A stretch of 64,000 nt of DNA from Longimicrobiales bacterium. Its GTDB lineage: Bacteria; Gemmatimonadota; Gemmatimonadetes; Longimicrobiales; Gaopeijiaceae. The stretch's first letter is position 1. Each line of letters starts with the position of its first letter. The notes beneath the pieces were generated by a model. That model saw only the letters and a program-made list of their open reading frames with translations. It was not told where the DNA came from and made no database searches. Below are positions 1-64,000 of the stretch, piece after piece. Position numbers and translations under genes: made by a program. The stretch is taken from positions 3,856,501 through 3,920,500 of the forward strand of contig OX638356.1 in the NCBI GenBank assembly GCA_951813395.1, read 5' to 3'.

Positions 1-1122
1 GTCCTCGTCGCGACGCCCGATCACCTTCACGCCTCCATCGCGAAGGCCGCGATGGAAGGGGGCAAGCACGTCTTCGTCGAGAAGCCGCTGACCTACACGG
101 TCCACGAGGGGCGCGTGCTTGCCGAGATCGCGCAGCGCACGGGCGTGGTCACCCAGATGGGGAACCAGGGCCATTCCGGCGACGACGCGCGGCTTGTCAA
201 CGAGTGGGTCCAGGCCGGCGTGATCGGCGACGTGACCGAGGTGCACATCTGGACCAATCGTCCGATCTGGCCGCAGGGGATCCATCGTCCGGAGCGCTGG
301 GAGGAGGGACTGAACCCGGGCTGGTACCAGCAGTGGCACCAGGGCGCCATCCTGTCCGTCGCCGCGGACGTCATGGACGCGGGATACGCCCTGCCCGAGG
401 GCATGGACTGGGATCTCTACCTGGGACCAACCACCAGGGAGATTCCCTACCATCCGATCTACCACCCCTTCAACTGGCGCGGCTGGGTCGACTTCGGGGT
501 CAGCGCGCTCGGCGACATGGGTGCGCACCTGGTCGACCACCCCTACTGGGCCCTCGGACTGACCCACCCCACCACCATCGAAGCCACCTCCACCCCTTGG
601 GGCGGCCCGCAGGACGATCCCGCTTCCTTCCCGCTGGCCATGCGCGCGCACTACGAGTTTCCGGCCCGCGGCTCCATGCCGGCAGTCGACCTGCACTGGT
701 ACGACGGCGGCCTCATGCCCCCCCGCCCGGCCGCACTCCCCGACGATGTCGACCTCAACCGCACGGGCGGCGTGATGTTCATCGGCGACCGCGGCATCCT
801 CATGCACGGCACCTACGGCCGGAACCCCCGGCTCTTCCCGGAGTCGCTCACAGCCGAAGCCACAGAGGTGCCCCAGACCCAGCCGCGCATCGAGGAGACC
901 CACCAGATGAACTGGGTCAAGGCGTGCAAGGAGGGTGGCGAGGCGTCCTGCCCCTTCGACTACGCGTCCCGCCTCACCGAGGTGATGCTGCTGGGGATCG
1001 TTGCGCTGCGCACCGGCCAGGGGAAGAAGATCCGCTACGACGCCGACGCGATGCGCGTCACCAACGTCGAAGAGGCCAACCGCTACCTGACGCGCGAGTA
1101 CCGGGAGGGGTGGGAGGTGTGA
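1..1122 (+). CDS. Gfo/Idh/MocA family oxidoreductase, 5' truncated by window edge
   Basis: NAD(P)-dependent oxidoreductase of the Gfo/Idh/MocA type, probably acting on a sugar or sugar-derived substrate. The reading frame is open from base 1, so the gene starts outside the window. The visible start, [14 protein letters not shown], is the end of the Rossmann fold, and it is followed by the family signature [12 protein letters not shown] with the conserved EKP lysine. The rest is the alpha/beta C-terminal substrate domain, with the aromatic and His-rich stretch WHQGAILSV and [14 protein letters not shown]. It stops with TGA at 1120-1122. The substrate cannot be deduced. Family call is firm. Confidence 0.93.
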
Positions 1123-1325
1123 GGCTCGCCGGGCCTGCGCGGCACGCGGGAGCGATCCGCTGACGGGGACTTGATGGCGCAGCAGGACCGACCGGTGTTG
1201 ACATGCCTGGAATGATGGCGGACCTCAATCGGCTCGGCACCAGCCTGGAGCGGGAGGCCACCTGTGGCTGCTGACCGGACCAGTGCAGGACGATCGACAC
1301 GTCAACCCCAATCATGGAGGACACG

Positions 1326-1382
1326 ATGACAAACGTCTGCGGATGTTGCGGCGGCGGTTGTTGCGGCGGCGCCTGCTGCTGA
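1326..1382 (+). CDS. 18-residue Cys/Gly-rich microprotein
   Basis: A very short frame encoding MTNVCGCCGGGCCGGACC, with seven cysteines and six glycines in 18 residues. A strong ribosome binding site, GGAGG at 1316-1320, sits 5 nt before the ATG, which is the main reason to believe it is translated. A GC-rich hairpin (1404-1434) follows 22 nt after the TGA. The spaced Cys and paired-Cys pattern suggests metal or cluster binding, a metallothionein-like role, or a modified-peptide precursor. No family is recognised. The frame stays open after the TGA as far as 1520, where it overlaps the start of the epimerase gene as ATGA, so readthrough cannot be excluded. Function unknown. Confidence 0.6.
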   Translation: MTNVCGCCGGGCCGGACC

Positions 1383-1403
1383 GCGAGCCCGGCAAGCTGC
1401 AAA

Positions 1404-1434
1404 GGGGGTCGGCTGGCAGGATCGGCCGGCCCCC
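1404..1434 (+). terminator. GC-rich hairpin after the microprotein
   Basis: GGGGGTCGGC (1404-1413) pairs with GCCGGCCCCC (1425-1434), ten pairs including one T-G wobble, around an 11-nt loop. There is no T-run after it, so it is a weak intrinsic terminator at best. It could equally be an mRNA-stabilising or attenuator structure between the microprotein and the epimerase gene. Confidence 0.4.
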
Positions 1435-1516
1435 AGGGGGCTTGCCACAGGCGTGTGCTCGCCCCGACACTGAGTAAACAGCTCGCTACCCGGAAACATG
1501 CAATCAGGAAACCAAC

Positions 1517-2644
1517 ATGACGCACACGCGCCGCCGCTTCCTCGCCGCCGCCGGAGCCGCCGCTCTCACGCCCGGCCAGGCGCTCTCCGCCGCAGCTTCG
1601 CGGCCCGGCTCCCCGTTCGGCACCGGCGCCCTCCGCCCGGCCCCCACCCCCACCCCCAACCCCCTCAGGATCCTCGTCCTGGGCGGAACCGGGTTCATCG
1701 GCCCGCACCAGGTGCGGTACGCAATGTACCGGGGCCACGAAGTCACGATCTTCAACCGCGGCCGCACCAACCCCGGCCTCTTTCCGGGAGTGGAGGCGCT
1801 GGTCGGCGACCGTGACGGGCAGCTCGACGCCCTGCGCGGCCGCACCTGGGACGCCGTCATCGACAACAGCGGCTACGTTCCCCGGCACGTGCGCGACTCG
1901 GTGGAACTCCTGCGCGATTCGGTGGGGCGCTACCTCTTCACGTCCACCGGGTCGGTGTACAGCTTCGACCAGGACGAGATCACCGAGGACGGCGTGCTGC
2001 TCCCCATCGAGGATCCCGATAGCGAGGACGTCAACCGCTACTACGGTCCACTGAAGATCCTCTGCGAGAACGCGGTCACCGACGGCTTCAAGGAACGCGG
2101 CACCGTGTTGCGGCTCCATGTCGTGGCGGGGCCCGGCGACACCACCGACCGCTACACCTACTGGCCCGTGCGGATCGACCGCGGCGGCGAGATCATCGCC
2201 CCGGGCAGCCAGCACACACCGGTCCAGTACATCGACGTGCGCGACCTGGCCGAGTTCATGATCCTGTGTCTCGAGCGCGACATCGGGGGCACGTACAACA
2301 CCGCCGGGCCCGCGCTCGACCCGACCTCCATGGCCGAGTTCCTGTACGGAGTCCGCGCCATCACCAGCACGCCGCTGTCGTTCACCTGGATCGACGAGCA
2401 GTTCCTGGCGGACCGGGAAGCCCGCTTCCAGCTGTGGTATCCGCCCACCGAGGGCCCGATCCGGGCTCTATCCCGTGTCCGTTCCCACAAGGCGGTCGCG
2501 GCGGGCCTCAGATTCCGGCCGCTGGCGGAGACTGCGCTGGACACGCTGGACTGGTTCAATTCGCTGCCCGAGGAGCGCCGAAACGCCTTCGAACTCAACC
2601 TGGAGCGTGACCGGCAGATCCTGGAGGAGTGGAAGGCGCGGTAG
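1517..2644 (+). CDS. Tat-exported NAD-dependent epimerase/dehydratase family protein
   Basis: Extended short-chain dehydrogenase/reductase fold of 375 residues. The N-terminus carries a Tat signal (RRRFL at residues 5-9, then an Ala-rich segment), so it is probably exported folded with its cofactor. The dinucleotide motif GGTGFIG lies at about residues 56-62. The catalytic region shows TSTGSVY and a Tyr-x3-Lys pair in YYGPLKILCE. These support NAD(P) binding and chemistry on a sugar nucleotide or similar molecule; the actual substrate is unknown. The gene follows the Cys/Gly microprotein with no other gene between them. Its last 50 bases overlap the end of the convergent DUF885 gene. Confidence 0.9.
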   Translation: MTHTRRRFLAAAGAAALTPGQALSAAASRPGSPFGTGALRPAPTPTPNPLRILVLGGTGFIGPHQVRYAMYRGHEVTIFNRGRTNPGLFPGVEALVGDRDGQLDALRGRTWDAVIDNSGYVPRHVRDSVELLRDSVGRYLFTSTGSVYSFDQDEITEDGVLLPIEDPDSEDVNRYYGPLKILCENAVTDGFKERGTVLRLHVVAGPGDTTDRYTYWPVRIDRGGEIIAPGSQHTPVQYIDVRDLAEFMILCLERDIGGTYNTAGPALDPTSMAEFLYGVRAITSTPLSFTWIDEQFLADREARFQLWYPPTEGPIRALSRVRSHKAVAAGLRFRPLAETALDTLDWFNSLPEERRNAFELNLERDRQILEEWKAR

Positions 2645-4433
2645 GGCCATAGAACCGCCACGCCGCCCGGAAGTCCCTGGGCGGCACCTCGCCCAGCAGC
2701 CGCGCCCGCACCATTTCGATGGGCATGCGGCCTCCTCGCAGGATTGTGTCATGGAACTCCCGCTCGGTCATTTGACCGCCGCCGACCAGCTGCTCCTGCA
2801 GCGTGCGGATCTGCAGCCCGCCCAGCATGTACGCGGCCTGGTACAGCGGCGAGTAGTTCCCGTTGAAGGAGCGCCGCACTTCCGCCGTCGCGTTCGCGGG
2901 CTCGTGGCCGACCCGGTCCACCAGGAAGGCGATCGCTTCGTCGGGCGTCATCTCGCCCAGGTGGAAGCTCAACGAGAAGATGATCCGTGCGGCCCGGTGC
3001 ATGCGCCAGAAGAGCATCCCGATCCGGTCCTCCGGCGTGCTCGGGAACCCCATGTCCCACAGCCGCATCTCCCAGTAGAGCGCCCATCCCTCGCCCCAGA
3101 ACGGCGTGCGGAAGAGGTTGCGGTGCGAGTTGTAGCGCTCGGTCATGAAGCCCTGCAGGTGATGCCCGGGGATCAGCTCGTGGTGCACCGTAGCGCGCGC
3201 GAAATGGATGTTGTTCCCCCGCATGCTCATGCGCTTCTCGTCGTGGGTCATCTCGTCGGTAGGGAACGAGACGCGGATGACCTCGCCGCCCAGGAAGAAA
3301 GGGGCCACGCGTTGACGCTCGGGTGACATCATCTCCAGCCGCCACACTTCGTTGGCCAGCGGCGGAAGCGTCAAAAGGTCGCGCTCCTCGAGGAAGTCGA
3401 CTGCCTCCTGCGCCAGCTCCACGATCAGTTCGGGCTGCCGGCCCGGCTCTACGTGCAGCGTCTTTACGTGCTCGAGCGCAGCCCGCCAGTCATCGCCGTA
3501 GCCCAGGTCCCGCGACGCCTCCAGCATGCGCGCGTCGCACCACGCAAACTCGCGCTCGGCAATCGCAATCAGCTCCTCGGGCGTGTATGGGATCATCTCG
3601 CGGATCAGATCCGCCTCCATCCCGTCCCGCCCGATCGGGTCGCCCACGATGGGTTCCTCCGCGCCCTCCGGCCACCCGACGATCTGCTCGCGCAGCGTCA
3701 ACAGATAACGATCCAGCGCTTCGTCGGCCTCATTGTACGGCTGCCTGGCCCACCAGGTGAAGAGGGGATCGTAGCCCTCGTAGTGGCGGAACCAGGCGTC
3801 GAGCGCCCTTGTGTAGGATTCGAGGAGCCGCACGGCCCTGAGTCCGGTGATCGGCGTCGGGGTCGGCTGCCCCGCCCCACCATCCCCAGCCCCCCCGGCG
3901 GCTGAGCGGGACCGCATCGCTCGGTCGGCGGCGACCACCGCTTCGGCCAGCGCCGCCAGACTCCCCGCGATCTCCTGCCCGTCGACCTCTTCGCGAGAGT
4001 GGCGGATGCCCAGCAGCGCTACGATGTCGTCCGCGAAGGGAAGCAGCGGAAGCACCTCGGCCACCATGCGCCCCTCCCGCTCCAGCAGCTCCCGGCGGTA
4101 CCGCACCTCGCTACTCAGGAGCACGAGATCAATGCTGCCATCCACGTCGTCGGGAGCGACCCGAAGCGCGTCCAGCTCCTTCGTCCACCCGGCCAGGAAG
4201 TCGCCCATGCGTTCCTGGCGCGCCGCCGAGTACGGGATGTCGCCCCACCTGCGCTCCAGCACCCCCAGGTCGGAGCTGAACCGCTCGACAACCTGCGCCA
4301 GGCTCGATTCCTGGAAGGCGGCGACACCCTCGAGGGCGGGGGTGGACGGGCTGGACTGTCCCAACGCTGTTCCCGGCGCGGCCGCGACCGCTGCCAGTGT
4401 CCACGGAAGCCATCCAGGGCGACGAGTTTTCAC
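2595..4433 (-). CDS. DUF885 family secreted peptidase-like protein
   Basis: 612-residue protein with a cleavable signal peptide (hydrophobic stretch ending near ALGQ at about residue 26). It belongs to DUF885, whose members have a thermolysin-like zinc site. The motif HELIPGHHLQ, near residue 418, gives the expected HExxH-like pair of histidines plus glutamate. The downstream GWALYWEMRLWDMG block is also typical of the family. Length matches full-length members. It is probably periplasmic or surface-exposed and hydrolytic, but the substrate is not known. It is convergent with the epimerase gene and overlaps it by 50 bp; the 89-bp gap to rtcB on the other side must hold divergent promoters. 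Confidence 0.9.
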   Translation of the reverse strand: MKTRRPGWLPWTLAAVAAAPGTALGQSSPSTPALEGVAAFQESSLAQVVERFSSDLGVLERRWGDIPYSAARQERMGDFLAGWTKELDALRVAPDDVDGSIDLVLLSSEVRYRRELLEREGRMVAEVLPLLPFADDIVALLGIRHSREEVDGQEIAGSLAALAEAVVAADRAMRSRSAAGGAGDGGAGQPTPTPITGLRAVRLLESYTRALDAWFRHYEGYDPLFTWWARQPYNEADEALDRYLLTLREQIVGWPEGAEEPIVGDPIGRDGMEADLIREMIPYTPEELIAIAEREFAWCDARMLEASRDLGYGDDWRAALEHVKTLHVEPGRQPELIVELAQEAVDFLEERDLLTLPPLANEVWRLEMMSPERQRVAPFFLGGEVIRVSFPTDEMTHDEKRMSMRGNNIHFARATVHHELIPGHHLQGFMTERYNSHRNLFRTPFWGEGWALYWEMRLWDMGFPSTPEDRIGMLFWRMHRAARIIFSLSFHLGEMTPDEAIAFLVDRVGHEPANATAEVRRSFNGNYSPLYQAAYMLGGLQIRTLQEQLVGGGQMTEREFHDTILRGGRMPIEMVRARLLGEVPPRDFRAAWRFYGPTAPSTPPGSAGHAPG

Positions 4434-4522
4434 GGATCCCTCCTCTGAGCGTACATTGGACGCCCCTTTCGCGGCCGCGCTGTCGCGGCCCCGGGGCGAC
4501 CGTCCCCTTGGACTCTGGACCC

Positions 4523-5719
4523 ATGCAGGTATTCGGGCAACACGAGAAGCAGACGCTGGGCCAGCTCACGCGCGTGGCCCAGCGGGCCGAGCACGCCGCA
4601 CTGATGGCGGACGGCCACCTCGGGTACGTCATGCCCATCGGCGGCGTGGCAGCCTACCGCAACCAGGTGAACGTGGCCGGCGTGGGCTTCGATATCGCTT
4701 GCGGGAACGCGGCGATCCGCACCGATCTCGGCCTGGCCGACCTGCGGGACCGTCCCGGCGGGCTCCGGCGGGGCCTTGAGCGCATCGGCGACGAGATCCA
4801 GCACGGCCTCACCTTCGGGATCGGCGGCACGAACAAGTCACGCGATGCTCCCGTGGACCACCGGCTCTTCGGGGATCCCGCCTGGCAGGCCGTCCCGTTC
4901 CGGCACCGGGCCGCGCTGCGCGACAAGGCGCGCAAGCAGCTGGGCACGGTGGGGTCGGGCAATCACTACGTCGACGTCTTCGCCGACGAGAAGGACCGCA
5001 TCTGGGTCGGCGTCCACTTCGGGTCGCGCGGCTTCGGCCACACGGTTGCCTCCTCGTTCCTCGCGATCGGGCAGGGCGCCGAGTGGGGCACGCGCGTGCC
5101 CGAGGCCGAAGTCATCCTCGACCTGGGCGCGCCTGTCGGCCACGACTACTGGCACCTCATGAACCTGGCGGGCCGCTACGCCTACGCCGGCCGCGAGTGG
5201 GCGGTGCGCAAGGCCGTGGAGATCGTTGGAGGACGCGAAGTCGAACTGGTCCACAATCATCACAACTTCGCCTGGGAGGAGGAGCACTTCGGGGAGACCC
5301 TCGTCGTGGTCCGCAAAGGGGCGACGCCCGCGTTCCCCGGTCAGAAGGGATTCGTGGGCGGCTCGATGGGCGATGACTCGGTGATTCTGGAGGGGACGCG
5401 GGCCGACGAGGTCGCCGCACTCCAGATCCAGGCCCTGTATTCCACCGTGCACGGCGCGGGCCGCGTCATGAGCCGCACCGCCGCACGTGGCAAGCGCCAC
5501 CGCCGCACGGGCAAGGTGCTGAAGCGCGGCAAGGTCTCCCGGGAGATGATGAAGGACTGGGTGGACCGGAAGGGCGTCGTGCTACGGGGCGGCGGAACGG
5601 ACGAAAGCCCTCATGTGTACCGGAGGCTGTCCGACGTGCTGACCGCCCAGGGGGACACCGTCACAGTGCTGCACACGCTTCGGCCGCTCGTGGTCGTGAT
5701 GGCGGGTGCGGGGTGGTAG
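4523..5719 (+). CDS. rtcB: RtcB family RNA ligase
   Basis: Manganese- and GTP-dependent RNA ligase of the RtcB family, joining 2',3'-cyclic phosphate or 3'-phosphate ends to 5'-OH ends in tRNA or RNA repair. The ATG at 4523 gives 398 residues, close to the usual length; an upstream in-frame extension has no family similarity. Metal ligands appear in FDIACGN (Cys60) and HNHHNFAWEE. The guanylylated histidine is in STVHGAGR. GSGNHYVDV, GVHFGSRGFGH and GQKGFVGGSMG are further family blocks. FDIACGN instead of the commoner DIGCGM places it in an RtcB subgroup distinct from the E. coli enzyme. No archease or RtcA gene is adjacent. Confidence 0.93.
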   Translation: MQVFGQHEKQTLGQLTRVAQRAEHAALMADGHLGYVMPIGGVAAYRNQVNVAGVGFDIACGNAAIRTDLGLADLRDRPGGLRRGLERIGDEIQHGLTFGIGGTNKSRDAPVDHRLFGDPAWQAVPFRHRAALRDKARKQLGTVGSGNHYVDVFADEKDRIWVGVHFGSRGFGHTVASSFLAIGQGAEWGTRVPEAEVILDLGAPVGHDYWHLMNLAGRYAYAGREWAVRKAVEIVGGREVELVHNHHNFAWEEEHFGETLVVVRKGATPAFPGQKGFVGGSMGDDSVILEGTRADEVAALQIQALYSTVHGAGRVMSRTAARGKRHRRTGKVLKRGKVSREMMKDWVDRKGVVLRGGGTDESPHVYRRLSDVLTAQGDTVTVLHTLRPLVVVMAGAGW

Positions 5720-5729
5720 TGGCGGTGCC

Positions 5730-6857
5730 CTACGACAACAAGAGCTCGTACCTGGCAATTAGCCACGGCGGGATGTCCGGATTCAGCAGCACATGGAGAT
5801 ACCGGCCACCCCCCAAGACCTTCGAACCCTCCGGCAACCGCACATTCTCGAAGAGCTTTCGCCCTGTATGGCGATCATAGGCTTCGACCGACACATCGAG
5901 TTCCCTGAACGGAAACCACGGCCTGGCCGGATCCAGCCTGCCGACCGTGAACACCAGATAGTCGCCACCCACGACGTCCATGCTCGTGACGAGGTCGAAG
6001 CTCTCGATCAGTCGCTCGATCGGATTGCCGGCCTGAGCCGCCGGCCCCTCTTCACTGGTGTACGCAAACGCCCCCGCCTCGATCTCCGGGACCCTGCGGA
6101 ACCCCGCTGGTAGCGTCCCGATGGTGCCCACCGAATCGCCAGCGCCGTTCAGGATGGTCGCAGGGTACAGGAGGCCGGCCATCACGTACAGGGAGTCCCC
6201 GCGGACCGCCGCGTGGAGACTGCCGAGACCGCCCCAGTAGGGTTGGCGGCCAACCAGGGATTTCCAACTGGTCCATGCCACCGCGCCGTCAACCAACCTG
6301 TGAAAGTTGCCGTCCATCTGAGTGACGTCGATGTCCGTTCGCAGCCCGCTGAACACGATCTCTCGCCCCATCGGCAGGACCATTTGCGGCACATGGTTCT
6401 CGATCACCGACATGCTGTCGGGAGTCAGATCCGCAGCCAGGTAGGTCAGTGAGCCGTTCTGTGCCCCTGTCACGACGATTCTGCCATCTGCCATCTCCGC
6501 CACGCTCCGAATCCGACGGAATTCCCACGGCCCGTCCCCGAAGCGCCCGAACCCGGCCTCAAGCGTCCCATCGGCCCGATAGGTTCGCACCCGCGGAAGG
6601 TACCGATCTGCGATGACGAAGCCGCCGTCCCGCCTCTCGACAAACTCGCCTATGGCCGCGATCGAATCGGACGGATCTTCACCCAGTTCGATGACCTCCA
6701 CCATCTCGAAGACTTCGTCGAACGGCGGCGAGGGCACCTCAACTGGCTGTTCCGCGCAAGAAGCGACGAAAACGAGGACGGAAGCGCCGGGAAACGCGAA
6801 TTGTTGGAGGGTGCCAGGCGTATGCCGAGGCTTTGCGTCTCGCGGGCTAACGCTCAC
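5730..6857 (-). CDS. 6-bladed beta-propeller lipoprotein
   Basis: 375-residue putative lipoprotein, starting at GTG 6857. A hydrophobic N-terminal segment ends in the lipobox FVASC at about residue 34. Repeated segments with the pattern DGTLEAGFGRFGDGPWEF, and shorter ones on either side, match NHL-like or 6-bladed propeller proteins that are abundant in Gemmatimonadota and Bacteroidota. Such proteins are thought to be periplasmic or outer-membrane sensor or binding proteins; the ligand is unknown. It lies tail to tail with rtcB, 10 bp away, and is followed in the same direction by the sequence of the upstream symporter gene (8157-6895), 37 bp apart. Confidence 0.82.
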   Translation of the reverse strand: MSVSPRDAKPRHTPGTLQQFAFPGASVLVFVASCAEQPVEVPSPPFDEVFEMVEVIELGEDPSDSIAAIGEFVERRDGGFVIADRYLPRVRTYRADGTLEAGFGRFGDGPWEFRRIRSVAEMADGRIVVTGAQNGSLTYLAADLTPDSMSVIENHVPQMVLPMGREIVFSGLRTDIDVTQMDGNFHRLVDGAVAWTSWKSLVGRQPYWGGLGSLHAAVRGDSLYVMAGLLYPATILNGAGDSVGTIGTLPAGFRRVPEIEAGAFAYTSEEGPAAQAGNPIERLIESFDLVTSMDVVGGDYLVFTVGRLDPARPWFPFRELDVSVEAYDRHTGRKLFENVRLPEGSKVLGGGRYLHVLLNPDIPPWLIARYELLLS

Positions 6858-6894
6858 CGGACAACGAGGGGTCTACGGGCCCACCCCAGCCCCC

Positions 6895-8157
6895 CTACCC
6901 TCTTATCTCCGCGTCAATCCCCTCCTCGCCTTCCCATTTCCCGACCACCGCCGCCGCGCAAGAGTCGCTGTAGACGTTGACGGCCGTGCGGGCCATGTCG
7001 AGGGGCCGGTCGATGGAGAGCATCGCGGCTACGATCAGCATCGCCTGGGGATTGTCGCCGATCCCGATCGCGCCGAGGATGATGAAGATCACCACCAGTC
7101 CCGCGGACGGAACCGCTGCGGCGCCGATCGACGCCAGCAGGGCCGTGAGGACGACCACAAGCTGGGTCGCAAAGCCGATGTCGGCTCCGAGGGCCTGCGC
7201 GATGAAGAGCGCACCCACGCACTCCATCACCGCCGTCCCGTCCATGTTGACGGTGGCCCCCATGGGCAGCGTGAACGACGACACGCGATCGGACACCCCG
7301 ACCTTTTCCTGCACCGTCTTCAGGGTGACCGGCAGGGTGGCCGCCGAAGAACTCGTCGAGAACGCCACCAGCAGCGGCTCCCTCATGTTCATCGCGTGCT
7401 TCCAGGGAGACACGCGCGCCCAGAAGTACAGCAGGAGGGGCAGCGTGATGAAGAAGTGGATGGCGAGGCCCGAGCCCAGCGCCACGACGTATTGAGCCAG
7501 GTTGCCGAAGGCCATCAGCCCGGTCTCGTCGACCATGGTGACCATCAGCCCGAAGACCCCGATCGGGAGCAGCTTTATGATGCCCGTCGTCAGCGCCATC
7601 ATCGCCTGGAAGAGCGCACCGACCAGGCTTGTGATCTTCGTGCGGGGACCCTCCGGCAAGGTCGTGACGGCCGCTCCGAAGACGATGCAGAAGAAGATGA
7701 CCATCAGCATGTCGCCGGCCGAGGCCGCCTCGAAGAAGTTCGAGGGAACGATGGTGTAGAGCAGGTCGACGAACGACTCCGGGGTCGCGAGGTCGGGCGG
7801 TTCCGCCCCGGTGTCGGTAACCGGATACCCCCGGCCCGGATTGATGAGGTTGAACAGGAGCAGACCGGTCAGGGCGGCCAGGAGGCTCGATACCAGGTAG
7901 TAGCCGAGCGTCTTGCCGAACATCCGGCCAACGGTGCGCCCGCTTCCGGCGGATGCCACTCCCGAGATGATGGAGGTGATGACCAGGGGCACGATGATCA
8001 TTCGCAGGAGCTGCATGAACAGGCCGCCGACCCATCCGACGTTCTCCGCGACGGCTCCTCCTCCCGGAGACAGGCCGATGCCGATGCCCAGAAGCATCGC
8101 GATCAATACCTGCCAGTGAAGGCGCGTGTACCAAGGCCGGTCCGGGGCGTATTCCAT
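6895..8157 (-). CDS. dicarboxylate/amino acid:cation symporter (DAACS family)
   Basis: Inner-membrane secondary transporter, related to GltP, GltT and DctA, that imports C4-dicarboxylates or acidic amino acids with Na+ or H+. The ATG at 8157 (MEYAPDRPWYTRLHWQ) is chosen because family similarity and the first membrane helix begin there; the longer frame upstream is not conserved. Signature segments are visible: the serine-rich re-entrant loop SSSAATLPVT and the cation-binding TM7 motif NMDGTA within TLPMGATVNMDGTA. Length, 420 residues, is normal. The gene is divergent from the M81 peptidase gene, with a 239-bp gap. Exact substrate is not resolvable by eye. Confidence 0.94.
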   Translation of the reverse strand: MEYAPDRPWYTRLHWQVLIAMLLGIGIGLSPGGGAVAENVGWVGGLFMQLLRMIIVPLVITSIISGVASAGSGRTVGRMFGKTLGYYLVSSLLAALTGLLLFNLINPGRGYPVTDTGAEPPDLATPESFVDLLYTIVPSNFFEAASAGDMLMVIFFCIVFGAAVTTLPEGPRTKITSLVGALFQAMMALTTGIIKLLPIGVFGLMVTMVDETGLMAFGNLAQYVVALGSGLAIHFFITLPLLLYFWARVSPWKHAMNMREPLLVAFSTSSSAATLPVTLKTVQEKVGVSDRVSSFTLPMGATVNMDGTAVMECVGALFIAQALGADIGFATQLVVVLTALLASIGAAAVPSAGLVVIFIILGAIGIGDNPQAMLIVAAMLSIDRPLDMARTAVNVYSDSCAAAVVGKWEGEEGIDAEIRG

Positions 8158-8396
8158 GGATGGTCTCGTTTGGAAAAGGGATTGATGGGCGGGTGCCAGG
8201 GAGCGTCGACTTCGTCCCACGCGCCAAGGTGAAGGCCGGGGCCGCGTGGCGTCAAGTGAAGCCGGGATTCGGTGGACATCGCACAGGATTGGGCCATGGC
8301 GTTCGAGATGCACGGCCTGACCGACGGGCACCTTGTGGCAAAGCGGGACGCTCTGGGCTAGTGTTGCGTCACGAACTCCACCCCGCGAGGCCACAG

Positions 8397-9956
8397 ATGC
8401 GCAGATCCGTCAGGTTCGTCCCTTTCCCCCTGGCCGCCACCGCGGTCCTGGCGACGTGCACTCCCCCCGCCCCACAGGACGACGGGGCCCTCCGAATCGC
8501 CGTTGCGCGCTTTCAGCACGAGACCTGCACCTTCTGCCCCGGCGGCGACACCGAGGTTGACGACTGGCTGCGCTATAGCGAGCCGCTCTCGGGCGAAGCG
8601 CTGCTGACTTCCGGCGGATACGTGGGCGGTTTCACGACGCGGGCGCGCGAGTTCGGCGATGTGGAGCTGGTGCCGCTGACGTCGCCGGTCGGGGTCTACG
8701 GCGGGTCGTCGAGGAGCTGGAACACGAGGGAGACCTTCGACCACTTCCTCGACGCGATGCTGGCCGAGCTGGAGGAGCAGCTCCCGGTGGACGCGGTCTA
8801 CCTCGCGCTGCACGGCGCGATGGCGGTGCGCGACGTCCCGCGTCCCGAGGCCGAGATCGCGCGGCGCTTCCGCGAGGTGGTCGGGCTCGGCGTTCCGATC
8901 GCGGGCACCTTCGACCTGCACGGCAACGAGGACGCCGAGTTCCTGGAGCACGCCGACTTCGCCTTCGTCACCAAGCGCTACCCCCACTACGACGCCTACA
9001 TCCAGGGAGAGCGGGCGGCGCGGGCGCTCAGGCTCGCCGCGCTGGGCGAGTACCGGTCCACCACGGCCACCCGCAAACCCGGCGTCATCACGGCGACCGT
9101 GCTGCAGTGGACCGGCCAGTCGCCGTCGATGGACATCATGGAGCGGGCCCGGCGGTGGGAGGCGCGGGAGGATGACGCGTACGTGAGCGTCTTCTACGGC
9201 TATCCCTGGTCGGACGTACCCGACGTCGGCGCGACCGTGCACGTCATGACCAACGACGACCAGGCGCTCGCGGACCGGATCGCGGATGACATGGACGACT
9301 TCATCTGGCGCGTGCGCGAGGACTTCGCGGTGGGCGGCTACCCCGGTCCCGAAGAGGCGGCGCGGATCGTGGCGCAGGCGGTCGCGCGCGGCGAGATCCC
9401 CGTCGCGGTCGGCGACCACAGCGACCGTCCGGGCGACGCCACCCACATCCTGAACGCCTTCGAAGCCGCCGGGATCGGCAAGGTGCTGTACGGCACGATC
9501 ACCTCGCCCGCCACCCTGGAGGCGCTCACGGCCGCCGGAGCCCGGCCCGGCGACCCGTTCGACATGGAGATCGGCGGCTTCACGCCGTCGGGCGGCTCGC
9601 CCCGGCGCATCGTCGGCACGGTGGAGTACTTCGGCGAGGGCTTCGGCTACGACACGATCGCCGCAGTCTCATTCGGCGACGGCAATCTGGTCGTCCTCAC
9701 GCCGGCCTACGAGCAGGTCCTCTACCCGGACAACTTCCGTTTCGGGTCCATCGACCCCGACGACTACGACGTCTTCGTGGTCAAGTCACGCGTCCACTTC
9801 CGCCGCGGCTTCGACGAAACCGGCTACGCCCGCACGATCGTCATCGTCGAGGCGCCCGAGCCCTTTGTGGGAACGACCTTCCTGGACGCGTTATCGTATG
9901 AGCATGTGAATCTGGATCAGTTGTACCCGTATGGCGCTCCCGAGAAGCGTCGGTGA
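8397..9956 (+). CDS. M81 family metallopeptidase (MlrC-like), exported
   Basis: 519-residue protein of peptidase family M81, named after microcystinase C (MlrC), which cleaves linearised microcystin peptides. The ATG at 8397 starts a signal segment ending in VLATC, an imperfect lipobox (Thr before Cys), so it may be a lipoprotein. Family blocks are FQHETCTF near the mature N-terminus, HGAM, the metal-binding DLHGNED and the later GDHSDRPGD. The C-terminal MlrC domain follows. It is probably a zinc-dependent hydrolase of small peptides or amides, but its substrate is not inferable. The next gene begins 14 bp downstream, so the two may share a transcript. Confidence 0.88.
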   Translation: MRRSVRFVPFPLAATAVLATCTPPAPQDDGALRIAVARFQHETCTFCPGGDTEVDDWLRYSEPLSGEALLTSGGYVGGFTTRAREFGDVELVPLTSPVGVYGGSSRSWNTRETFDHFLDAMLAELEEQLPVDAVYLALHGAMAVRDVPRPEAEIARRFREVVGLGVPIAGTFDLHGNEDAEFLEHADFAFVTKRYPHYDAYIQGERAARALRLAALGEYRSTTATRKPGVITATVLQWTGQSPSMDIMERARRWEAREDDAYVSVFYGYPWSDVPDVGATVHVMTNDDQALADRIADDMDDFIWRVREDFAVGGYPGPEEAARIVAQAVARGEIPVAVGDHSDRPGDATHILNAFEAAGIGKVLYGTITSPATLEALTAAGARPGDPFDMEIGGFTPSGGSPRRIVGTVEYFGEGFGYDTIAAVSFGDGNLVVLTPAYEQVLYPDNFRFGSIDPDDYDVFVVKSRVHFRRGFDETGYARTIVIVEAPEPFVGTTFLDALSYEHVNLDQLYPYGAPEKRR

Positions 9957-9970
9957 CACTGGAAGGCTGA

Positions 9971-10996
9971 ATGAAGATCGACCGAGAGCAGGTTCGACAC
10001 TGGAAGAAGGTCCTGTCTCCCTACTTCGGGCCGGACGACCGCCGGAGCGCGTGGCAGATGGGCTACACCATCGTTCTCTTCGCGACCGCCTGGGCGCTCA
10101 TGTACTGGAGCCTCGGCGTGGGCTACTGGCTCACGCTGCTGCTGGCGATCCCCGCCGCGGGCCTGGCGATGCGCCTCTTCATGTTCCAGCACGACTGCGG
10201 CCACGGGTCCTACTTCAGGTCGCGGAGACTCGCCTGCATTACCGGCTCCGTAATCGGCGTGCTTACCCTGACCCCGTATCACTACTGGCGAAAGACGCAC
10301 GCGATCCACCACGCGCACTCGGGCGACCTGGACGTCCGCTCCTTCGGCGACATCGTCACGGTCACCGTCAAGGAATACGAGGCGATGTCCTTCCTGCAGC
10401 GCTTCGGCTACCAGCTGTACCGAAACCCGATCGTCCTCTTCGGTCCCGGCGCCGCATTCCAGTTCTTCGTCAAGCATCGGTTTCCGTGGGACGTGCCCCG
10501 CGGGTGGAAGCGGGAATGGCGTTCCGTGTGGTGGACGAACGCGGCACTGGTCGCGATTCTGGCCGGTGCGTGGATGACCATCGGAATCGGCACGTTCCTC
10601 ATGATCCAGCTGCCGATCACCCTGATCTCCTGCTCGATCGGCGTGTGGCTCTTCTACGTCCAGCACCAGTTCGAAGACGCGTACTGGCACTGGCACAAGG
10701 ACTGGAACTACTTCAACGCGGGCCTGTATGGGTCCTCGTTCCTGCGCCTCCCCAAGGTCCTGCAATGGTTCACCGCGAACATCGGACTCCACCACGTCCA
10801 CCACCTCAGCGCGCGGATCCCCAACTACCGCCTGCAGCGTTGCCACGACGAGAATCCAGAGCTGTGGAAGGCCCCGACGATGACACTCCGGGACGGCCTC
10901 AAGACCCTGCGCCTGGCGTTGTGGGACGAAGGGAGGCGGAAGCTGATCTCGTTTCGCGAATACCGGCGCCGGCGGACGGCCGGGGCGCTTTCTTGA
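9971..10996 (+). CDS. fatty acid desaturase
   Basis: Membrane di-iron fatty acyl desaturase (FA_desaturase family), 341 residues. The three histidine boxes are all present: HDCGH at 74-78, HAIHH at 110-114 and HHVHH near residue 278. Hydrophobic pairs of helices lie between them. It would introduce a cis double bond into acyl chains in the inner membrane. ATG at 9971 lies 14 bp after the M81 stop. Its TGA is shared in a 4-base overlap (TTGA) with the TTG start of the FKBP gene, implying translational coupling. Regiospecificity cannot be read from the sequence. Confidence 0.93.
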   Translation: MKIDREQVRHWKKVLSPYFGPDDRRSAWQMGYTIVLFATAWALMYWSLGVGYWLTLLLAIPAAGLAMRLFMFQHDCGHGSYFRSRRLACITGSVIGVLTLTPYHYWRKTHAIHHAHSGDLDVRSFGDIVTVTVKEYEAMSFLQRFGYQLYRNPIVLFGPGAAFQFFVKHRFPWDVPRGWKREWRSVWWTNAALVAILAGAWMTIGIGTFLMIQLPITLISCSIGVWLFYVQHQFEDAYWHWHKDWNYFNAGLYGSSFLRLPKVLQWFTANIGLHHVHHLSARIPNYRLQRCHDENPELWKAPTMTLRDGLKTLRLALWDEGRRKLISFREYRRRRTAGALS

Positions 10997-11460
10997 GTCG
11001 GTCGGGAAGGTCGGTCCGCGGGGCGGTCGGCCTGCTGATCGCCATGATGGCACCCATCGCATGCGGAGACGATATGACAGGTCCTGACAGCATCGAGGAT
11101 ACCCGGTTCGCGGCCTCACTGGAGATCAACCTCGCCGCCTTTACGCGAACTCCGTCCGGCCTCTACTACGAGGATGTCACCCAGGGGACCGGCGAGCCGG
11201 CCACCGCCGGCCAGAGTGTGAGCGTCGCCTATACGGGCTGGCTGACCAACGGCACCCAGTTCGACAGCGGCGAATTCCCCTTCCTGCTCGGCGCGGGTCA
11301 GGTCGTGCCCGGCTTCGACGAGGGCGTGACGGGGATGCGCGTCGGAGGGGTTCGCAGGATCATCATCCCGCCGGAGTTGGGGTACGGGAACCGTGGCAGC
11401 GGACCGGTACCGCCGAACGCGATCATGATCTTCAGGATCGAGTTGCTGTCGATCGCGTGA
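10993..11460 (+). CDS. FKBP-type peptidyl-prolyl isomerase lipoprotein
   Basis: Periplasmic or outer-membrane FKBP-type cis-trans prolyl isomerase, 155 residues. The TTG at 10993 is selected because translation from it gives a complete signal peptide with lipobox PIAC followed by GDDMTGP, whereas no ATG lies suitably upstream. The FKBP domain fills the C-terminal 105 residues, with VAYTGWLTNGTQFDS, GAGQVVPGFDEGVTGM and the C-terminal IIIPPELGYG and IMIFRIELL. It overlaps the desaturase stop by 4 bases (TTGA), so expression is probably coupled to it. Confidence 0.88.
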   Translation: MSRSGRSVRGAVGLLIAMMAPIACGDDMTGPDSIEDTRFAASLEINLAAFTRTPSGLYYEDVTQGTGEPATAGQSVSVAYTGWLTNGTQFDSGEFPFLLGAGQVVPGFDEGVTGMRVGGVRRIIIPPELGYGNRGSGPVPPNAIMIFRIELLSIA

Positions 11461-11483
11461 AGGGGCGGACGGCGCAAAGCCGT

Positions 11484-11621
11484 TCAGTCCGCCGTCGTCA
11501 CTCCCAGCTCGTTCAATCTCACGAAGTCGGCCCGATTGGCTGTCGCAACCGGCGCGTCGTCCGCCAGGGCCGCCGCGGTATGGCCGTATAACGCATCCAT
11601 CAAGGTCCGACCTTGCAACGG
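11484..11621 (-). pseudogene. C-terminal fragment of a PIN-domain (VapC-like) toxin
   Basis: The minus strand reads RTLMDALYGHTAAALADDAP then VATANRADFVRLNELGV and stops. This is the usual C-terminal half of a VapC-type PIN ribonuclease: an acidic residue on the helix (MDALYGHTAAA) followed by the VATANRADF strand and the loop that normally ends the fold. The N-terminal half with the first catalytic aspartate is absent, because the stretch immediately upstream is the tail of the neighbouring propeller gene. It is a remnant with no start codon and is not functional. Confidence 0.5.
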
Positions 11622-11626
11622 GTCGC

Positions 11627-12892
11627 TCAGCCCGCATCTCCACAGCGACGGAGCACCTCGTAGCGGATAACGTGCGGCACATCCAGATCGCTACGGGTCT
11701 GCACCCACAACTCGCTGCGGCTGGCTTGGAAGACATAGGGGCGATAGTCGGCATCCCCGGTTGACAGGTCGCCAAATCGTACGCTTCCCTCCAGGTTGCC
11801 CTCTTCGTCGTAGACCTCTCACACGTTGGCGGGGTGGGGCCACGCCTCCCGCAGCAGCCCGATCGAACCGTCTCTCCCCACCAGGATGCGTCGAACCGGA
11901 GGGTGCGTCTCGGGGAAGGTGATCACTTCACGCGCGATCCGTCTCCGACGTTCCGCGTCCTGGACGCCCCACGGGGCCCTGAGACGCTCAGGAGTGAAGT
12001 CTCCCGCCCGCCCTGCGGCAAATCGTTCCCGCATCAACATCCGTTCGTCCCTCGTCACTGGCAGCGGCACGTATGGAACGGCCCTATGCAACAGCGTATC
12101 GCCCGCGATGCCGATCCTGAGCAGGTCGAAAGTTGGTGGTTCATCCTCTGAATGCACCTCGCCGATGAACACCACGGCCGACCCGTCGGGCACCGCAACC
12201 ACCGGAAGCCACGATTCCTCATTGGAAGGTGCCAGGGGGTGTGGAAGCATCATGCCGAATCCCCTGCTGTCCGTTTCCCGATGGATCGCGTGGTCGGCAA
12301 GGTGGCGCTCAATCATTGCAATAGTATCCACGATCTCGCCGGAGGCAGACAAGCGCCGGAGCGGAGCTCGCCGCCCAAGCAGAAAACGCTCAGCCTGCTC
12401 GCTGACGGTGCGATAGGGCAGGAAGGTACCGTCGGCCAGCGGTGTGCCGGGGGCGAACCTCGATCCCTCCGCCGACATCGGTATCCTGAAGCTGACCTGC
12501 CGGACCGGCGTGCCGTCCGCGAGGAAGAACTGTGTGGTAAACCGGTCGCTCACCCAGAGCGTGTCCGCTCGCCATCCAATCCTGCGAGGATCGGAGGCGA
12601 ACTCGCCGGGTCCGCTGCCGGCGCGTCCGATGCGCCCCGCCGGGCTGCCATCGGGCAGGAATACGGACACATGATGGTCCCAACTCTGGATCAGATAGAT
12701 GCGGCCGCCGGGCCCCGTCTCCAGTGCCCTCACGGGACTCAGCGTGACTTCGCCGTGCGTGGAACCCAGCCGCAGGGTCTCGTTGAGCTGCCAGGGCGTG
12801 TCGCAGGCAGACTCCTGCCCAGCGATCGCGGCCGGGAAGAAGAGGATCCCGCCGACCGCCGCAGCCACCCGCGCCCAAGGCCGGCTTGACAC
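11627..12892 (-). pseudogene. 6-bladed beta-propeller protein gene with in-frame TGA
   Basis: Secreted propeller protein, starting at GTG 12892, which overlaps the TAG of the VanZ-like gene by one base. A signal peptide runs to about AIAGQ, then propeller repeats such as VFLPDGSPAGRIGRAGSGPGEF. The first stop is TGA at 11821-11819, after PHPANV. The same frame continues sensibly for 63 more codons (EVYDEEGNLEGSVRFG, later SELWVQTRSDLDVPHVIRYE) to a TGA at 11629-11627. This tail is the normal last blade of the family, and the stop sits where a Trp (WEVYDEEG) is usually found, so TGG to TGA is the likely change. The 357-residue product lacks the closing blade. Confidence 0.75.
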
Positions 12893-13464
12893 TATCGCCA
12901 CATCTTTCTGCGGAATTCTCCCGCCCGGCGCCTGGCCCACCGGAGCGCCACGCTCGCCGCGACCGCCATGGCCGCGGCCATCACGTTGAACAGGATGTCC
13001 ACGGGGTCCATGACACGGCTGGGCAGAAACCACTGGATGCCTTCGTCGAGGACGCCGATCAGCGACGCGATGGCGATGGCGAGCAGGCCCGGGACGGGAA
13101 CGCGGCCTCCCTGACCGGCTCGCTCCAGCAGCGCTTCGTGGACGAAGATTGCAACCACCCCGTACTCGACCAGGTGGGAGCGCTCGGTTGGGACCGCCAT
13201 GCGAACCACGATCAGCAGGTACGCGGCGGCGACGCCAAGGGCTATGCCGATCTCGGCGCCGCTGGGCCGCACCCTGAGGCCCTGCGTGATCACGGTTGCA
13301 AGGACCAGGAGGCAGCCGAGGAGGAAAAGCCACACCGACAGGAAGTCGCTTCCCAGCTGGTCAACCAGAGTCCGCGCCAGGCCCAGTGTCGAGTAGATCG
13401 CCACCACGACCGCCAGAGTCCAGGCCCAGAGGCGTCTTTCGCGAGCCGACGTGAAAGCGGGCAT
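12892..13464 (-). CDS. VanZ-like integral membrane protein
   Basis: 190-residue membrane protein with about five hydrophobic helices. The pattern of helices and the conserved segment DEGIQWFLPSRVMDPVDIL is typical of VanZ-like proteins, in which this E-x2-Q...R..D.xD motif is the family hallmark. VanZ itself gives low-level teicoplanin resistance; most homologues have no known role. Here it is more likely an envelope protein than a resistance determinant. It is directly upstream of, and overlaps by one base, the propeller gene, so the two form a small leftward operon. A CGGCCT/AGGCCG hairpin at 13473-13487 lies just upstream; otherwise nothing was recognised between 13465 and 13614. Confidence 0.78.
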   Translation of the reverse strand: MPAFTSARERRLWAWTLAVVVAIYSTLGLARTLVDQLGSDFLSVWLFLLGCLLVLATVITQGLRVRPSGAEIGIALGVAAAYLLIVVRMAVPTERSHLVEYGVVAIFVHEALLERAGQGGRVPVPGLLAIAIASLIGVLDEGIQWFLPSRVMDPVDILFNVMAAAMAVAASVALRWARRRAGEFRRKMWR

Positions 13465-13614
13465 GCCCTGAGCGGCCTAGCAGGCCGTGGATAGAGCCGC
13501 CCGAGCACCGAGAGCGGCGAGGCGCCGGGCCGGCAAGTACGCTTGGATTTGCATCTTCTTGTGGTGACTGTAGTTGCATGTTCGACAGCCCGGATTCCCG
13601 CTTCTTGACTCCCG

Positions 13615-14535
13615 CTACTTTCGATTTCCGTTGCGAGCCAGGCGACGGTCTTCCAGAGCCTTCCGAAGCTGTCCCTCGTCGGCCCTCTGGTAGCACCGAA
13701 GCACCGTCTTGGCCGTCTTCCACCCGCCAAGTTGGCAAAGCACCTTCAGCGGCTGGTCCATCAGGTCGCTGGCGAACTTCCGCCTCAGCGAGTGCCAGCC
13801 CCGTCCGGGCTTCGGTTCCAGTCCCGCAAGAATCTGGGCCTTGCTCCACCAAGCGTGCAACCGGGCGGCACCCACCGCCGCCCTCGGATTGTTGGGCGCG
13901 GGCAGCACCGGAGCCTCCCCGGTTCCGGGGTTCATCGCCCGCACCTCTTTCAACGCGTCGAGAGCCTCGCCAGTGACGGGCGTGACGTGTTCGTAGCCAG
14001 ACTTGTCGTGCTCGGCGCGCCAAACGATGGTTCCGCCCGCGAAGTCGATGTCCGTCCACCGAAGCTGGCGTATCGCGCCGATCCGGTGGCCCTCGTGCGC
14101 GAGCACGAGCGCGACGCGGAACCGCCAGTCCATCCGGCGCGACACCTCCAGAAGCGCCCGGTACTCCCCCTCGGCCAGCACCGCCCGCGTCGGATTCTTC
14201 TCTCTGGGCGTCCTGAGACCCCTGAGCGGATTCGAGTCGACCAGTAACCGGCCCTGCTCGTCTCGCGACTTCGCCGCCCAATTCAGGACAGCGATCAGCA
14301 ACTTCAGGTCGTATTCGACCGTTCGGTCGGATACGCGCCTTCCGCTCGGTCCGATCCTGCCCGCGCGCCGCTCCCGGATGAAGCGATCCCAATCCCTTTG
14401 GGACAGTGTGGCCGGGTCGCGGTTCCGTCCGAAGAACCGGAGGAACATGTGCATGGCGGCCCGGTCGTGGCCCCGATTATACGCGCCCTTGGTGGGCGTC
14501 ACCTCCTCACCGTAGATGTCAACTTTCATGGCCAT
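13615..14535 (-). CDS. tyrosine recombinase/integrase
   Basis: Site-specific tyrosine recombinase of 306 residues. An N-terminal SAM-like DNA-binding domain occupies about the first 110 residues. The catalytic domain shows an Arg in HEGHRIGAIRQLRW, a Lys in AEHDKSGYEH, the HSLRR box, a Trp in LGGWKTAKTVL at the second His/Trp position and the nucleophile in RCYQ. All catalytic positions are present, so it may be active. It lies next to a degenerate IS110 element and the start of the insertion graveyard, which suggests it once belonged to an integrative element. No attachment site or excisionase was recognised. Confidence 0.9.
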   Translation of the reverse strand: MAMKVDIYGEEVTPTKGAYNRGHDRAAMHMFLRFFGRNRDPATLSQRDWDRFIRERRAGRIGPSGRRVSDRTVEYDLKLLIAVLNWAAKSRDEQGRLLVDSNPLRGLRTPREKNPTRAVLAEGEYRALLEVSRRMDWRFRVALVLAHEGHRIGAIRQLRWTDIDFAGGTIVWRAEHDKSGYEHVTPVTGEALDALKEVRAMNPGTGEAPVLPAPNNPRAAVGAARLHAWWSKAQILAGLEPKPGRGWHSLRRKFASDLMDQPLKVLCQLGGWKTAKTVLRCYQRADEGQLRKALEDRRLARNGNRK

Positions 14536-14559
14536 CCGGGGCTGACCACCCCGCGGATC

Positions 14560-14761
14560 TGAAACTATAGATCAGGCGCGGCGGGGGCAGAGGCCGTCGC
14601 TTCTTATGGTGCCTGGAGCCCGATTGTCAACATGGCCCGGGGCGCTTCGGGGAACCCCGCAGTGCTGAGAAGGCCCGCAAGGGCCGACATCGCGGACGGA
14701 AAAATCGCATTCGAACAAGCGCCCCGCCCCCGCCGCGACATCATCAGCCCCGGGGGGAACC
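14560..14761 (+). other. IS110-type left-end noncoding region, candidate bridge RNA
   Basis: About 200 nt without a convincing gene between the integrase start and the IS110 transposase. It contains two short perfect hairpins, CGGG/CCCG (14648-14659, loop GAAC) and GGCCC/GGGCC (14672-14685, loop GCAA). IS110-group elements are known to encode a structured bridge RNA in the noncoding left end upstream of the transposase, so this stretch is where such an RNA would be. The assignment rests on position and the small hairpins only. Confidence 0.3.
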
Positions 14762-15541
14762 ATGAACGTAGTGATCGAACGGTGCGCGGGCCTCGACGTG
14801 CACAAGAAGACGGTGGTGGCATGCGTGCGGACGCCGCGGCCCCGGCCGGGCGAAGGAGCGTCTGAAGGAGACGCGGAGCTTCGCGACGACGATGAAAGGC
14901 TGGGGGCCGTGCGCGCGTGGCTGGCCTCACACGGCGTGACCGATGCGGCGATGGAGTCCACGGGCGTGTACTGGCGCCCGGTGTCGGCGGTGCTGGAGGG
15001 CGACTTCCGGCTGCTGCTGGTCAACGCCCGGCACGTCAAGCAGGTTCCGGGCCGCAAGACGGACGTGAGGGACTGCGAGTGGCTTGCGCAGCTTCTCGAG
15101 TGCCGGCTGCTCAAGGGAGCTTCGTGCCGTCCTCGGAGATTCGCGATCTGCGCGATCTGACCCGTCTGCGCAAGACGCTGGTCCGGGAGCGGAGTTCGCA
15201 GGTCAACCGGGTGAGCAAGATACTGGAGTTGGCGAACGTCAAGCTGGGGTCGGTGGTGTCGAACGTCATGGGGGTGACCGGCCGGGCGATCCTGGACGCC
15301 ATGATCGCCGGGGAGGACGACCCGAAGGTCCTGGCCGGCCTGGCGAAGGGAAGCCTGCGGGGCAAGCACAGGGAGCTCGCCGAGGCCGTGCCCGGGCTGA
15401 TGCGGGACTACCACCGCTTCGTGCTGCGCCGGTATCTGGACCTGATCGACGAGTTGACGCGCCAGATCGAGAGGATCGAGGCGCAGATCTTCGCGGAGAC
15501 CTCCGGCCCTTTCGGAGCGGCGCTCAACCTGCTGCAGAAGG
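14762..15541 (+). pseudogene. IS110 family transposase, frameshifted and 3' truncated
   Basis: DEDD-type transposase of the IS110 group. The N-terminal RuvC-like domain begins GLDVHKKTVVACV and continues through MESTGVYWRPV and KTDVRDCEWLAQLL, giving acidic catalytic residues. At about 15116 one base appears to be missing (CTCAAGG then AGCTTCGTG), shifting the frame; similarity then continues as SFVPSSEIRDLRDLTRLRK up to about GAALNLLQ at 15541. The C-terminal transposase_20 domain with its catalytic serine is lost, because the sequence changes there to a phospholipase-like gene. The element is therefore dead. Confidence 0.85.
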
Positions 15542-15990
15542 GCAGCCTCAACCTGGGTGCCGTACGCGTCCAGGATCTACAACGACCGCTCGCGTCACAA
15601 GATAGCACGCGGATTCAAGCGGGCCTATTGCCGCGACTGCGCTCCACACCTGATCGGCGTGCGGGACACGGTCGGCGCGATGGGTTGGTTCTGGGGCCGG
15701 AAGTTCTTCGATTCAACGCTGAACCACGACGTGAAGTTCGGTTACCATGCGGTCTCCATCGACGAACAGGGCAAGAAGTTTCCGGCCAACCTGTGGCATG
15801 AGGACGTCAGGGCCGATCACCAGACGATCGAGCAGGTCTGGTTCGCCGGTGTCCACTCCGATGTCGGCGGCTGGTATACAGATGCCGGTCTCTCCGACAT
15901 TGCACTGGAATGGATGCTGAACAAGGCGCAGGCCCAGTGCTTGCTCCTGAGGCGGAGTACCTTAGGAGCGAATCACGACGAGAAACCACG
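15536..15990 (+). pseudogene. Tle1-like phospholipase (DUF2235) fragment
   Basis: From about 15536 the sequence reads KGSLNL, then after a one-base shift VPYASRIYND and continues as ARGFKRAYCRDCAPHLIGVR, WFAGVHSDVGGWY and LSDIALEWMLNKAQ. This is the second half of the DUF2235 alpha/beta-hydrolase domain, which includes type VI secretion phospholipase effectors of the Tle1 family. The Asp of GVRDTVGAMG and the His of GVHSDVGG are the last two members of the Ser-Asp-His triad; the GxSxG half is missing, replaced by IS110 sequence. Similarity fades after about 15985. It is a remnant with no T6SS genes nearby. Confidence 0.7.
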
Positions 15991-16163
15991 TAAGTTCAAT
16001 TGGGACTGCACGATATGTCATTCTCGCCGGATAGGCCATACCTTGTGCTGCCGTACCAGACTAGCGAGAAGAGTCGGGCCAAGTGGCGGGAATTCGTGTT
16101 GAGCGGCGTGGCCCTGCCAGTGACCCGACTACACTGCCAACCTCGTTCTAGTAGTACAACCAG

Positions 16164-17111
16164 TCACGGCGAAGGTCGCGGCCTTGGATTCGGGAAGATC
16201 CTGATCGCCTGTGCCGACAGCGCACTCAGTGGGTCCATCTCGAAACACCGGCCTCCAGCCTCCACCTCGAAGAACTCTTGGTACTCCGGCTCGCCACGAT
16301 CTTCCCAGATCAACCGGTAGATCCCGATTAGCGAATGCGTCAACCGACCGAGCTGGGTGAGAGTGTGCGCAGGGTCTCGCTGTGCGAGGGGCTTGAATCG
16401 CAACTCCTTGTCGTCAGTGTTGGCGAAGTCGTGCTCGACGTTACCCCCATGCACGAAAAGCGAACTCCCCCCATACTCGACATGGTACTCTCTTGCCATC
16501 CCTGCCTTCTCGAACGCTTCCTGCTGTGTTAGCCCGTGCCACTGGTCAGCCTGACTCAATTCATCCGTAACGTCTCGGTAATCCTCCGAGTCGATCCACT
16601 GGCGGAACGAGCGACTCCTGCTCCGGAACCAGTCGAAGATGTCTGAGTCTCCCTTGAGCAGGTCCCGGGTGCTGGGATTCCTGGTTGCCTTGGCGAAACT
16701 GCGCCGACCCTTAACGGCGAGAAACAAGGCGAGCTGACGGGCGCTCGTGTCGGAAGGATCCTCAATCACGAGCCGGAGGTCACGTTCCAGTTCAAGAAGA
16801 GTGCGAAACGTCGCGAAGGCTGGCTCCTCCAAGCCAAGCGCCCAGAGCACCCTGATAGCCTCACCGGTGATCAAAACCCGCCGGAAGAGAGCTTGAACGA
16901 CGAGATCGCGCAAACCTAACTCAGATCGGAGAGAACCCAAGTTCTTGAAGAGAAAACAGCCGTGGCCGACGACCGTTTTCGCCAAATCCCAGGCATCAGG
17001 TCGTCCTTCCAAGCACGCTGGATGATCGCGAGCAAAGAGATCCCTCTCCCAGAGTCTTCCGGAAAAAAGCCCTTCCAGCACGCCGCCTGGCTCGTCACTC
17101 TCTCTGGTCAC
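16164..17111 (-). CDS. DUF5677-like protein
   Basis: 315-residue, mostly helical soluble protein with a GTG start at 17111. The central part (ALFRRVLITGEAIRVLWALG, then FATFRTLLELERDL) resembles DUF5677, a family of unknown function often seen near mobile or defence genes. A short second conserved block reads SSLFVHGGNVEHDF. No signal peptide or membrane segment is visible. Base composition is less GC-rich than flanking core genes, consistent with transfer. It sits alone on the minus strand, between the Tle1 fragment and the Ig-like pseudogene. Function unknown. Confidence 0.6.
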   Translation of the reverse strand: MTRESDEPGGVLEGLFSGRLWERDLFARDHPACLEGRPDAWDLAKTVVGHGCFLFKNLGSLRSELGLRDLVVQALFRRVLITGEAIRVLWALGLEEPAFATFRTLLELERDLRLVIEDPSDTSARQLALFLAVKGRRSFAKATRNPSTRDLLKGDSDIFDWFRSRSRSFRQWIDSEDYRDVTDELSQADQWHGLTQQEAFEKAGMAREYHVEYGGSSLFVHGGNVEHDFANTDDKELRFKPLAQRDPAHTLTQLGRLTHSLIGIYRLIWEDRGEPEYQEFFEVEAGGRCFEMDPLSALSAQAIRIFPNPRPRPSP

Positions 17112-17403
17112 ATTGGTTTCCGTGTTCGCGGTGCGTCACCGGTCGCGAAGCTCACCAGACACGGTGCAGATCCCTCCCTCAATCACGCTTTCAAGTTAGC
17201 CCGTTCGCCGAATCCGTGCGCGAGCCAAGGCACTGCCCTTGGCCGAGTTCACTCCATCCGGTCTGGCCGAGAACCGTCATCGCGTCATCAGAGGAGACGT
17301 CAAGAGGATACCAACTCTGACTGGGACCAATTGCATGTTGGGTTGCTAGGCACCTATGCTCGTGTGCCCTCGCCGACCCGTGACCTTGAACTTCAGGAAA
17401 CAA

Positions 17404-18484
17404 ATGTCTCCTGCCGGACGCCCCGGACCATATGGCACGTCGATTCTCTCCCACGCTCGAAGAGCACCCGCGAGTCACTCTCCTCCGAAACGCAGCTTCG
17501 TACTCGCGGCCGCCGCCACAGCACTGATGGCCCTTTCAGCGGCGGCTTGCGGCGATGGCGGTACAGGACCCGCTCCGGCTCCGGCTCCAAACCGGGCACC
17601 TCTGGCAAGCGGCTCGATCTCGCCTCAAACGGTAACCGCAGGGCAGACAGTCATGGTGAACGTGGCCAGCTACTTCACCGATCCGGACGGAGACGCCTTG
17701 ACCTTCACGGCGACGAGTTCGAATGCCGCGACAGCATCAGTCTCGGTGTCCGGAAGCGTGGTGACAGTGACCGCGGCCGCACGGGGAGTGGCGACCGTAA
17801 CGGTTACAGCCCGAGACTCAGGCGGCATGTCGGCACAGCAGACGTTTACCGTCACCGTGCCCAATCAGGCCCCGGTCGCGGTGGATGCTGTCCCGGCACA
17901 ATCCGTCTTCGTCGGGGACTCGGCTTCCGTGGATGTATCGGCGTACTTCAATGACCCGGACGGAGACGCGCTGAGCTTTATTCGGTGGCGAACTCGGACG
18001 AGACGGCAGTCTCGGCATCGGTGTCCGGGAGCGTGGTTTCGCTGACCGCGATCACCCAGGGGATGTCCACCGTTACGGTGACCGCGCGCGATCCAGATGG
18101 GCTGTCTGCAGAGCAGAGCATCGCGGTCACGGTACCCAATCGGGCCCCGACTGCTCTCGACACCATCCCATCCAGGACCCTCCTGGCCGGGAATACTCTG
18201 GAGTTCGACCTGGCGCGCTACTTCGCCGACCCTGACGGAGATGCCCTGACCTTCACGGCGGCCAGCGCCAACGCCGGGGTGGCCTCCGTTGAATCGGTTG
18301 GCAGCACCCTGACGATCACTGGGCGGGCGCCCGGTAGCACGAGGATGACGGTTACGGTTACCGATCCTGCGGGGATGGCCATTCAACAGATGTTCGCTGT
18401 CACGGTGCCTAATCGGGAACCGATTGCGATCGGCAGCATCCCCGGGCATTCGGTGGAGCCCGGGCAGGCGGCCGCTGTCTCCGC
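17404..18484 (+). pseudogene. Ig-like repeat lipoprotein, frameshifted and cut by IS21
   Basis: Surface lipoprotein with tandem cadherin/Ig-like repeats of about 75 residues, each containing a FTDPDGDALTF-type Ca-binding core and a VTVTARDSGGMS-type strand. The ATG at 17404 follows AGGAAA; a signal peptide ends in the lipobox LSAAAC followed by GDGGTGP. Near 17980 the frame breaks after NDPDGDALSF; a one-base deletion restores a third repeat beginning VANSDETAVSASVSGS. The fourth repeat starts (REPIAIGSIPGHSVEPGQAA) and is interrupted at about 18484 by IS21 end repeats. Both lesions make it nonfunctional. The 290-bp stretch between 17112 and 17403 shows nothing recognisable. Confidence 0.8.
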
Positions 18485-19258
18485 ATTCCGACGATTCCGA
18501 TCACAGATTCCGGAGGATTCCGATCACCTTGGGAGATCAGAGGTCCATAGGGGCGCTGGGGGTCGGGTTACGGGTTTGAAGTTTAGGGGCTGGAGGGGGT
18601 CTTCGTCGAGTGATGGGGCCATGGCCGGTGTGTTGTGGGGACAGTGGAGGGCCGGTTTTCCGGAGGGGTAGAGGTAGGGCGAAGGGGATTGGACGGCCTT
18701 TACGGCGGGATTTTCGGGGTTCCGGAGGCCGGTTTGGCCCGGAACCGGGTCCCTTTGTCCCGGATTCGGGGGATTCGGAGGGATCCGGGTGGCCGCAACG
18801 GACGCCCGGACGGCCACACGGCCCGCTCAGAGCCGTCTTTCCGTCTTCTCGTCCCGATGGCGGGGAGAGACGCGCTTGCGGAGGCATGCTTGAGCCCGGT
18901 CTCTCAGCGGATCAGGCGTCGCTGGGGACGGCGTGGGGTTCCTTCGTCGAGTCGTATAGTCTTCTCATGGAGGCGCCCTTGAGGGTGATCCGGTGTGCGT
19001 TATTGAGGAGACGATCGAGGATGGCGTCGCCGAAGGTGGGATCGCCGACGACATCGTGCCAGTGCTCGACGGGAACCTGGCTGGCGAGCAGCGTGCCGCG
19101 GCGGGCGTAGCGGTCGTCGAGGACCTCGAGGAGGTCGTGGCGTCCCTGGCCTGAGAGCGAGGCGAGCCCCCAGTCGTCGAGGACGAGGAGCCAGGTCCGG
19201 GCGAGCCGCTGGATGACCTTGGGATACGACCCGTCGCCGCGGGCGAGGGTGAGTTCGT
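18485..19258. mobile_element. IS21-like element remnant
   Basis: One end of an IS21 family element. Two copies of GATTCCGATCAC (18493-18504 and 18516-18527), plus a partial GATTCCGG between them, are the multiple terminal repeats typical of IS21 ends. The 18530-18911 stretch is noncoding and holds nothing recognised. The istB coding region follows on the minus strand and is broken at 19258 by IS1634. The istA gene and the other end are gone. Confidence 0.65.
18912..19258 (-). pseudogene. istB: IstB-like ATPase C-terminal fragment (IS21 helper)
   Basis: The minus strand encodes the last 115 or so residues of an IstB/DnaC-like AAA+ helper ATPase of IS21 elements. Recognisable blocks are ELTLARGDGSYPKVIQRLAR, the Walker B LLVLDDWGL, the sensor-like TLLASQVPVEHWHD and the terminal DAILDRLLNNAHRI. 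The N-terminal portion with the Walker A motif is missing; the reading frame runs straight into the left inverted repeat of IS1634. The fragment has no start of its own. Confidence 0.85.
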
Positions 19259-19379
19259 CTAGCCCGAAGTTCGGGCCCGAATCGGGCTGATTCCTGGCCG
19301 TAATCTGTTGTGGGCACGGGACTTGTACGCCAGTTCTCGTATGGGATATATGTACCCATGTAATAACAAAGTGATATCG

Positions 19380-19408
19380 TTGACATAACACATGATAGTC
19401 GTTACGAT
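19380..19408 (+). promoter_or_regulatory. sigma70-like promoter of the IS1634 transposase
   Basis: TTGACA at 19380-19385, a 17-nt spacer and TACGAT at 19403-19408 (4 of 6 match to TATAAT). The predicted start point falls at about the ATG at 19416, so the transcript may be almost leaderless. AT content rises locally, as expected of a promoter in GC-rich DNA. Confidence 0.45.
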
Positions 19409-19415
19409 CATAGTC

Positions 19416-21143
19416 ATGTATATCGAACGCGTGCCCAATCGGAACTCCCCGCCCGCCGTCCTCCTGCGCGAGTCCTTCCGCGAGGGCGGCAAGGTCAGGA
19501 AGCGCACCCTGGCCAACCTGTCGAAGTTGCCCGACGACATCGTGGACGGGCTGCGTATCCTGCTCAAGGGCGGCGTCGCCCTGAAGTCCTTCGGGGACGC
19601 TTTCGAGATCCTGCGCTCCCGCCCCCACGGACACGCCGCCGCCGTGCTGGGCACGGCCCGCAAGCTGGGCCTCGAGAGACTGCTGGACCGCCGTCCGTCG
19701 CGGATGCGGTCGCTGGCGCTGGCGATGATCGCGGCGCGCGTCCTCGACCCGCGCTCGAAGCTCGCCACCGCCCGCGGCCTCAGCTCCGAGACCCTGGCCG
19801 ACACGCTGGGCGAGGAGACCGGCACGGCGGACGCGACGGCGGAGGAACTCTACGAGGCGATGGACTGGCTGCTCCGGCGGCAGAAGCGCATCGAGCGGAC
19901 CCTGGCGGCGAAGCACATCGAGGACGGCTCGCTCGTGCTCTGCGACCTGACCTCGGTGTACTTCGAGGGCGCGAAGTGCCCGCTGGCCAAGCGCGGCTAC
20001 TCCCGCGACGGCAGGCGCGGCAAGCTGCAGATCGTCTTCGCCCTGCTCTGCGACCGGGACGGCTGTCCGGTGGCCGCCGAGGTCTTCCGTGGCAACACGG
20101 CCGATCCCGGCGCCGTGGCCTCCCAGGCCGAGAAGCTCGCCGCGCGCTTCTCGCTGTCTCGCATCGTGCTGGTCGGAGACAGGGGGCTGCTGACCGACGC
20201 CCGCATCCGCGAGGATGTCGAGCCGGCGGGGCTGCGTTGGATCACCGCGCTGCGGGCTCCGAAGATCCGCAAGCTGGTTTCCGGCGGCGACTTGCAGCTG
20301 TCGATCTTCGACACCCAGGACCTCGCCGAGATCTCCGCGCCGGAACTCTATCCGGGCGAGCGGCTCATCGTCTGCCGCAACCCGCTGCTGGCCGCCGAGC
20401 GGGCCCGCAAGCGCGAGGCGCTGCTGGCGGCCACGGAGGCCAAGCTCGACCTGGTCGTCCGGGCCACGAAGCGCGAGAACCGGCCGCTGCGGGGCGAGAA
20501 GAACATCGCCGTGCGCGCCGACCGGGCCCTGCGCGCGCACAAGGTCGGCAAGCACTTCACCACCACCGCGAGCGACGACGGCTTCTCGTGGGAGCGTGAC
20601 GAGGAGAAGATCGCCGCAGAGGCGGCGTTGGACGGCATCTACGTCATCCGCACCAACGTGGCTGCCAAGGAGCTCGGGCCCGAAGACGCGGTCCGGGCCT
20701 ATAAGAGCCTCAGCCGGGTCGAGCGTGCCTTCCGGAGCTTCAAGGGGGTGGATCTCAAGGTGCGGCCCGTCCACCACCGCCTCGAGGGGCGCGTCCGCGC
20801 CCACGTCTTCCTCTGCATGCTCGCCTACTACGTCGAGTGGCACATGCGCCGCGCGCTGGTGCCGATGCTCTTCGACGACGACGACCCGGCCGCCGCCGAA
20901 GCCGCCCGTTCCTCACCCGTCGCGCCCGCCCAGCGCTCGAAAGCCGCACGTGCCAAGGCGGGCAGGAAACGCACGCCCGACGGCCTGCCCGTCCACAGCT
21001 TCCGGAGCCTGCTCGGCGATCTCGCCACCCTGACCCGCAACCGCGTACGGCCCGCCGTCCCCGGTGCCATGACCGCCGACATGCTCGCCCGCCCCACACC
21101 GCTCCAGGCCAAGGCCTTCCGTCTCCTCGGCATCCGCCCTTGA
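19416..21143 (+). CDS. IS1634 family transposase
   Basis: Full-length DDE transposase of the IS1634 group (IS4 superfamily), 575 residues from the ATG at 19416 (MYIERVPNRNSPPAVLLRES), which is the usual family start; an ATG eight codons upstream is also in frame. Catalytic residues lie in LVLCDLTSVYFEG (first Asp), VLVGDRGLLTD (second Asp) and SLSRVERAFRSFK (Glu, Y-x-E-like block). The C-terminal tail is Ala/Pro-rich. The frame is uninterrupted, making this the only insertion sequence in the window that still looks able to transpose. Confidence 0.93.
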   Translation: MYIERVPNRNSPPAVLLRESFREGGKVRKRTLANLSKLPDDIVDGLRILLKGGVALKSFGDAFEILRSRPHGHAAAVLGTARKLGLERLLDRRPSRMRSLALAMIAARVLDPRSKLATARGLSSETLADTLGEETGTADATAEELYEAMDWLLRRQKRIERTLAAKHIEDGSLVLCDLTSVYFEGAKCPLAKRGYSRDGRRGKLQIVFALLCDRDGCPVAAEVFRGNTADPGAVASQAEKLAARFSLSRIVLVGDRGLLTDARIREDVEPAGLRWITALRAPKIRKLVSGGDLQLSIFDTQDLAEISAPELYPGERLIVCRNPLLAAERARKREALLAATEAKLDLVVRATKRENRPLRGEKNIAVRADRALRAHKVGKHFTTTASDDGFSWERDEEKIAAEAALDGIYVIRTNVAAKELGPEDAVRAYKSLSRVERAFRSFKGVDLKVRPVHHRLEGRVRAHVFLCMLAYYVEWHMRRALVPMLFDDDDPAAAEAARSSPVAPAQRSKAARAKAGRKRTPDGLPVHSFRSLLGDLATLTRNRVRPAVPGAMTADMLARPTPLQAKAFRLLGIRP

Positions 21144-21235
21144 CCCGTACCCAGTAGCGTACACCCGCCGATCCGAGCTATGTCTCCGCCCTACAACGAC
21201 TTGACCCATCCCCCAACGGCCGAACTTCGGATTAG

Positions 21236-21395
21236 AGTTCCTCGCCGAAATGCGTAACGGTGTTGTACCCCCGGCACGGGGTCCGAAAGAGCCGGTCGGT
21301 CTCCGTCCCCAACGAGAACAGTCGTGCTCCCTCTTCCTGCGCGATTCTCACGAAGTGCACGGGCCTGCCGCGCGTAGCTCTCCCAGAACTCGGGG
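21236..21395 (-). pseudogene. TIM-barrel glycosidase-like gene fragment, part 2
   Basis: Downstream part of a gene split by the IS481 element. The minus strand reads PEFWESYARQA, then after a frame change VHFVRIAQEEGARLFSLGTE and DRLFRT, ending NTVTHFGEEL at the IS1634 end. The pattern of a helix followed by LFSLGTET resembles the catalytic strand of TIM-barrel glycoside hydrolases. The remainder is lost at the IS1634 boundary. Similarity is judged by eye only. Confidence 0.4.
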
Positions 21396-21439
21396 TGTTG
21401 TAGTACGGTAATCACCTGACAGTAGGCCCAAGGAAAGCG

Positions 21440-21730
21440 GGCACGCTGAAGGGCGTCGGCAAGGTCTACATCCAGACCGTGCTGGACTGCTTCAGCCGCT
21501 TCGTCTGGGCCCGGCTCTACACTTCGAAGATGCCGGTCACCGCCGTTCAGATCCTGAACAACCACGCGCTGCCCTTCTTCGAGGAGCACGCCGTGAAGGT
21601 CCAGACGATCCTGAGCGACAACGGCCGCGAGTACTGCGGCCGGCCGGACAAGCATCCCTACGAGCTCTTCCTGCAGCTCGAGGAGATCGACCACCGCACC
21701 ACGAAGGTCGGCAGGCCCCAGTCGAAGGGC
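21440..21730 (+). pseudogene. IS481-like transposase, integrase-core 5' piece
   Basis: Encodes the first part of an rve integrase core: GTLKGVGKVYIQTVLDCFSR with the first catalytic Asp, then VQTILSDNGREYCG with the second Asp. It runs to KVGRPQSKG at 21730, where the recombinase cassette begins. The normal continuation (SNGFIERFHR) is found at 25072. The N-terminal HTH domain is absent upstream. Confidence 0.85.
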
Positions 21731-21736
21731 TATGCA

Positions 21737-23818
21737 TCATACTGCACCCTGTTGGCAGGCTGAGACAGGAGTTGTGGGGATGGGCTGTCGATTGGCCAGT
21801 TTGCGCCCCTGCTGCCTGGAAGGCGGGTGGCCGATGGGCGGTTCATACAAGCATTGGTTCCTGTCGTTGTAGGAGTGGGCGCGGAGCAGCCCGTGATCAC
21901 GCCATGTCTTGATGGTGCTGGTCGAGACCTGGAGTCTGGCGGCGATTTCGGCGGGGCTCAGGAGCCCTTGAGCTCGCAGCCGCTGATAGCGGGTCTTCAG
22001 GCCGTAGGCCCGGCGTAAAGCCTGTACCCGCTGTGGCCGGAAGGCGATGCCCCGGCCCGTGCGCAGTCCACGGTCGTTGAGGATGGCGGCGATCTGGGTG
22101 TCGGTGTGGTCCTCGGTGAGGCGGTCGATCTCGGCCACGACGCGCTCGGAGGTCCGGTAGAGTTGCCAGGCGGGCGGTTCGAGGGGCAGCTGCAACTGCC
22201 GCGTCGCACCGCCGCGCAAACGTATGCCCAAGGCGATACCGGTTCCCCGCGTCAGCGTGACGTCCTCGATCAGAAGGCGCGCCATGCGCTTACGCTCGCG
22301 ATCCGGTGTCGCGGGGTCGTTCCACAGGCGCGGGAAGTCGGTGGACAGGGCAAGGATGTGCAGGCGTTGGGCGTCGTCGAGTTGCCCGGGGTCGTGGGCG
22401 CGCTGTTGGTCGAGTTCCAGCTGGGCGTGGTCCAGGGCACGCAGCTTGGCGTTCCACTCGGCCTCCAGCACATCGACCACTAATCGGTTGTCGGGATGGG
22501 TCTGCATGAAGCGCTGCCGAGCCAGGTCCGCTTCATGGCGAGCCCGCTGCACTGCCTGGGCCCGCCAGGCATCGACCTGCTCGGCGCGTGCCGCCAGCTC
22601 GTCCTGTACCTTGAGCGCGACGGTCAGCGTCACCGGCGTCATCAGTTCCACCAGCAGTGCCCCGACGGCGCGGTCGATGCCGGCGCCGGGGATGGACTGG
22701 CACTTGGCGCTTGCGGTTCGGATGCCCTCGCGCTGGCAGACGTAGTCGGGCACCTGCCGGCCCCGGCGCATGTGATAGCGGATCGTCATGGCTCGACCGC
22801 ACACGCCGCACAAGACCATACCTTGCAACAACGCCGGCCCCTCCCGAGGCGGACTGCGTCGGCGGTCGGCGCCGTAGGCCAGTGCGTTGTTGCGCAACCG
22901 CCGCTGATTGGCCTCGAAGCGTTCCCAGTCGATGTAGCCGGGGTGTGCATGGCGCAACAGCACGGTCCACTCCTCGAGCGGCAGGCGCCGCCTCTCCACA
23001 CGACCGCCGGGAAGCCGCCGCTGTCGGCTGCGGCCGAAGGCGTAGGCCCCCGCGTAGCGGGGATTATGCAGCACCTGCAGGACGCGTGAGTGTTCCAGCG
23101 GCTGCCAGTGCAGTTCGCCCTTGCGGGCTCCGGTCCGCACACGCCGCGGGAAGTGCAACCGGCGCTTGCGGAAGTGGCGCACGGTGGCGGTGGCGGCGCC
23201 GGTGAGCTCAAAGGTGTCGAACAGCATCCGCAGGCTCTGTCGCACCTGAGCATCGGGGTCGAGCACCACCCGGTCCAGCGGATCGTAGACCAGCCCCACC
23301 GGGAGAGGCAGCTTCAGTGCGCCGCGGCGCGCCTGATTGAGCAGGCCCCCGCGTAGCCGGGCATGCAGCATGTGCAGTTCCGCCTCGCTCATCGTGCCCT
23401 TGAGTCCGAGCAGGAGCCTGTCGTTGAAGTCCCCGGGACTGTAGATGCCGTCCTCGTCGAGGATCAGCGTGTCGCTCAACGCGCAGATCTCCAGCAACCG
23501 GTGCCAGTCGGTGGAGTTGCGGGCCAGCCGCGAGACCTCGAGTCCGAGCACGATGCCCGCGCGACCCATCCCGACTTCCGCGACCAGATGCTGGAACCCC
23601 TCGCGGTCCCGGTCGGCCCCGGACTGACCGAGATCGGTGTCGATCACGACGATCCGCTCGGTCGGCCAGCCGAGCGCCACCGCCCGCTCGCGCAACGCAT
23701 ACTGACGGCGCGTGCTCTCCGTGTTCTCGACCACCTGGCGCACCGTGGACTGCCGCACATAGAGATAGGCATCGCGGCTCAGGTGGCCGGCGCTCACCTT
23801 CCGGTGCGCATCGCTCAT
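21737..23818 (-). CDS. large serine recombinase
   Basis: Large serine recombinase, 693 residues from the ATG at 23818, which overlaps the preceding stop as ATGA. The N-terminal resolvase domain has the nucleophile in YLYVRQSTVRQV (Ser24) and the Arg-rich SRLARNSTDWHRL block. A recombinase domain (LHNPRYAGAYAFGRS) and a zinc ribbon (CGVCGRAM and a later YVCQREG) follow, then a coiled-coil region. Unusually, a further HTH lies near the C-terminus (LSPAEIAARLQVSTSTIKTW). All key residues are present. It would catalyse integration or excision of the cassette; its sites are not known. Confidence 0.92.
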   Translation of the reverse strand: MSDAHRKVSAGHLSRDAYLYVRQSTVRQVVENTESTRRQYALRERAVALGWPTERIVVIDTDLGQSGADRDREGFQHLVAEVGMGRAGIVLGLEVSRLARNSTDWHRLLEICALSDTLILDEDGIYSPGDFNDRLLLGLKGTMSEAELHMLHARLRGGLLNQARRGALKLPLPVGLVYDPLDRVVLDPDAQVRQSLRMLFDTFELTGAATATVRHFRKRRLHFPRRVRTGARKGELHWQPLEHSRVLQVLHNPRYAGAYAFGRSRQRRLPGGRVERRRLPLEEWTVLLRHAHPGYIDWERFEANQRRLRNNALAYGADRRRSPPREGPALLQGMVLCGVCGRAMTIRYHMRRGRQVPDYVCQREGIRTASAKCQSIPGAGIDRAVGALLVELMTPVTLTVALKVQDELAARAEQVDAWRAQAVQRARHEADLARQRFMQTHPDNRLVVDVLEAEWNAKLRALDHAQLELDQQRAHDPGQLDDAQRLHILALSTDFPRLWNDPATPDRERKRMARLLIEDVTLTRGTGIALGIRLRGGATRQLQLPLEPPAWQLYRTSERVVAEIDRLTEDHTDTQIAAILNDRGLRTGRGIAFRPQRVQALRRAYGLKTRYQRLRAQGLLSPAEIAARLQVSTSTIKTWRDHGLLRAHSYNDRNQCLYEPPIGHPPSRQQGRKLANRQPIPTTPVSACQQGAV

Positions 23819-24114
23819 GCCGCTCCCCCCCTCAGGTGGGGGCGGACCATCGCCATCAGGATGTGCATCGCCCGGCTCTCCACGCCCGCTGGCAACGGAC
23901 CGGGCGTACGCGGCGCGGCTCCGATGCCGGCCGGGGCGGGCAACGTCGCCAAGATGTCCAACCAGGCGGCGACGCCCCGGCACGTCAGAACGGCGAGCCC
24001 GTCGCGATCCTGGAGAGGCCCGTACCGGAGAGCTCGACCACGCAGTTGCTCGTAGCCTTGGGCGCAGGCCGCGGCCGGCCACAGCAGCGCATCGGAGTGC
24101 ACGCGCCGGGTCAC
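23815..24114 (-). CDS. small protein of the recombinase cassette
   Basis: 99-residue protein with no recognised family. The GTG at 24114 overlaps the TGA of the HTH gene (GTGA), and its own TGA overlaps the ATG of the recombinase (ATGA), which argues strongly that it is a real, translationally coupled gene. The sequence is Ala-, Leu- and Arg-rich (ALRYGPLQDRDGLAVLT, MHILMAMVRPHLRGGAA) with no signal peptide or clear membrane helix. By position it could be a directionality or accessory factor of the recombinase, but this is inference. Confidence 0.75.
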   Translation of the reverse strand: MTRRVHSDALLWPAAACAQGYEQLRGRALRYGPLQDRDGLAVLTCRGVAAWLDILATLPAPAGIGAAPRTPGPLPAGVESRAMHILMAMVRPHLRGGAA

Positions 24115-24572
24115 AGGCGTTTTTTTTCCCGTGCCAGCACGCGCTCCACACTGCGCCGGTGCACCGAGAGGCCGAACCGCTCGCGCACCAGTTCGACAAG
24201 TTCCCGGGAACTGGGCCGAGGCTGTTGCGCCCGGGCGGCGCGCAGGGCCGCGACCACCTCGGCGCTGAGCTTGTGCGGCCGCCGCGGTCCGGGCCGCTTC
24301 GGCAACAGAGCCGGCAGCCCGCCCGCCTCGTAGGCACGTTGAGCCAGGTAGAACGTGGGACGGGACAACCCGAAGCGGGCAGCGCTTCCGCTGATCGACT
24401 CTCCGTCCTCGCGCACGCGCCGCAGCATCTCGTACTTGACCTGCACCAGATCGCGGGGATCGAAGAAGGCGTTGTCCAGGAATCGGGGGTCGCGTACGCG
24501 CTCGGGATGAGGGTTCAGGCAACCGTGTTCGCGCAAGGTGCGCGTCTTGTCGTCGATGGAGCGACGTGCCAT
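24111..24572 (-). CDS. helix-turn-helix protein of the recombinase cassette
   Basis: 153-residue DNA-binding protein. A transposase-like helix-turn-helix is visible at about residues 58-90 (ISGSAARFGLSRPTFYLAQR), followed by a second winged-helix-like part (VAALRAARAQQPRPSSRELV). It has no catalytic domain, so it resembles the HTH part of IS481 or IS630 transposases standing alone. It is the first gene of the three-gene overlapping operon, with a strong promoter at 24614-24641. A role in controlling the operon or binding the recombination sites is plausible. Confidence 0.82.
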   Translation of the reverse strand: MARRSIDDKTRTLREHGCLNPHPERVRDPRFLDNAFFDPRDLVQVKYEMLRRVREDGESISGSAARFGLSRPTFYLAQRAYEAGGLPALLPKRPGPRRPHKLSAEVVAALRAARAQQPRPSSRELVELVRERFGLSVHRRSVERVLAREKKRL

Positions 24573-24613
24573 GAAGATGTCTCCGGCGATGTGTGGAACA
24601 CGTTGTCAATGTA

Positions 24614-24641
24614 ATTATGCCTCTCTGTGAATCCGTGTCAA
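24614..24641 (-). promoter_or_regulatory. sigma70-like promoter of the recombinase operon
   Basis: On the minus strand TTGACA (24641-24636) is followed by a 16-nt spacer and CATAAT (24619-24614), a 5 of 6 match to the -10 consensus, about 40 nt before the HTH gene start. A second TTGACA occurs at 24609-24604. A perfect hairpin GGGCCT/AGGCCC (24644-24659) lies just upstream and may be a terminator for DUF5372 or an operator. Confidence 0.6.
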
Positions 24642-24760
24642 GGGGGCCTCGATAGGCCCTCGGCCCGATAACCTCTATTTCATAGGCATCTTCGGGTGAT
24701 CCGACTGTGCAATCCGGCCCACCAGATCGGCCTGTACTGATGAGGCGGATAAAATGCTGT

Positions 24761-25021
24761 TTACACATTGGGCGTAATCCCCTTTACATCACCCCCACCC
24801 AACATGTCCGCCAGAGCCAGCAAATCCTCCACCCGGAATGCCGATCGGCCGGCCGCGACCTCCACGAACGGATCCTCGACAGCGACACTGGTCCAACTCA
24901 CCGGAATGTGCGCCAACACGCCGTCTTCGCCCGTGTAGTACACCCGCTCGATTCCCCAGCAGAGCTTCGTATGGACCAGCTCGAATTCTCGACCCCGCAG
25001 CGGGTGAAACGGATGCGTCAC
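24761..25021 (-). CDS. DUF5372 family protein
   Basis: 86-residue protein starting at GTG 25021. It begins THPFHPLRGREFELV and continues with RVYYTGEDG and SWTSVAVEDPFVEVAAGR, matching DUF5372, a small family of unknown function that recurs beside large serine recombinases. That recurring neighbourhood, seen again here, suggests it is part of the mobile cassette rather than a passenger. It is 188 bp upstream of the HTH gene and transcribed in the same direction, separated by the hairpin and promoter described there. Confidence 0.75.
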   Translation of the reverse strand: MTHPFHPLRGREFELVHTKLCWGIERVYYTGEDGVLAHIPVSWTSVAVEDPFVEVAAGRSAFRVEDLLALADMLGGGDVKGITPNV

Positions 25022-25071
25022 CCGGAAGGTTCGACCTGCTCGCTCCGCTTCGGGTGCAGTCGACGACTTCG

Positions 25072-25332
25072 TCCAACGGCTTCATCGAGCGCTTCCACCG
25101 CACGCTCCTCGAAGAGCATCTGAGGATCAAGGGCCGGACGACCTGGTACGAGACGGTTGCGGAGATGCAGAAGGACCTGGATGCTTACCTTGAGACCTAC
25201 AACCGCCAGCGGCCACACCGCGGCCGCGGCATGAAGGGCAGGACGCCCTACGACGTCTCCAAGGCCGGGATCCCGAAGACGTCCCCGGCACGGAAAACGT
25301 CCGTCAGAAAGGAGGTCAAGACCGCAGCGTAG
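25072..25332 (+). pseudogene. IS481-like transposase, 3' piece
   Basis: Resumes the integrase core at SNGFIERFHRTLLEEHLRIK, which carries the catalytic Glu, followed by ETYNRQRPHRGRGMKGRTPY and a basic tail ending at TAG 25332. It joins in frame with the 5' piece that ends at 21730 once the recombinase cassette is removed. The right inverted repeat follows 22 bp later. Confidence 0.85.
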
Positions 25333-25380
25333 ATCTGACCTCGGCGAGGCCGGGTGTCAGGTGAATACCGTACTTGTACA

Positions 25381-25475
25381 CTCGGAGACGGACCGCTCGT
25401 GGTCGGGATGATCCGGGCGCCACGGCCAATGCTCCGGCCGCACCCCGCCACCGGGATCCCCACCGCCCCGTGTTC
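25381..25475 (-). pseudogene. TIM-barrel glycosidase-like gene fragment, part 1
   Basis: Minus-strand coding-like sequence GVRPEHWPWRPDHPDHERSV directly outside the right repeat of IS481. Read across the element, it leads into PEFWESYARQA at 21395, so both are taken as pieces of one gene. No start codon or upstream domain is recognisable before the propeller fragment further right. Weak evidence, based on continuity of style. Confidence 0.3.
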
Positions 25476-25513
25476 CAGCAGATTGTGCTAGAATCTCTTC
25501 CTCTCGCACCTCC

Positions 25514-26125
25514 TTAGTCACTCGTCCGCAACGCCCACCTTACAATCGCCTCACTTCCCAGAGGGTTCCGCACAACACCCCACGCGACCAGTCCCCGACT
25601 TGCTAGGACCTCTGCATACGGCGGCAAACCCACACACCACAAGAAGTCGCCACGCGGGGAATAGACATCAAACACTAAGGGTTCTGACCATGTAATCTTG
25701 GGCTCATCCTCTCGCATTCCTTCAAACGCAAAAGCCGAGTCCGTCACTGCCCGCATATACCGCTCCACCCAAATCCGCCCGTCGGCGTCCACCCAGAGCT
25801 CCCGATAAGCTGGTTTCCACTCCGGAACGTCTGCCCACGCTCCCTCTCTGCCAACACGCGCGAGACAGGAGAGGAGAGAGAGATTAGAGTAGGGCGAGGC
25901 AGAGAGATGCAGAATGGAACGAGGAGAAGGAATGAAGGTGAACGGAACGCCCCTCTCTTCGGGGGAGGGCAAGCGAAGCGCGGCAGCTTCGGCGGCGTCT
26001 CCGGAGGTGTCGGCGAAGGCGCGACGAAGGGCCAATAGCAGCGCTACGGGCCCAAGGAGCAACGCAGAGCGAAGCGGCCCGGGCCGGATGCATCGCCGTT
26101 CGAATGCCGGGGGGATTTTGTCCAC
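25514..26125 (-). CDS. propeller-type C-terminal blade on an unrelated N-terminus
   Basis: 203-residue frame. The last 105 residues (EWKPAYRELWVDADGRIWVE, then PLVFDVYSPRGDFLW) match the closing blade of the 6-bladed propeller lipoproteins seen elsewhere in the window. The first 95 residues do not: they include a hydrophobic Leu-rich stretch without a clear cleavage site and a low-complexity, purine-rich coding strand segment around 25850-25930. The usual 200-residue repeat region is missing. It is probably a rearranged remnant fused by chance to an upstream start, although translation is possible. Confidence 0.45.
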   Translation of the reverse strand: MDKIPPAFERRCIRPGPLRSALLLGPVALLLALRRAFADTSGDAAEAAALRLPSPEERGVPFTFIPSPRSILHLSASPYSNLSLLSCLARVGREGAWADVPEWKPAYRELWVDADGRIWVERYMRAVTDSAFAFEGMREDEPKITWSEPLVFDVYSPRGDFLWCVGLPPYAEVLASRGLVAWGVVRNPLGSEAIVRWALRTSD

Positions 26126-26131
26126 GGCCTG

Positions 26132-26560
26132 CTAAACTCCCACCAACTCTCCCAGCACGAACACGTCCGTAAGCAGTGCCCGGACGTGGATCGACGCGTT
26201 GAGGTTGTCGATCAGCTGGGACGAGACGGCGGGCTGCGCGGCCACCAGGCGCACCAGCGCCCGGGCGGCCTCCGCGTCGCGCCGAAGCACGTCCAGCGCG
26301 GCGTCCACGGCCCCTGCCGCGCCGGCACCGCCGCCAGGTACCGCCGACTTCGCCGCGCCGTCGCCTCCACCTTCCAGCAGGCGTCCCCGGAACGCCTCGT
26401 CCAGTCCGTCGAGCGCCTCTTCGAAGCCGCGCAGATACGACCGCACCTGTTCCCCCGCCTTACTGGCCGAATCGTCGGTCAGGCCCTGAGCGGCGTAGGC
26501 GAGGAAGAACTCGTAGCCCTCCTCGATCGCGTCGATGCGGCGCTTCAGGTCGTCGCTCAT
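26132..26560 (-). CDS. hypothetical helical protein, last gene of the Tat-exported Mo hydroxylase operon
   Basis: 142-residue acidic, Ala-rich helical protein (DLKRRIDAIEEGYEFFLAYA at the start; LIDNLNASIHVRALLTDVFV at the end). No signal peptide or membrane segment is seen, and no family is recognised. It is the last gene of the leftward operon encoding a cytochrome b and three molybdenum-hydroxylase subunits, 52 bp after the cytochrome gene. A role as an assembly or maturation factor for the exported enzyme, similar to chaperones of other exported molybdoenzymes, is a guess from position. Confidence 0.6.
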   Translation of the reverse strand: MSDDLKRRIDAIEEGYEFFLAYAAQGLTDDSASKAGEQVRSYLRGFEEALDGLDEAFRGRLLEGGGDGAAKSAVPGGGAGAAGAVDAALDVLRRDAEAARALVRLVAAQPAVSSQLIDNLNASIHVRALLTDVFVLGELVGV

Positions 26561-26612
26561 GGGCGCGCCGACAGCGCTCGGCGAGGGGCGTGTCGCAAGG
26601 AACCGGGAGCCT

Positions 26613-27449
26613 TCAATCGCCCTCGGCCTCGGCGGCCTGCGAGCCGGCTTCGGGTACCGTCCACCGCGCGGGGTCGTGGTTCTCGAGGTAGCGGTCGCGG
26701 TCGATCCAGCCGTTGATCATCGACCAGGTCATCCAGCGCTTCTCGGGACGGATCGCGAAGTAGACGTGCGCGATCACCAGGAAGATCAGGCCGATTCCGC
26801 ACACCCCGTGGATCACGTAGATCCAGCCCCACGCGGCGTCGCTGAACATGTAGGTCCGCTCGGCCCAAAGGAAGTTGTCGATCCGGAACATCATCAGGAT
26901 GCCGGTGACGACGGCGCCCAGCGTGGCCACCATCGCGACGTGGTGGAACATCTTCTGATCGACCGGATACTTGCCGGCGCGCGGGCGGTCGGCGTCCGCC
27001 TTGCCCAGGGCCGCCTTCAGTCCGAGCTTGCCCTCCTCGACGTCGCGGCGGTCGATCCACATCGTCCAGAAGTCCTGCTTCGCGAAGACGTGATAGATGT
27101 GGTAGATGAGCGTCAGGATGAGCAGGACGCCGGCGATCCAGTGGATGGTGACCCAGGGGAACTGGATCCCGATGACCGGGAAGAAGGCCGTGATGAGGAG
27201 CGCGAACATGGTTGCGCTCATCGACCAGTGGAAGCCGCGCGCGCCCGGCTTGTGGCGCTGAAGCTTCTCGGGCAGGCCCTCCGCTTCAGCCGGGTCGACT
27301 TCGCCCGTGCCCACCTTCTTGGGCACCATGAGCGCGTGCACCACCACGAAGACGGCGCCGATGATCACCGCCGCCCAGATCAGGTCCCACGACACACCGA
27401 TCGGGACGTCCTCGCCCCAGGGGTTCAGTGCCCGCCGAAGGAATTCCAT
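26613..27449 (-). CDS. cytochrome b subunit (formate dehydrogenase gamma/Ni-Fe hydrogenase b type)
   Basis: 278-residue integral membrane protein with four main helices after an N-terminal anchor. Helix histidines that would hold two b hemes appear in GFHWSM, TIHWIAG, YHIYHVF and LVIAHVYFAI. The layout matches the di-heme cytochrome b561 type that passes electrons between periplasmic oxidoreductases and the quinone pool. Its ATG overlaps the stop of the FAD subunit by one base (TGATG). In this operon it most likely takes electrons from the Tat-exported molybdenum hydroxylase to quinone, an arrangement different from the soluble xanthine oxidase type. Confidence 0.88.
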   Translation of the reverse strand: MEFLRRALNPWGEDVPIGVSWDLIWAAVIIGAVFVVVHALMVPKKVGTGEVDPAEAEGLPEKLQRHKPGARGFHWSMSATMFALLITAFFPVIGIQFPWVTIHWIAGVLLILTLIYHIYHVFAKQDFWTMWIDRRDVEEGKLGLKAALGKADADRPRAGKYPVDQKMFHHVAMVATLGAVVTGILMMFRIDNFLWAERTYMFSDAAWGWIYVIHGVCGIGLIFLVIAHVYFAIRPEKRWMTWSMINGWIDRDRYLENHDPARWTVPEAGSQAAEAEGD

Positions 27450-28450
27450 CAGGCAGCATCCCGAATCGACCGCTTCACCAGGTTCCGCGTGAGCGCGATC
27501 TTGTAGTCGTTGTGACGGAGCGCGCGGGTGTCCTCAATCGCGATCTCCCCCGCCATCTGTCCGGTCTCGTCGCTGGGCTCGCGTCCCCGGATTGCGGCCT
27601 CGACCGCGCCCATGCGCACCGGGTACGGCGCGATGCTGTTCACCACGATCCGCGCGTCCTGGATCACGCCGCCCTGCACCTGCAACACCGATGCGACGCT
27701 CACCAGCGAGAAGTCCCACGACTTGCGGTCCCGGATCTTCTCGAAGTACCAGCGCGCGCCCTCCCACCGGGCGGGCAGCACGATGCGCGTGAGCAGGTCG
27801 CCGGGCTCCAGCACCGTCATCCGCTCGATGTCGATGTCAGGGCCGATGAAGAAGTCCACGGCCGGGTAGGTCCGCTCGCCGGAGGTGCTCGCGACCACCA
27901 TCTCGGCGTCGAGGGCGACGAGCGCGGGCGCGGTGTCCGAGGGGTTGACCGCGACGCAGCGATCCGCACCCACGATGCAGTGTTCACGGTTCATGGAGCG
28001 CCGGGTGGCGGCGTAGCAGATGTTGCCTCCCGCGCGGTAGCATGGCCACCCGCTCCGGTAGTACCAGCAACGGGTATCCTGCACGATGTTCCCCCCGAGC
28101 GTGCCCTGGTTGCGGATCTGCGGCGTGGCAACCAGTCCCGCGGCTTCGGCCAGCAACGGATACCGGGCCTGCACGTCGGCGTGCTCAGCCACGTCGGTGA
28201 GGCTGGTCATGGCCCCGATGTCGAGCCCGCCGTCGCCGCCCTGCGCGATGCCGCGGATCTCGTCCACGCCCCCGAGGTCGATCACCGCCGCCGGGCGCTT
28301 GATCCGGTCCTTGAACCAGTCGAAGGTGTCCAGACCTCCGGCCAGAACCCATCCCTCGCTCCCGTGCTCGTCCATCAGGCGCACCGCGTCGTCGACGCCG
28401 GCCGGCTGAAAGAGTTCGAACGGCGGGATCATGTCACGTATGACAGCCAC
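27449..28450 (-). CDS. molybdenum hydroxylase FAD-binding subunit with extra Fe-S cysteines (PaoB-like)
   Basis: 333-residue FAD subunit of the xanthine dehydrogenase/CO dehydrogenase class. VLAGGLDTFDWFKD replaces the usual AGGTDL loop, and TLGGNIVQDTR binds the FAD diphosphate. It has an insertion with cysteines at QDTRCWYYRSGWPCY, GNICYAA, REHCIVG and ADRCVAV, as in aldehyde oxidoreductase PaoB of E. coli, where such cysteines hold a 4Fe-4S cluster. That cluster would form an extra electron-relay step towards the cytochrome b encoded next. The gene lies 38 bp after the Mo-subunit stop. Confidence 0.9.
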   Translation of the reverse strand: MAVIRDMIPPFELFQPAGVDDAVRLMDEHGSEGWVLAGGLDTFDWFKDRIKRPAAVIDLGGVDEIRGIAQGGDGGLDIGAMTSLTDVAEHADVQARYPLLAEAAGLVATPQIRNQGTLGGNIVQDTRCWYYRSGWPCYRAGGNICYAATRRSMNREHCIVGADRCVAVNPSDTAPALVALDAEMVVASTSGERTYPAVDFFIGPDIDIERMTVLEPGDLLTRIVLPARWEGARWYFEKIRDRKSWDFSLVSVASVLQVQGGVIQDARIVVNSIAPYPVRMGAVEAAIRGREPSDETGQMAGEIAIEDTRALRHNDYKIALTRNLVKRSIRDAA

Positions 28451-28465
28451 TTTGGTTCTCCTTAT

Positions 28466-28502
28466 CGGTCAGACGTGCGTGTTCACGGTCAGACGTGCGT
28501 GT
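28466..28502. repeat. tandem 17-bp repeat with 20-bp period at the Mo-subunit stop
   Basis: CGGTCAGACGTGCGTGT occurs at 28466-28482 and again at 28486-28502. On the minus strand the second copy encodes the last codons THV and the TGA of the Mo subunit, and the first duplicates that end just downstream. It lies between this stop and the start of the FAD subunit, near the latter's ribosome binding site. Confidence 0.85.
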
Positions 28503-30888
28503 CGAGCAACCCGTAGGGACGGGGCCGGCCTTCCAGCTCCGCCAGGATCATGTCCGAAGTCAGCGGCGTGCGGCAGAGGCACATGCCACCCATCGCGTCG
28601 GCCACCGCGCAGACGTAGGCCGCCTCGCCGGCGCCGACCGGCGGCTCGCCGATCCCTTTCGCGCCGACGGGCGTGTGCGGGTCCGGCAGGTTGACGGCCG
28701 CGAAGCGGGGGCTCCTCGGCACGTCGAGTATTCCGGGCGGGCGCGCCGTGTAGAATCGCTTCGTGAACGGGATGCCCCACTTCGGGTCGAAGACCCAGCG
28801 CTGGCTCTTCGCCATCCCGATCCCCTGGAAGACGCCGCCGTTGGTCTGCCCGGCCAGGGAGCGCGGGTGCATGACCGTGCCGCAGTCGGTGCTCGAGGCG
28901 AGGTCCACGATCTCGACCTCGCCGGTCTCGACGTCCAGCTCGACCTGCGCGAAGGTCGCGACCCAGGTGAAGACCGCACCCTCGCGCGGATAGTTGTCGC
29001 GCGCGGCGGCGATGAGGCCCTCGCCCGCCAGGCCGGCCACGGCCGCCTTGGTGGCGTCGTTCAGGTCTTCGGGCACCACTTCGCCGCTGAACTTGCCGCC
29101 CAGCGCCATGGCGCGCTCCGCCGCCTGCGCAAAGCTGAGGCCGGCCGCGCGGTTTCCGGCGCGGAAGACGCGGCCGTCGGCGACACGGTAGTCGCTCGGC
29201 GAGCCGCCCAGTTCGCCCGCGGCCAGCTCCTGCAGCAGTCCCACCATGGCGGTCGCCGCCGCGTGGTTGGCGCGGGTGTGGGCGTGCGTGGTCTGGCTGC
29301 CCGCCTGCACGGTGCTGAAGGGCAGGTGCTTGCTGGTGTCGCCCCAGACGATCACGACGTCGTCCCACGAGAGGTCGAGCACGTCGGCCGCGGGGCGCGC
29401 GGTGTCGGCGATGGAATGCGTGCCGAGGTTGCCGATGCCCTGGTGCACGTGGAGCTTGCCGTCCGGGCGGATGACCAGGAGGCCGTCGCGGCCCGCGCTG
29501 CCGGCGGTGAAGGGGCTCAGGCCGATGCCCACCCCGGTCACCTTCGTGCCGTTGCGCTGTCCGGACAGCTGACTCTTCTCTTCCCAATCGAAGAGCTCGC
29601 CGCCCAGGTCGAGCGCCTCGCGCACGTACGCGCTAGTGAACGGCGCCTTGTTCTCTCCCAGCCAGCCATCGTGGCCGGGCGCGTTGACCTTGCGGATCTC
29701 GAGGCGGTCGACGCCGAGTTCGCGCGCCGCCTTGTCGACCAGCGGCTCGAGCATGGCCACGATCTGGGCGCCGCCCGGCGCACGCTGCGCGGAACGCGGG
29801 GGCGTGTTGGTGTACACCGGCACACCCCGGAAACGCATGTTCTCGGGCTGGTAGATCGCCGTAGCGACGGTGCCGGCGGTGCTGAAGTCGCTGGCGCGCC
29901 CGTAGGGGCCCCCATCCTGCACCAGGTAGAGGTCGAGCGCGGCCATGCGGCCGTCCGCGCGGAATCCGATCTTCGCCCAGCCCTGGAATCCGGCCCGCGC
30001 CCGCCCGATGTAGTTCTCTTCGTAGCGCGTGATCCTGAGCATGACCGGGCGGCCGATCTTGCGGGACATCACCGCGGGAATCGCCATGCTCGGCACGCCC
30101 GAGATCTTGCTGCCGAAGCCGCCCCCGCAGTACTCGCCGATGAATACCACATCGTCCGTCTCCACCCCGGCCATGCGCGCCACGGCGCCCCGGGTGCGCT
30201 CGGTCGACTGCGTGGAGCCGTGCAGGAAGAGCTTCCCGTTCTGCCAGTACGCCATGCAGGAACGGGGTTCCATGGGGTGGTGGGTGACCGACTGGTGGAC
30301 GATCGTCTCCTCGACGGTCACGTCGGCGTCGGCGAACGCGGCGTCCACGTCGCCAATGGCCCACTCGGCCGCGGGTTCGCCCATGGGGAGCCGGTCCGGA
30401 CCGGCCTCGTCGAAGACCGAATCGGGCCACTTGATCGTGAGCGGCTCGGGGCGGCCGCCGACGTTGCCGTCGAGGCGCGCGTCGGGTCCGCCCTCGCGCA
30501 GGCTCTCCAGCGGGTCCAGCACGAAGGGGAGCGCTTCCAGATCGACCCGGATCGCCTCCACCGCGGCTGCCGCCGTCGTCTCGTCCACGGCCGCGACCGC
30601 GAGGATCGGCTCACCCTCGTACTTGGGTTCGTCGGTCAACGCGGCTTCTCCGATCCCTTCTTCCTGCAGCGGCAGCTCCGACGCCCTCAGAATCCCAAGC
30701 ACCCCCTCCATCGCCTCGGCCGCACTCGTGTCCACGCTGCGGACTCGGGCGTGCGGCATCGGGCTCAGCAGCAGCTTCGCGAATACCATGCCCTCCGCGC
30801 GGAAGTCCTCGGCGTAACGCGCCCGTCCCGTGATCTTCGCGCGAAGATCCGGTGGGGAGATGTCGGTGCCGATTACGTTCTCAGCCAT
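28489..30888 (-). CDS. molybdopterin-dependent oxidoreductase large subunit (PaoC-like)
   Basis: 799-residue molybdopterin subunit of the xanthine oxidase family. It begins with the a/b hammerhead domain (LRAKITGRARYAEDF) and continues with Mo-cofactor domains including [15 protein letters not shown] and RSAQRAPGGAQ. The active-site glutamate is in GAKGIGEPPVGAGEAA near the C-terminus. It would hydroxylate an aldehyde or N-heterocycle. No signal peptide is present; export would occur by hitch-hiking with the Tat-signal small subunit, as in PaoABC. The ATG at 30888 follows the small subunit after 27 bp. Confidence 0.93.
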   Translation of the reverse strand: MAENVIGTDISPPDLRAKITGRARYAEDFRAEGMVFAKLLLSPMPHARVRSVDTSAAEAMEGVLGILRASELPLQEEGIGEAALTDEPKYEGEPILAVAAVDETTAAAAVEAIRVDLEALPFVLDPLESLREGGPDARLDGNVGGRPEPLTIKWPDSVFDEAGPDRLPMGEPAAEWAIGDVDAAFADADVTVEETIVHQSVTHHPMEPRSCMAYWQNGKLFLHGSTQSTERTRGAVARMAGVETDDVVFIGEYCGGGFGSKISGVPSMAIPAVMSRKIGRPVMLRITRYEENYIGRARAGFQGWAKIGFRADGRMAALDLYLVQDGGPYGRASDFSTAGTVATAIYQPENMRFRGVPVYTNTPPRSAQRAPGGAQIVAMLEPLVDKAARELGVDRLEIRKVNAPGHDGWLGENKAPFTSAYVREALDLGGELFDWEEKSQLSGQRNGTKVTGVGIGLSPFTAGSAGRDGLLVIRPDGKLHVHQGIGNLGTHSIADTARPAADVLDLSWDDVVIVWGDTSKHLPFSTVQAGSQTTHAHTRANHAAATAMVGLLQELAAGELGGSPSDYRVADGRVFRAGNRAAGLSFAQAAERAMALGGKFSGEVVPEDLNDATKAAVAGLAGEGLIAAARDNYPREGAVFTWVATFAQVELDVETGEVEIVDLASSTDCGTVMHPRSLAGQTNGGVFQGIGMAKSQRWVFDPKWGIPFTKRFYTARPPGILDVPRSPRFAAVNLPDPHTPVGAKGIGEPPVGAGEAAYVCAVADAMGGMCLCRTPLTSDMILAELEGRPRPYGLLDTHV

Positions 30889-30915
30889 CTCGATTCGCCT
30901 TTCTCACGTTCTCGG

Positions 30916-31569
30916 TCACGCGCGTGTGCCGGACAGCTCGACCGCCCGCATCGCCGTGTTCAGGATCTTGTCGTAGTCGCCGCAGCGGCAGAGGTTGCCC
31001 GACAGGAGCACCGCCGCCTCTTCGCGGGTCGGATTCGGGTTCTTCGACAGCATGCCGACCATGCTCATCGCGAATCCGGGCGCGCAGAACGCGCACTGGA
31101 AGCCCCCCTCGTCCATGACCGCCTGCTGGACCGGGTGCAGCTGGCCGTCCTGTTCCAGCCCCTCGATGGTCGTGACCTCGCGGCCCGCCACCGAGTGCGT
31201 CAGGATCGAGCAGCCGTAGTGGGTGACCCCGTCGAGCAGCACGGTGCAGGCCCCGCACTCGGCCCGGTCGCACCCCAGCTTGGTGCCGGTGAGGCCCAGC
31301 TGGTAGCGCAGCGTCATGGCGAGCGTCTCGTGCTTGGGGACGTCCACGCGGCGCTGCTGCCCGTTGACGTTGACGGTGATGAGCCGCTCCACCGCGTCCT
31401 GGGCGGAGAGCATCGGCGTCAGCACGCCACTGCCGCGGAACAGGTATCCCGCGGCCGATGCGGTGGCGCCGGCGGCGATCACCCCCTTGATGAACTTCCG
31501 GCGGGTGAAGCCGCCTCGTCGCGACTGAATGACTTCGGGTTGCAACATCTCGCTCAGCACCTCACTCAC
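30916..31569 (-). CDS. Tat-exported (2Fe-2S)-binding subunit (PaoA-like)
   Basis: 217-residue electron-transfer subunit with two 2Fe-2S clusters. A Tat signal, TRRKFIKGVIAAGA, begins near residue 22. The plant-ferredoxin cluster is in GCDRAECGACTV with a later Cys in YGCSI, and the second cluster cysteines are in FQCAFCAPGF and NLCRCGDY. It is the first gene of a leftward five-gene operon (small, Mo, FAD/4Fe-4S, cytochrome b, hypothetical). Because only this subunit has a signal, the whole trimer is probably folded in the cytoplasm and exported as a complex. Confidence 0.94.
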   Translation of the reverse strand: MSEVLSEMLQPEVIQSRRGGFTRRKFIKGVIAAGATASAAGYLFRGSGVLTPMLSAQDAVERLITVNVNGQQRRVDVPKHETLAMTLRYQLGLTGTKLGCDRAECGACTVLLDGVTHYGCSILTHSVAGREVTTIEGLEQDGQLHPVQQAVMDEGGFQCAFCAPGFAMSMVGMLSKNPNPTREEAAVLLSGNLCRCGDYDKILNTAMRAVELSGTRA

Positions 31570-31643
31570 GGATGAAGGGCGGGGCCGGTATTCTGGCTGA
31601 CATTATAGGGTGGCGCAGGCGGTCCGGCCAACCGGGCAGTGCC

Positions 31644-32096
31644 TCAGTCGCCGAGAGACGGCGTGAACCGGATCACGTGCACCGCGCCGCGTTCCTGCGG
31701 GCGGGCGAGTTCGGCCAAACCCCGATCGAACGTTGCCAGCGCACCGCCACGGCGAATGGCGAGTGCCAGCAGGTGCGCATCGGTGACTTGGCGGTATCCC
31801 GCGACGCGCCCGAACGGCGTGGCATCCGGCTCGGCAGGGGAGATGTCGTCCTCCCAGAAAACGTGACCCGATAGTGCGCGCATCCGCCGGAGCAAGACGA
31901 TGGCTTCGGCCGGTGTTGAAGCCTCCGGAATGGCGCGCCGGTTGCTGGAAACCCTGACGAATCCGGACTCGGTGAGGGGACAGGTGGCCCAGCCATCGTC
32001 CCGGTGCACCCCGAACCATCGGTGCGCGGCCGCGTGATGCACATGGTTCGGCCATGCAAGCGCGACGAGAACGTTGACGTCGAGGAGTCTCGTCAG
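31644..32096 (-). CDS. vapC: VapC-like PIN-domain toxin with CTG start
   Basis: 150-residue PIN ribonuclease toxin. The first catalytic Asp lies in TRLLDVNVLVALAWPNH, so translation must begin before it; the only suitable codon is CTG at 32096, preceded by GGAGG with 4 nt spacing and overlapping the vapB stop. A GTG at 32042 would remove the active-site strand. Other acidic positions lie in PLTESGFVRV, QVTDAHLLALA and LATFDRGLAEL. It would cleave RNA, often tRNA, when not bound by VapB. It follows vapB directly, as is typical. Confidence 0.82.
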   Translation of the reverse strand: MTRLLDVNVLVALAWPNHVHHAAAHRWFGVHRDDGWATCPLTESGFVRVSSNRRAIPEASTPAEAIVLLRRMRALSGHVFWEDDISPAEPDATPFGRVAGYRQVTDAHLLALAIRRGGALATFDRGLAELARPQERGAVHVIRFTPSLGD

Positions 32097-32320
32097 GTGT
32101 CCTCCAGGGCGTCGCGGACCATCTCGGAGGTGAGGGTCGGTGCGTCAGGCCCTACGTCAAAGACCGGAAAGCCATCGACGCGTGCGGCAGGTTCGCGGGG
32201 CCGGAGCCCTTCGCGCACCAGGGCGGACACGACGGTTCCCATGCTCTCGCCGCGTTCACGGGCGATGCCGCGGGCCGCGCGGTAGACGTCGGGGTCCAGC
32301 GTCAGTGTAGTTCTCATCAT
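32093..32320 (-). CDS. vapB: VapB-like antitoxin
   Basis: 75-residue ribbon-helix-helix antitoxin. MRTTLTLDPDVYRAARGIAR is the DNA-binding strand and first helix, followed by SMGTVVSALVREGLRP; the acidic tail would wrap the toxin. ATG at 32320, with a second Met next to it. It ends in the sequence that also forms the toxin ribosome site, giving coupling. It probably represses its own promoter; the short AT-rich repeat region CATCATAACATCATCGCATC just upstream (around 32325-32345) is a candidate operator. Confidence 0.82.
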   Translation of the reverse strand: MMRTTLTLDPDVYRAARGIARERGESMGTVVSALVREGLRPREPAARVDGFPVFDVGPDAPTLTSEMVRDALEDT

Positions 32321-32377
32321 GCGACATCATAACATCATCGCATCATGATGCCCAAGCGTCAGCCGACTCCGGGACTC

Positions 32378-32794
32378 CTACGCGCCTCCGCCCATCTTCG
32401 CGTCCAGCGTCATTTCGTCTTCGTCGATCGTGCCCCACAGGAGCAGCGCGCTCGCAGCGATGATCGCTGACGGGTAGAAGAGCACCTGGCTGCCCTCAAG
32501 GAACCAGCCCCACGGGTCGATAATCGACTTCCAGACCCCCAGCGCGGTGATCAGCAGGACCACGAACGCGACCGGGTAGGCGCGCCTCCGCCAGAGGCCG
32601 AGGACGACCAGCGCTCCGAGGATGATCTCGGCGACGCCGAAGACGTTCTGGACGACGGCCTGGGTGCCGATCCCGAGGTAGAACGCCTCCGCGACCGCCT
32701 GTCCGTGTTGGACGTTGACGAGCTTGTCGAGTCCCCACATGACCAGCAGCCAGCCCGTGGTTACCCGCAGAAGGAAGAGTCCCCAGCGTTTCAT
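32378..32794 (-). CDS. DoxX family membrane protein
   Basis: 138-residue integral membrane protein with four helices, beginning LLRVTTGWLLVMWGLDKLVN, the conserved first helix of DoxX-like proteins. The family was named for a thiosulfate:quinone oxidoreductase subunit, but most members are uncharacterised. No cysteine motif is present. It stands alone between vapBC and the S41 protease gene, all on the minus strand, with its own short leader; a role in redox stress is only a possibility. Confidence 0.75.
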   Translation of the reverse strand: MKRWGLFLLRVTTGWLLVMWGLDKLVNVQHGQAVAEAFYLGIGTQAVVQNVFGVAEIILGALVVLGLWRRRAYPVAFVVLLITALGVWKSIIDPWGWFLEGSQVLFYPSAIIAASALLLWGTIDEDEMTLDAKMGGGA

Positions 32795-32900
32795 GATTCG
32801 GCCTTTCGTTGTGGGTTGGCGTCGTCCGTTCGCATTCTGGACTTACGGTTTGCAGACCGCGGCGTCCAGCGGCCCCGTGTCGCCCAGCTCTCCCCGGCGC

Positions 32901-35900
32901 TCAGCGACTCCCTCCCGGCCGACGCCAGCGCACCGGCGGCGGCGGTTCGTCCTCAAAGGTCACCCTGCCGCCGTTTTCGAGCAGACGCAGTGCCTCGTGC
33001 ACGGCCGCCTCCAGCTGCGGGTCGCCGCCCGCGATCACCGGGGCGGGATCGTTGCGCACCTCGATGTCGGGGGCCACCCCTTCGGCCTCCACGGCCCACT
33101 CTCCGTTCACGTCGAAGAAGCCGCCGCGGGGCGCGACAAAGCCGCCCCCGTCGATGAGGGGCGGGGTGTCCCACGTGCCCACCAGGCCGCCCCAGGTCTT
33201 CGTGCCCACCAGGGGACCGACCCCTCGGAAGCGGAACAGGTACGGCAACAGGTCACCCCCCGACCCCGCGCGCTCGTTGATCACCATGACCTTGGGTCCG
33301 AACAGGCCGGCCATCGGCTGGGTCCAGGGCTTGCGGTCGCCGGCCCGCGAGTTGAAGTAGCCGGTGAGCTCGCGGTCGAGCATGTCCACGATGTAGTCGG
33401 CCGCCGAGCCTCCGCCGTTGTTGCGCTCGTCGATGACCGCGCCTTCACGGTCCTGCTGGGCGTAGAACATGCGGTTGAAGTAGGTGTAGCCGCCCTGCCC
33501 GGTGTTGGGGAGCCACACGTAGGCCAGACGGCCGCCGCTCATGTCGTCGACGCGGGCCTGGTTGGCATCGACCCACGCCCACCGCCGCAGTTGGCCCTCG
33601 TTGCCGGTGGGCTCGACCACGATGTCGCGCGCGTCCTCGGCGGAGGGTGAGGAAGCCACGGTCAGGGTGATCGCGCGGCCCGCCGTGCCTTCGAGCAGGC
33701 GGTAGGGATTGGTGGGGGCGCGCAGTTCGGCGCCGTCGACCGTGAGCAGGTAGTCCCCCTCCTGCACCCCCATCCCGGGATGGGAGAGCGGCCCGGCCAG
33801 CCCGGGCGTCCAGTCCCCGCCGTCGTAGATGCGGGCGATCCGGTAGAAGCCGTCTTCTTCCTCAAGGTCGGCGCCCAAGAGGCCGGTGCGCGGGTTGTCC
33901 AGGTCCGGGTAGTCGCCTCCGCGCACGTAGGAGTGCCCGACCGCGATTTCGCCCGAGAGCATGTCCAGCAGGTGGTTGAAGTCGGACCGGTGCCGCACGT
34001 CCGGGAGCCACGCCGAGTACCAGTCCCAGATGTCGTCCCACGGCGCCCCATGCTGGTTGTCGACGTACAGGAAGTCGCGCATGAAGCGCCAGCCGTCGCG
34101 GAGCATCTGTGCGTACTCGGCCCTCGGCTCCACGCGCACGCGCAGGTTGCCGAGATCGAGCGCGCCGTCGCGGCCTGATGGCGGACGGGCGGTGCTCACG
34201 ATGTTCCAGCCCCCGCTGTAGTAGAGCAGGCTGCCGCGGTCGTGGGAGACAGCCAGGCGCCCGCCCCTTTCGAGGAAGTCCTCGGCCTCGCGCTCCTCGA
34301 TGGAGTATTTGAGCACCGCACCGCCGCCGAAGCCGCCACCCTCCAGGACGAAGACCGTTCCAGCCGGTCCCGGCACGAGGCCCGCGTAATCCTCGGTGTC
34401 CAGTCCCGGGGCGTCGATGATTCGCGCGGCGATGTTCTCGAAGTCGATGGTCACCGCGGGTGGGTCGTCGCCTGCGTCGCCGCCCTCACCGCGGCCGCCC
34501 TCCTGGTCGTCGGCGGGTTCCTCGTCGCTCCCGGGCAGGAAGGGCGAGGGCTCGTCCGCGCTGAGCAGCGCGAGGTAGAGGGCTCGCGTCACCGGCCGCT
34601 CGTAGGACGTCATGTCCAGCCAGCCCGTGTTGAGCGCGAAGTCGGTGGAGGCCAGGAAATACAGGTACTTCCCCGACTCGTCCCACACCGGCGAGATCGC
34701 GTCGGACATGCCGTCGGTGAGCTGGTGCGTATCGCCGGATTCGGTGTCGTGCACGAAGATCGCGCGCAGCTGGTTGTCCAGCCGCCGGGCGTAGGCAAGC
34801 CACCGCGAATCGGGCGACCACACGGGGTTCATGGTGCGCTGCGGGTGCGCGAAGCGGTCGGTGTCGATGTGGTCCACCTCGCCCGACTCGATCTCCAGCA
34901 CCAGTACGCGGTAGTGGGTGTCGGTGAAGGCCAGCCGCGTCCCGTCCGGCGACCACTCCGGGCGGAAGTAGAAGGACGGCTCGGGTATCTCGATTCGGCG
35001 CGGGTTCGATCCGTCCTGGGCGGCGATCACGAGCCCGTACTCGTCACCGTCGTCGTTGAACCAGGCGACGCGCGACCCGTCCGGCGACCACACCGCGTGC
35101 CGGTCGGCCACGCCGGGGCTGCGGGTGAGATTGCGCCACGATCCCTCTTCGGCGGGCACGCTGAACAGCTCGCCCCGCCATTCGAACAGCGCCCGCTTGC
35201 CCGTAGGCGAGAGGCGGGCGTCGCGGAGCTGTGCCGCAGGAACGGCCTCCCAGCGCGGGCGGGACCAGTTCATGTCGCCGGTCACGTTGATGACCAGTTG
35301 GCGCGAGGCACCGGTGGCCGGGTCGACCTCGTGCAGGTAGCCGGCCTGCTCGTAGACGACCGCCCCGTCGCCCGCGCCGAGGGACTTCACGTCGAAGTCG
35401 GCGTGCCGCGTGAGCTGGCGCTCGGTGCCGGTGTTCGGGTCGAACGACCACACGTTGCTCGCCCAGTCCCGCTCGGACATGTAGTAGACAACGCCGTCCA
35501 TCCAGACGGGATCCATCTGGCGCTCGCCCTCCCACGGCGGCGTGGTGCGCTCCCACGTGGAGGTGGAGACGATACCGATCGGCTGCGCCTGGCCCCCACG
35601 GTAGTTGCGCCACTCGGGGTCCCAGTAGCCGATCTCCTGGTACGCGATGCGGGCGCCGTCTGCGGACATCCCGCCCAGGTAGGCCTGCGGCAGCGCGAGG
35701 GGCGCGGGCAGCCCGCCGGCGGGCGAGACCGTGTAGAACTTCCAGAGCTGCGTGGGGACAGCATCGCGCCCAGATTGGAAAAGGATATCACCGTCGGGCG
35801 TCCACCCCTGCACGACATCGGCCGACGGGTGCCACGTGAGCCGCTCCGGCTGTCCCCCCTCGGTCGGCATGAGGTAGACGTCCGTATTGCCCCCGTACTG

Positions 35901-36191
35901 GCCGGAAAACGCGATCCAGCGCCCGTCGGAGCTGAAAGCGGCGTCGGTCTCGGCGCCCTCCGAACTGGTGAGCCGCATCGCATCGCCCCCGTCGCGCCCG
36001 ACCAGCCAGAGGTCGTTGGCGTGGGTGAAGACGATGTGCGTGGCGCTGACGTCGGGCTGGCGCAGGAAGCGGGTGCCCTGGGCGTGGGCGGGGGTGGGGG
36101 CGAGGCCGGCGAGCAGGACGGCGAGGGTGGCCGACCACGCGAGGGCGAGAGGCAGGGCCAGGTGGGGTGGGGTGGGCGTGGGGCGAGACAT
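32901..36191 (-). CDS. tricorn-like S41 family protease, secreted
   Basis: 1096-residue secreted protease homologous to tricorn. The ATG at 36191 starts a signal peptide ending in PAHAQ. N-terminal WD40/TolB-like propeller repeats follow (FVYSPDG-type units such as DAAFSSDGRWIAFSGQYGGN), then a second propeller, a PDZ-like domain (GPLSHPGMGVQEGDYLLTVD) and the C-terminal S41 domain. The nucleophile is in INERAGSGGDLLPYLF, near GTKTWGGLVG, matching tricorn. DERNNGGGSAADY also belongs to the catalytic region. It probably degrades peptides in the periplasm. An upstream open extension of 91 codons lacks similarity and is excluded. Confidence 0.92.
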   Translation of the reverse strand: MSRPTPTPPHLALPLALAWSATLAVLLAGLAPTPAHAQGTRFLRQPDVSATHIVFTHANDLWLVGRDGGDAMRLTSSEGAETDAAFSSDGRWIAFSGQYGGNTDVYLMPTEGGQPERLTWHPSADVVQGWTPDGDILFQSGRDAVPTQLWKFYTVSPAGGLPAPLALPQAYLGGMSADGARIAYQEIGYWDPEWRNYRGGQAQPIGIVSTSTWERTTPPWEGERQMDPVWMDGVVYYMSERDWASNVWSFDPNTGTERQLTRHADFDVKSLGAGDGAVVYEQAGYLHEVDPATGASRQLVINVTGDMNWSRPRWEAVPAAQLRDARLSPTGKRALFEWRGELFSVPAEEGSWRNLTRSPGVADRHAVWSPDGSRVAWFNDDGDEYGLVIAAQDGSNPRRIEIPEPSFYFRPEWSPDGTRLAFTDTHYRVLVLEIESGEVDHIDTDRFAHPQRTMNPVWSPDSRWLAYARRLDNQLRAIFVHDTESGDTHQLTDGMSDAISPVWDESGKYLYFLASTDFALNTGWLDMTSYERPVTRALYLALLSADEPSPFLPGSDEEPADDQEGGRGEGGDAGDDPPAVTIDFENIAARIIDAPGLDTEDYAGLVPGPAGTVFVLEGGGFGGGAVLKYSIEEREAEDFLERGGRLAVSHDRGSLLYYSGGWNIVSTARPPSGRDGALDLGNLRVRVEPRAEYAQMLRDGWRFMRDFLYVDNQHGAPWDDIWDWYSAWLPDVRHRSDFNHLLDMLSGEIAVGHSYVRGGDYPDLDNPRTGLLGADLEEEDGFYRIARIYDGGDWTPGLAGPLSHPGMGVQEGDYLLTVDGAELRAPTNPYRLLEGTAGRAITLTVASSPSAEDARDIVVEPTGNEGQLRRWAWVDANQARVDDMSGGRLAYVWLPNTGQGGYTYFNRMFYAQQDREGAVIDERNNGGGSAADYIVDMLDRELTGYFNSRAGDRKPWTQPMAGLFGPKVMVINERAGSGGDLLPYLFRFRGVGPLVGTKTWGGLVGTWDTPPLIDGGGFVAPRGGFFDVNGEWAVEAEGVAPDIEVRNDPAPVIAGGDPQLEAAVHEALRLLENGGRVTFEDEPPPPVRWRRPGGSR

Positions 36192-36358
36192 CGGCTTGGC
36201 TCCGGGTCGGTGGCGGGTAGATGACGAGTTCCAGCAAGGTCGCGGTTGGGAACGGGGCTGACGAGTCTTGACCTGGTCACATGACCGAGTAGCGAGATAG
36301 TCGCTGACCATGTGCCTGACCAAGTGGGGAGGCTGCTGCTGGCCGGCAATGGGCATTG

Positions 36359-36769
36359 TCAATCGTCCTGGCCAGCCCGGTGTCGCCAGGTCGCCCGCAC
36401 CGCGGATGCCAATGCCTCCTCGTCGCATATTCCAGAGCTGTAACGCGCTTCGGCGACGACCCACTGCAAGGAATCCGGCCTGCCTACCGCTTCGCGTTCG
36501 CGTCGCGCCTGCGCAAGCTCGTAGCTCGCCTGCATTCGCATCCAGTGATCCGCGGTACCCCAGCCGACCGCCTCCAATGCAAGGGCCATGTTGGGCGACA
36601 ATTCGGACTTGCCATCCAGGAACCGCGACAGTGTCTCGTGCTCACACCCCAGGTACGCCGCTGTCTCGGTGACGTTCCATCCGACCTCCTCCATGATCTC
36701 ACGGATCAGTTCGCCGAGATGGGGCGGGTTCAGCATCGGACCTGCGCGTTCGCGGTCGGCGGCATTCAT
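36359..36769 (-). CDS. HigA-like addiction-module regulator
   Basis: 136-residue XRE/HigA-type DNA-binding protein. The core starts MLNPPHLGELIREIMEEVGW, the standard HigA opening, with the helix-turn-helix at ETAAYLGCEHETLSRFLDGK and the usual MALALEAVGW and MRMQASYELAQARRE blocks. The ATG at 36769 has GAGGGA 7 nt upstream; an ATG at 36736 starts exactly at the conserved MLNPP and is an alternative. The C-terminal tail of about 40 residues is longer than in most HigA. No HigB toxin is found beside it, so it is an orphan antitoxin or regulator. The 36192-36358 gap showed nothing else. Confidence 0.75.
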   Translation of the reverse strand: MNAADRERAGPMLNPPHLGELIREIMEEVGWNVTETAAYLGCEHETLSRFLDGKSELSPNMALALEAVGWGTADHWMRMQASYELAQARREREAVGRPDSLQWVVAEARYSSGICDEEALASAVRATWRHRAGQDD

Positions 36770-36945
36770 GCTCGGTTCCCTCGCTGGACTAGGGCTGGGT
36801 GTCTTGAGTCGACGGCCCTCCCCGGCTAGCTTTTCGTCAAGAGCAACCTGCAGGCTTTGCTGGAGCATCAGATAAAGAAACCACCCTCACCATACCACGG
36901 TATCCCCCAATCGGTCACTCCTGCTGTTCCCTGGTGCTCCCACGA

Positions 36946-37086
36946 ATGGTTGCGACGAACTCGGAGTTCCCCGCGTCGCGTGCTACGGTGATCCACCCCG
37001 CGAGCACCGCTCCCACCGTGCCTCGGGTGGTCGGTCAGAACTTTCTGGAGCAACCCGAAAGGCTCAGGAAGGCCGCCGCAGAATGA
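36946..37086 (+). CDS. small protein upstream of the TIGR04255 gene
   Basis: 46-residue frame from ATG 36946 ending in TGA at 37084-37086, overlapping the next ATG (ATGA). The end, VVGQNFLEQPERLRKAAAE, is helical and charged. The ribosome site is weak, and the frame is open further upstream without an ATG, so the true start is uncertain. The overlap suggests that it belongs to the operon. No family recognised. Confidence 0.4.
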   Translation: MVATNSEFPASRATVIHPASTAPTVPRVVGQNFLEQPERLRKAAAE

Positions 37087-37874
37087 AGACGGGAAGCCGG
37101 CAGGAGCGCCGGCGGTACAGGAACCCACCGATAGACGAAGCTGTCTGTGAGTTTCACTTTCGCCCCGGCCCAGAATGGGATCTGACGATCCCCGGCAAGC
37201 TACACTCGGTCCTTGCTTCAGAATACGGCGGAAAGCGGCGCAGCCAGCAATCCATCGATGTCGGGGTGGAGATCAAGAACGACGAGCCTTCCAATCTACG
37301 CTACGGTCAGAGACTGTCGAAGGTGCTACTCTTCACCGAAGACCAGACGCGCGCGGTCGGTGTCGGTCCCGATGTACTCAGTGTCCACATGCTTCGACCG
37401 TACCAGAGGCCCGAGGCACCGGAAGAGACCGGTTGGGACGAATTCCGTCCGAGGATTGCCACGGCTCTGAAGGCGTATTGGGATGTCGCGGATCCGGCGG
37501 GTGTACGCCGAATCAGCGTTCGGTACATCAACCGAATCGTGATCCCCGAATCTGTGGTCAGGATCGAGGACTACCTGCATTCCGCTGTTCCTCTCGTTCA
37601 GGGATTGCCCGACGCGGTGAACAACTTCATGAGCCGAACCGACTATGGATACGAGGACGGTGCCCATCTGGTCCTGGCTCAAGGCACCTTCCCGTCGCCT
37701 TCGGGCGACATCGGCTTTCTGCTTGACATCGACGTCTATTCGGAACCTGCCGGTCTGCTTACTCAGACAGAGGCGTTGACGAGAACCGACCAGCTACGGG
37801 CCCTCGAGAGGGGTGCTTTCGAGGCGGTGATCACTGACGCCGCAAGGGAGTTGTTCGATGCTGACCAAGCCTAG
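37083..37874 (+). CDS. TIGR04255 family protein
   Basis: 263-residue protein of TIGR04255, a sporadically distributed family of unknown function. The opening, RYRNPPIDEAVCEFHFRPG, followed by WDLTIPGKL, is its hallmark, and the middle shows GVRRISVRYINRIVIPE and IGFLLDIDVYSE. No catalytic motif is evident. It is the first large gene of a four-gene rightward set: it overlaps the small upstream frame by 4 bases and the next gene by 17 bases, indicating co-expression. The patchy distribution is typical of accessory or defence genes. Confidence 0.82.
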   Translation: MKTGSRQERRRYRNPPIDEAVCEFHFRPGPEWDLTIPGKLHSVLASEYGGKRRSQQSIDVGVEIKNDEPSNLRYGQRLSKVLLFTEDQTRAVGVGPDVLSVHMLRPYQRPEAPEETGWDEFRPRIATALKAYWDVADPAGVRRISVRYINRIVIPESVVRIEDYLHSAVPLVQGLPDAVNNFMSRTDYGYEDGAHLVLAQGTFPSPSGDIGFLLDIDVYSEPAGLLTQTEALTRTDQLRALERGAFEAVITDAARELFDADQA

Positions 37875-38505
37875 AACTCGCTTGACGCAGCCACCGTCAC
37901 GTGCGATCGACCGGATACTACAGACAGGTGGTCTGAATCCTCTTGAGCATCACTGGACCGCTACTGCCCGCACACAGGGCTTGGCCATCTCAGATGATGC
38001 CGCCTGGTTGCAGACCGAAATCGAAGCTCTTGTGATACGTGTGTTTGCCAGTTGGCGGACCGAGGCCGTGTCGGTCTCGTCGACGCAGGAGCACCACCGG
38101 CGCCGTTTCCTGGATCGGTTGCATGCATCATTCGATACCGAACCGCTTGAGGACGGCATGGATCACCCCGCCGAGCAGGTGATCACTACGGCGTTGGAGT
38201 CTGAAGACCGGGATACCGCCCTGCTGTGGATATCGAGCGCCTGCTTGGAGTCGGAGAGCCCGGCGTTCGCGGCGGCCACGTTCCTGTGTGCGGCCCGGCA
38301 GCCGGAAATCGGAACCGCTGCGTGGCGTGCGGGATTGGTTCGCAGCGGGCTGGCATCTGACCACATCGAACTCCGCGACGCGGCGATCCAGGCGGCGGAG
38401 TCCTGGGGTGACCCGGGTCTTCGGCAGGTTCTTGCTGCCCACGCCGAGCCGGTCTCTTGGCTGGACGAGTACCGTCGAGGGGTGATCGACGACCTCGTCC
38501 GGTAG
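37858..38505 (+). CDS. hypothetical protein of the TIGR04255 operon
   Basis: 215-residue soluble protein with no recognised family. The start ATG at 37858 is 17 bp inside the TIGR04255 gene. It is helical, with HEAT-like repetitive helices in the second half (DRDTALLWISSACLESESPA, then AAWRAGLVRSGLASDH and ELRDAAIQAAESWGDPGLRQ). Such repeat folds often bind protein partners. The overlap with its neighbour implies a joint function. Confidence 0.7.
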   Translation: MLTKPRTRLTQPPSRAIDRILQTGGLNPLEHHWTATARTQGLAISDDAAWLQTEIEALVIRVFASWRTEAVSVSSTQEHHRRRFLDRLHASFDTEPLEDGMDHPAEQVITTALESEDRDTALLWISSACLESESPAFAAATFLCAARQPEIGTAAWRAGLVRSGLASDHIELRDAAIQAAESWGDPGLRQVLAAHAEPVSWLDEYRRGVIDDLVR

Positions 38506-38508
38506 AAG

Positions 38509-39012
38509 ATGTTCCTGGCCCGCATGATCACTCGCCACAAGTGGCGACTCAAGGACGGGCTAGCCTTGGACGAGATTCCGGCGGACGCGATTACGGCTGA
38601 CCTGCGCACCGCAGACAACACGCTCTCGTTCTGGCAGTGCGGTGAAGCGACCGAATCGGAGGTCTCAGAAGCCGTGCTGGCGATCGCGGCCGGACGCGAT
38701 CGTGTTCAGAAGCTTGATATCGTCTGGATTCTCACGGATGAACTGGAGAGCGACGGCCAGCGCATCCGATTGAAGAAGGGAAGGACACCCGTCGCCGGAT
38801 TGTCCAAGCGTCACGTTGACGTTTGTCACCTCGACTACCGGCGGCTGGGGAGAATCGGCGATCGGGTCGCAACGGCCATCAGACAGGAGCAGTGGAAGAG
38901 GTTCAGAAAGCGGGAGATCGTCGATCTCCTGGCCACGGCCGTGCAGAACGGTCGTTTGGCCGAGGCTGATCTCACCGAGAAGATTCAGAGGGAACTACGG
39001 ACCGCGCTGTAG
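38509..39012 (+). CDS. hypothetical protein of the TIGR04255 operon
   Basis: 167-residue protein of unknown family, starting 3 bp after the previous stop. It opens [20 protein letters not shown], with a central region [20 protein letters not shown] and a basic helical end. The composition (mixed, with aromatic residues inside strands) suggests a compact globular domain; no signal peptide or membrane helix. It closes the TIGR04255 set, before vapBC remnants. Possible roles include an immunity or sensing partner, but nothing in the sequence decides this. Confidence 0.7.
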
Positions 39013-39136
39013 TTCGGAGTGGCTGGGAAGCGCCGCGGTGCTTGGTCACTGACCAAGTAGTCACGGCTGTAAATTTCCGACCGCTGTATGGGATGGTGGA
39101 GAACCACCGGTGTGCCGAGCGGAGCGAAGCCGTTTC

Positions 39137-39370
39137 ATGAAGACCACACTCAACCTGAACGACCACATTCTGCGACGCGCCAAGAGGCGGGCCGCACGGG
39201 ACGGCGTCACGCTCACGCGGTTCGTGGAAGACGCGCTGCGAGCCCGTCTGACCGACCCCGAATCCGACCATGCGTTCAAGCTGGAGCTGACGGTGGTGTA
39301 CGGCCACGCGCCTCCGAACGTGGACATCTCGGATCGGGACGCGCTCTACGATGTCCTGGACCGTGCATGA
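39137..39370 (+). CDS. vapB: VapB-like antitoxin
   Basis: 77-residue antitoxin with the ribbon-helix-helix start [20 protein letters not shown] and a helix [13 protein letters not shown]. The acidic tail ends [11 protein letters not shown]. The ATG at 39137 is chosen because the DNA-binding strand begins there. Its TGA overlaps the ATG of the truncated toxin (ATGA). Since the toxin is broken, this antitoxin may only act on its own promoter or on related toxins. Confidence 0.78.
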
Positions 39371-39516
39371 TCGCCATAGACACCAACGTGCTGGTCTACG
39401 CCCACCGGGCCGAGACCGCACTGCACCAGGCCGCGACGCGGAGGCTGGTGGCAATGGCCGAAGGGGGGGGACTCTGGGGTCTGCGGCTGAGCTACCTGGA
39501 CGCGGGCGACGCATAA
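39367..39516 (+). pseudogene. truncated VapC-like PIN toxin
   Basis: Starts [20 protein letters not shown] with the first catalytic Asp, overlapping the vapB stop by 4 bases, but ends after 49 residues. An 8-G run at 39463-39470 lies just before similarity is lost, and no frame after it restores the remaining PIN domain, so the 3' part is deleted. The protein would lack most acidic active-site residues. The next 220 bp up to the hydroxylase operon show nothing recognisable. Confidence 0.72.
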
Positions 39517-39737
39517 GACGGTGGGCCCGCGCGCTGGTCGCCGCGGGCGGCCCTGGCAGGACCTCGCATAGGCAGTCACTGCGCCAGGCCCGCGTCTGGC
39601 AACGACGGGTCTGACCCCGCTTGCGCACCCGCCCACCGCCCCCCATTCTGTCCTCCCGGCTGGCGGTACCGCCTCGGGCGGCGAGGTGCGCCCACCGCTG
39701 GCCGCGACAGACCAACCCCCACCCCCCGGAGGCGCCC

Positions 39738-40211
39738 ATGCCAAGCGTCACAATGACCGTGAACGGGATGGAGCGCTCGGGAACCGTCGAGGGCCGAACG
39801 CTCCTCGTCGATTTCCTGCGCGAACATCTCGGTCTTACGGGAACCCACATCGGATGCGACACGAGCCAGTGCGGCGCGTGCGTGGTCCACGTCAACGGCA
39901 CCTCGGTGAAGAGCTGCACGTGTCTGGCGGCACAGGCAGACGGCGCGGAGGTCACGACGATCGAAGGACTCGCCAACGGCACCGAACTGCACCCCATGCA
40001 GGAGGCCTTCCGCGAGCACCACGGGCTGCAGTGCGGCTTCTGCACGCCGGGGATGGTGATGAGCGCGGTCGATCTGGCCAGCCGCAACGCCGACCCGAGC
40101 GAGCACGAGGTCCGTGAGTGGCTGGAGGGCAACCTCTGCCGCTGCACGGGCTACCACAACATCGTCACGGCCGTGCGGGCGGGCGCGAAGGCCATGGGAG
40201 GTGGGTCATGA
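39738..40211 (+). CDS. (2Fe-2S)-binding small subunit of a molybdenum hydroxylase (CoxS-like)
   Basis: 157-residue small subunit without signal peptide, so the enzyme is cytoplasmic. The first cluster is in [16 protein letters not shown] with a later Cys in SCTCLAAQ; the second is in [10 protein letters not shown] and [11 protein letters not shown]. It passes electrons from the Mo site to FAD. ATG 39738 has GGAGG 7 bp upstream. The TGA overlaps the ATG of the large subunit (ATGA). It begins a rightward operon: small, large, medium subunit, then CoxD. Confidence 0.94.
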
Positions 40212-42565
40212 GTGCGAACGGTTCAGGCATCGGCGCATCGGTCAAGCGCAAGGAGGACAACCGCTTTCTGACGGGACGCGGCCGCTACACCGACGACATC
40301 AACCTGCCCGGGCAGCTGTACGGCCATATCCTGCGGTCGCCGGTTGCGCACGCCAACATCGGCGGGATCGACACCAGCGCGGCCGAGGCGGCGCCGGGGG
40401 TCCACGCGGTGTTCACGGGCAAGGACATGGAGGGCGTGGGCGGCATCCCGACGGGGTGGCTGATCCACAGCAAGGACGGCTCGCCGATGGTCGAGCCCGC
40501 GCATCCGGCGCTCGCGCTGGGCAAGGTGCGGTACGTGGGCGACTGCGTGGCCATTGTCGTCGCCGAGTCCAGGGAGCAGGCGAAGGAAGCGGCCAACCTG
40601 GTCGAAGTGGACTACCAGGAGCTACCGGCGGTGGCCTCGATCGAGGCGGCGGAAGCCGAGGGCGCGGCGGCGGTCTTCGACGAGGCGTCCAACAACGTCT
40701 GCTACGATTGGGAAGTGGGTGACAGGGCAGCCACGGATGCGGCCTTCGACGAAGCCACGCATGTGGTCTCGATCGACGTGGTCAACAACCGCCTCATTCC
40801 CAACGCGATCGAGCCCCGCGCCGCCATTGCGAACTACGACCCCGCGACCGGGGACTACACCCTCTATACAACAAGTCAGAACCCCCACCTGGTCCGGCTG
40901 CTGCTTGGCGCGTTCGTCCTCGGACTGCCCGAGCACAAGCTGCGGATCGTGGCGCCCGACGTGGGCGGCGGATTCGGCTCGAAGATCCCGCACTACGCGG
41001 AAGAGGCGATTCTGACGTGGACCGCCGGACAGCTGGGACGGCCGGTGAAGTGGACGTGCGAGCGCATCGACGCCTTCAAGTCGGACACGCACGGACGCGA
41101 CCATATCAGCACGGCGCGCCTGGCGCTGGACGCGGACGGCACCTTCCTGGGGCTGCACGTCTCGACGAAGGCCAATCTGGGCGCGTACCTGTCGACCTTC
41201 GCCACCTGCGTGCCGACGTACCTGTATGGCATCCTGTTCGCGGGACCGTACACGACCCCGGCCGTCTACTGCGAGGTCAAGTCGTTCTTCACCAACACGG
41301 TGCCGGTCGACGCGCTGCGCGGCGCGGGGCGGCCCGAAGCGACCTACCTGCTCGAGCGGCTGGTCGAAAAGGCGGCCGTGGAGCTCGGCATGGACCGGGT
41401 GGAGATCCGGCGGAAGAACTTCATCCGCGAGTTCCCGTACCAGACGCCGGTCGCGCTGCAGTACGACCTGGGCGACTACGACGCCACGCTGGACCTGGCG
41501 CTGGAGGCGTCGGACTGGGCCGGATTCGAGGCTCGGCGGGCCGAGTCGGCGGCGCGCGGGAAGTGTCGCGGGATCGGGATTTCGACGTTCATCGAGGCGT
41601 GCGGGATCGCGCCTTCGGCAGTGGTGGGGTCGCTGGGGGCCCGCGCCGGGCTCTACGAGTCGGGCAGCGTGCGGGTGCACCCGACGGGCTCGGTCTCGGT
41701 CTTCACCGGGACGCACAGCCACGGTCAGGGGCACGAGACCACGTTCGCGCAGATCGTCTCCGACATGCTCGGGGTCGACTTCGACGCGGTCGACGTGGTG
41801 CACGGGGACTCGGCGAAGATCCCGTTCGGGATGGGGACGTACGGTTCGCGCTCGCTGGCGGTGGGCGGGACCGCGATCTACCTGGCCGTCGAGAAGGTGA
41901 TCGAGAAGGGCAAGAAGATCGCGGCGCACCTGCTGGAGGCTGCGGTCGAGGACATCGAGTTCGAGAACGGGTCCTTTACGGTGGCCGGGACGGACCGGTC
42001 GAAGTCGATCGGCGAGGTCGCGCTGACCGCGTACGTGCCGCACAACTACCCCGAAGGGCTGGAGCCGGGGCTGGAGGAGACCGCGTTCTACGATCCGCTC
42101 AACTTCACCTTCCCGGCGGGCACGCACATCGCCGAGGTGGAGGTGGACCCGGAGACGGGCGAAGTGGACGTGGTCGCGGTGACGGGCGCCGACGATGTCG
42201 GGCGGGTGATCAACCCGATGATCGTGGCCGGGCAGCTGCACGGCGGCCTTGCGCACGGGATCGGGCAGGCGCTGCTCGAGGAATGCCTCTACCAGGAGGA
42301 CGGGCAGCTGCAGACGGGGTCCTACCTGGACTACACGATGCCCCGCGCGGCTGACCTGCCGTCCTTCAGCATCAACCACAACACGACGCTCTGCACCCAC
42401 AATCCGCTCGGCGTCAAGGGCGTCGGCGAGGTGGGGTCGATCGGGGTGCCGCCGGCGGTGATCAACGCGGTGATTGACGCGTTGCGCCCGCTCGGCGTGA
42501 ACGACATGGCGATGCCCGCCACCTCGCAAAGGGTGTGGCAGGCGATTCAGCAGGCCCAGGGCTAG
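40208..42565 (+). CDS. molybdopterin large subunit (CoxL-like, form II type)
   Basis: 785-residue Mo subunit from the ATG at 40208 ([17 protein letters not shown]). It contains [14 protein letters not shown] and the active-site glutamate in [16 protein letters not shown]. At the position that distinguishes CO dehydrogenases, it reads [11 protein letters not shown] instead of AYxCSFR; the RGAGR form marks so-called form II or general aldehyde/heterocycle hydroxylases. So the operon is unlikely to encode a CO-oxidising enzyme and the substrate is unknown. It overlaps the small subunit by 4 bases, and the medium subunit follows after 22 bp. Confidence 0.93.
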
Positions 42566-42587
42566 AGACGAACGGGAGACGAGACTC

Positions 42588-43385
42588 GTGAACGATTTCA
42601 CATACCACGCGCCGACATCGTTGGACGACGCGCTCGCGGCTTTGCGGGGCGGCGACGGCGCGAAGCTGATCGCTGGCGGGCACAGCCTGTTGCCGGTCAT
42701 GAAGCTGAACCTGGCGGCGCCGACCGACCTTGTGTCGCTGGCGGGGGTTCCGGGGCTGGGAGACATCACTGACGGCGGGGATTCGGTGACGGTGGGGGCC
42801 ATGTGCACCCACGCGGACGTGGCCGGGTCGGATGTCGTGCGGGCGAGGATTCCCGCGCTGGCGGCGATGGCCGACGGGATCGGCGACGCGCAGGTGAGGA
42901 ACGCGGGGACGATCGGCGGGTCGGTGGCGCACAACGACCCGGCCGCGGACTACCCGGCGGCCTGCGTGGCGCTGGGGGCGACCGTCGTGACCGACCGGCG
43001 CGAAATCCACGCTGACGACTTCTTCCAGGGCATGTTCGCGACCGCGCTGGCCGACGATGAAGTGATCACGGCGGTGCGGTTCCCGGTGGCGGCGCGCGCG
43101 GCCTACGCCAAGTTCGCCAACCCCGCGTCGAAGTACGCGGTGGCGGGGGTGATGGTCGCGGACGGGGCGGCCGGGGTGAGGGTGGCCGTGACGGGCGCGT
43201 CGGGTGACGGCGTGTTCCGGGTGGCCGAGATGGAGGCCGCGCTGGGGGCGTCGTTCAGTGGTGAGGCGGTCGCCGGGATCGCGGTGTCGTCCGACGGGAT
43301 GCTGTCGGACACGGCGGCCGGCGCCGACTACCGGGCGCACCTGGTGACCGTGATGGCGAAGAGGGCCGTGGAGGCCTGCGGATAG
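42588..43385 (+). CDS. FAD-binding medium subunit of a molybdenum hydroxylase (CoxM-like)
   Basis: 265-residue FAD subunit starting at GTG 42588 (preceded by GGGAGACGAGA). The FAD motifs are AGGHSLLPVMKL and TIGGSVAHNDPAADYPA. There is no Fe-S cysteine insertion, unlike the FAD subunit at 27449. It completes a standard cytoplasmic trimer with the two preceding genes, and electrons would go from FAD to an unknown acceptor. The next gene, coxD, follows at once. Confidence 0.93.
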   Translation: MNDFTYHAPTSLDDALAALRGGDGAKLIAGGHSLLPVMKLNLAAPTDLVSLAGVPGLGDITDGGDSVTVGAMCTHADVAGSDVVRARIPALAAMADGIGDAQVRNAGTIGGSVAHNDPAADYPAACVALGATVVTDRREIHADDFFQGMFATALADDEVITAVRFPVAARAAYAKFANPASKYAVAGVMVADGAAGVRVAVTGASGDGVFRVAEMEAALGASFSGEAVAGIAVSSDGMLSDTAAGADYRAHLVTVMAKRAVEACG

Positions 43386-43459
43386 GGACGCTCGGCTCGG
43401 CCAGGCCCAACCCCGCGTCCGTCGAAGACGCGGTCGCGCTGCTGCGCGGCCAGGGCTAC

Positions 43460-44311
43460 GTGGCCGACGTGGGTCTGGGCACGGCGCTGTTCCTGTCGTT
43501 GACGCTGCGGCGACCGCTGCTGCTCGAGGGCGAGGCCGGGGTGGGCAAGACCGAGGTCGCGAAGGCGCTGTCCGCGGGGCTGAACCGCGCGCTCATCCGG
43601 CTGCAGTGCTACGAGGGGCTCGACCTCGCATCCGCCGCGTACGAGTGGAACTACGCGAAGCAGATGATCCATATCCGGGCGGCGGAGGGGGGTGAGGGGG
43701 CAGCGGATGGCCGGGAATCCTCCACCGCCGACCTCGCCCGCGACGTCTTTTCCGAGGACTTCCTCATCCGTCGCCCCCTGCTCTCCGCCCTGGATCCCGC
43801 AGACGGTGTCGCCCCGGTGCTCCTGATCGACGAACTCGACCGCACGGACGAGCCCTTCGAGGCCTACCTGCTTGAGGTCCTGTCCGACTTCCAGATCACG
43901 ATCCCCGAGTTGGGAACAGTGACCGCTGCCGAGCCGCCCCACGTCATCATCACCTCGAACCGGACGCGCGAGATCCACGACGCTTTGAAGCGCCGCTGCA
44001 TCTATCACTGGATCGACTATCCCAACGCAGCGCGCGAGCTGGAGATCCTGGCCTCACGGGTTCCCGACGCCCCCGAGCAACTGAGCGTTCAGGTCGTTGC
44101 ATTCGTGCAGAAGGTGCGCGAGCTGGAGCTGTTCAAGAGGCCCGGCGTGGCCGAAACGCTCGACTGGACGCGGGCGCTGATGGCGCTGGATCGCCACACC
44201 CTGGACCGGGAGACGGCCCACCGAACGCTGGGCGTCCTTCTCAAATACCAGGACGACCTGGAGCGGATGGCCGAGGGTGGGGTGGACGAGGTGATGGGGG
44301 CGGCAGGGTGA
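43460..44311 (+). CDS. coxD: MoxR-type AAA+ ATPase CoxD
   Basis: AAA+ chaperone of the MoxR family that, with CoxE, helps mature molybdenum hydroxylases by sulfuration of the Mo site. Walker A is GEAGVGKTE, Walker B is VLLIDELDR, and the sensor is VIITSNRTREIHD. The GTG at 43460 is the first standard start, but the coding-like sequence NPASVEDAVALLRGQGY before it is also typical of the family, so the real start probably lies nearer 43385 and may be CTG. It normally pairs with coxE, which here lies 9.9 kb away. Confidence 0.9.
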   Translation: MADVGLGTALFLSLTLRRPLLLEGEAGVGKTEVAKALSAGLNRALIRLQCYEGLDLASAAYEWNYAKQMIHIRAAEGGEGAADGRESSTADLARDVFSEDFLIRRPLLSALDPADGVAPVLLIDELDRTDEPFEAYLLEVLSDFQITIPELGTVTAAEPPHVIITSNRTREIHDALKRRCIYHWIDYPNAARELEILASRVPDAPEQLSVQVVAFVQKVRELELFKRPGVAETLDWTRALMALDRHTLDRETAHRTLGVLLKYQDDLERMAEGGVDEVMGAAG

Positions 44312-44340
44312 GGAAGGGCTACCGATCAGGGGGGTGACAA

Positions 44341-44906
44341 ATGCCAAACGGAGGTTCGGACTGCTGCGGGACGCGCTGGTTCAACCGGGCGAACAGAGGC
44401 GAGATGGGTAGCAGCAATCATGACCATTCAGTACCCAGCCACTGCGAGATCAGGGACCTCGCTATCAAAACCCCTTCTATACCTACTGCGCGAAACATCC
44501 CTACCGACTGCAACGGCGGGTTCCAGTGCCCCTCGGCCCGGCCTACGTCCATGTCGAGTCGTTCGAGGAGCGCGACGGAGGGATAGAGGTCTGGTCGGAG
44601 CGCAAGCCTTGGAAGGACGCACCCCACAACGAGGAGATCCGCGGCCAGCTGCTCGGTTTGCTCGAAGACCCCGGTGAGCTCTCCGACAACTACCCGTTCT
44701 ATGGCGATAGCATGTTGAGCGTCGTGGTAGACGAAACCCAGAGACTCCGAGAAAAGCGTGCGATCCCCATCCTGGAGCGCATCGCGCAGGCACTCCGGAG
44801 TGAAGGTGAAGCCTGGGACGGCGTCCACAGCGCGATCGAGAGGATTCAGAGGGCGGTCAGGGAATCAGATGATAATCAATTGAGGCCAGAGGCGAGGCCA
44901 GGGTAG
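44341..44906 (+). pseudogene. Cys-rich hypothetical protein with a frameshift
   Basis: Begins MPNGGSDCCGTRWFNRANRG and continues to SHCEIRDLAI. At about 44466, in the run ATCAAAACCCC, one base seems missing; restoring it gives the continuation NPFYTYCAKHPYRLQRRVPV, then PLGPAYVHVESFEERDGG, to TGA at 44906. The paired Cys-Cys near the start, a middle Cys, YC and His suggest a zinc knuckle. I recall the N-terminal style from a group of uncharacterised bacterial proteins but cannot name a family. The second part alone could be translated from GTG 44526 (126 residues). Confidence 0.6.
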
Positions 44907-45034
44907 AGACCGAATGTGAGGCCAGAGACAACGGAGGTGCTGCGACCGCTTTGAGAGCTTGGAGACACCCGCCGCCCTCGCTATTTTCCCCCGACTGCGG
45001 AAAGGCCAGAGGTAGAGGCCAGAGAAGAGGAGAG

Positions 45035-46225
45035 ATGAGCCCACTGGACCATCGAGACCTGGACCGACTCCGAATCGACCTTGAATCGGACCGGGTAGAA
45101 CGCAAGGCGTCAGCCGCCGATGCCAACAAGCTTCGGCGAAACATCTGCGCGTTCGCCAACGATCTCCCTGGCCATGGCCTGCCCGGTGTCGTCTTCATTG
45201 GAGTCGAGGACGACGGTGGCTGCGCCCGCATCACCATCGACGACCAACTCCTGACGAAGCTCGCTGCGATGAAGGACGACGGGAACATCATGCCCATGCC
45301 ATCGCTCGTCGTCCAAAAGCACATCTTCGCGGGGTGCGAAGTCGCCGCGATTGTCGTCGAGCCTTCACGGAGTCCACCGGTTCGCTATCGAGGACGGGTC
45401 TGGGTTCGCGTCGGTCCGACGGTAAGGCAAGCGACCGCCGAAGAAGAGCAGCGTCTGAGCGAGCGGCGGCGCGCAGGTGAGCGCCCTTTCGATCAGCGAC
45501 CGGCTCAGGGGGCCACCGCGAAAGACCTCAGCCTCAAGTACTTCGAAGCCCACTACCTGCCACAGGCAATGGCGCAAGATGTGCTGGCGGACAACCGGCG
45601 ATCTCCGGATCAGCAACTCCGATCGCTGCGTCTGCTCGTGGATGACGTGCCGACCTGGGGGGCGCTTCTGGGTCTCGGACGCGACCCGCAGAGCTGGATT
45701 CCCGGAGCCTATGTGCAGTTTCTCCGTATCGACGGCACGGAGATCACGGATCCGATCCGCAGCCAGAGGGTGCTGACCGGGAGGATCGAGGATGAGTTGC
45801 GACAACTGGACGAACTCCTGAAGCTGAACATCTCGGTCCGCACCGAGGTCGCGACCGTATTCCGCGAGCGACGTTCGCCCGACTATCCGGTTGCGGCACT
45901 CCAGCAGCTCGCGCGAAACGCGGTGATGCATCGCAGCTACGAGGGTACGAATGCGCCAGTCCAGGTCTACTGGTATTCCGACCGAGTCGAGGTTCGCAGC
46001 CCCGGTGGGCTCTACGGGCGGGTCACTCCGGACAACTTCGGGAGCGGAGCCGTCGACCACCGGAATCCGCTCGTCGCTGAGATCATGCACCACTTGGGCT
46101 TCGCTCAGCGTTTCGGTCTCGGAATACCGCTGGCGCGGAGGGAACTGCGCCAGAACGGGAATCCGGAACCGGAGTTTGACTTTGGACCCACACACGTCGT
46201 CGTCACAGTAGGGGCCGCCCCATGA
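45035..46225 (+). CDS. Schlafen-type AlbA_2 domain/ATP-binding protein
   Basis: 396-residue protein from the ATG at 45035, preceded by GAGGAG. The N-terminus is an AlbA_2 (Schlafen) domain: DRVERKASAADANKLRRNI, then FANDLPGHGLPGVVFIGVED. The C-terminus is a HATPase_c_4-like domain as in RecG-related regulators: LARNAVMHRSYEGTNAPVQV, EVRSPGGLYG and FGLGIPLARRELRQNG. Such proteins are often found in defence or regulatory cassettes and may bind RNA or DNA. Its stop overlaps the ATG of the ParA-like gene (ATGA), so it is the first member of a tight operon. Confidence 0.9.
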   Translation: MSPLDHRDLDRLRIDLESDRVERKASAADANKLRRNICAFANDLPGHGLPGVVFIGVEDDGGCARITIDDQLLTKLAAMKDDGNIMPMPSLVVQKHIFAGCEVAAIVVEPSRSPPVRYRGRVWVRVGPTVRQATAEEEQRLSERRRAGERPFDQRPAQGATAKDLSLKYFEAHYLPQAMAQDVLADNRRSPDQQLRSLRLLVDDVPTWGALLGLGRDPQSWIPGAYVQFLRIDGTEITDPIRSQRVLTGRIEDELRQLDELLKLNISVRTEVATVFRERRSPDYPVAALQQLARNAVMHRSYEGTNAPVQVYWYSDRVEVRSPGGLYGRVTPDNFGSGAVDHRNPLVAEIMHHLGFAQRFGLGIPLARRELRQNGNPEPEFDFGPTHVVVTVGAAP

Positions 46226-47205
46226 AGACCATCGCCTTCTTCAACAACAAGGGCGGCGTCGGAAAGACCTCCCTCGTCTACCATCTGGCCTGGATGTACG
46301 CCCGTCTCGGCGTGAACGTGCTGGCCGCCGATCTCGATCCACAGGCGAACCTGACCAGCATGTTCCTGAATGATGAGGAGCTTGAGCCGCTCTGGCCGGA
46401 AAACGGGGAACGCCGGACCGTGTACGGCGCCCTCCGACCCCTGCTGGAAGGAACCGGCGACGTGGCCGCCCCTCGGGTGGTGGAGCCTGAGCCCGGTCTC
46501 GGACTCGTAGTCGGAGATCTTCTTCTGGCGATCGCCGAGGACGAGCTGTCGAGCCAGTGGCCCGCCTGTCTGGACCGCAAACCACGAGCGTTTCGCGTTC
46601 TGTCAGCCCTCGCACGCATTCTCCGGCAAGGCGCCTCGCAAATCGACGCTCAAGTGATTCTGGTAGACGTCGGACCCAACCTGGGAGCGTTCAACCGTGC
46701 TGCTCTCGTCACTGCCGACTCGGTGGTCGTGCCCCTGGCCCCAGATCTCTACTCGCTACAGGGTCTCCGCAATCTGGGGCCGACTCTCCGGCGGTGGCAG
46801 GAAGAGTGGAAGGAGCGCCGGGAGCGCAATCCGGTAGGGGACATCGAGGTGCCGGAGGGTGCCATGCGGCCTATCGGCTACATCGTCATGCAGCACGCGG
46901 TTCGTCTGGACCGACCGGTCAAGGCCTACCGACGGTGGATGGAACGGATTCCTGCCGTGTACGGCAAGGCGGTAGCTGGTGAGAGCACACCTCAGGCGAC
47001 AATCACAGATCACGATCCGAATTGCCTCGCGACGCTCAAGCACTACCGCAGCCTCATGCCACTCGCGCAGGAAGCCCGGAAACCCATGTTCGCGCTCAAG
47101 GCGGCCGATGGTGCAATCGGGGGGCATGCGGCAGCCGTGCAGGGGTGTTATCGCGATTTCCTGGCTTTGGCCAAGACGATCTCGAAGCGCGTCGAGAACA
47201 TATAG
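46222..47205 (+). CDS. ParA/Soj-family ATPase
   Basis: 327-residue P-loop ATPase of the ParA/MinD class. The deviant Walker A is NNKGGVGKTSLVYHLAW, the switch I-like motif is DLDPQANLTSMFL, and Walker B lies in VILVDVGPNLGAF. Such enzymes form ATP-dependent dimers on DNA or membranes. No ParB or centromere-like repeat is near, and its position between an AlbA_2 protein and a nuclease-like gene indicates a role in an accessory cassette rather than in chromosome or plasmid partition. It overlaps the upstream gene by 4 bases. Confidence 0.92.
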   Translation: MKTIAFFNNKGGVGKTSLVYHLAWMYARLGVNVLAADLDPQANLTSMFLNDEELEPLWPENGERRTVYGALRPLLEGTGDVAAPRVVEPEPGLGLVVGDLLLAIAEDELSSQWPACLDRKPRAFRVLSALARILRQGASQIDAQVILVDVGPNLGAFNRAALVTADSVVVPLAPDLYSLQGLRNLGPTLRRWQEEWKERRERNPVGDIEVPEGAMRPIGYIVMQHAVRLDRPVKAYRRWMERIPAVYGKAVAGESTPQATITDHDPNCLATLKHYRSLMPLAQEARKPMFALKAADGAIGGHAAAVQGCYRDFLALAKTISKRVENI

Positions 47206-47247
47206 CCCCATGAAGTGCGACATCGGTTCTCTGGTGACTAAGGTCGT

Positions 47248-48252
47248 ATGCACAGCGGGAATCCTATGAACGTTTCATTCCGTCCGACTGGTCCGGCGCC
47301 AGAGCCGCCTCTGCCGCGTGGAACCTTCACCCCTGAGAGGATGGCCGATCTGGCCAGCGGTCTCGAAAAGACGATAGCGACGATCAAACGATGGGGAATT
47401 GCTGTGGCAGGCGAAAGTCGGTTGCCAAAGACTGCCAAACTCCTGCGAAATGTCGCCTCCACACGGTCGTTTCCCAAGTCGCAAGCAGAGCTAGAGAGGA
47501 TTGCGCATGCTGCTTCTGATGCTCAGGAGCTCATTCTCGTCAGAGGTATGCTACCGCCGGAGCCGTTGGACTCCACTGTCGAGGTCCTGCGCCGAGCTAC
47601 CGGCGGAACATTAGGAGTGACCCGGCACGAGGCCTATCAGGCTCAGAGCGAACTCTGGGTCGGTGCGGCTCTGTCCTGCACCGGTGTACGGCTTGGTGTT
47701 TTGACCAGACCAGAGGGGCCAAGTCCCGATTACGTTGTATGGAATGGCACAATGGAGTATGCCATTGAAGTCAAGAGGATAGCTGGCAATAGCAGCGTAA
47801 GGAGACGTGTTTCGGACGCCGCCAGTCAGACTCGAAACAGTCGATATCACGGTGGGGCCCTTTATGTGGACCTCACTGACTGGCTCCCTTCTGACGTGAC
47901 GCTTCGCTTTGCGTCGGGGCCACCAGATCTGGAAACTCCGCAGGTGCCAATCGCGAGACGAATCGACCAGCTCCGTAAGGAGATCTTCGATGACCAAACG
48001 AGCCGGATTCGGCAGCGACGAGTGAATCTATTTGCCGTGACCGCGTTCGCTCGATTCATCCACTGGGATCTCACGGATCTGTCACAACTTCACTTGAGCC
48101 GGTACATCGCCCCATTGTGGTTCTGGGATTCTGTCAGGGACAGGTATCACCGGGCGCGTTGGCTTGCAGAGCTTCTCCACAGCGGTGCCAGTAATATCGG
48201 CTTGCATGACCCAGGTGCTCATGAGATCAGGTTCCAGAGCGACGGTAGCTAA
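47248..48252 (+). CDS. PD-(D/E)XK-like nuclease candidate
   Basis: 334-residue protein of no named family. The middle shows a possible PD-(D/E)XK nuclease core: Glu135 in SELWVGAAL, Asp161 in PSPDYVVW and the Glu174-x-Lys176 of YAIEVKRIAG, spaced as expected for a restriction-like fold. The N-terminus is helical and basic. ATG 47248 is used; an ATG at 47266 is also possible. It follows the ParA gene by 42 bp. The fourth gene, an N6-adenine methylase start, begins 3 bp after its stop, so the two were probably a modification and cleavage pair. The nuclease assignment is by eye. Confidence 0.6.
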   Translation: MHSGNPMNVSFRPTGPAPEPPLPRGTFTPERMADLASGLEKTIATIKRWGIAVAGESRLPKTAKLLRNVASTRSFPKSQAELERIAHAASDAQELILVRGMLPPEPLDSTVEVLRRATGGTLGVTRHEAYQAQSELWVGAALSCTGVRLGVLTRPEGPSPDYVVWNGTMEYAIEVKRIAGNSSVRRRVSDAASQTRNSRYHGGALYVDLTDWLPSDVTLRFASGPPDLETPQVPIARRIDQLRKEIFDDQTSRIRQRRVNLFAVTAFARFIHWDLTDLSQLHLSRYIAPLWFWDSVRDRYHRARWLAELLHSGASNIGLHDPGAHEIRFQSDGS

Positions 48253-48255
48253 CCC

Positions 48256-48324
48256 ATGCCCCAGCTAGAACATATCGAAGCCATCGAGCGCCGCCTCTGG
48301 AGCGCAGCCGACACCCTGCGAGCT
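48256..48324 (+). pseudogene. HsdM/N6-adenine methylase N-terminus, truncated
   Basis: ATG 48256 starts MPQLEHIEAIERRLWSAADT followed by LRA, the standard N-terminal helix of type I restriction-modification N6-adenine methylases (where LRANSNYAS normally follows). The similarity stops after 23 codons at 48324, next to an 82-bp inverted-repeat element and other insertions. No other part of the methylase is found in the window. It is placed 3 nt after the nuclease-like gene, as the fourth gene of the operon. Confidence 0.8.
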
Positions 48325-48342
48325 GTACCGGTTCCGATGGAG

Positions 48343-48424
48343 TGGACGCCCCCTCCCGGCGGCATCGCGATGTGCCAAGATGGTGCTGAGCGATTGTCGA
48401 CCATCTGAGGGAGGAGGCCATCCA
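48343..48424 (+). mobile_element. 82-bp inverted-repeat element (MITE-like), copy 1
   Basis: A short nonautonomous element. Its ends are inverted repeats: TGGACGCCCCCTCCC at the left, and at the right the reverse complement of TGGATGGCCTCCTCCC, which is the same sequence with one extra base and two substitutions. The interior is GC-rich and has no coding potential. A second copy in the opposite orientation lies at 51261-51342. It sits 18 bp after the point where the methylase gene is broken. Confidence 0.75.
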
Positions 48425-48525
48425 CATGGGAGAGCCTAGGAGGCTGCGCCGCAGAACACCGCGGCGGCTATCATTAGAGGTATCGAGGGCATAGCGAAAG
48501 GTTTGCGGCCAGCCGAGGGGGGTCA

Positions 48526-49841
48526 ATGGGAACGACGTTCCGACCGTACCAGCCGGACCAGATTCTGATGCTGCCACCGGATCTTCGGGAGTGGGTGCCG
48601 GAGGGGCATCTGGCGCACCACGTGAGCGACCTGGTGGACGCGGCGGATCTGAGTGCGTTCTACGCGCCGTACGAAGGGGACGGGCGTCGCAACGCGCCGT
48701 ACGATCCGCGGATGATGGTCAAGGTGCTGATCTACGCGTATGCGACGGGGACGTTTTCGTCGCGGAAGATGGCGAAGAGGCTGGAGGAGGATGTGGCGTT
48801 TCGGATGCTGGCTGCGGGGAACTTTCCGAAGCACCGGACGCTGTGCGAGTTCCGCAAGCGGCATCTTGAAGACTTCCGGGCGGTGTTCGTCCAGGTGGTG
48901 GTGCTCGCGCGGGCCTCGGGCCTGGTGGGGCTGGGCAGGGTATCGGTGGACGGGACGAAGGTTCGGGCGAACGCGAGCAAGCGCAAGGCGATGAGCTACG
49001 GCCGGATGGCGAAGGAGGAGTTGCGGCTGAAGGCGGAGATCGAGGCGCTGGTGGGGCGAGCCGAGGCGGTGGACGAAGCGGAGGACGAGCGGTTCGGCGA
49101 GGAGGCTCGCGGAGACGAGTTGCCGGACGAACTCAAGCGGCGCGAGGACCGGCTGGCGGCGATCCGGGAGGCGAAGGCGCGCCTGAGCAGAGAGCGGCGG
49201 ACGATGCGCGGGGCCGCAAGCCGGGGCAGAAGCGCAACCCGAAGGGTGGCAGTCCCTACAAGCGGGAGTACGGGGAGCCGGACGAGCGGGCGCAGAGCAA
49301 CTTCACGGATCCGGAGAGCCGGATCATGAAGACTTCTTCGGAGGGGTTCCAGCAGAGCTACAACGCGCAGACGGCGGTGGAGGGGGAGAACCAGTTGGTG
49401 GTGGGCGCCGGGGTGACGAACAACGCGAGCGACCAGGGCCAGCTGATTCCGATGATCGATGGGGCGGAGGTGGTGTGCGGCGGGACGCCCGGCCAAGTGC
49501 TGGCGGACGCGGGATACGGCAACGAGCAGGACCTCCGGGAACTGGAGAAGCGGGGCGTTGACGGGTACGTGGCGCTGGGCCGGGAGGGCAAGGCGCCCGC
49601 CAGGATCGATCCGGAGAAGCATCCCGCAAGGGCGCGCATGGCCGACAAGCTGGCGACGGATGAGGGCCGAAGACGCTACGGGCGTCGCAAGTGGCAGGCG
49701 GAGGCGCCCATCGGATGGATCAAGGAGGCGATGGGCTTTCGGCGATTCAGCTTCCGGGGCCTCGAGAAGGTCCAGGCCGAGTGGACTCTCGTGTGTCTGG
49801 CGCTCAATGTGAAGCGGCTGCACACCCTTCAGGCAGCATGA
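48526..49841 (+). pseudogene. IS1182 family transposase, frameshifted
   Basis: DDE transposase of the IS1182 group. The first part runs from ATG 48526 (TTFRPYQPDQILMLPPDLRE), through the N-terminal DUF772-like domain (NAPYDPRMMVKVLIYAYATG) and VSVDGTKVRANASK with the first Asp. At about 49195 one base is missing within GAGCGGCGGACG, and coding continues one frame over as RGRKPGQKRNPKGGSPYKRE, LADAGYGNEQDL (second Asp) and GWIKEAMGFRRFSFRG (Glu region) to TGA 49841. A single-base correction would restore one full-length protein. Confidence 0.88.
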
Positions 49842-49936
49842 GACCGTGATCGTTCACCACCGACGCCGGCCCCGGCGCTCTCGAAGACCCTCGCCACCCC
49901 AATTCGCCGCCCACGGCCCCCCTCAGCCCCTCAGCA

Positions 49937-51045
49937 GTGCGGATCCCCACCCCCTCGCTCCTCGAAGCAGTCTGCCCGCCGCCGATCCTCACGCCTCTCT
50001 GTCACATCCACTGCGCTTCTGCGGCGCACGCTCCTAGCATCATCGGGATCGATCTGGCAAAGCGGAGCTTTCAGGTGCACGGGGCGAGGGCGGACGGGTC
50101 GGTGGCGTACCGCAGGAAGCTGAGCCGCGGGAAGCTGCTGAGCTTTCTCGCCTCGCAGCCGAAGTGTACGGTGGCGATGGAGGCGTGCGCCGGCGCCCAC
50201 TACTGGGGCCGGCAGATCGCCTCGCTCGGCCACGAGGTGAGGCTGGTCCCCCCGATCTACGTGAAGCCCTTCGTCAAGCGCTGCAAGAACGACGCGGCTG
50301 ACGCGGAGGCGATCACGGAAGCGGCGCAGCGACCGACCATGCATTTCGTGGCGTCAAGACCGAGGCGCAGCAGGCGCAGGGGATGCTCTTTCGCACGCGC
50401 GACCTGCTGGTGCGCCAGCGCACGCAGACGATCAATGCGCTTCGGGGTCACCTGGCCGAGTACGGCGTGGTCGCTCCGCAAGGCAGGGCCCGGATCCGGC
50501 AGCTGGTCGGGGAGCTCGAGGCCGGGGACTGTGGTCTGCCGGGGGCGGTCGTCGAGTTGGGCTGGTTGCTGCTCCGGCAGATCGACGAGCTCGACGAGAA
50601 GATCGACGGACTCGACCGGAAGATCCGGACGAGCGCGGGGGAGCACGAAGAGACGGCGCGGCTGATGACGATCCCGGGGATCGGGCCCATCACCGCGCTG
50701 GCGCTCGAAGCGTTCGCGCCGCCGATGGAGAGCTTCCGGCGCGGCCGCGACTTCTCGGCCTGGCTCGGTCTGGTGCCGCGGCAACACACGACCGGGGGAA
50801 AGCCGAGACTGGGCAGGATATCGAAGATGGGCCAGCGGGATCTCAGACGGCTCCTGATCACAGGAGCCATGGCGGTCGTCCGGCACGCGAGCCGACACGA
50901 CGAGATCAAGGATCCGTGGCTGGCCGGGATGTTGGAACGCAAGCCGAAGAAGGTGGTCGCGGTGGCCCTCGCCAACCGGAGGGCGCGGAGGGTCTGGGCG
51001 CTGGCCACAAGGAAGGAGACCTACCGGGTTCGCGCTGCCGCCTGA
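49937..51045 (+). pseudogene. IS110 family (IS1111 group) transposase, frameshifted
   Basis: DEDD transposase resembling IS1111: IIGIDLAKRSFQVHGARADG, CTVAMEACAGAHYWGRQIAS and KNDAADAEAITEAAQRPTM. Similarity starts at about 50035; the GTG at 49937 is only the upstream limit of the frame. At about 50351 a base is missing (GTGGC then GTCAAGACC), and coding resumes as TEAQQAQGMLFRTRDLLVRQ with the C-terminal domain MTIPGIGPITALALEAF and DFSAWLGLVPRQHTTGG, whose Ser is catalytic. Ends at TGA 51045. In this group the bridge RNA is expected downstream of the gene. The 49842-49936 stretch holds nothing recognised. Confidence 0.85.
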
Positions 51046-51159
51046 GCGGCCAAAGAAAGGAGAGGAGCTGCCGGGACAAATGGGCAGTAGGACGCAGGAA
51101 CGGGTAAGGGGAAACGGTCGATAAGACGGGGTCGGAAAAACCAGATAGCGCTACAGGGC

Positions 51160-51487
51160 CTTCGAGCCCGCTTCATCGATTTGGATCCGATCTCGCGGGC
51201 CCGGGCCGGGGTCATGTACCCGTGACGCTGGAGAAGCCAGCCGTTGTTGTAGCGCTCCATTGGATGCCTCCTCCCTAAGATGGTTCGACTATCGCTTCGT
51301 ACCATCTTGGCACATCGCGATGCCGCCGGGAGGGGGCGTCCACCCCATCGATGAAGGCCCCGATCACCTCTGGCCTCCTCGAGGGTTTCGAAGTGGTGCA
51401 GACAGATGCACTCCTCCTTGAGCGTGCGGATGAAGCGCTCCGCGACGCCGTCGCACTCCGGCTCGCCCACGTAGCCGTCAGCTCGTC
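51160..51487 (-). pseudogene. IS3-type transposase C-terminal fragment with an 82-bp element inside
   Basis: Minus strand: YVGEPECDGVAERFIRTLKE is the end of an rve integrase core with the catalytic Glu. After LHHFETLEEAR the frame shifts by one to VIGAFID, then the 82-bp element interrupts, and the ending ERYNNGWLLQRHGYMTPARA resumes after it. Removal of the element nearly restores the usual tail of IS3 family transposases. The upstream two thirds of the gene are missing; the fragment is joined to a zinc-ribbon gene remnant. Confidence 0.72.
51261..51342 (-). mobile_element. 82-bp inverted-repeat element (MITE-like), copy 2
   Basis: Same element as at 48343-48424, inverted. The first 42 bases from TGGACGCC inwards are identical in the two copies, and the rest is close. 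Terminal repeats TGGACGCCCCCTCCC and TGGATGCCTCCTCCC match at 13 of 15 positions. It splits the IS3 transposase fragment between FID and ERYNNGW; ATGG is present on both sides and may be the target duplication. Confidence 0.78.
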
Positions 51488-51960
51488 GGCCGTATGTATC
51501 CCTCCACAGTGACTTCAGCCCCCAGCGGCCCATAAGCAACAGACTCGATCCATCCACGGCGCTTCAGCAGTTGCTGCAGCACCCGCGTCTCCTTGAGGCC
51601 CCAAGAGTACCTGGCTGCAACAAAACGGCGCTCATCAGGGTTGATCCTGTTGTCGAGGCGCTCCTGACCGTGAACTGTCTCCAACAGCAGCCTTTCCGCC
51701 CGTTCGTCCGTCCCCGGGAGTGGTTGGGACGCCATCCGGGATACCGTGTCATGCGTGATTCGTGGAACGACCCCATCGCGATTGCGGTCGCGAACCCACC
51801 CAGTCAGGTTGCGGCGCAAGTCGGGGATCCTTTCGCTTCGCGCTGTATCCACGGGGATCTCAAACTTGCCGCACTAAAGGCATTCAATCCCCAAACGGTT
51901 GCGCGTTCTCCTCATCGCGCTCCTCTCGCAGATGGGGCAGTCAGCGTCCGTTACGTTCAC
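51478..51960 (-). pseudogene. zinc-ribbon hypothetical protein with TAG in the zinc knuckle
   Basis: Starts at GTG 51960: VNVTDADCPICERSAMRRTR, then IECL, a TAG stop at 51876-51874, and CGKFEIPVDTARSERIPDLR. The two Cys pairs (CPIC and C-x2-C, where the stop occupies one of the x positions) would form a zinc ribbon, so the stop is probably a recent mutation. The frame continues to VLQQLLKRRGWIESVAYGPL and ends soon after at the junction with the IS3 fragment. An ATG-less restart at GTG 51852 would give 124 residues without the ribbon. Function unknown; the location suggests an accessory gene. Confidence 0.5.
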
Positions 51961-52026
51961 TATTGCTCCATGGCTTCGAGATCCAAGAGTCCGATTGGGC
52001 GACTTGGCAGGGTCGAATGTGGCCCC

Positions 52027-54069
52027 TCACCCCACCCGCCCGAACCTCACATCCCGCGTCCGACCGTTGCTCACGTAGAACCCGATCACCTCTCCGTTGC
52101 GGTCGCGCTCGAAGGCGAACGACAGGCCGCCGCCCGAGAACTCGTCCTTCTCGCCCGTCGTCAGCGTGACGTCGCCGAGTCTGCGCTGGTACATGACCAG
52201 CGCGTCGTCTTCCACCGAGAATGTGTAGAAGGTCTCGAGTTCGTCGCTGAAGAACCGGCCCGCGAAATCCGCCAGGTCGTCCTCGGTGGGCGCCCACACT
52301 TCGGGCGCCTCGCCCTCCAGGCGTGTCACGTGCTGCTCGGCGCCATTCTGGTGCATCGTGGCGCCCTCGACCTCGCCGTCTTCGCCGCGCAGGAAGGTGA
52401 CTGAAGCTTCGACGGCGAGCAGGCGGAAGGTCGTGTCCGACGTCGGCACGATCTCCAGGCGCTGCTGGCCCGTCAGCTGCGTGTACAGGGTCTCGTCTTC
52501 ACGTGTGAAGGTGAGGATCATGTTCGGGGCTGCGTCCAGCGCGTACCGGCCGACATACTCGTCGAAGGCTTCCGGGTCGTAACTGTCGGGATCGAATTCG
52601 TCGGCGGTTTCGCCCTCGCCGCCCTCTTCCTCCTCCTTTTCCATCGCATCCTCGAAGAACGCCGCGGCCAGGTCGAAGGCCACGTTGCTGTTGAACTGTG
52701 CGTTGTTGCTCTGGGTCGTGATGCCCGCGTTGATCTCGGGGTAGTAGGCGAGCATGGAACGGTGGGCCACGTCGGCGCCTCCGTGGTGAACGCGCCTGAG
52801 GCCGCCCTGCTCGTCGATGAAGAGGCCGTAGCCGTAGCCCGTCTCCTCGCCGTCGGTGAGAACGAACGAGGTCATCATCTCGTCAATGCTTTCGCGGGCT
52901 CCGACGCGGGGGTTGGCGTAGTTCTCGATCCAGGTCTGGAGGTCGCCGATGGTGCTGTAGATGGCGCCGGCGCCGACCGCTCCGCCGAGGTCGCCGATCT
53001 GGCGGTATCCGTCCGGAGTGGGCGTGTAGCCCTCGGACTGGTTGGGGACGATGTGGCGGATGGAGGGCCGCACCATGGTGCCGGTCATGCCCAGCGGGCC
53101 GAAGACGTTTTCCTGCATGAAGACGTGGAAGTCCTGGCCCGAGGTGCGCTCGACGACGGTCGCGGCGAGCCCGTAGGCGGTGTTGTTGTAGTTCCACTCG
53201 GCGCCGGGAGCGTTCTGGAGCGCGGGCTGGCGCTGGACGATGTCGATGAGCTCCGAGCGGTCGATCCAGTCGCCGCGGTCGAGGCGGCGTCCGGTCATGC
53301 GGAGCAGGTTCAGGAACTCGCGGAGGCCGGAGGTGTGGGTGATCAGGTGCTTTACCTGGATGGTTTCGTCGAACTCGGGCAACTCGGGGATGTGGGTGCG
53401 GATGTCGTCGTCGAGGGACAGCTTGCCGCGTTCGGCCTGGAGCATGATGCCGAAGGCCGCGAACTGCTTCGAGGTGGAACCGATGTTGGTGCGCGTGTCC
53501 TCTTCGAACGGGAGGCCGTAGGCGAGGTTGGCCATGCCGAACGTCTTCGAGTACAGGGTGCGGCCGTCTCGCCACACGCGGACGGCGGCGCCGGGGGACT
53601 GGGGGCCGTCGTAGCGCGACATCAGCTGGTCGGTGAGCTTCTCGGGGTCGGTGGCGACGTCTTCGTGGCGCAGGAGCGTGATCTCGTAGCTGCCGGCGGC
53701 GTCTTCATCGTCTCCTGCGGTGAAGAGCTCGATGGTGTAGGTGCCTTCGTCCGATGTCTGCCCGCTGAACCTCTGGGGCCCGCGGCCCAGGCCTCCGATG
53801 CGTCCGAGCTGTGTCCCGTCAGGGCCGAGAATGCGGATCGTGACGTCGACGGAGATCTGGTTCACCTCGCCGAGCAGGAACTCGTTTGCGTCCGCGTCGA
53901 TCGTGTAGCGGGCGGTGTCGCCTGCGGAGATGGTTTCCGAGAGAGTGCGGCCACGCTGCAGCTCCGTGGTCTGTGCCAGGATCGGTCCCGCACTCAGAAT
54001 ACTCGGAATCGCGACGCAGAAAGCACACGCGAAGTGGCGAACAGGATGCCGGAGGGCCATCGGTTTCAT
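52027..54069 (-). CDS. secreted beta-lactamase-family serine hydrolase
   Basis: 680-residue secreted protein. ATG 54069 (MKPMALRHPVRH) has GGAG 7 nt upstream and starts a signal peptide ending in ILAQ. A pre-peptidase-like beta domain (about residues 40-150) precedes the class C beta-lactamase/DD-peptidase fold, with the Ser-x2-Lys motif GSTSKQFAAFG, Tyr-x-Asn in WNYNNTAYGL and HHGG near the end. A C-terminal domain of about 220 residues follows an acidic linker (EKEEEEGGEGETADEFDPD). It may be a periplasmic peptidase or esterase. It lies between the accessory island and coxE and is not clearly part of either. Confidence 0.9.
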   Translation of the reverse strand: MKPMALRHPVRHFACAFCVAIPSILSAGPILAQTTELQRGRTLSETISAGDTARYTIDADANEFLLGEVNQISVDVTIRILGPDGTQLGRIGGLGRGPQRFSGQTSDEGTYTIELFTAGDDEDAAGSYEITLLRHEDVATDPEKLTDQLMSRYDGPQSPGAAVRVWRDGRTLYSKTFGMANLAYGLPFEEDTRTNIGSTSKQFAAFGIMLQAERGKLSLDDDIRTHIPELPEFDETIQVKHLITHTSGLREFLNLLRMTGRRLDRGDWIDRSELIDIVQRQPALQNAPGAEWNYNNTAYGLAATVVERTSGQDFHVFMQENVFGPLGMTGTMVRPSIRHIVPNQSEGYTPTPDGYRQIGDLGGAVGAGAIYSTIGDLQTWIENYANPRVGARESIDEMMTSFVLTDGEETGYGYGLFIDEQGGLRRVHHGGADVAHRSMLAYYPEINAGITTQSNNAQFNSNVAFDLAAAFFEDAMEKEEEEGGEGETADEFDPDSYDPEAFDEYVGRYALDAAPNMILTFTREDETLYTQLTGQQRLEIVPTSDTTFRLLAVEASVTFLRGEDGEVEGATMHQNGAEQHVTRLEGEAPEVWAPTEDDLADFAGRFFSDELETFYTFSVEDDALVMYQRRLGDVTLTTGEKDEFSGGGLSFAFERDRNGEVIGFYVSNGRTRDVRFGRVG

Positions 54070-54184
54070 CACGGGACTCCAACCGTGGAGGGGAAGGCGG
54101 AATGTCGGGCACGTTAGGACTGCAGTGCATGAGTGGGCAAGCGAAGGCATCGACTGGGGCGACGTTGCGCCGTATTGATTGAGC

Positions 54185-55360
54185 ATGACCGGCACGCGCA
54201 CCCACCCCGGCCGCCTCCCCGAAAACGTCGCCCACTTCGTGCGCCTCCTGCGCGCGGCCGGGCTGCCGGTGGGACCCGGTCACACGATCACCGCCGCGCG
54301 TGCGCTAGCCGCCGTGGACATCACCAGCAGGCAGCAGTTCTTCTGGGCGCTGCACGGCGCACTCGTCTCGTGTCACGAGCACCGCCACATCTTCGAGAGC
54401 GCATTCCGGCTCTTCTGGCGGGACCCGTTCGGGGCGGACGAAGCGCTGGCCGCGCTGTTGTCGCGCTCGCAGATCCCGGCCGACGAGCCGACGAGCAAGG
54501 CGCCGGCCCGGTTGGCCGCCGAGCACGAGGCCACGGACCGGCCCTCCGGCGAGTTCGAACGCGATCCGGCCGAGCAGGTCGCCGTGCGGATGGCGTTCTC
54601 GCCCGACGAGGTGTCCCGCACCAAGGACTTCGAGGAGATGACGCCCGCCGAGACACGGCAAGCCCGGGAAGCGATGCGCAGGCTCGAACTCGACCTGCGG
54701 CCCGTGCGCACGCGCCGGCACCGTCCCGATCCGAGGGGACGTCTGATCGACTTGCGTCGCACCCTGCGGACGACAGTGCGCACCGGCGGCAATCCGCTGC
54801 CGCTCCAGCGCCGATCGATGGCGACACGGCGTCCCGTGCTGGTGACGCTTTGCGACATTTCGGGATCGATGGAGGCGTATTCGAGGATTCTGCTCCACTT
54901 CTTCCACGCGCTCACAAACGCCGCCGACCGCGTGCATACGTTCGTATTCGGGACACGCCTGACCAACATCACGCGACTTCTGAAGGACCGCGACGTGGAC
55001 CGCGCGCTCGATCGCGTCGGGGATACCGTCACGGACTGGTACGGCGGCACGCGGATCGGAGCCGCGCTGGGCGCATTCAACCTGAACTGGTCCCGCCGGC
55101 TCCTCGCGCAGGGGGCCGTCGTGCTGCTGGTAACCGACGGACTGGATCGGGACGGCGGGGCAGGTATTCGGCTACACGCACGACGCCTGCGCAAATCCTG
55201 CCGAAGACTGGTCTGGCTCAATCCTCTGTTGCGCTACCGCGACTTCGCTCCCCGAGCCGCGGGCATCCGCGCCCTGCTACCGGAGGTGCATGAACACCGG
55301 CCTGTGCACAACCTCGACAGTCTGGCGCAGCTGGCCGATGCGCTGAGCGGCCGCATGTAG
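54185..55360 (+). CDS. coxE: VWA domain protein CoxE
   Basis: 391-residue von Willebrand A-domain protein of the CoxE family, the partner of the MoxR ATPase CoxD in maturing molybdenum hydroxylases. The MIDAS motif is CDISGSMEAYS, with later metal ligands in GGTRIGAAL and VTDGLDRD. The N-terminal part (LPENVAHFVRLLRAAGLPVG) is standard. ATG 54185 is used; a TTG two codons earlier is possible. It belongs functionally with the coxSLMD-like operon that ends at 44311, but an island and the serine hydrolase separate them. Confidence 0.92.
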   Translation: MTGTRTHPGRLPENVAHFVRLLRAAGLPVGPGHTITAARALAAVDITSRQQFFWALHGALVSCHEHRHIFESAFRLFWRDPFGADEALAALLSRSQIPADEPTSKAPARLAAEHEATDRPSGEFERDPAEQVAVRMAFSPDEVSRTKDFEEMTPAETRQAREAMRRLELDLRPVRTRRHRPDPRGRLIDLRRTLRTTVRTGGNPLPLQRRSMATRRPVLVTLCDISGSMEAYSRILLHFFHALTNAADRVHTFVFGTRLTNITRLLKDRDVDRALDRVGDTVTDWYGGTRIGAALGAFNLNWSRRLLAQGAVVLLVTDGLDRDGGAGIRLHARRLRKSCRRLVWLNPLLRYRDFAPRAAGIRALLPEVHEHRPVHNLDSLAQLADALSGRM

Positions 55361-55373
55361 CTCTCCCGGCCCG

Positions 55374-56423
55374 TCAGGCCATCGGAAGCGAACGCCAGGG
55401 GTGGAGTTGTCGCGGCCGTTGCTGGCTGAAGACCATGAACTCCCGTGTTTCCTGCCGTGGAAGCACGAAGCCCGGGGGCGCCGGCCACGATACCATGGGA
55501 ACCGCTGGCCCGGTCTCGCTCGCGACCGGCCCGCTCGATCCCGCGGGGACGAATACCGGTTCGCCCGGCTCCGTATTCTCTGCGGCCGGCAGCATCACGG
55601 CCGCTGACGCCCATTCCCTGAAGGATCGGATGACCCGCCGCGGATCCTGTCCAGCCACCGCCAGGGTGCAGTCCAGGAAACGGGCGCTGTATCGTTCCAG
55701 CGTGCGTCGGCGCAAGCCCAGCCTTTGAGCAACGGAGTCCCACTTGGCCAGCCGCCGCTCGCGTAGTGCCCAGAGGAGAATCGCCCAGCTGAGGAGTTCC
55801 TTCAGAGTGCACTGCACCGGCGATTCCGTGTTCCAATACCGCCGCAGGGCTCTCGGGTTCATGCCGGTGTGCTCGGCCAACTCGCCGACGCTTGTAACCG
55901 GAAGCAGCGACCCGTCATCGGCCTCGGTCCTGCAGACCCGTTGGACCACCTTTACGAGCGAGTTGTGAAGCACGCGGTTCGCGAGCAATCGTCGGCCCAG
56001 AAGGCGCATGGGATCCTGGTGCCACGGGTCGATTCGGGCGACCATGCGCATCAATCGCTCATGTGCCTCCTCGGCCCAGACGATCTGGAACTCGTTGTCG
56101 CCGGGCGAGCGCATCCACCGCACCCATTCCAGGGATACCGGCACGACCACGAGAAACGAGGGCCCCGCGGGTCCTCCCCGGGCGGACAGCGTTCGCAGCC
56201 ACCGGATATCGTCTGGGGAATACTGCTCCAGGGCCACGACGGCAACGCTCACCCCGCCGAGCAGGAGATCCTGAAACGTCTTCCGACGGTCCGTCGCGCT
56301 GCAATCGGCGTCGGCCAGCGCCTGCCTCAGCCACCACCTCGTCTCCGTCTTCTTGCAGTATAAGCCGACCACCGCGGCAAAATAGGTGCAAATGGCGGAC
56401 GTGGCAATGACGTTTGACGCCAA
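55374..56423 (-). CDS. hypothetical protein with C-terminal helix-turn-helix
   Basis: 349-residue soluble protein. The N-terminal 130 residues look like a diverged receiver-type alpha/beta domain (SVAVVALEQYSPDDIRWLRT, then PSFLVVVPVSLEWVRW) without an obvious phospho-acceptor Asp. The C-terminal half has two helix-turn-helix-like blocks (SVGELAEHTGMNPRALRRYW and VAQRLGLRRRTLERYSARF), recalling AraC-type regulators. The tail is Pro-rich. A regulatory function is likely. It is convergent with coxE, 13 bp from its stop, and divergent from the aminotransferase gene. Confidence 0.6.
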   Translation of the reverse strand: MASNVIATSAICTYFAAVVGLYCKKTETRWWLRQALADADCSATDRRKTFQDLLLGGVSVAVVALEQYSPDDIRWLRTLSARGGPAGPSFLVVVPVSLEWVRWMRSPGDNEFQIVWAEEAHERLMRMVARIDPWHQDPMRLLGRRLLANRVLHNSLVKVVQRVCRTEADDGSLLPVTSVGELAEHTGMNPRALRRYWNTESPVQCTLKELLSWAILLWALRERRLAKWDSVAQRLGLRRRTLERYSARFLDCTLAVAGQDPRRVIRSFREWASAAVMLPAAENTEPGEPVFVPAGSSGPVASETGPAVPMVSWPAPPGFVLPRQETREFMVFSQQRPRQLHPWRSLPMA

Positions 56424-56555
56424 GTGTTTCCGGGCCCGATTACTGGCGCGCTGTACCGTCCCCCCCTAAAATGCACCTGCGGGCGCTTGGTTCGTCGCAT
56501 TTTCACAGGCACCGGCCAACGGGCCGGTCACCGGTTCGATCGAGGAGAGTAGAGC

Positions 56556-57725
56556 ATGAACACCAGGTTTTCTCGCCGACATTTCATGGGCAGCGCCGCT
56601 GCGGCCCTGGGAGCCCTCGGCCTGCGGCCCGCCACGGCACTCGGCGCCGGAATCCGGCCGCCGCCTCCGGGGCTTGAGCCACGCGATCCCTACGACGACC
56701 TCGCGAAGCTCTCTTCGAACGAGAATCCGTACGGTCCGTCCGACAAGATGATGGCGTCCATGAATGCCGCCTGGAAATACTCGAACCGCTACGGCTATCC
56801 GGACGGCGACATCCTCGAGAAGATCGCGGACCACCATGGCGTCGGGACGCGGAACATCATGATGAACGCGGGGTCGGGGGAGACGCTCAAGGTGGCCGGA
56901 CTCGCGTTTCTGAAACATGACGAGAAGGTCGTTGGCGTCGAGCCCACGTTCCTGACGGTCTATCGTGCCGCGGCGGGGATCGACGCCGACGCGATCATCC
57001 GCCCGCTTCTCGGCGATCACACCCAGGATATCGACGACCTCATCAAGGTCACGAGGCGCAACTACCGCGATGTCGGCCTGGTCTACGTCTGCAACCCCAA
57101 CAACCCGACCGGGGTGGTCGTGAGCGACGACGACATCCGGCGACTTCTCGACGGCATCCCGGAGGATATCCCGGTGCTGATCGACGAGGCCTACCACCAC
57201 TTCGTCCAGGATCCGTCCTACGCGACGGCCGTCCCCTACATCAAGGAGGGCCGCAAGGTGCTCGTCACCCGGACCTTCTCGAAGATCTACGGGATGGCGG
57301 GGCTCCGGCTCGGCTACGGAATCGCTCCCGAGGAGATGATCGACGAGATGCGGGTGTACAGCACCGGCAGCGTGAACGCGCTCGTCAAGTGGGGGGGCGT
57401 GGCCGCGCTCGAGGACCACGAGTCCGAAGCCTGGGTCAGGGACACGACCATCGCGCTCCGCGAGGCCACGGCGAATGAACTCCGGGGCCAGGGCTTCGAG
57501 GTCATTCCCTCCGAGACCAATTTCTTCATGGTGCACACCGGCCGGCCCGCTTCGGAGGTCCGCGCCGAGTTCCGCAAGCATGACGTGGCGGTCGGCCGCG
57601 ACTTCCCGCCGATGCTGGACTACCTGCGCGTCTCGATCGGTACGGAAGAGGAGATGAAGCGGTTCCTGACGGCGTGGAACCAGATCTTCCCGGACGGAAT
57701 GACGGCAACAGGCAGCAGTCGGTAG
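56556..57725 (+). CDS. Tat-exported PLP-dependent aminotransferase (HisC-like)
   Basis: 389-residue fold-type I aminotransferase similar to histidinol-phosphate aminotransferase. A Tat signal, FSRRHFMGSAAAALGALG, precedes the enzyme, so it is probably exported with PLP bound. Family motifs: LSSNENPYGPSD, NAGSGETLKVAG, VCNPNNPTGVVV with the PLP-contacting Asn, IDEAYHHF with the Asp, and the Schiff-base Lys in TRTFSKIYGMAGLRLGYG. Because of its location outside the cytoplasm and absence of his genes, it is not the histidine-pathway enzyme. It precedes an AttEFGH-like exporter operon, whose first gene begins within 10 bp of its stop. Confidence 0.92.
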   Translation: MNTRFSRRHFMGSAAAALGALGLRPATALGAGIRPPPPGLEPRDPYDDLAKLSSNENPYGPSDKMMASMNAAWKYSNRYGYPDGDILEKIADHHGVGTRNIMMNAGSGETLKVAGLAFLKHDEKVVGVEPTFLTVYRAAAGIDADAIIRPLLGDHTQDIDDLIKVTRRNYRDVGLVYVCNPNNPTGVVVSDDDIRRLLDGIPEDIPVLIDEAYHHFVQDPSYATAVPYIKEGRKVLVTRTFSKIYGMAGLRLGYGIAPEEMIDEMRVYSTGSVNALVKWGGVAALEDHESEAWVRDTTIALREATANELRGQGFEVIPSETNFFMVHTGRPASEVRAEFRKHDVAVGRDFPPMLDYLRVSIGTEEEMKRFLTAWNQIFPDGMTATGSSR

Positions 57726-57730
57726 GCCGG

Positions 57731-58591
57731 TTGTTCCGGCCCGGCGTGGTCCTCGCGCTGGCGGCGGGGATCGTCGCTGGCGCATGCGCGTTCGTCGCAG
57801 AGGCAAGCGCGCAGGAAATCGTTTGTCCCGCTGAACTCGAGATGCTCGTCGAGCGGCCGTACGCGGCGCGAGCGGGTCTCGGCACCGGGTCCACGGTCCT
57901 CGTCCGCGCCCGGCCCGATGTGAATCCGTGCCCGGCCCGGGTCGCGGGCCTGTTCGAGCCGCCACCGGATCCCTCTCGGCTCATTGGCACGCGTCCCCGC
58001 GTCCTGCTTCACCTTCCTCATCTCCAGACGCTGGCCGGACGCACCGGCGATGTGGACTACTTCACGGTACAGCTTCGTCGCGGAGTCGATCCCGCCGTTG
58101 TCGCCGGCGAACTGGAACCGCTGCTGGTCGGCACGCAGGTGTTCCTCACGAGCGAGGTCACCGACCGGGCCTCGGCGACCTTTCGCGTAGTGAGCCGTTT
58201 TCATCGGGCCATCGCCGGAATCACGCTGGTCGCGGGAGGGGTCTTCCTGGCGTGCATCATGGTTCTCAAGGTGCAGGAAAGGCGCACCGTTGTGGCCGCG
58301 GCGCGCCTGGCGGGCATTCCGCGCCGGATTCTGCTGGGGTGGACGGTGGCCGAGGCCGCGCTCCTGTCCGCCCTCGGCGGAGGGGCCGGGCTGGGTGTGG
58401 GCTTCGCCGGGTCGGCGGTCGTGAACGCGTACTACCGGCGCGCCTACGACACGACGCTGGTGTTCTCGGTGGTCACGGGTGAAATGGTCGTGCAGGCGCT
58501 CGTGCTGGCCGTGGTGCTCGGAATGGCCGCGGGCGTGGTCGCGGGTCTCCGAATGTTCGCGTCCGACCCGCTCGAACAGCTGGGAGCGTAG
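57731..58591 (+). CDS. FtsX-like ABC transporter permease
   Basis: 286-residue permease of the MacB/FtsX type. A first helix (VVLALAAGIVAGACAFV) is followed by a periplasmic part of about 130 residues and three helices at the end (FHRAIAGITLVAGGVFLACI and later). TTG 57731 is preferred; a GTG at 57674 would overlap the aminotransferase by 52 bp. The periplasmic domain is short compared with MacB. It belongs to a five-gene cluster of permease, permease, ATPase and an AttH-like protein, similar in plan to the Agrobacterium attEFGH operon. Confidence 0.8.
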   Translation: MFRPGVVLALAAGIVAGACAFVAEASAQEIVCPAELEMLVERPYAARAGLGTGSTVLVRARPDVNPCPARVAGLFEPPPDPSRLIGTRPRVLLHLPHLQTLAGRTGDVDYFTVQLRRGVDPAVVAGELEPLLVGTQVFLTSEVTDRASATFRVVSRFHRAIAGITLVAGGVFLACIMVLKVQERRTVVAAARLAGIPRRILLGWTVAEAALLSALGGGAGLGVGFAGSAVVNAYYRRAYDTTLVFSVVTGEMVVQALVLAVVLGMAAGVVAGLRMFASDPLEQLGA

Positions 58592-58647
58592 CCGTCCATG
58601 CCGGTGTTGTTCGCGCCCGATGCGTCACGGAGCGGCGACGGCCCCGA

Positions 58648-59844
58648 GTGACGATGCTGGCCCTCAACTCGATCCGCGAACTCCGGCTTCGGCCGCTGCG
58701 CACCTTGCTCACCCTGGGCGGCGTGACCGTGGCCACCGCCATGCTCTCGGACATGCTGATGCTGGGAGGCGGCATCCAACGGAGCTTCAGTGAAGTTCTC
58801 GAATCCGTGGGATACGAGCTGCGCCTGTCTCCCAGGGGGACGCTGCCTTTCGACACGGAAGCCACGATCCGGGGGATCGGGGGACTTCGTGACACGGTGG
58901 AGTCCGTGGCCGGAGTGCAGGACCTGGTCCCGGTGCTGGCGCAGACGCTGACCATCATGGCCGATGGCGACGAGTCGCCTGGACCGCGCGCCTCGCGGCA
59001 GACGCTGGCTCTGGGACTGGATACGGACGAGGAAGGTCTCTACACCCTGCTCGCGGGCCGCTCGCCCGGCGACGGGGAAATCCTGATCGACCCCGCGCTG
59101 GCCGCGCTCCTCGACACGCGCCCCGGTGACCGTCTCCGTCTCGGTGTCAGCAGCCGGTTCGGCACATGGGGAGGCGACGCGACCGCGGTGGTTTCCGGAA
59201 CGGCCGAGTTCATCTTCGCCACCCGGAGGGACATGCCCGTGGCCCTTCCAATGGCCGACCTCCAGGCGCTCTCGGCGCGTACGGACCAGGCCTCGTTCGC
59301 CATGATCCGTTTGCGGGAGGGCCACGCCCCCGGGCCCGTCCGCGAGGCCATCACGGCGGCGACCGACCGCGTCGAAGTGGTGACGCTGGCCGGCATCGCC
59401 GAGCAGGTCGACGAGCGGCTCTCGTACTTCCGGCAACTGGCTGCGATCCTCGCCAGCGTCAGCCTGCTGGTGGCCGCGCTCCTCATCGGGACGATCAGCG
59501 CCGTATCCGTGAGCGATCAGCTGGGAGTCATCGCCGCACTGCGCGCCATTGGCGTGTCGAGACGGAGAATCGTCGGCGACCTGACGGCCGAGAGCGCCGT
59601 TCTGTGCGGTGTCGGTGGCGGGCTGGGTATCGCGCTTTCGATCGCGGTCGCGCACTACCTCGAGTCGATTCTCGCGGACTTCCCGGGGCTCCCCGCCACC
59701 GTGCGCTTCTTCGTGCTGAGTCCCGGGACCCTGGCCGCCGCGTACGGCCTGGTGGTCGCCGCCGGCGTGGTCGCCGGACTTCTGCCCGCATTGCGCGCAA
59801 CGCGGCTTGAGGTAACGACGCTCCTGCACCGGGAAGAGCCGTGA
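58648..59844 (+). CDS. FtsX-like ABC transporter permease
   Basis: 398-residue permease with the standard MacB/FtsX layout: first helix at LRTLLTLGGVTVATAMLS, a periplasmic core domain up to about residue 260, and three helices (ILASVSLLVAALLIGTISAV, then the helices around GGLGIALSIAVA and AAAYGLVVAAGVVAGLLPAL). Starts at GTG 58648. It ends by overlapping the ATPase gene start by 4 bases, so the two are co-translated and likely to work in one complex. Confidence 0.9.
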   Translation: MTMLALNSIRELRLRPLRTLLTLGGVTVATAMLSDMLMLGGGIQRSFSEVLESVGYELRLSPRGTLPFDTEATIRGIGGLRDTVESVAGVQDLVPVLAQTLTIMADGDESPGPRASRQTLALGLDTDEEGLYTLLAGRSPGDGEILIDPALAALLDTRPGDRLRLGVSSRFGTWGGDATAVVSGTAEFIFATRRDMPVALPMADLQALSARTDQASFAMIRLREGHAPGPVREAITAATDRVEVVTLAGIAEQVDERLSYFRQLAAILASVSLLVAALLIGTISAVSVSDQLGVIAALRAIGVSRRRIVGDLTAESAVLCGVGGGLGIALSIAVAHYLESILADFPGLPATVRFFVLSPGTLAAAYGLVVAAGVVAGLLPALRATRLEVTTLLHREEP

Positions 59845-60518
59845 GCCGGGGAACGGTCGTCGTCGTGCGCGATGCCACGCGCGAATACCGTCAGGGTCCG
59901 ACGGTCGTGCGGGCGCTCCAGGGCATCTCGGTTGCCGTGGAACAGGGCGATTTTCTCGCGGTGACCGGCCCGAGCGGATCGGGCAAATCGACCCTGCTGC
60001 ACCTGCTTGGGGGTGTGGATGTAGCCACGGCGGGTGAGGTGCGGTTTCTGGGCCGGAACCTGGCGGAGATGACGGTCGAGGCGCGCGCCGCACTGCGTCT
60101 GCGCGAAGTCGGCCTCGTGTTCCAGCGCTTCCATCTGTTGCCCATGCTCACCGCGCTCGAGAACGTGGAGCTGCCCCTGGCCGCGGCGCGGGTGAGGCGC
60201 GGGGAGCGCCGAGAGCGCGCCGCCGCGGTGCTCGAACGCGTGGGGCTCGCGGATCGCCTGCGACATCGTCCTTCCGAACTCTCCGGAGGCCAGCTGCAGC
60301 GGGTCGCGATTGCCCGCGCCCTCGTCAACCAACCCGCGCTGGTACTGGCGGACGAGCCCACAGGCGAACTCGACCGTGCCTCCTCGCGGCGCGTGCTGGG
60401 CCTCTTTCGCGATCTCAACGCCACGGGCACAACGCTCGTGGTCGCCACCCACGACCTGGAATTCGCGGAGGGGGCCCGCCGCCGCATCGAGGTCGTCGAC
60501 GGACGGATCGAAGGGTGA
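59841..60518 (+). CDS. ABC transporter ATP-binding protein (LolD/MacB-type)
   Basis: 225-residue ATPase. Walker A is GPSGSGKST, the Q-loop VGLVFQRFHLLPMLTALENV, signature LSGGQLQRVAIARAL, Walker B LVLADEPTGELD, and the H-loop VVATHDLEF. The pattern VFQ.F.LLP.LTALENVELPL is typical of the LolD/MacB group that drives lipoprotein or macrolide export by mechanotransmission. GTG start at 59841 overlaps the permease stop, and its own stop overlaps the next gene by 4 bases, giving a tight operon. Confidence 0.95.
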   Translation: MSRGTVVVVRDATREYRQGPTVVRALQGISVAVEQGDFLAVTGPSGSGKSTLLHLLGGVDVATAGEVRFLGRNLAEMTVEARAALRLREVGLVFQRFHLLPMLTALENVELPLAAARVRRGERRERAAAVLERVGLADRLRHRPSELSGGQLQRVAIARALVNQPALVLADEPTGELDRASSRRVLGLFRDLNATGTTLVVATHDLEFAEGARRRIEVVDGRIEG

Positions 60519-61975
60519 TCGCGCGACTCGTCTGGGCCTCGTTCCGCCAGCGCCCCGGGCGCGGTGTCCTGCTTCTGGCCGGCTACGCCCTCGGCGTCGG
60601 CGTAACGATCGTCCTGCTCTCGGTGGGCGGCGCGCTCGAGGACCAGGCAAGGGACAAGGAACTCGTGGGCGGCGGCGACCTTGTCGTCCTCCCGGCGGGG
60701 ATCGACCTGGAGACACTCAAGACCGGGGGTGTCAGCTCGATGTTCTTCACCATCGAACAGGCGTCCCTGCTCTACCGCGACGTGCTGAGCACCCGGTTCA
60801 AGGACCGGGTCGGCGCGGCCGCGCCCTGGATCATGGACGAGTTGCTGTACCTCGAAGCGGATACCGGGATAGTGGCCCTCTCGGCCGGCGCCACGATCCC
60901 GGCCCTCGCCGAGCAGCTCTCGGTCTCACCGGAGCTGATCGCGGGTACATGGCGGGATCTCGATGCCGATCTCCGCTGGCGCAATCCGTCCGACGCCCAG
61001 CTGTACCGGTCGCTGGACGCGCTCCACCTGCCCCGGGGCGTGGCCGCGTCGGACTCGACGTGGGCCGAGTGGCACTATTTCAACGTCCTGATCCCGAACG
61101 CGGGATGGCTCTACCTGACTTACATGGTCGCCGGCGAAATCCCCGGTGGTCGCTGGGGTGGACGCCTGCTCGCGACCCGTGTGGAGCCGGGCACCGCGGA
61201 ACGTGCATACATCGAAACCGTGCCGGCTTCCGAGGTCCGCTTCACGGAGGGGGAGCCGAACCTCACGATCGGAGGGTCCGGCGTGGCCGTCCGGGACGAC
61301 GGCGCCTACAGGCTCCACGCCACCATTCCCTCCGAAACCGGCGGGGCGCCGCTCGGGATCGACCTGACGGTCACCGCCCGCTCGCGCCGGTACCTTCCAC
61401 CTGTCGATATCGGCACGGAGCAGATCGCATCCGGCTACACCGTCCCGCTGCTCGATGCGGTGGCAACCGGCCAGGTGTGCGAGGGGAGCCGGTGCCGGTC
61501 GCTCGACGGCGCCCGTGCGTACCACGACCACAACTGGGGCACATGGTCCGGCGTGACCTGGGACTGGGGGCACGCGCACATGGGCGGCTACTCGGTGCTG
61601 TACGGAGGTGTCGCCTTGTCAGACGCGACCCGGCAATCCACCGGAACCGGCGCCAACGGGTCACGCATTCTCTACCTGGCGGACGACAGCGGCTTCGCGG
61701 GCATCCTGCCGATTCGCCGAATGAGTGTCGAACGTCCGAGCGGCGACCGGTGGACCGCCCCCGAATCGATTGCGATACTCGCGACGAACGGCGCCGACTC
61801 CCTGGCGCTCCGGGTCACGATCAGCCACGCGCGCGCCACGCAGGTGCCGGTCGCGGCGGGCAACCCGGATCCCCTCTTCTTCCAGATGCGCGGAACGGCG
61901 GTGCTTTCCGGCCGGCTGCGCGGTTCGGCAGTCCGCGAGACCGGAGACGGGTTCTTCGAGACCTGGACGCGCTGA
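60515..61975 (+). CDS. AttH/CrtC lipocalin-like protein with FtsX-type N-terminus
   Basis: 486-residue protein. The first 90 residues look like the N-terminal helix and start of the periplasmic domain of an FtsX permease (GVLLLAGYALGVGVTIVLLS, then LVGGGDLVVLPAGI). From about residue 180 it is an AttH/hydroxyneurosporene-synthase-like double lipocalin domain (WAEWHYFNVLIPNAGWLY; YHDHNWGTWSGVTWDWG with the conserved HDHNWG). It would sit in the periplasm anchored by one helix and handle a lipid-like substrate moved by the exporter. Start GTG at 60515 overlaps the ATPase stop. This appears to be a permease-like and AttH fusion. Confidence 0.82.
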   Translation: MIARLVWASFRQRPGRGVLLLAGYALGVGVTIVLLSVGGALEDQARDKELVGGGDLVVLPAGIDLETLKTGGVSSMFFTIEQASLLYRDVLSTRFKDRVGAAAPWIMDELLYLEADTGIVALSAGATIPALAEQLSVSPELIAGTWRDLDADLRWRNPSDAQLYRSLDALHLPRGVAASDSTWAEWHYFNVLIPNAGWLYLTYMVAGEIPGGRWGGRLLATRVEPGTAERAYIETVPASEVRFTEGEPNLTIGGSGVAVRDDGAYRLHATIPSETGGAPLGIDLTVTARSRRYLPPVDIGTEQIASGYTVPLLDAVATGQVCEGSRCRSLDGARAYHDHNWGTWSGVTWDWGHAHMGGYSVLYGGVALSDATRQSTGTGANGSRILYLADDSGFAGILPIRRMSVERPSGDRWTAPESIAILATNGADSLALRVTISHARATQVPVAAGNPDPLFFQMRGTAVLSGRLRGSAVRETGDGFFETWTR

Positions 61976-62117
61976 AGATCCGTCCGACGGACCGGACACG
62001 CGTAGCGACATGCGTGAACATGCCCGATATTCCCGGTGCGCTTCGAAAGCTTCAGCGTGGCGGGGCGCCTGTTCCGATTCCCCGGCGCCAACGACGCTGC
62101 ATCGCCACTGCGAGTCC

Positions 62118-63569
62118 ATGACCCCAGAATCCCTCCGGCAGATCGCCGACCGCGTCCGGCGCGGCCACACTACCGCATTGAGCGTTGCCGAAGAGGCCAT
62201 CCGTCGCCACGACGCGAGTGATCTCGGTGCCTATATCGTCTTCGACGCGGACGGTGCCCGCACCCAGGCCCGCGCGATCGACGCGGCGGTGGCGCGCGGT
62301 GAGGATCCCGGACCGCTGGCCGGACTCACCGTCTCGGTCAAGGACCTGTACGGCGTCGATGGCCTGCCGATCCGTGCGGGAACCAGGCGGGAACTGCCCG
62401 CGGAGTGGCGCCGCGAGGGCTTTCTGGTCCGCGCCATGCGTCAGCTCGGAGCCGTGATCGTCGGAAAGACGCATACGGTGGAGCTGGCGTTCGGAGGGGT
62501 CGGCCTGAATCCCAACACGGGTACTCCCGTGAACCCCTGGGACGCTGGCGAACATCGCGCGCCGGGAGGCTCTTCGGCGGGTGCGGGGGTGAGTCTGTGG
62601 GAAGGATCGGCCCTCATCGCACTGGGGAGCGACACGGGAGGATCGGTCAGGATACCGGCATCGGCGACGGGAGTAGTGGGGCACCGCCACACCACGGGAC
62701 GGTGGCCGACCAGCGGTGTCGTCCCCCTGAGCACGACCCTCGACACGGTCGGGCTCCTGACGCGCACGGCCACAGATTCCCGCTACGTGTTCGGGCTGGT
62801 CGACGTGCTTGCCGGCAACGCATCCGAACCGGATCGCGCTGCGGGGGCCAGCGGAGCCACCGCCGCACCAGCCGGCGACCCCGGTCACCCGGCGACGACC
62901 GTCGCCGGCCTCCGGATCGGCCTACCCCGCTCGGGCCTGTGGAATCGCGCCGCACCGGACATCGCCGCCGCCGTCCGCCGCGCACTCGACGAACTGGTGG
63001 CGGCGGGTGCGCACCTCTTCGAAGTCGACGCCCCGGAACTGGAGGAGGCCGGCGAGCGGTACCTGGCGGGCGAACTGGTGCAGCCGGAGCGCTTCGAGTC
63101 GCTGGAACGGGATCTTCCCGGGTGGACTCCGATCCTCGACCCCACCGTGGGCAAGCGGCTGGAGTCCGCCCGGGACGTGAGCGCGGTGGACTACGTGGCC
63201 GTCCTGCGCGCGCGACGCCGACTCTCGAAGAGCATTCACGCCACGATCGAAGCCCGGAACATCGATCTGCTCGCCACTCCCACCCTCCCCATCACCCCGC
63301 CCCCGCTCTCCGCCCTGTCCCAACTGGACGTCTACCGCGCGGTCAACCGCGACATGCTGTCCGGCACCGGTCCGGCGAGCATGCTGGACATGTGCGCGGT
63401 GAGCCTCCCGGCCGGCCTCGACGAGCACGGCATCCCCGTCGGCCTGCAGCTCATCGGCCCCTCGGGTGGCGATTACCTTCTCCTGGAGCGGGCCTGCGCG
63501 GTGGAATCCGTGCTCGGGACGGCGGCCGAGCGGCTGGGTACGCCGCCTCGCCTCACTGCCTCACGCTGA
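62118..63569 (+). CDS. amidase family protein
   Basis: 483-residue amidase signature enzyme, hydrolysing an amide to acid and ammonia. The Ser-cisSer-Lys triad is visible: Lys in VSVKDLYGVDG, cis-Ser in GGSSAGAGVSLW, and the nucleophile in GSDTGGSVRIPAS. The ATG at 62118 starts PESLRQIADRVRRG, the usual helical N-terminus. There is no signal peptide, so it is cytoplasmic. It lies 142 bp after the AttH-like gene, and convergent with the XdhC-type gene. It is not GatA by context, since no gatB or gatC is nearby. Substrate unknown. Confidence 0.92.
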   Translation: MTPESLRQIADRVRRGHTTALSVAEEAIRRHDASDLGAYIVFDADGARTQARAIDAAVARGEDPGPLAGLTVSVKDLYGVDGLPIRAGTRRELPAEWRREGFLVRAMRQLGAVIVGKTHTVELAFGGVGLNPNTGTPVNPWDAGEHRAPGGSSAGAGVSLWEGSALIALGSDTGGSVRIPASATGVVGHRHTTGRWPTSGVVPLSTTLDTVGLLTRTATDSRYVFGLVDVLAGNASEPDRAAGASGATAAPAGDPGHPATTVAGLRIGLPRSGLWNRAAPDIAAAVRRALDELVAAGAHLFEVDAPELEEAGERYLAGELVQPERFESLERDLPGWTPILDPTVGKRLESARDVSAVDYVAVLRARRRLSKSIHATIEARNIDLLATPTLPITPPPLSALSQLDVYRAVNRDMLSGTGPASMLDMCAVSLPAGLDEHGIPVGLQLIGPSGGDYLLLERACAVESVLGTAAERLGTPPRLTASR

Positions 63570-63600
63570 GTCCCTGGTGTCGTGTCCCAGGGGGCCGACA

Positions 63601-64000
63601 CTACAGACGCAGCGCACCGATCACCTCCGCCAGCACCGCCACCGCGATCTCCTCGGGGGTGCGCGCCCCGATCGGCAGACCGATTGGGCCGTGGATGCGG
63701 TCGAGGTCGGCGTCGGTGAAGCCGAGAGCGCCAAGCCGCTCCCGCCTGGCGCCCTGCGTCTTGCGGCTCCCCAGCGCGCCGACGTAGAACGCGTCGCTCT
63801 CCAGCGCGGCCACCAGCGCCGGGTCGTCGATCTTGGGATCGTGGGTAAGGGCGACGACGGCGGTGCGCCGGTCCGGCCGGAGGGTCGTCATCGCCTCGTC
63901 GGGCCAACGCCGCAGGAGCGCCGCTCCGGGGAACCGTTCCGCCGTGGCGAAGCCCTCCCGCGGATCGAGCACCGTCACGCGAAAGCCCGCCAGCGTCGCG
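63601..64000 (-). CDS. XdhC/CoxI family maturation factor, 5' end beyond window
   Basis: C-terminal part of an XdhC-type protein, which binds and sulfurates the Mo cofactor and inserts it into molybdenum hydroxylases. Visible blocks: ATLAGFRVTVLDPREGFA (continuing from outside the window), AVVALTHDPKIDDPALVAAL, FYVGALGSRKTQ and GPIGLPIGARTPEEIAVAVL. These form the Rossmann-like XdhC_C domain. The gene runs leftwards from beyond 64000 and stops at 63601. With CoxD and CoxE, it would mature the hydroxylases encoded at 26132-31569 and 39738-43385. Confidence 0.9.
   Translation of the reverse strand, partial: ATLAGFRVTVLDPREGFATAERFPGAALLRRWPDEAMTTLRPDRRTAVVALTHDPKIDDPALVAALESDAFYVGALGSRKTQGARRERLGALGFTDADLDRIHGPIGLPIGARTPEEIAVAVLAEVIGALRL

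Follow-up and report, generated by a model that had tools for sequence, protein, structure and literature searches.

A conserved pair of Schlafen-type AlbA_2 and ParA ATPase genes, a likely accessory defence module, at an apparently decayed type I restriction-modification island of a Longimicrobiales bacterium

Among the auxiliary effectors of BREX-type systems, Schlafen RNases carrying a minimal histidine kinase have been described (PMC12839542). They present the same effector plan (AlbA_2 plus GHKL) and the same location inside BREX-related/HMA operons as the gene pair reported here, which differs in its constant, translationally coupled ParA partner; ParA was not met in the passages of that paper that were covered, and the words MinD, SIMIBI, Soj and partition are absent from it. 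Mammalian tRNases of the SLFN13/SAMD9 type have in common with bacterial AlbA_2 both the fold and the E-x4-E plus Asp pattern, but the animal proteins have large extra domains, while the bacterial ones are compact, with a GHKL C-terminus and a separate ParA. In human and rat SLFN13, RNA cleavage depends on E-x4-E and Asp, and E205/E210 mutants are inactive (PMC5862951). PARIS and Gabija also follow a two-gene plan of ATPase and nuclease effector, which resembles ours by analogy (PARIS is described in PMC12839542); however, our ATPase is of the ParA/SIMIBI class and not OLD-ABC, and our nuclease is a Schlafen and not TOPRIM. The partition ATPases ParA/Soj (3pg5, 1wcv) display the deviant Walker A, A-prime and Walker B motifs of the pair's ParA, which differs from them in having an AlbA_2-GHKL partner instead of a ParB-type one and in being scarce on plasmids. 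Finally, type I restriction-modification (R-M) systems (hsdMSR) are the apparent ancestors of the island studied here, and a complete one accompanies the same pair in a congener (G012). No description of an AlbA_2/Schlafen-ParA pairing was found in the literature searched, which is weak evidence given that preprints lay outside its scope and few subscription papers were included. Within that literature, the effector belongs to a type already known, and what is new is the constant ParA partner.

The window, i.e., the whole stretch of 64,000 nucleotides that was analysed, belongs to a genome of a single 4.09 Mb contig. The insertion site is flanked on the left by a coxD-like ATPase gene (43460..44311, + strand) that is kept in 22 of the 23 genomes of the genus. 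The island opens with a Cys-containing gene of ~187 aa (44341..44906, +), which the first-pass annotation had rightly called frameshifted: it is split between two frames in the window, and its pieces lie in one frame in the congeners G012 and G018 (loci L080 and L081, with 70-72% identity to the window). Three complete genes follow, with the arrangement (45035-48252) that this annotation had proposed. The first (45035..46225, +; 396 aa) encodes, according to Pfam, a Schlafen-type AlbA_2 nuclease domain and a C-terminal GHKL domain (HATPase_c_4); the second (46222..47205, +; 327 aa; Pfam AAA_31) encodes a ParA-family ATPase with a deviant Walker A and overlaps the first by 4 nt (ATGA). The third (47266..48252, +), a separate cargo in the slot between ParA and hsdM, encodes a nuclease candidate bearing a PD-(D/E)XK motif found in 7 homologues; its 334-aa ORF spans 47248-48252, and the homologues favour the start at 47266.

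The hsdM remnant comes next (48256..48324, +), with its ATG at 48256 and the first 23 codons only. As already recognised in the first-pass annotation, this is an HsdM-type start: all 23 residues are identical to the intact HsdM of G012, itself a match to N6_Mtase (E 2.5e-72), and a chance resemblance was rejected. The remainder of hsdM was not found in the genome, where the sole match was a distant other methylase (31% identity), and no hsdS or hsdR match was obtained within 44-54 kb of the window. The window therefore lacks the hsdM, hsdS and hsdR set of a type I R-M system, of which these 23 codons are left. The piece could be an insertion scar, as in HMA operons (see below), or a deletion remnant, the adjacent IS obscuring which. 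This IS block (48335..51350) has 66-nt inverted arms (92%) and contains an IS1182-type transposase (48526-49841) and an IS110-type transposase (about 50035-51045). At the right end of the island lies a decayed copy of a 306-aa gene of G012 (51493..51960, −), recognised by sequence match (51% identity over 159 aa, with one in-frame stop). The right flank of the insertion site is a serine hydrolase gene (52027..54069, −; 680 aa), and coxE is the next gene after it, at 54185; the earlier placement of the island between coxD and coxE is refined accordingly.

Comparison with congeners clarified the history of this site. The site can be defined as empty in G017 and G016 (loci L211 and L218), since coxD directly abuts the serine hydrolase gene there, and it is occupied by AlbA_2-ParA in the window genome, G021, G012 and G018. 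The cargo after ParA varies by genome. The window genome has the 334-aa protein at this place, and G018 has another Schlafen. In G021, a DprA-like gene overlaps an uncharacterised gene of 243 aa, and both are on the opposite strand (L079 10057-11440). The G012 cargo is the longest and consists, in order, of genes for an N4/N6 methylase, a HATPase protein, a product that is uncharacterised, HsdM, HsdS, another Schlafen and HsdR, with the 306-aa gene at the end. The G012 island is a complete type I R-M system with the AlbA_2-ParA pair in first position. Because both ends of the window island match those of the G012 island, the right one surviving as the decayed 306-aa gene, sequence comparison identifies the window island as a decayed, IS-filled descendant of a type I R-M island like that of G012, from which IS-associated decay removed the hsdM-hsdS-hsdR core. 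The complete island at the same congener site, together with the genomic context, upholds the initial view of a defence island. Replacement of HsdR by ParA as the translocase, proposed in the same annotation, was rejected, since the G012 island has its own hsdM, hsdS and hsdR and yet carries the pair.

It could be argued that the pair in the window is itself non-functional debris of this R-M island and of note only as part of a degraded locus, as hsdM, hsdS and hsdR are lost, an IS block is present, the first gene is split between frames and the right-end gene is decayed. Yet the window AlbA_2 and ParA genes are intact, 82-93% identical to their congener copies and with their catalytic residues kept, and the pair occurs elsewhere without R-M genes, which makes this explanation quite unlikely.

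Several other observations were made around these islands. In G012, ParA and hsdM are separated by a tight operon (L080 8273-13010) that encodes the N4/N6 methylase, a double-HATPase protein and a protein of 398 aa that is uncharacterised, and a HATPase protein similar to that of G012 lies near cytosine methylases in another locus (L016 6252-8309). Small genes (about 88-94 and 134-158 aa) are located between coxD and the serine hydrolase gene in five congener loci (L212, L217, L219, L220 and L222) and are possibly a toxin-antitoxin pair.

A ParA profile search of a species-level genome collection returned at least 480 relatives, and the best 80 of these (57-92% identity, full length) were analysed; they cover at least 15 phyla, archaea included. 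Profile comparison placed AlbA_2 directly upstream of ParA in 77 of these 80 nearest relatives, to which a fragment in L170 can be added, leaving two clear exceptions (L112 and L154). AlbA_2 was in turn found without ParA in seven loci (L086-L092), so neither gene strictly requires its partner. The exact 4-nt overlap was observed at 69 of the 79 junctions measured, and the AlbA_2 and ParA protein distances showed a correlation (Mantel r of 0.59) that was not reached in any of 2000 permutations. In the AlbA tree, the close members lacking ParA are nested inside paired ones and the phyla are mixed, which suggests a horizontal spread of the pair and a secondary loss of ParA in the members without it. 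It should be noticed that L102 carries a second AlbA_2-ParA pair (16686-18877), on the opposite strand and about 7 kb from the first on the same contig.

By contrast with this conserved pairing, neither the 334-aa nuclease nor hsdM was found beside the pair in any of the best 80 loci. No universal third gene emerged from ORF clustering around the 80 pairs, in which the only recurrent defence-type genes were the SNF2 helicase and the DUF1156 methylase, in about 10 of 80 loci, and a universal third component can accordingly be discounted. As the pair is kept while the nuclease and hsdM are absent beside its 80 relatives, AlbA_2-ParA is a stand-alone module, and the comparative data identify these two translationally coupled, jointly inherited genes as the real functional unit. 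These results bear directly on the scheme of the first-pass annotation, in which AlbA_2, ParA, the PD-(D/E)XK protein and the N6-methylase formed one modification-linked system with ParA as a translocase stand-in. The tight operon spacing in the window and the nuclease homologues that adjoin methyltransferases in several genomes speak in its favour, but the survey of the 80 loci largely refutes it; in addition, the congener pairs precede quite different genes (methylase/HATPase/hsdMSR in G012, DprA-like in G021, another Schlafen in G018), and the nuclease is found elsewhere without the pair. We therefore consider such a four-gene system very improbable.

The AlbA_2 protein matched SLFN_AlbA_2 of Pfam with E 4.8e-14 and 53.3 bits, above the curated cut-off of 25.3, and HATPase_c_4 with E 4.4e-19. 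Two glutamates, E17 and E22, are kept without exception (71 of 71 sequences), with the spacing of five residues found between E205 and E210 of SLFN13; an equivalent of the third acid (D248 in SLFN13) is also available, with D59 (Asp in 62 of 71 sequences) and D60 (53 of 71) as candidates, so that the catalytic acids of SLFN13 all have counterparts. The AlphaFold model built from 43 sequences (pLDDT 92) matched the SAMD9 tRNase domain with its N-terminal part (Z 9.6), which also matched human Schlafens in Foldseek, and GHKL kinases with its C-terminal part (Z about 9.9); the structure 3lmm matched it along its whole length (Z 23.3). The Schlafen-type AlbA_2 domain thus probably acts as an RNase, whose targets, by likeness to SLFN13 and SAMD9, would be tRNA/rRNA-like.

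Concerning ParA, AAA_31 was matched with E 1.3e-27, and among 81 sequences the motif residues were highly conserved (K10 0.98, K15 0.95, and D37, D39 and D149 1.00). The deviant Walker A with its signature lysine, the DxDPQxN motif and the Walker B Asp of the ParA/MinD family are all present, so that the protein has the full set of motifs expected of a deviant-Walker ATPase that is active. Among solved structures, 3pg5 is the closest relative (full-length match, E 1e-39), and the solved relatives (3pg5 and 1wcv) are Soj/ParA proteins. Presumably, 3lmm is DIP2311 and both 3lmm and 3pg5 come from one bacterium, with nearby locus tags.

This likeness raises the question of whether the pair serves in a partition-like role or in element maintenance, in which case AlbA_2-GHKL would be a ParB-like DNA-binding partner stabilising islands rather than acting against phages. 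Indeed, ParA retains every residue of a working DNA-partition ATPase, its solved relatives are Soj/ParA proteins and the pair is located on variable islands. However, plasmids (72,556 records) provided only distant, ordinary ParA proteins, with at most 33% identity among the matches listed, apart from one further record in the 60-80% identity band, and phages gave no ParA match above 60% identity, the matches listed for them being distant, ordinary ParA proteins as well. Moreover, the ParB-type gene that adjoins ParA in a ParABS system is replaced by an AlbA_2-GHKL neighbour in 78 of the 80 loci, this partner retains the invariant Schlafen catalytic acids and the GHKL domain, and the pair is embedded within HMA operons. 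We thus regard a partition or maintenance role as unlikely.

At E 1e-10, the 135 ORFs adjoining the pair matched 214 PADLOC models, whereas 107 ORFs from random regions matched 7, these control regions being taken from Gemmatimonadota only and not phylum-matched. The matches near the pair included HmaB (6), HmaA (5), HmaC (4), DISARM, BREX, and type II and III methylases/nucleases. DUF1156 sequence was present at most 9 kb from the pair in 10 of the 80 loci (the match was long in seven and a shorter piece of the gene in three), for a chance expectation of about 0.1-0.4 of 80 loci; with one DUF1156 gene per genome, at least 8 such loci would occur with P < 1e-8. The pair lies between the helicase and the methylase in several DUF1156 loci and is embedded inside HMA operons. 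At four loci, short duplicated hmaA/hmaB ends (28-44 aa) flank the pair within these operons (L098 7650-7781 and 9996-10079; L101 10153-10266; L110 3869-3991; L114 3070-3201), and from these duplicated gene ends the pair looks to have entered the HMA operons as an inserted cassette. On these sequence matches, the neighbours of AlbA_2-ParA are strongly enriched in defence genes, in particular those of the HMA/DUF1156-DUF499 system. Note that recognised defence genes are near only part of the 80 loci, the rest lying among housekeeping genes, and that the HMA set (HmaA helicase, HmaB DUF1156 methylase and HmaC DUF499 ATPase), related to type-1 BREX, is absent from the window.

The 334-aa protein appears to follow a path of its own. 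Its PD154-155 and EVK168-170 residues are invariant in 7 homologues of 26-67% identity, as the PD-(D/E)XK motif requires, and these homologues adjoin an HMA system (L180), a type III R-M system (L015), a type IIG enzyme (L014) and a cytosine methylase (L016); with the hsdM remnant beside the window copy, this makes five different modification systems in all. The protein also occurs elsewhere without AlbA_2-ParA. The motif part of its original description as a PD-(D/E)XK-like nuclease is confirmed, while the fold is not supported: its profile had no match in Pfam or PDB, and a single-sequence model, untrustworthy at pLDDT 37, agrees with an alpha-beta-beta-beta-alpha order of elements near the motif. 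No relatives were found in viral contigs. Its motif and neighbours make the protein a good candidate for a PD-(D/E)XK effector that roams separately from the pair. The genome of the window contains a second, truncated copy of this gene (L019 9027-9350; G000:C1 near 929 kb), encoding the C-terminal 108 aa with 43% identity and located near an IS1182-type transposase.

Altogether, a defence role of the pair is likely, and the best explanation, which we hold to be moderately probable, is that of an accessory defence module in which a ParA ATPase gates its effector, a Schlafen RNase. The AlbA_2 RNase joined to the GHKL ATP-binding domain would be the effector, which ParA, as an ATP-dependent gate or a sensor bound to DNA, would most likely keep inactive or position on DNA. 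On sensing phage DNA or an attack on the restriction system of the host, ParA would free AlbA_2, and this would lead to translation shut-off, growth arrest or abortive infection. The pair would enter restriction/modification and BREX-related islands as an accessory cassette; in the window, it would have survived as the left end of a type I R-M island located between coxD and the serine hydrolase gene.

As the pair is conserved across phyla and archaea and is often beside known anti-phage systems, it may represent a small, undescribed immune module. More tentatively, and with less than even confidence, AlbA_2-ParA may be a widespread immune system of two genes, with a partition-type (SIMIBI) ATPase that senses invasion and then activates a Schlafen tRNase, either solo or as a back-up in type I R-M, HMA and BREX-type islands. 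The pair is compact, and many genomes carry it intact, so that direct testing is feasible. If true, the ParA class, known for moving DNA and organising cells, would gain a role as an immune switch, and bacterial immunity would be linked to the antiviral Schlafen/SAMD9 proteins of animals.
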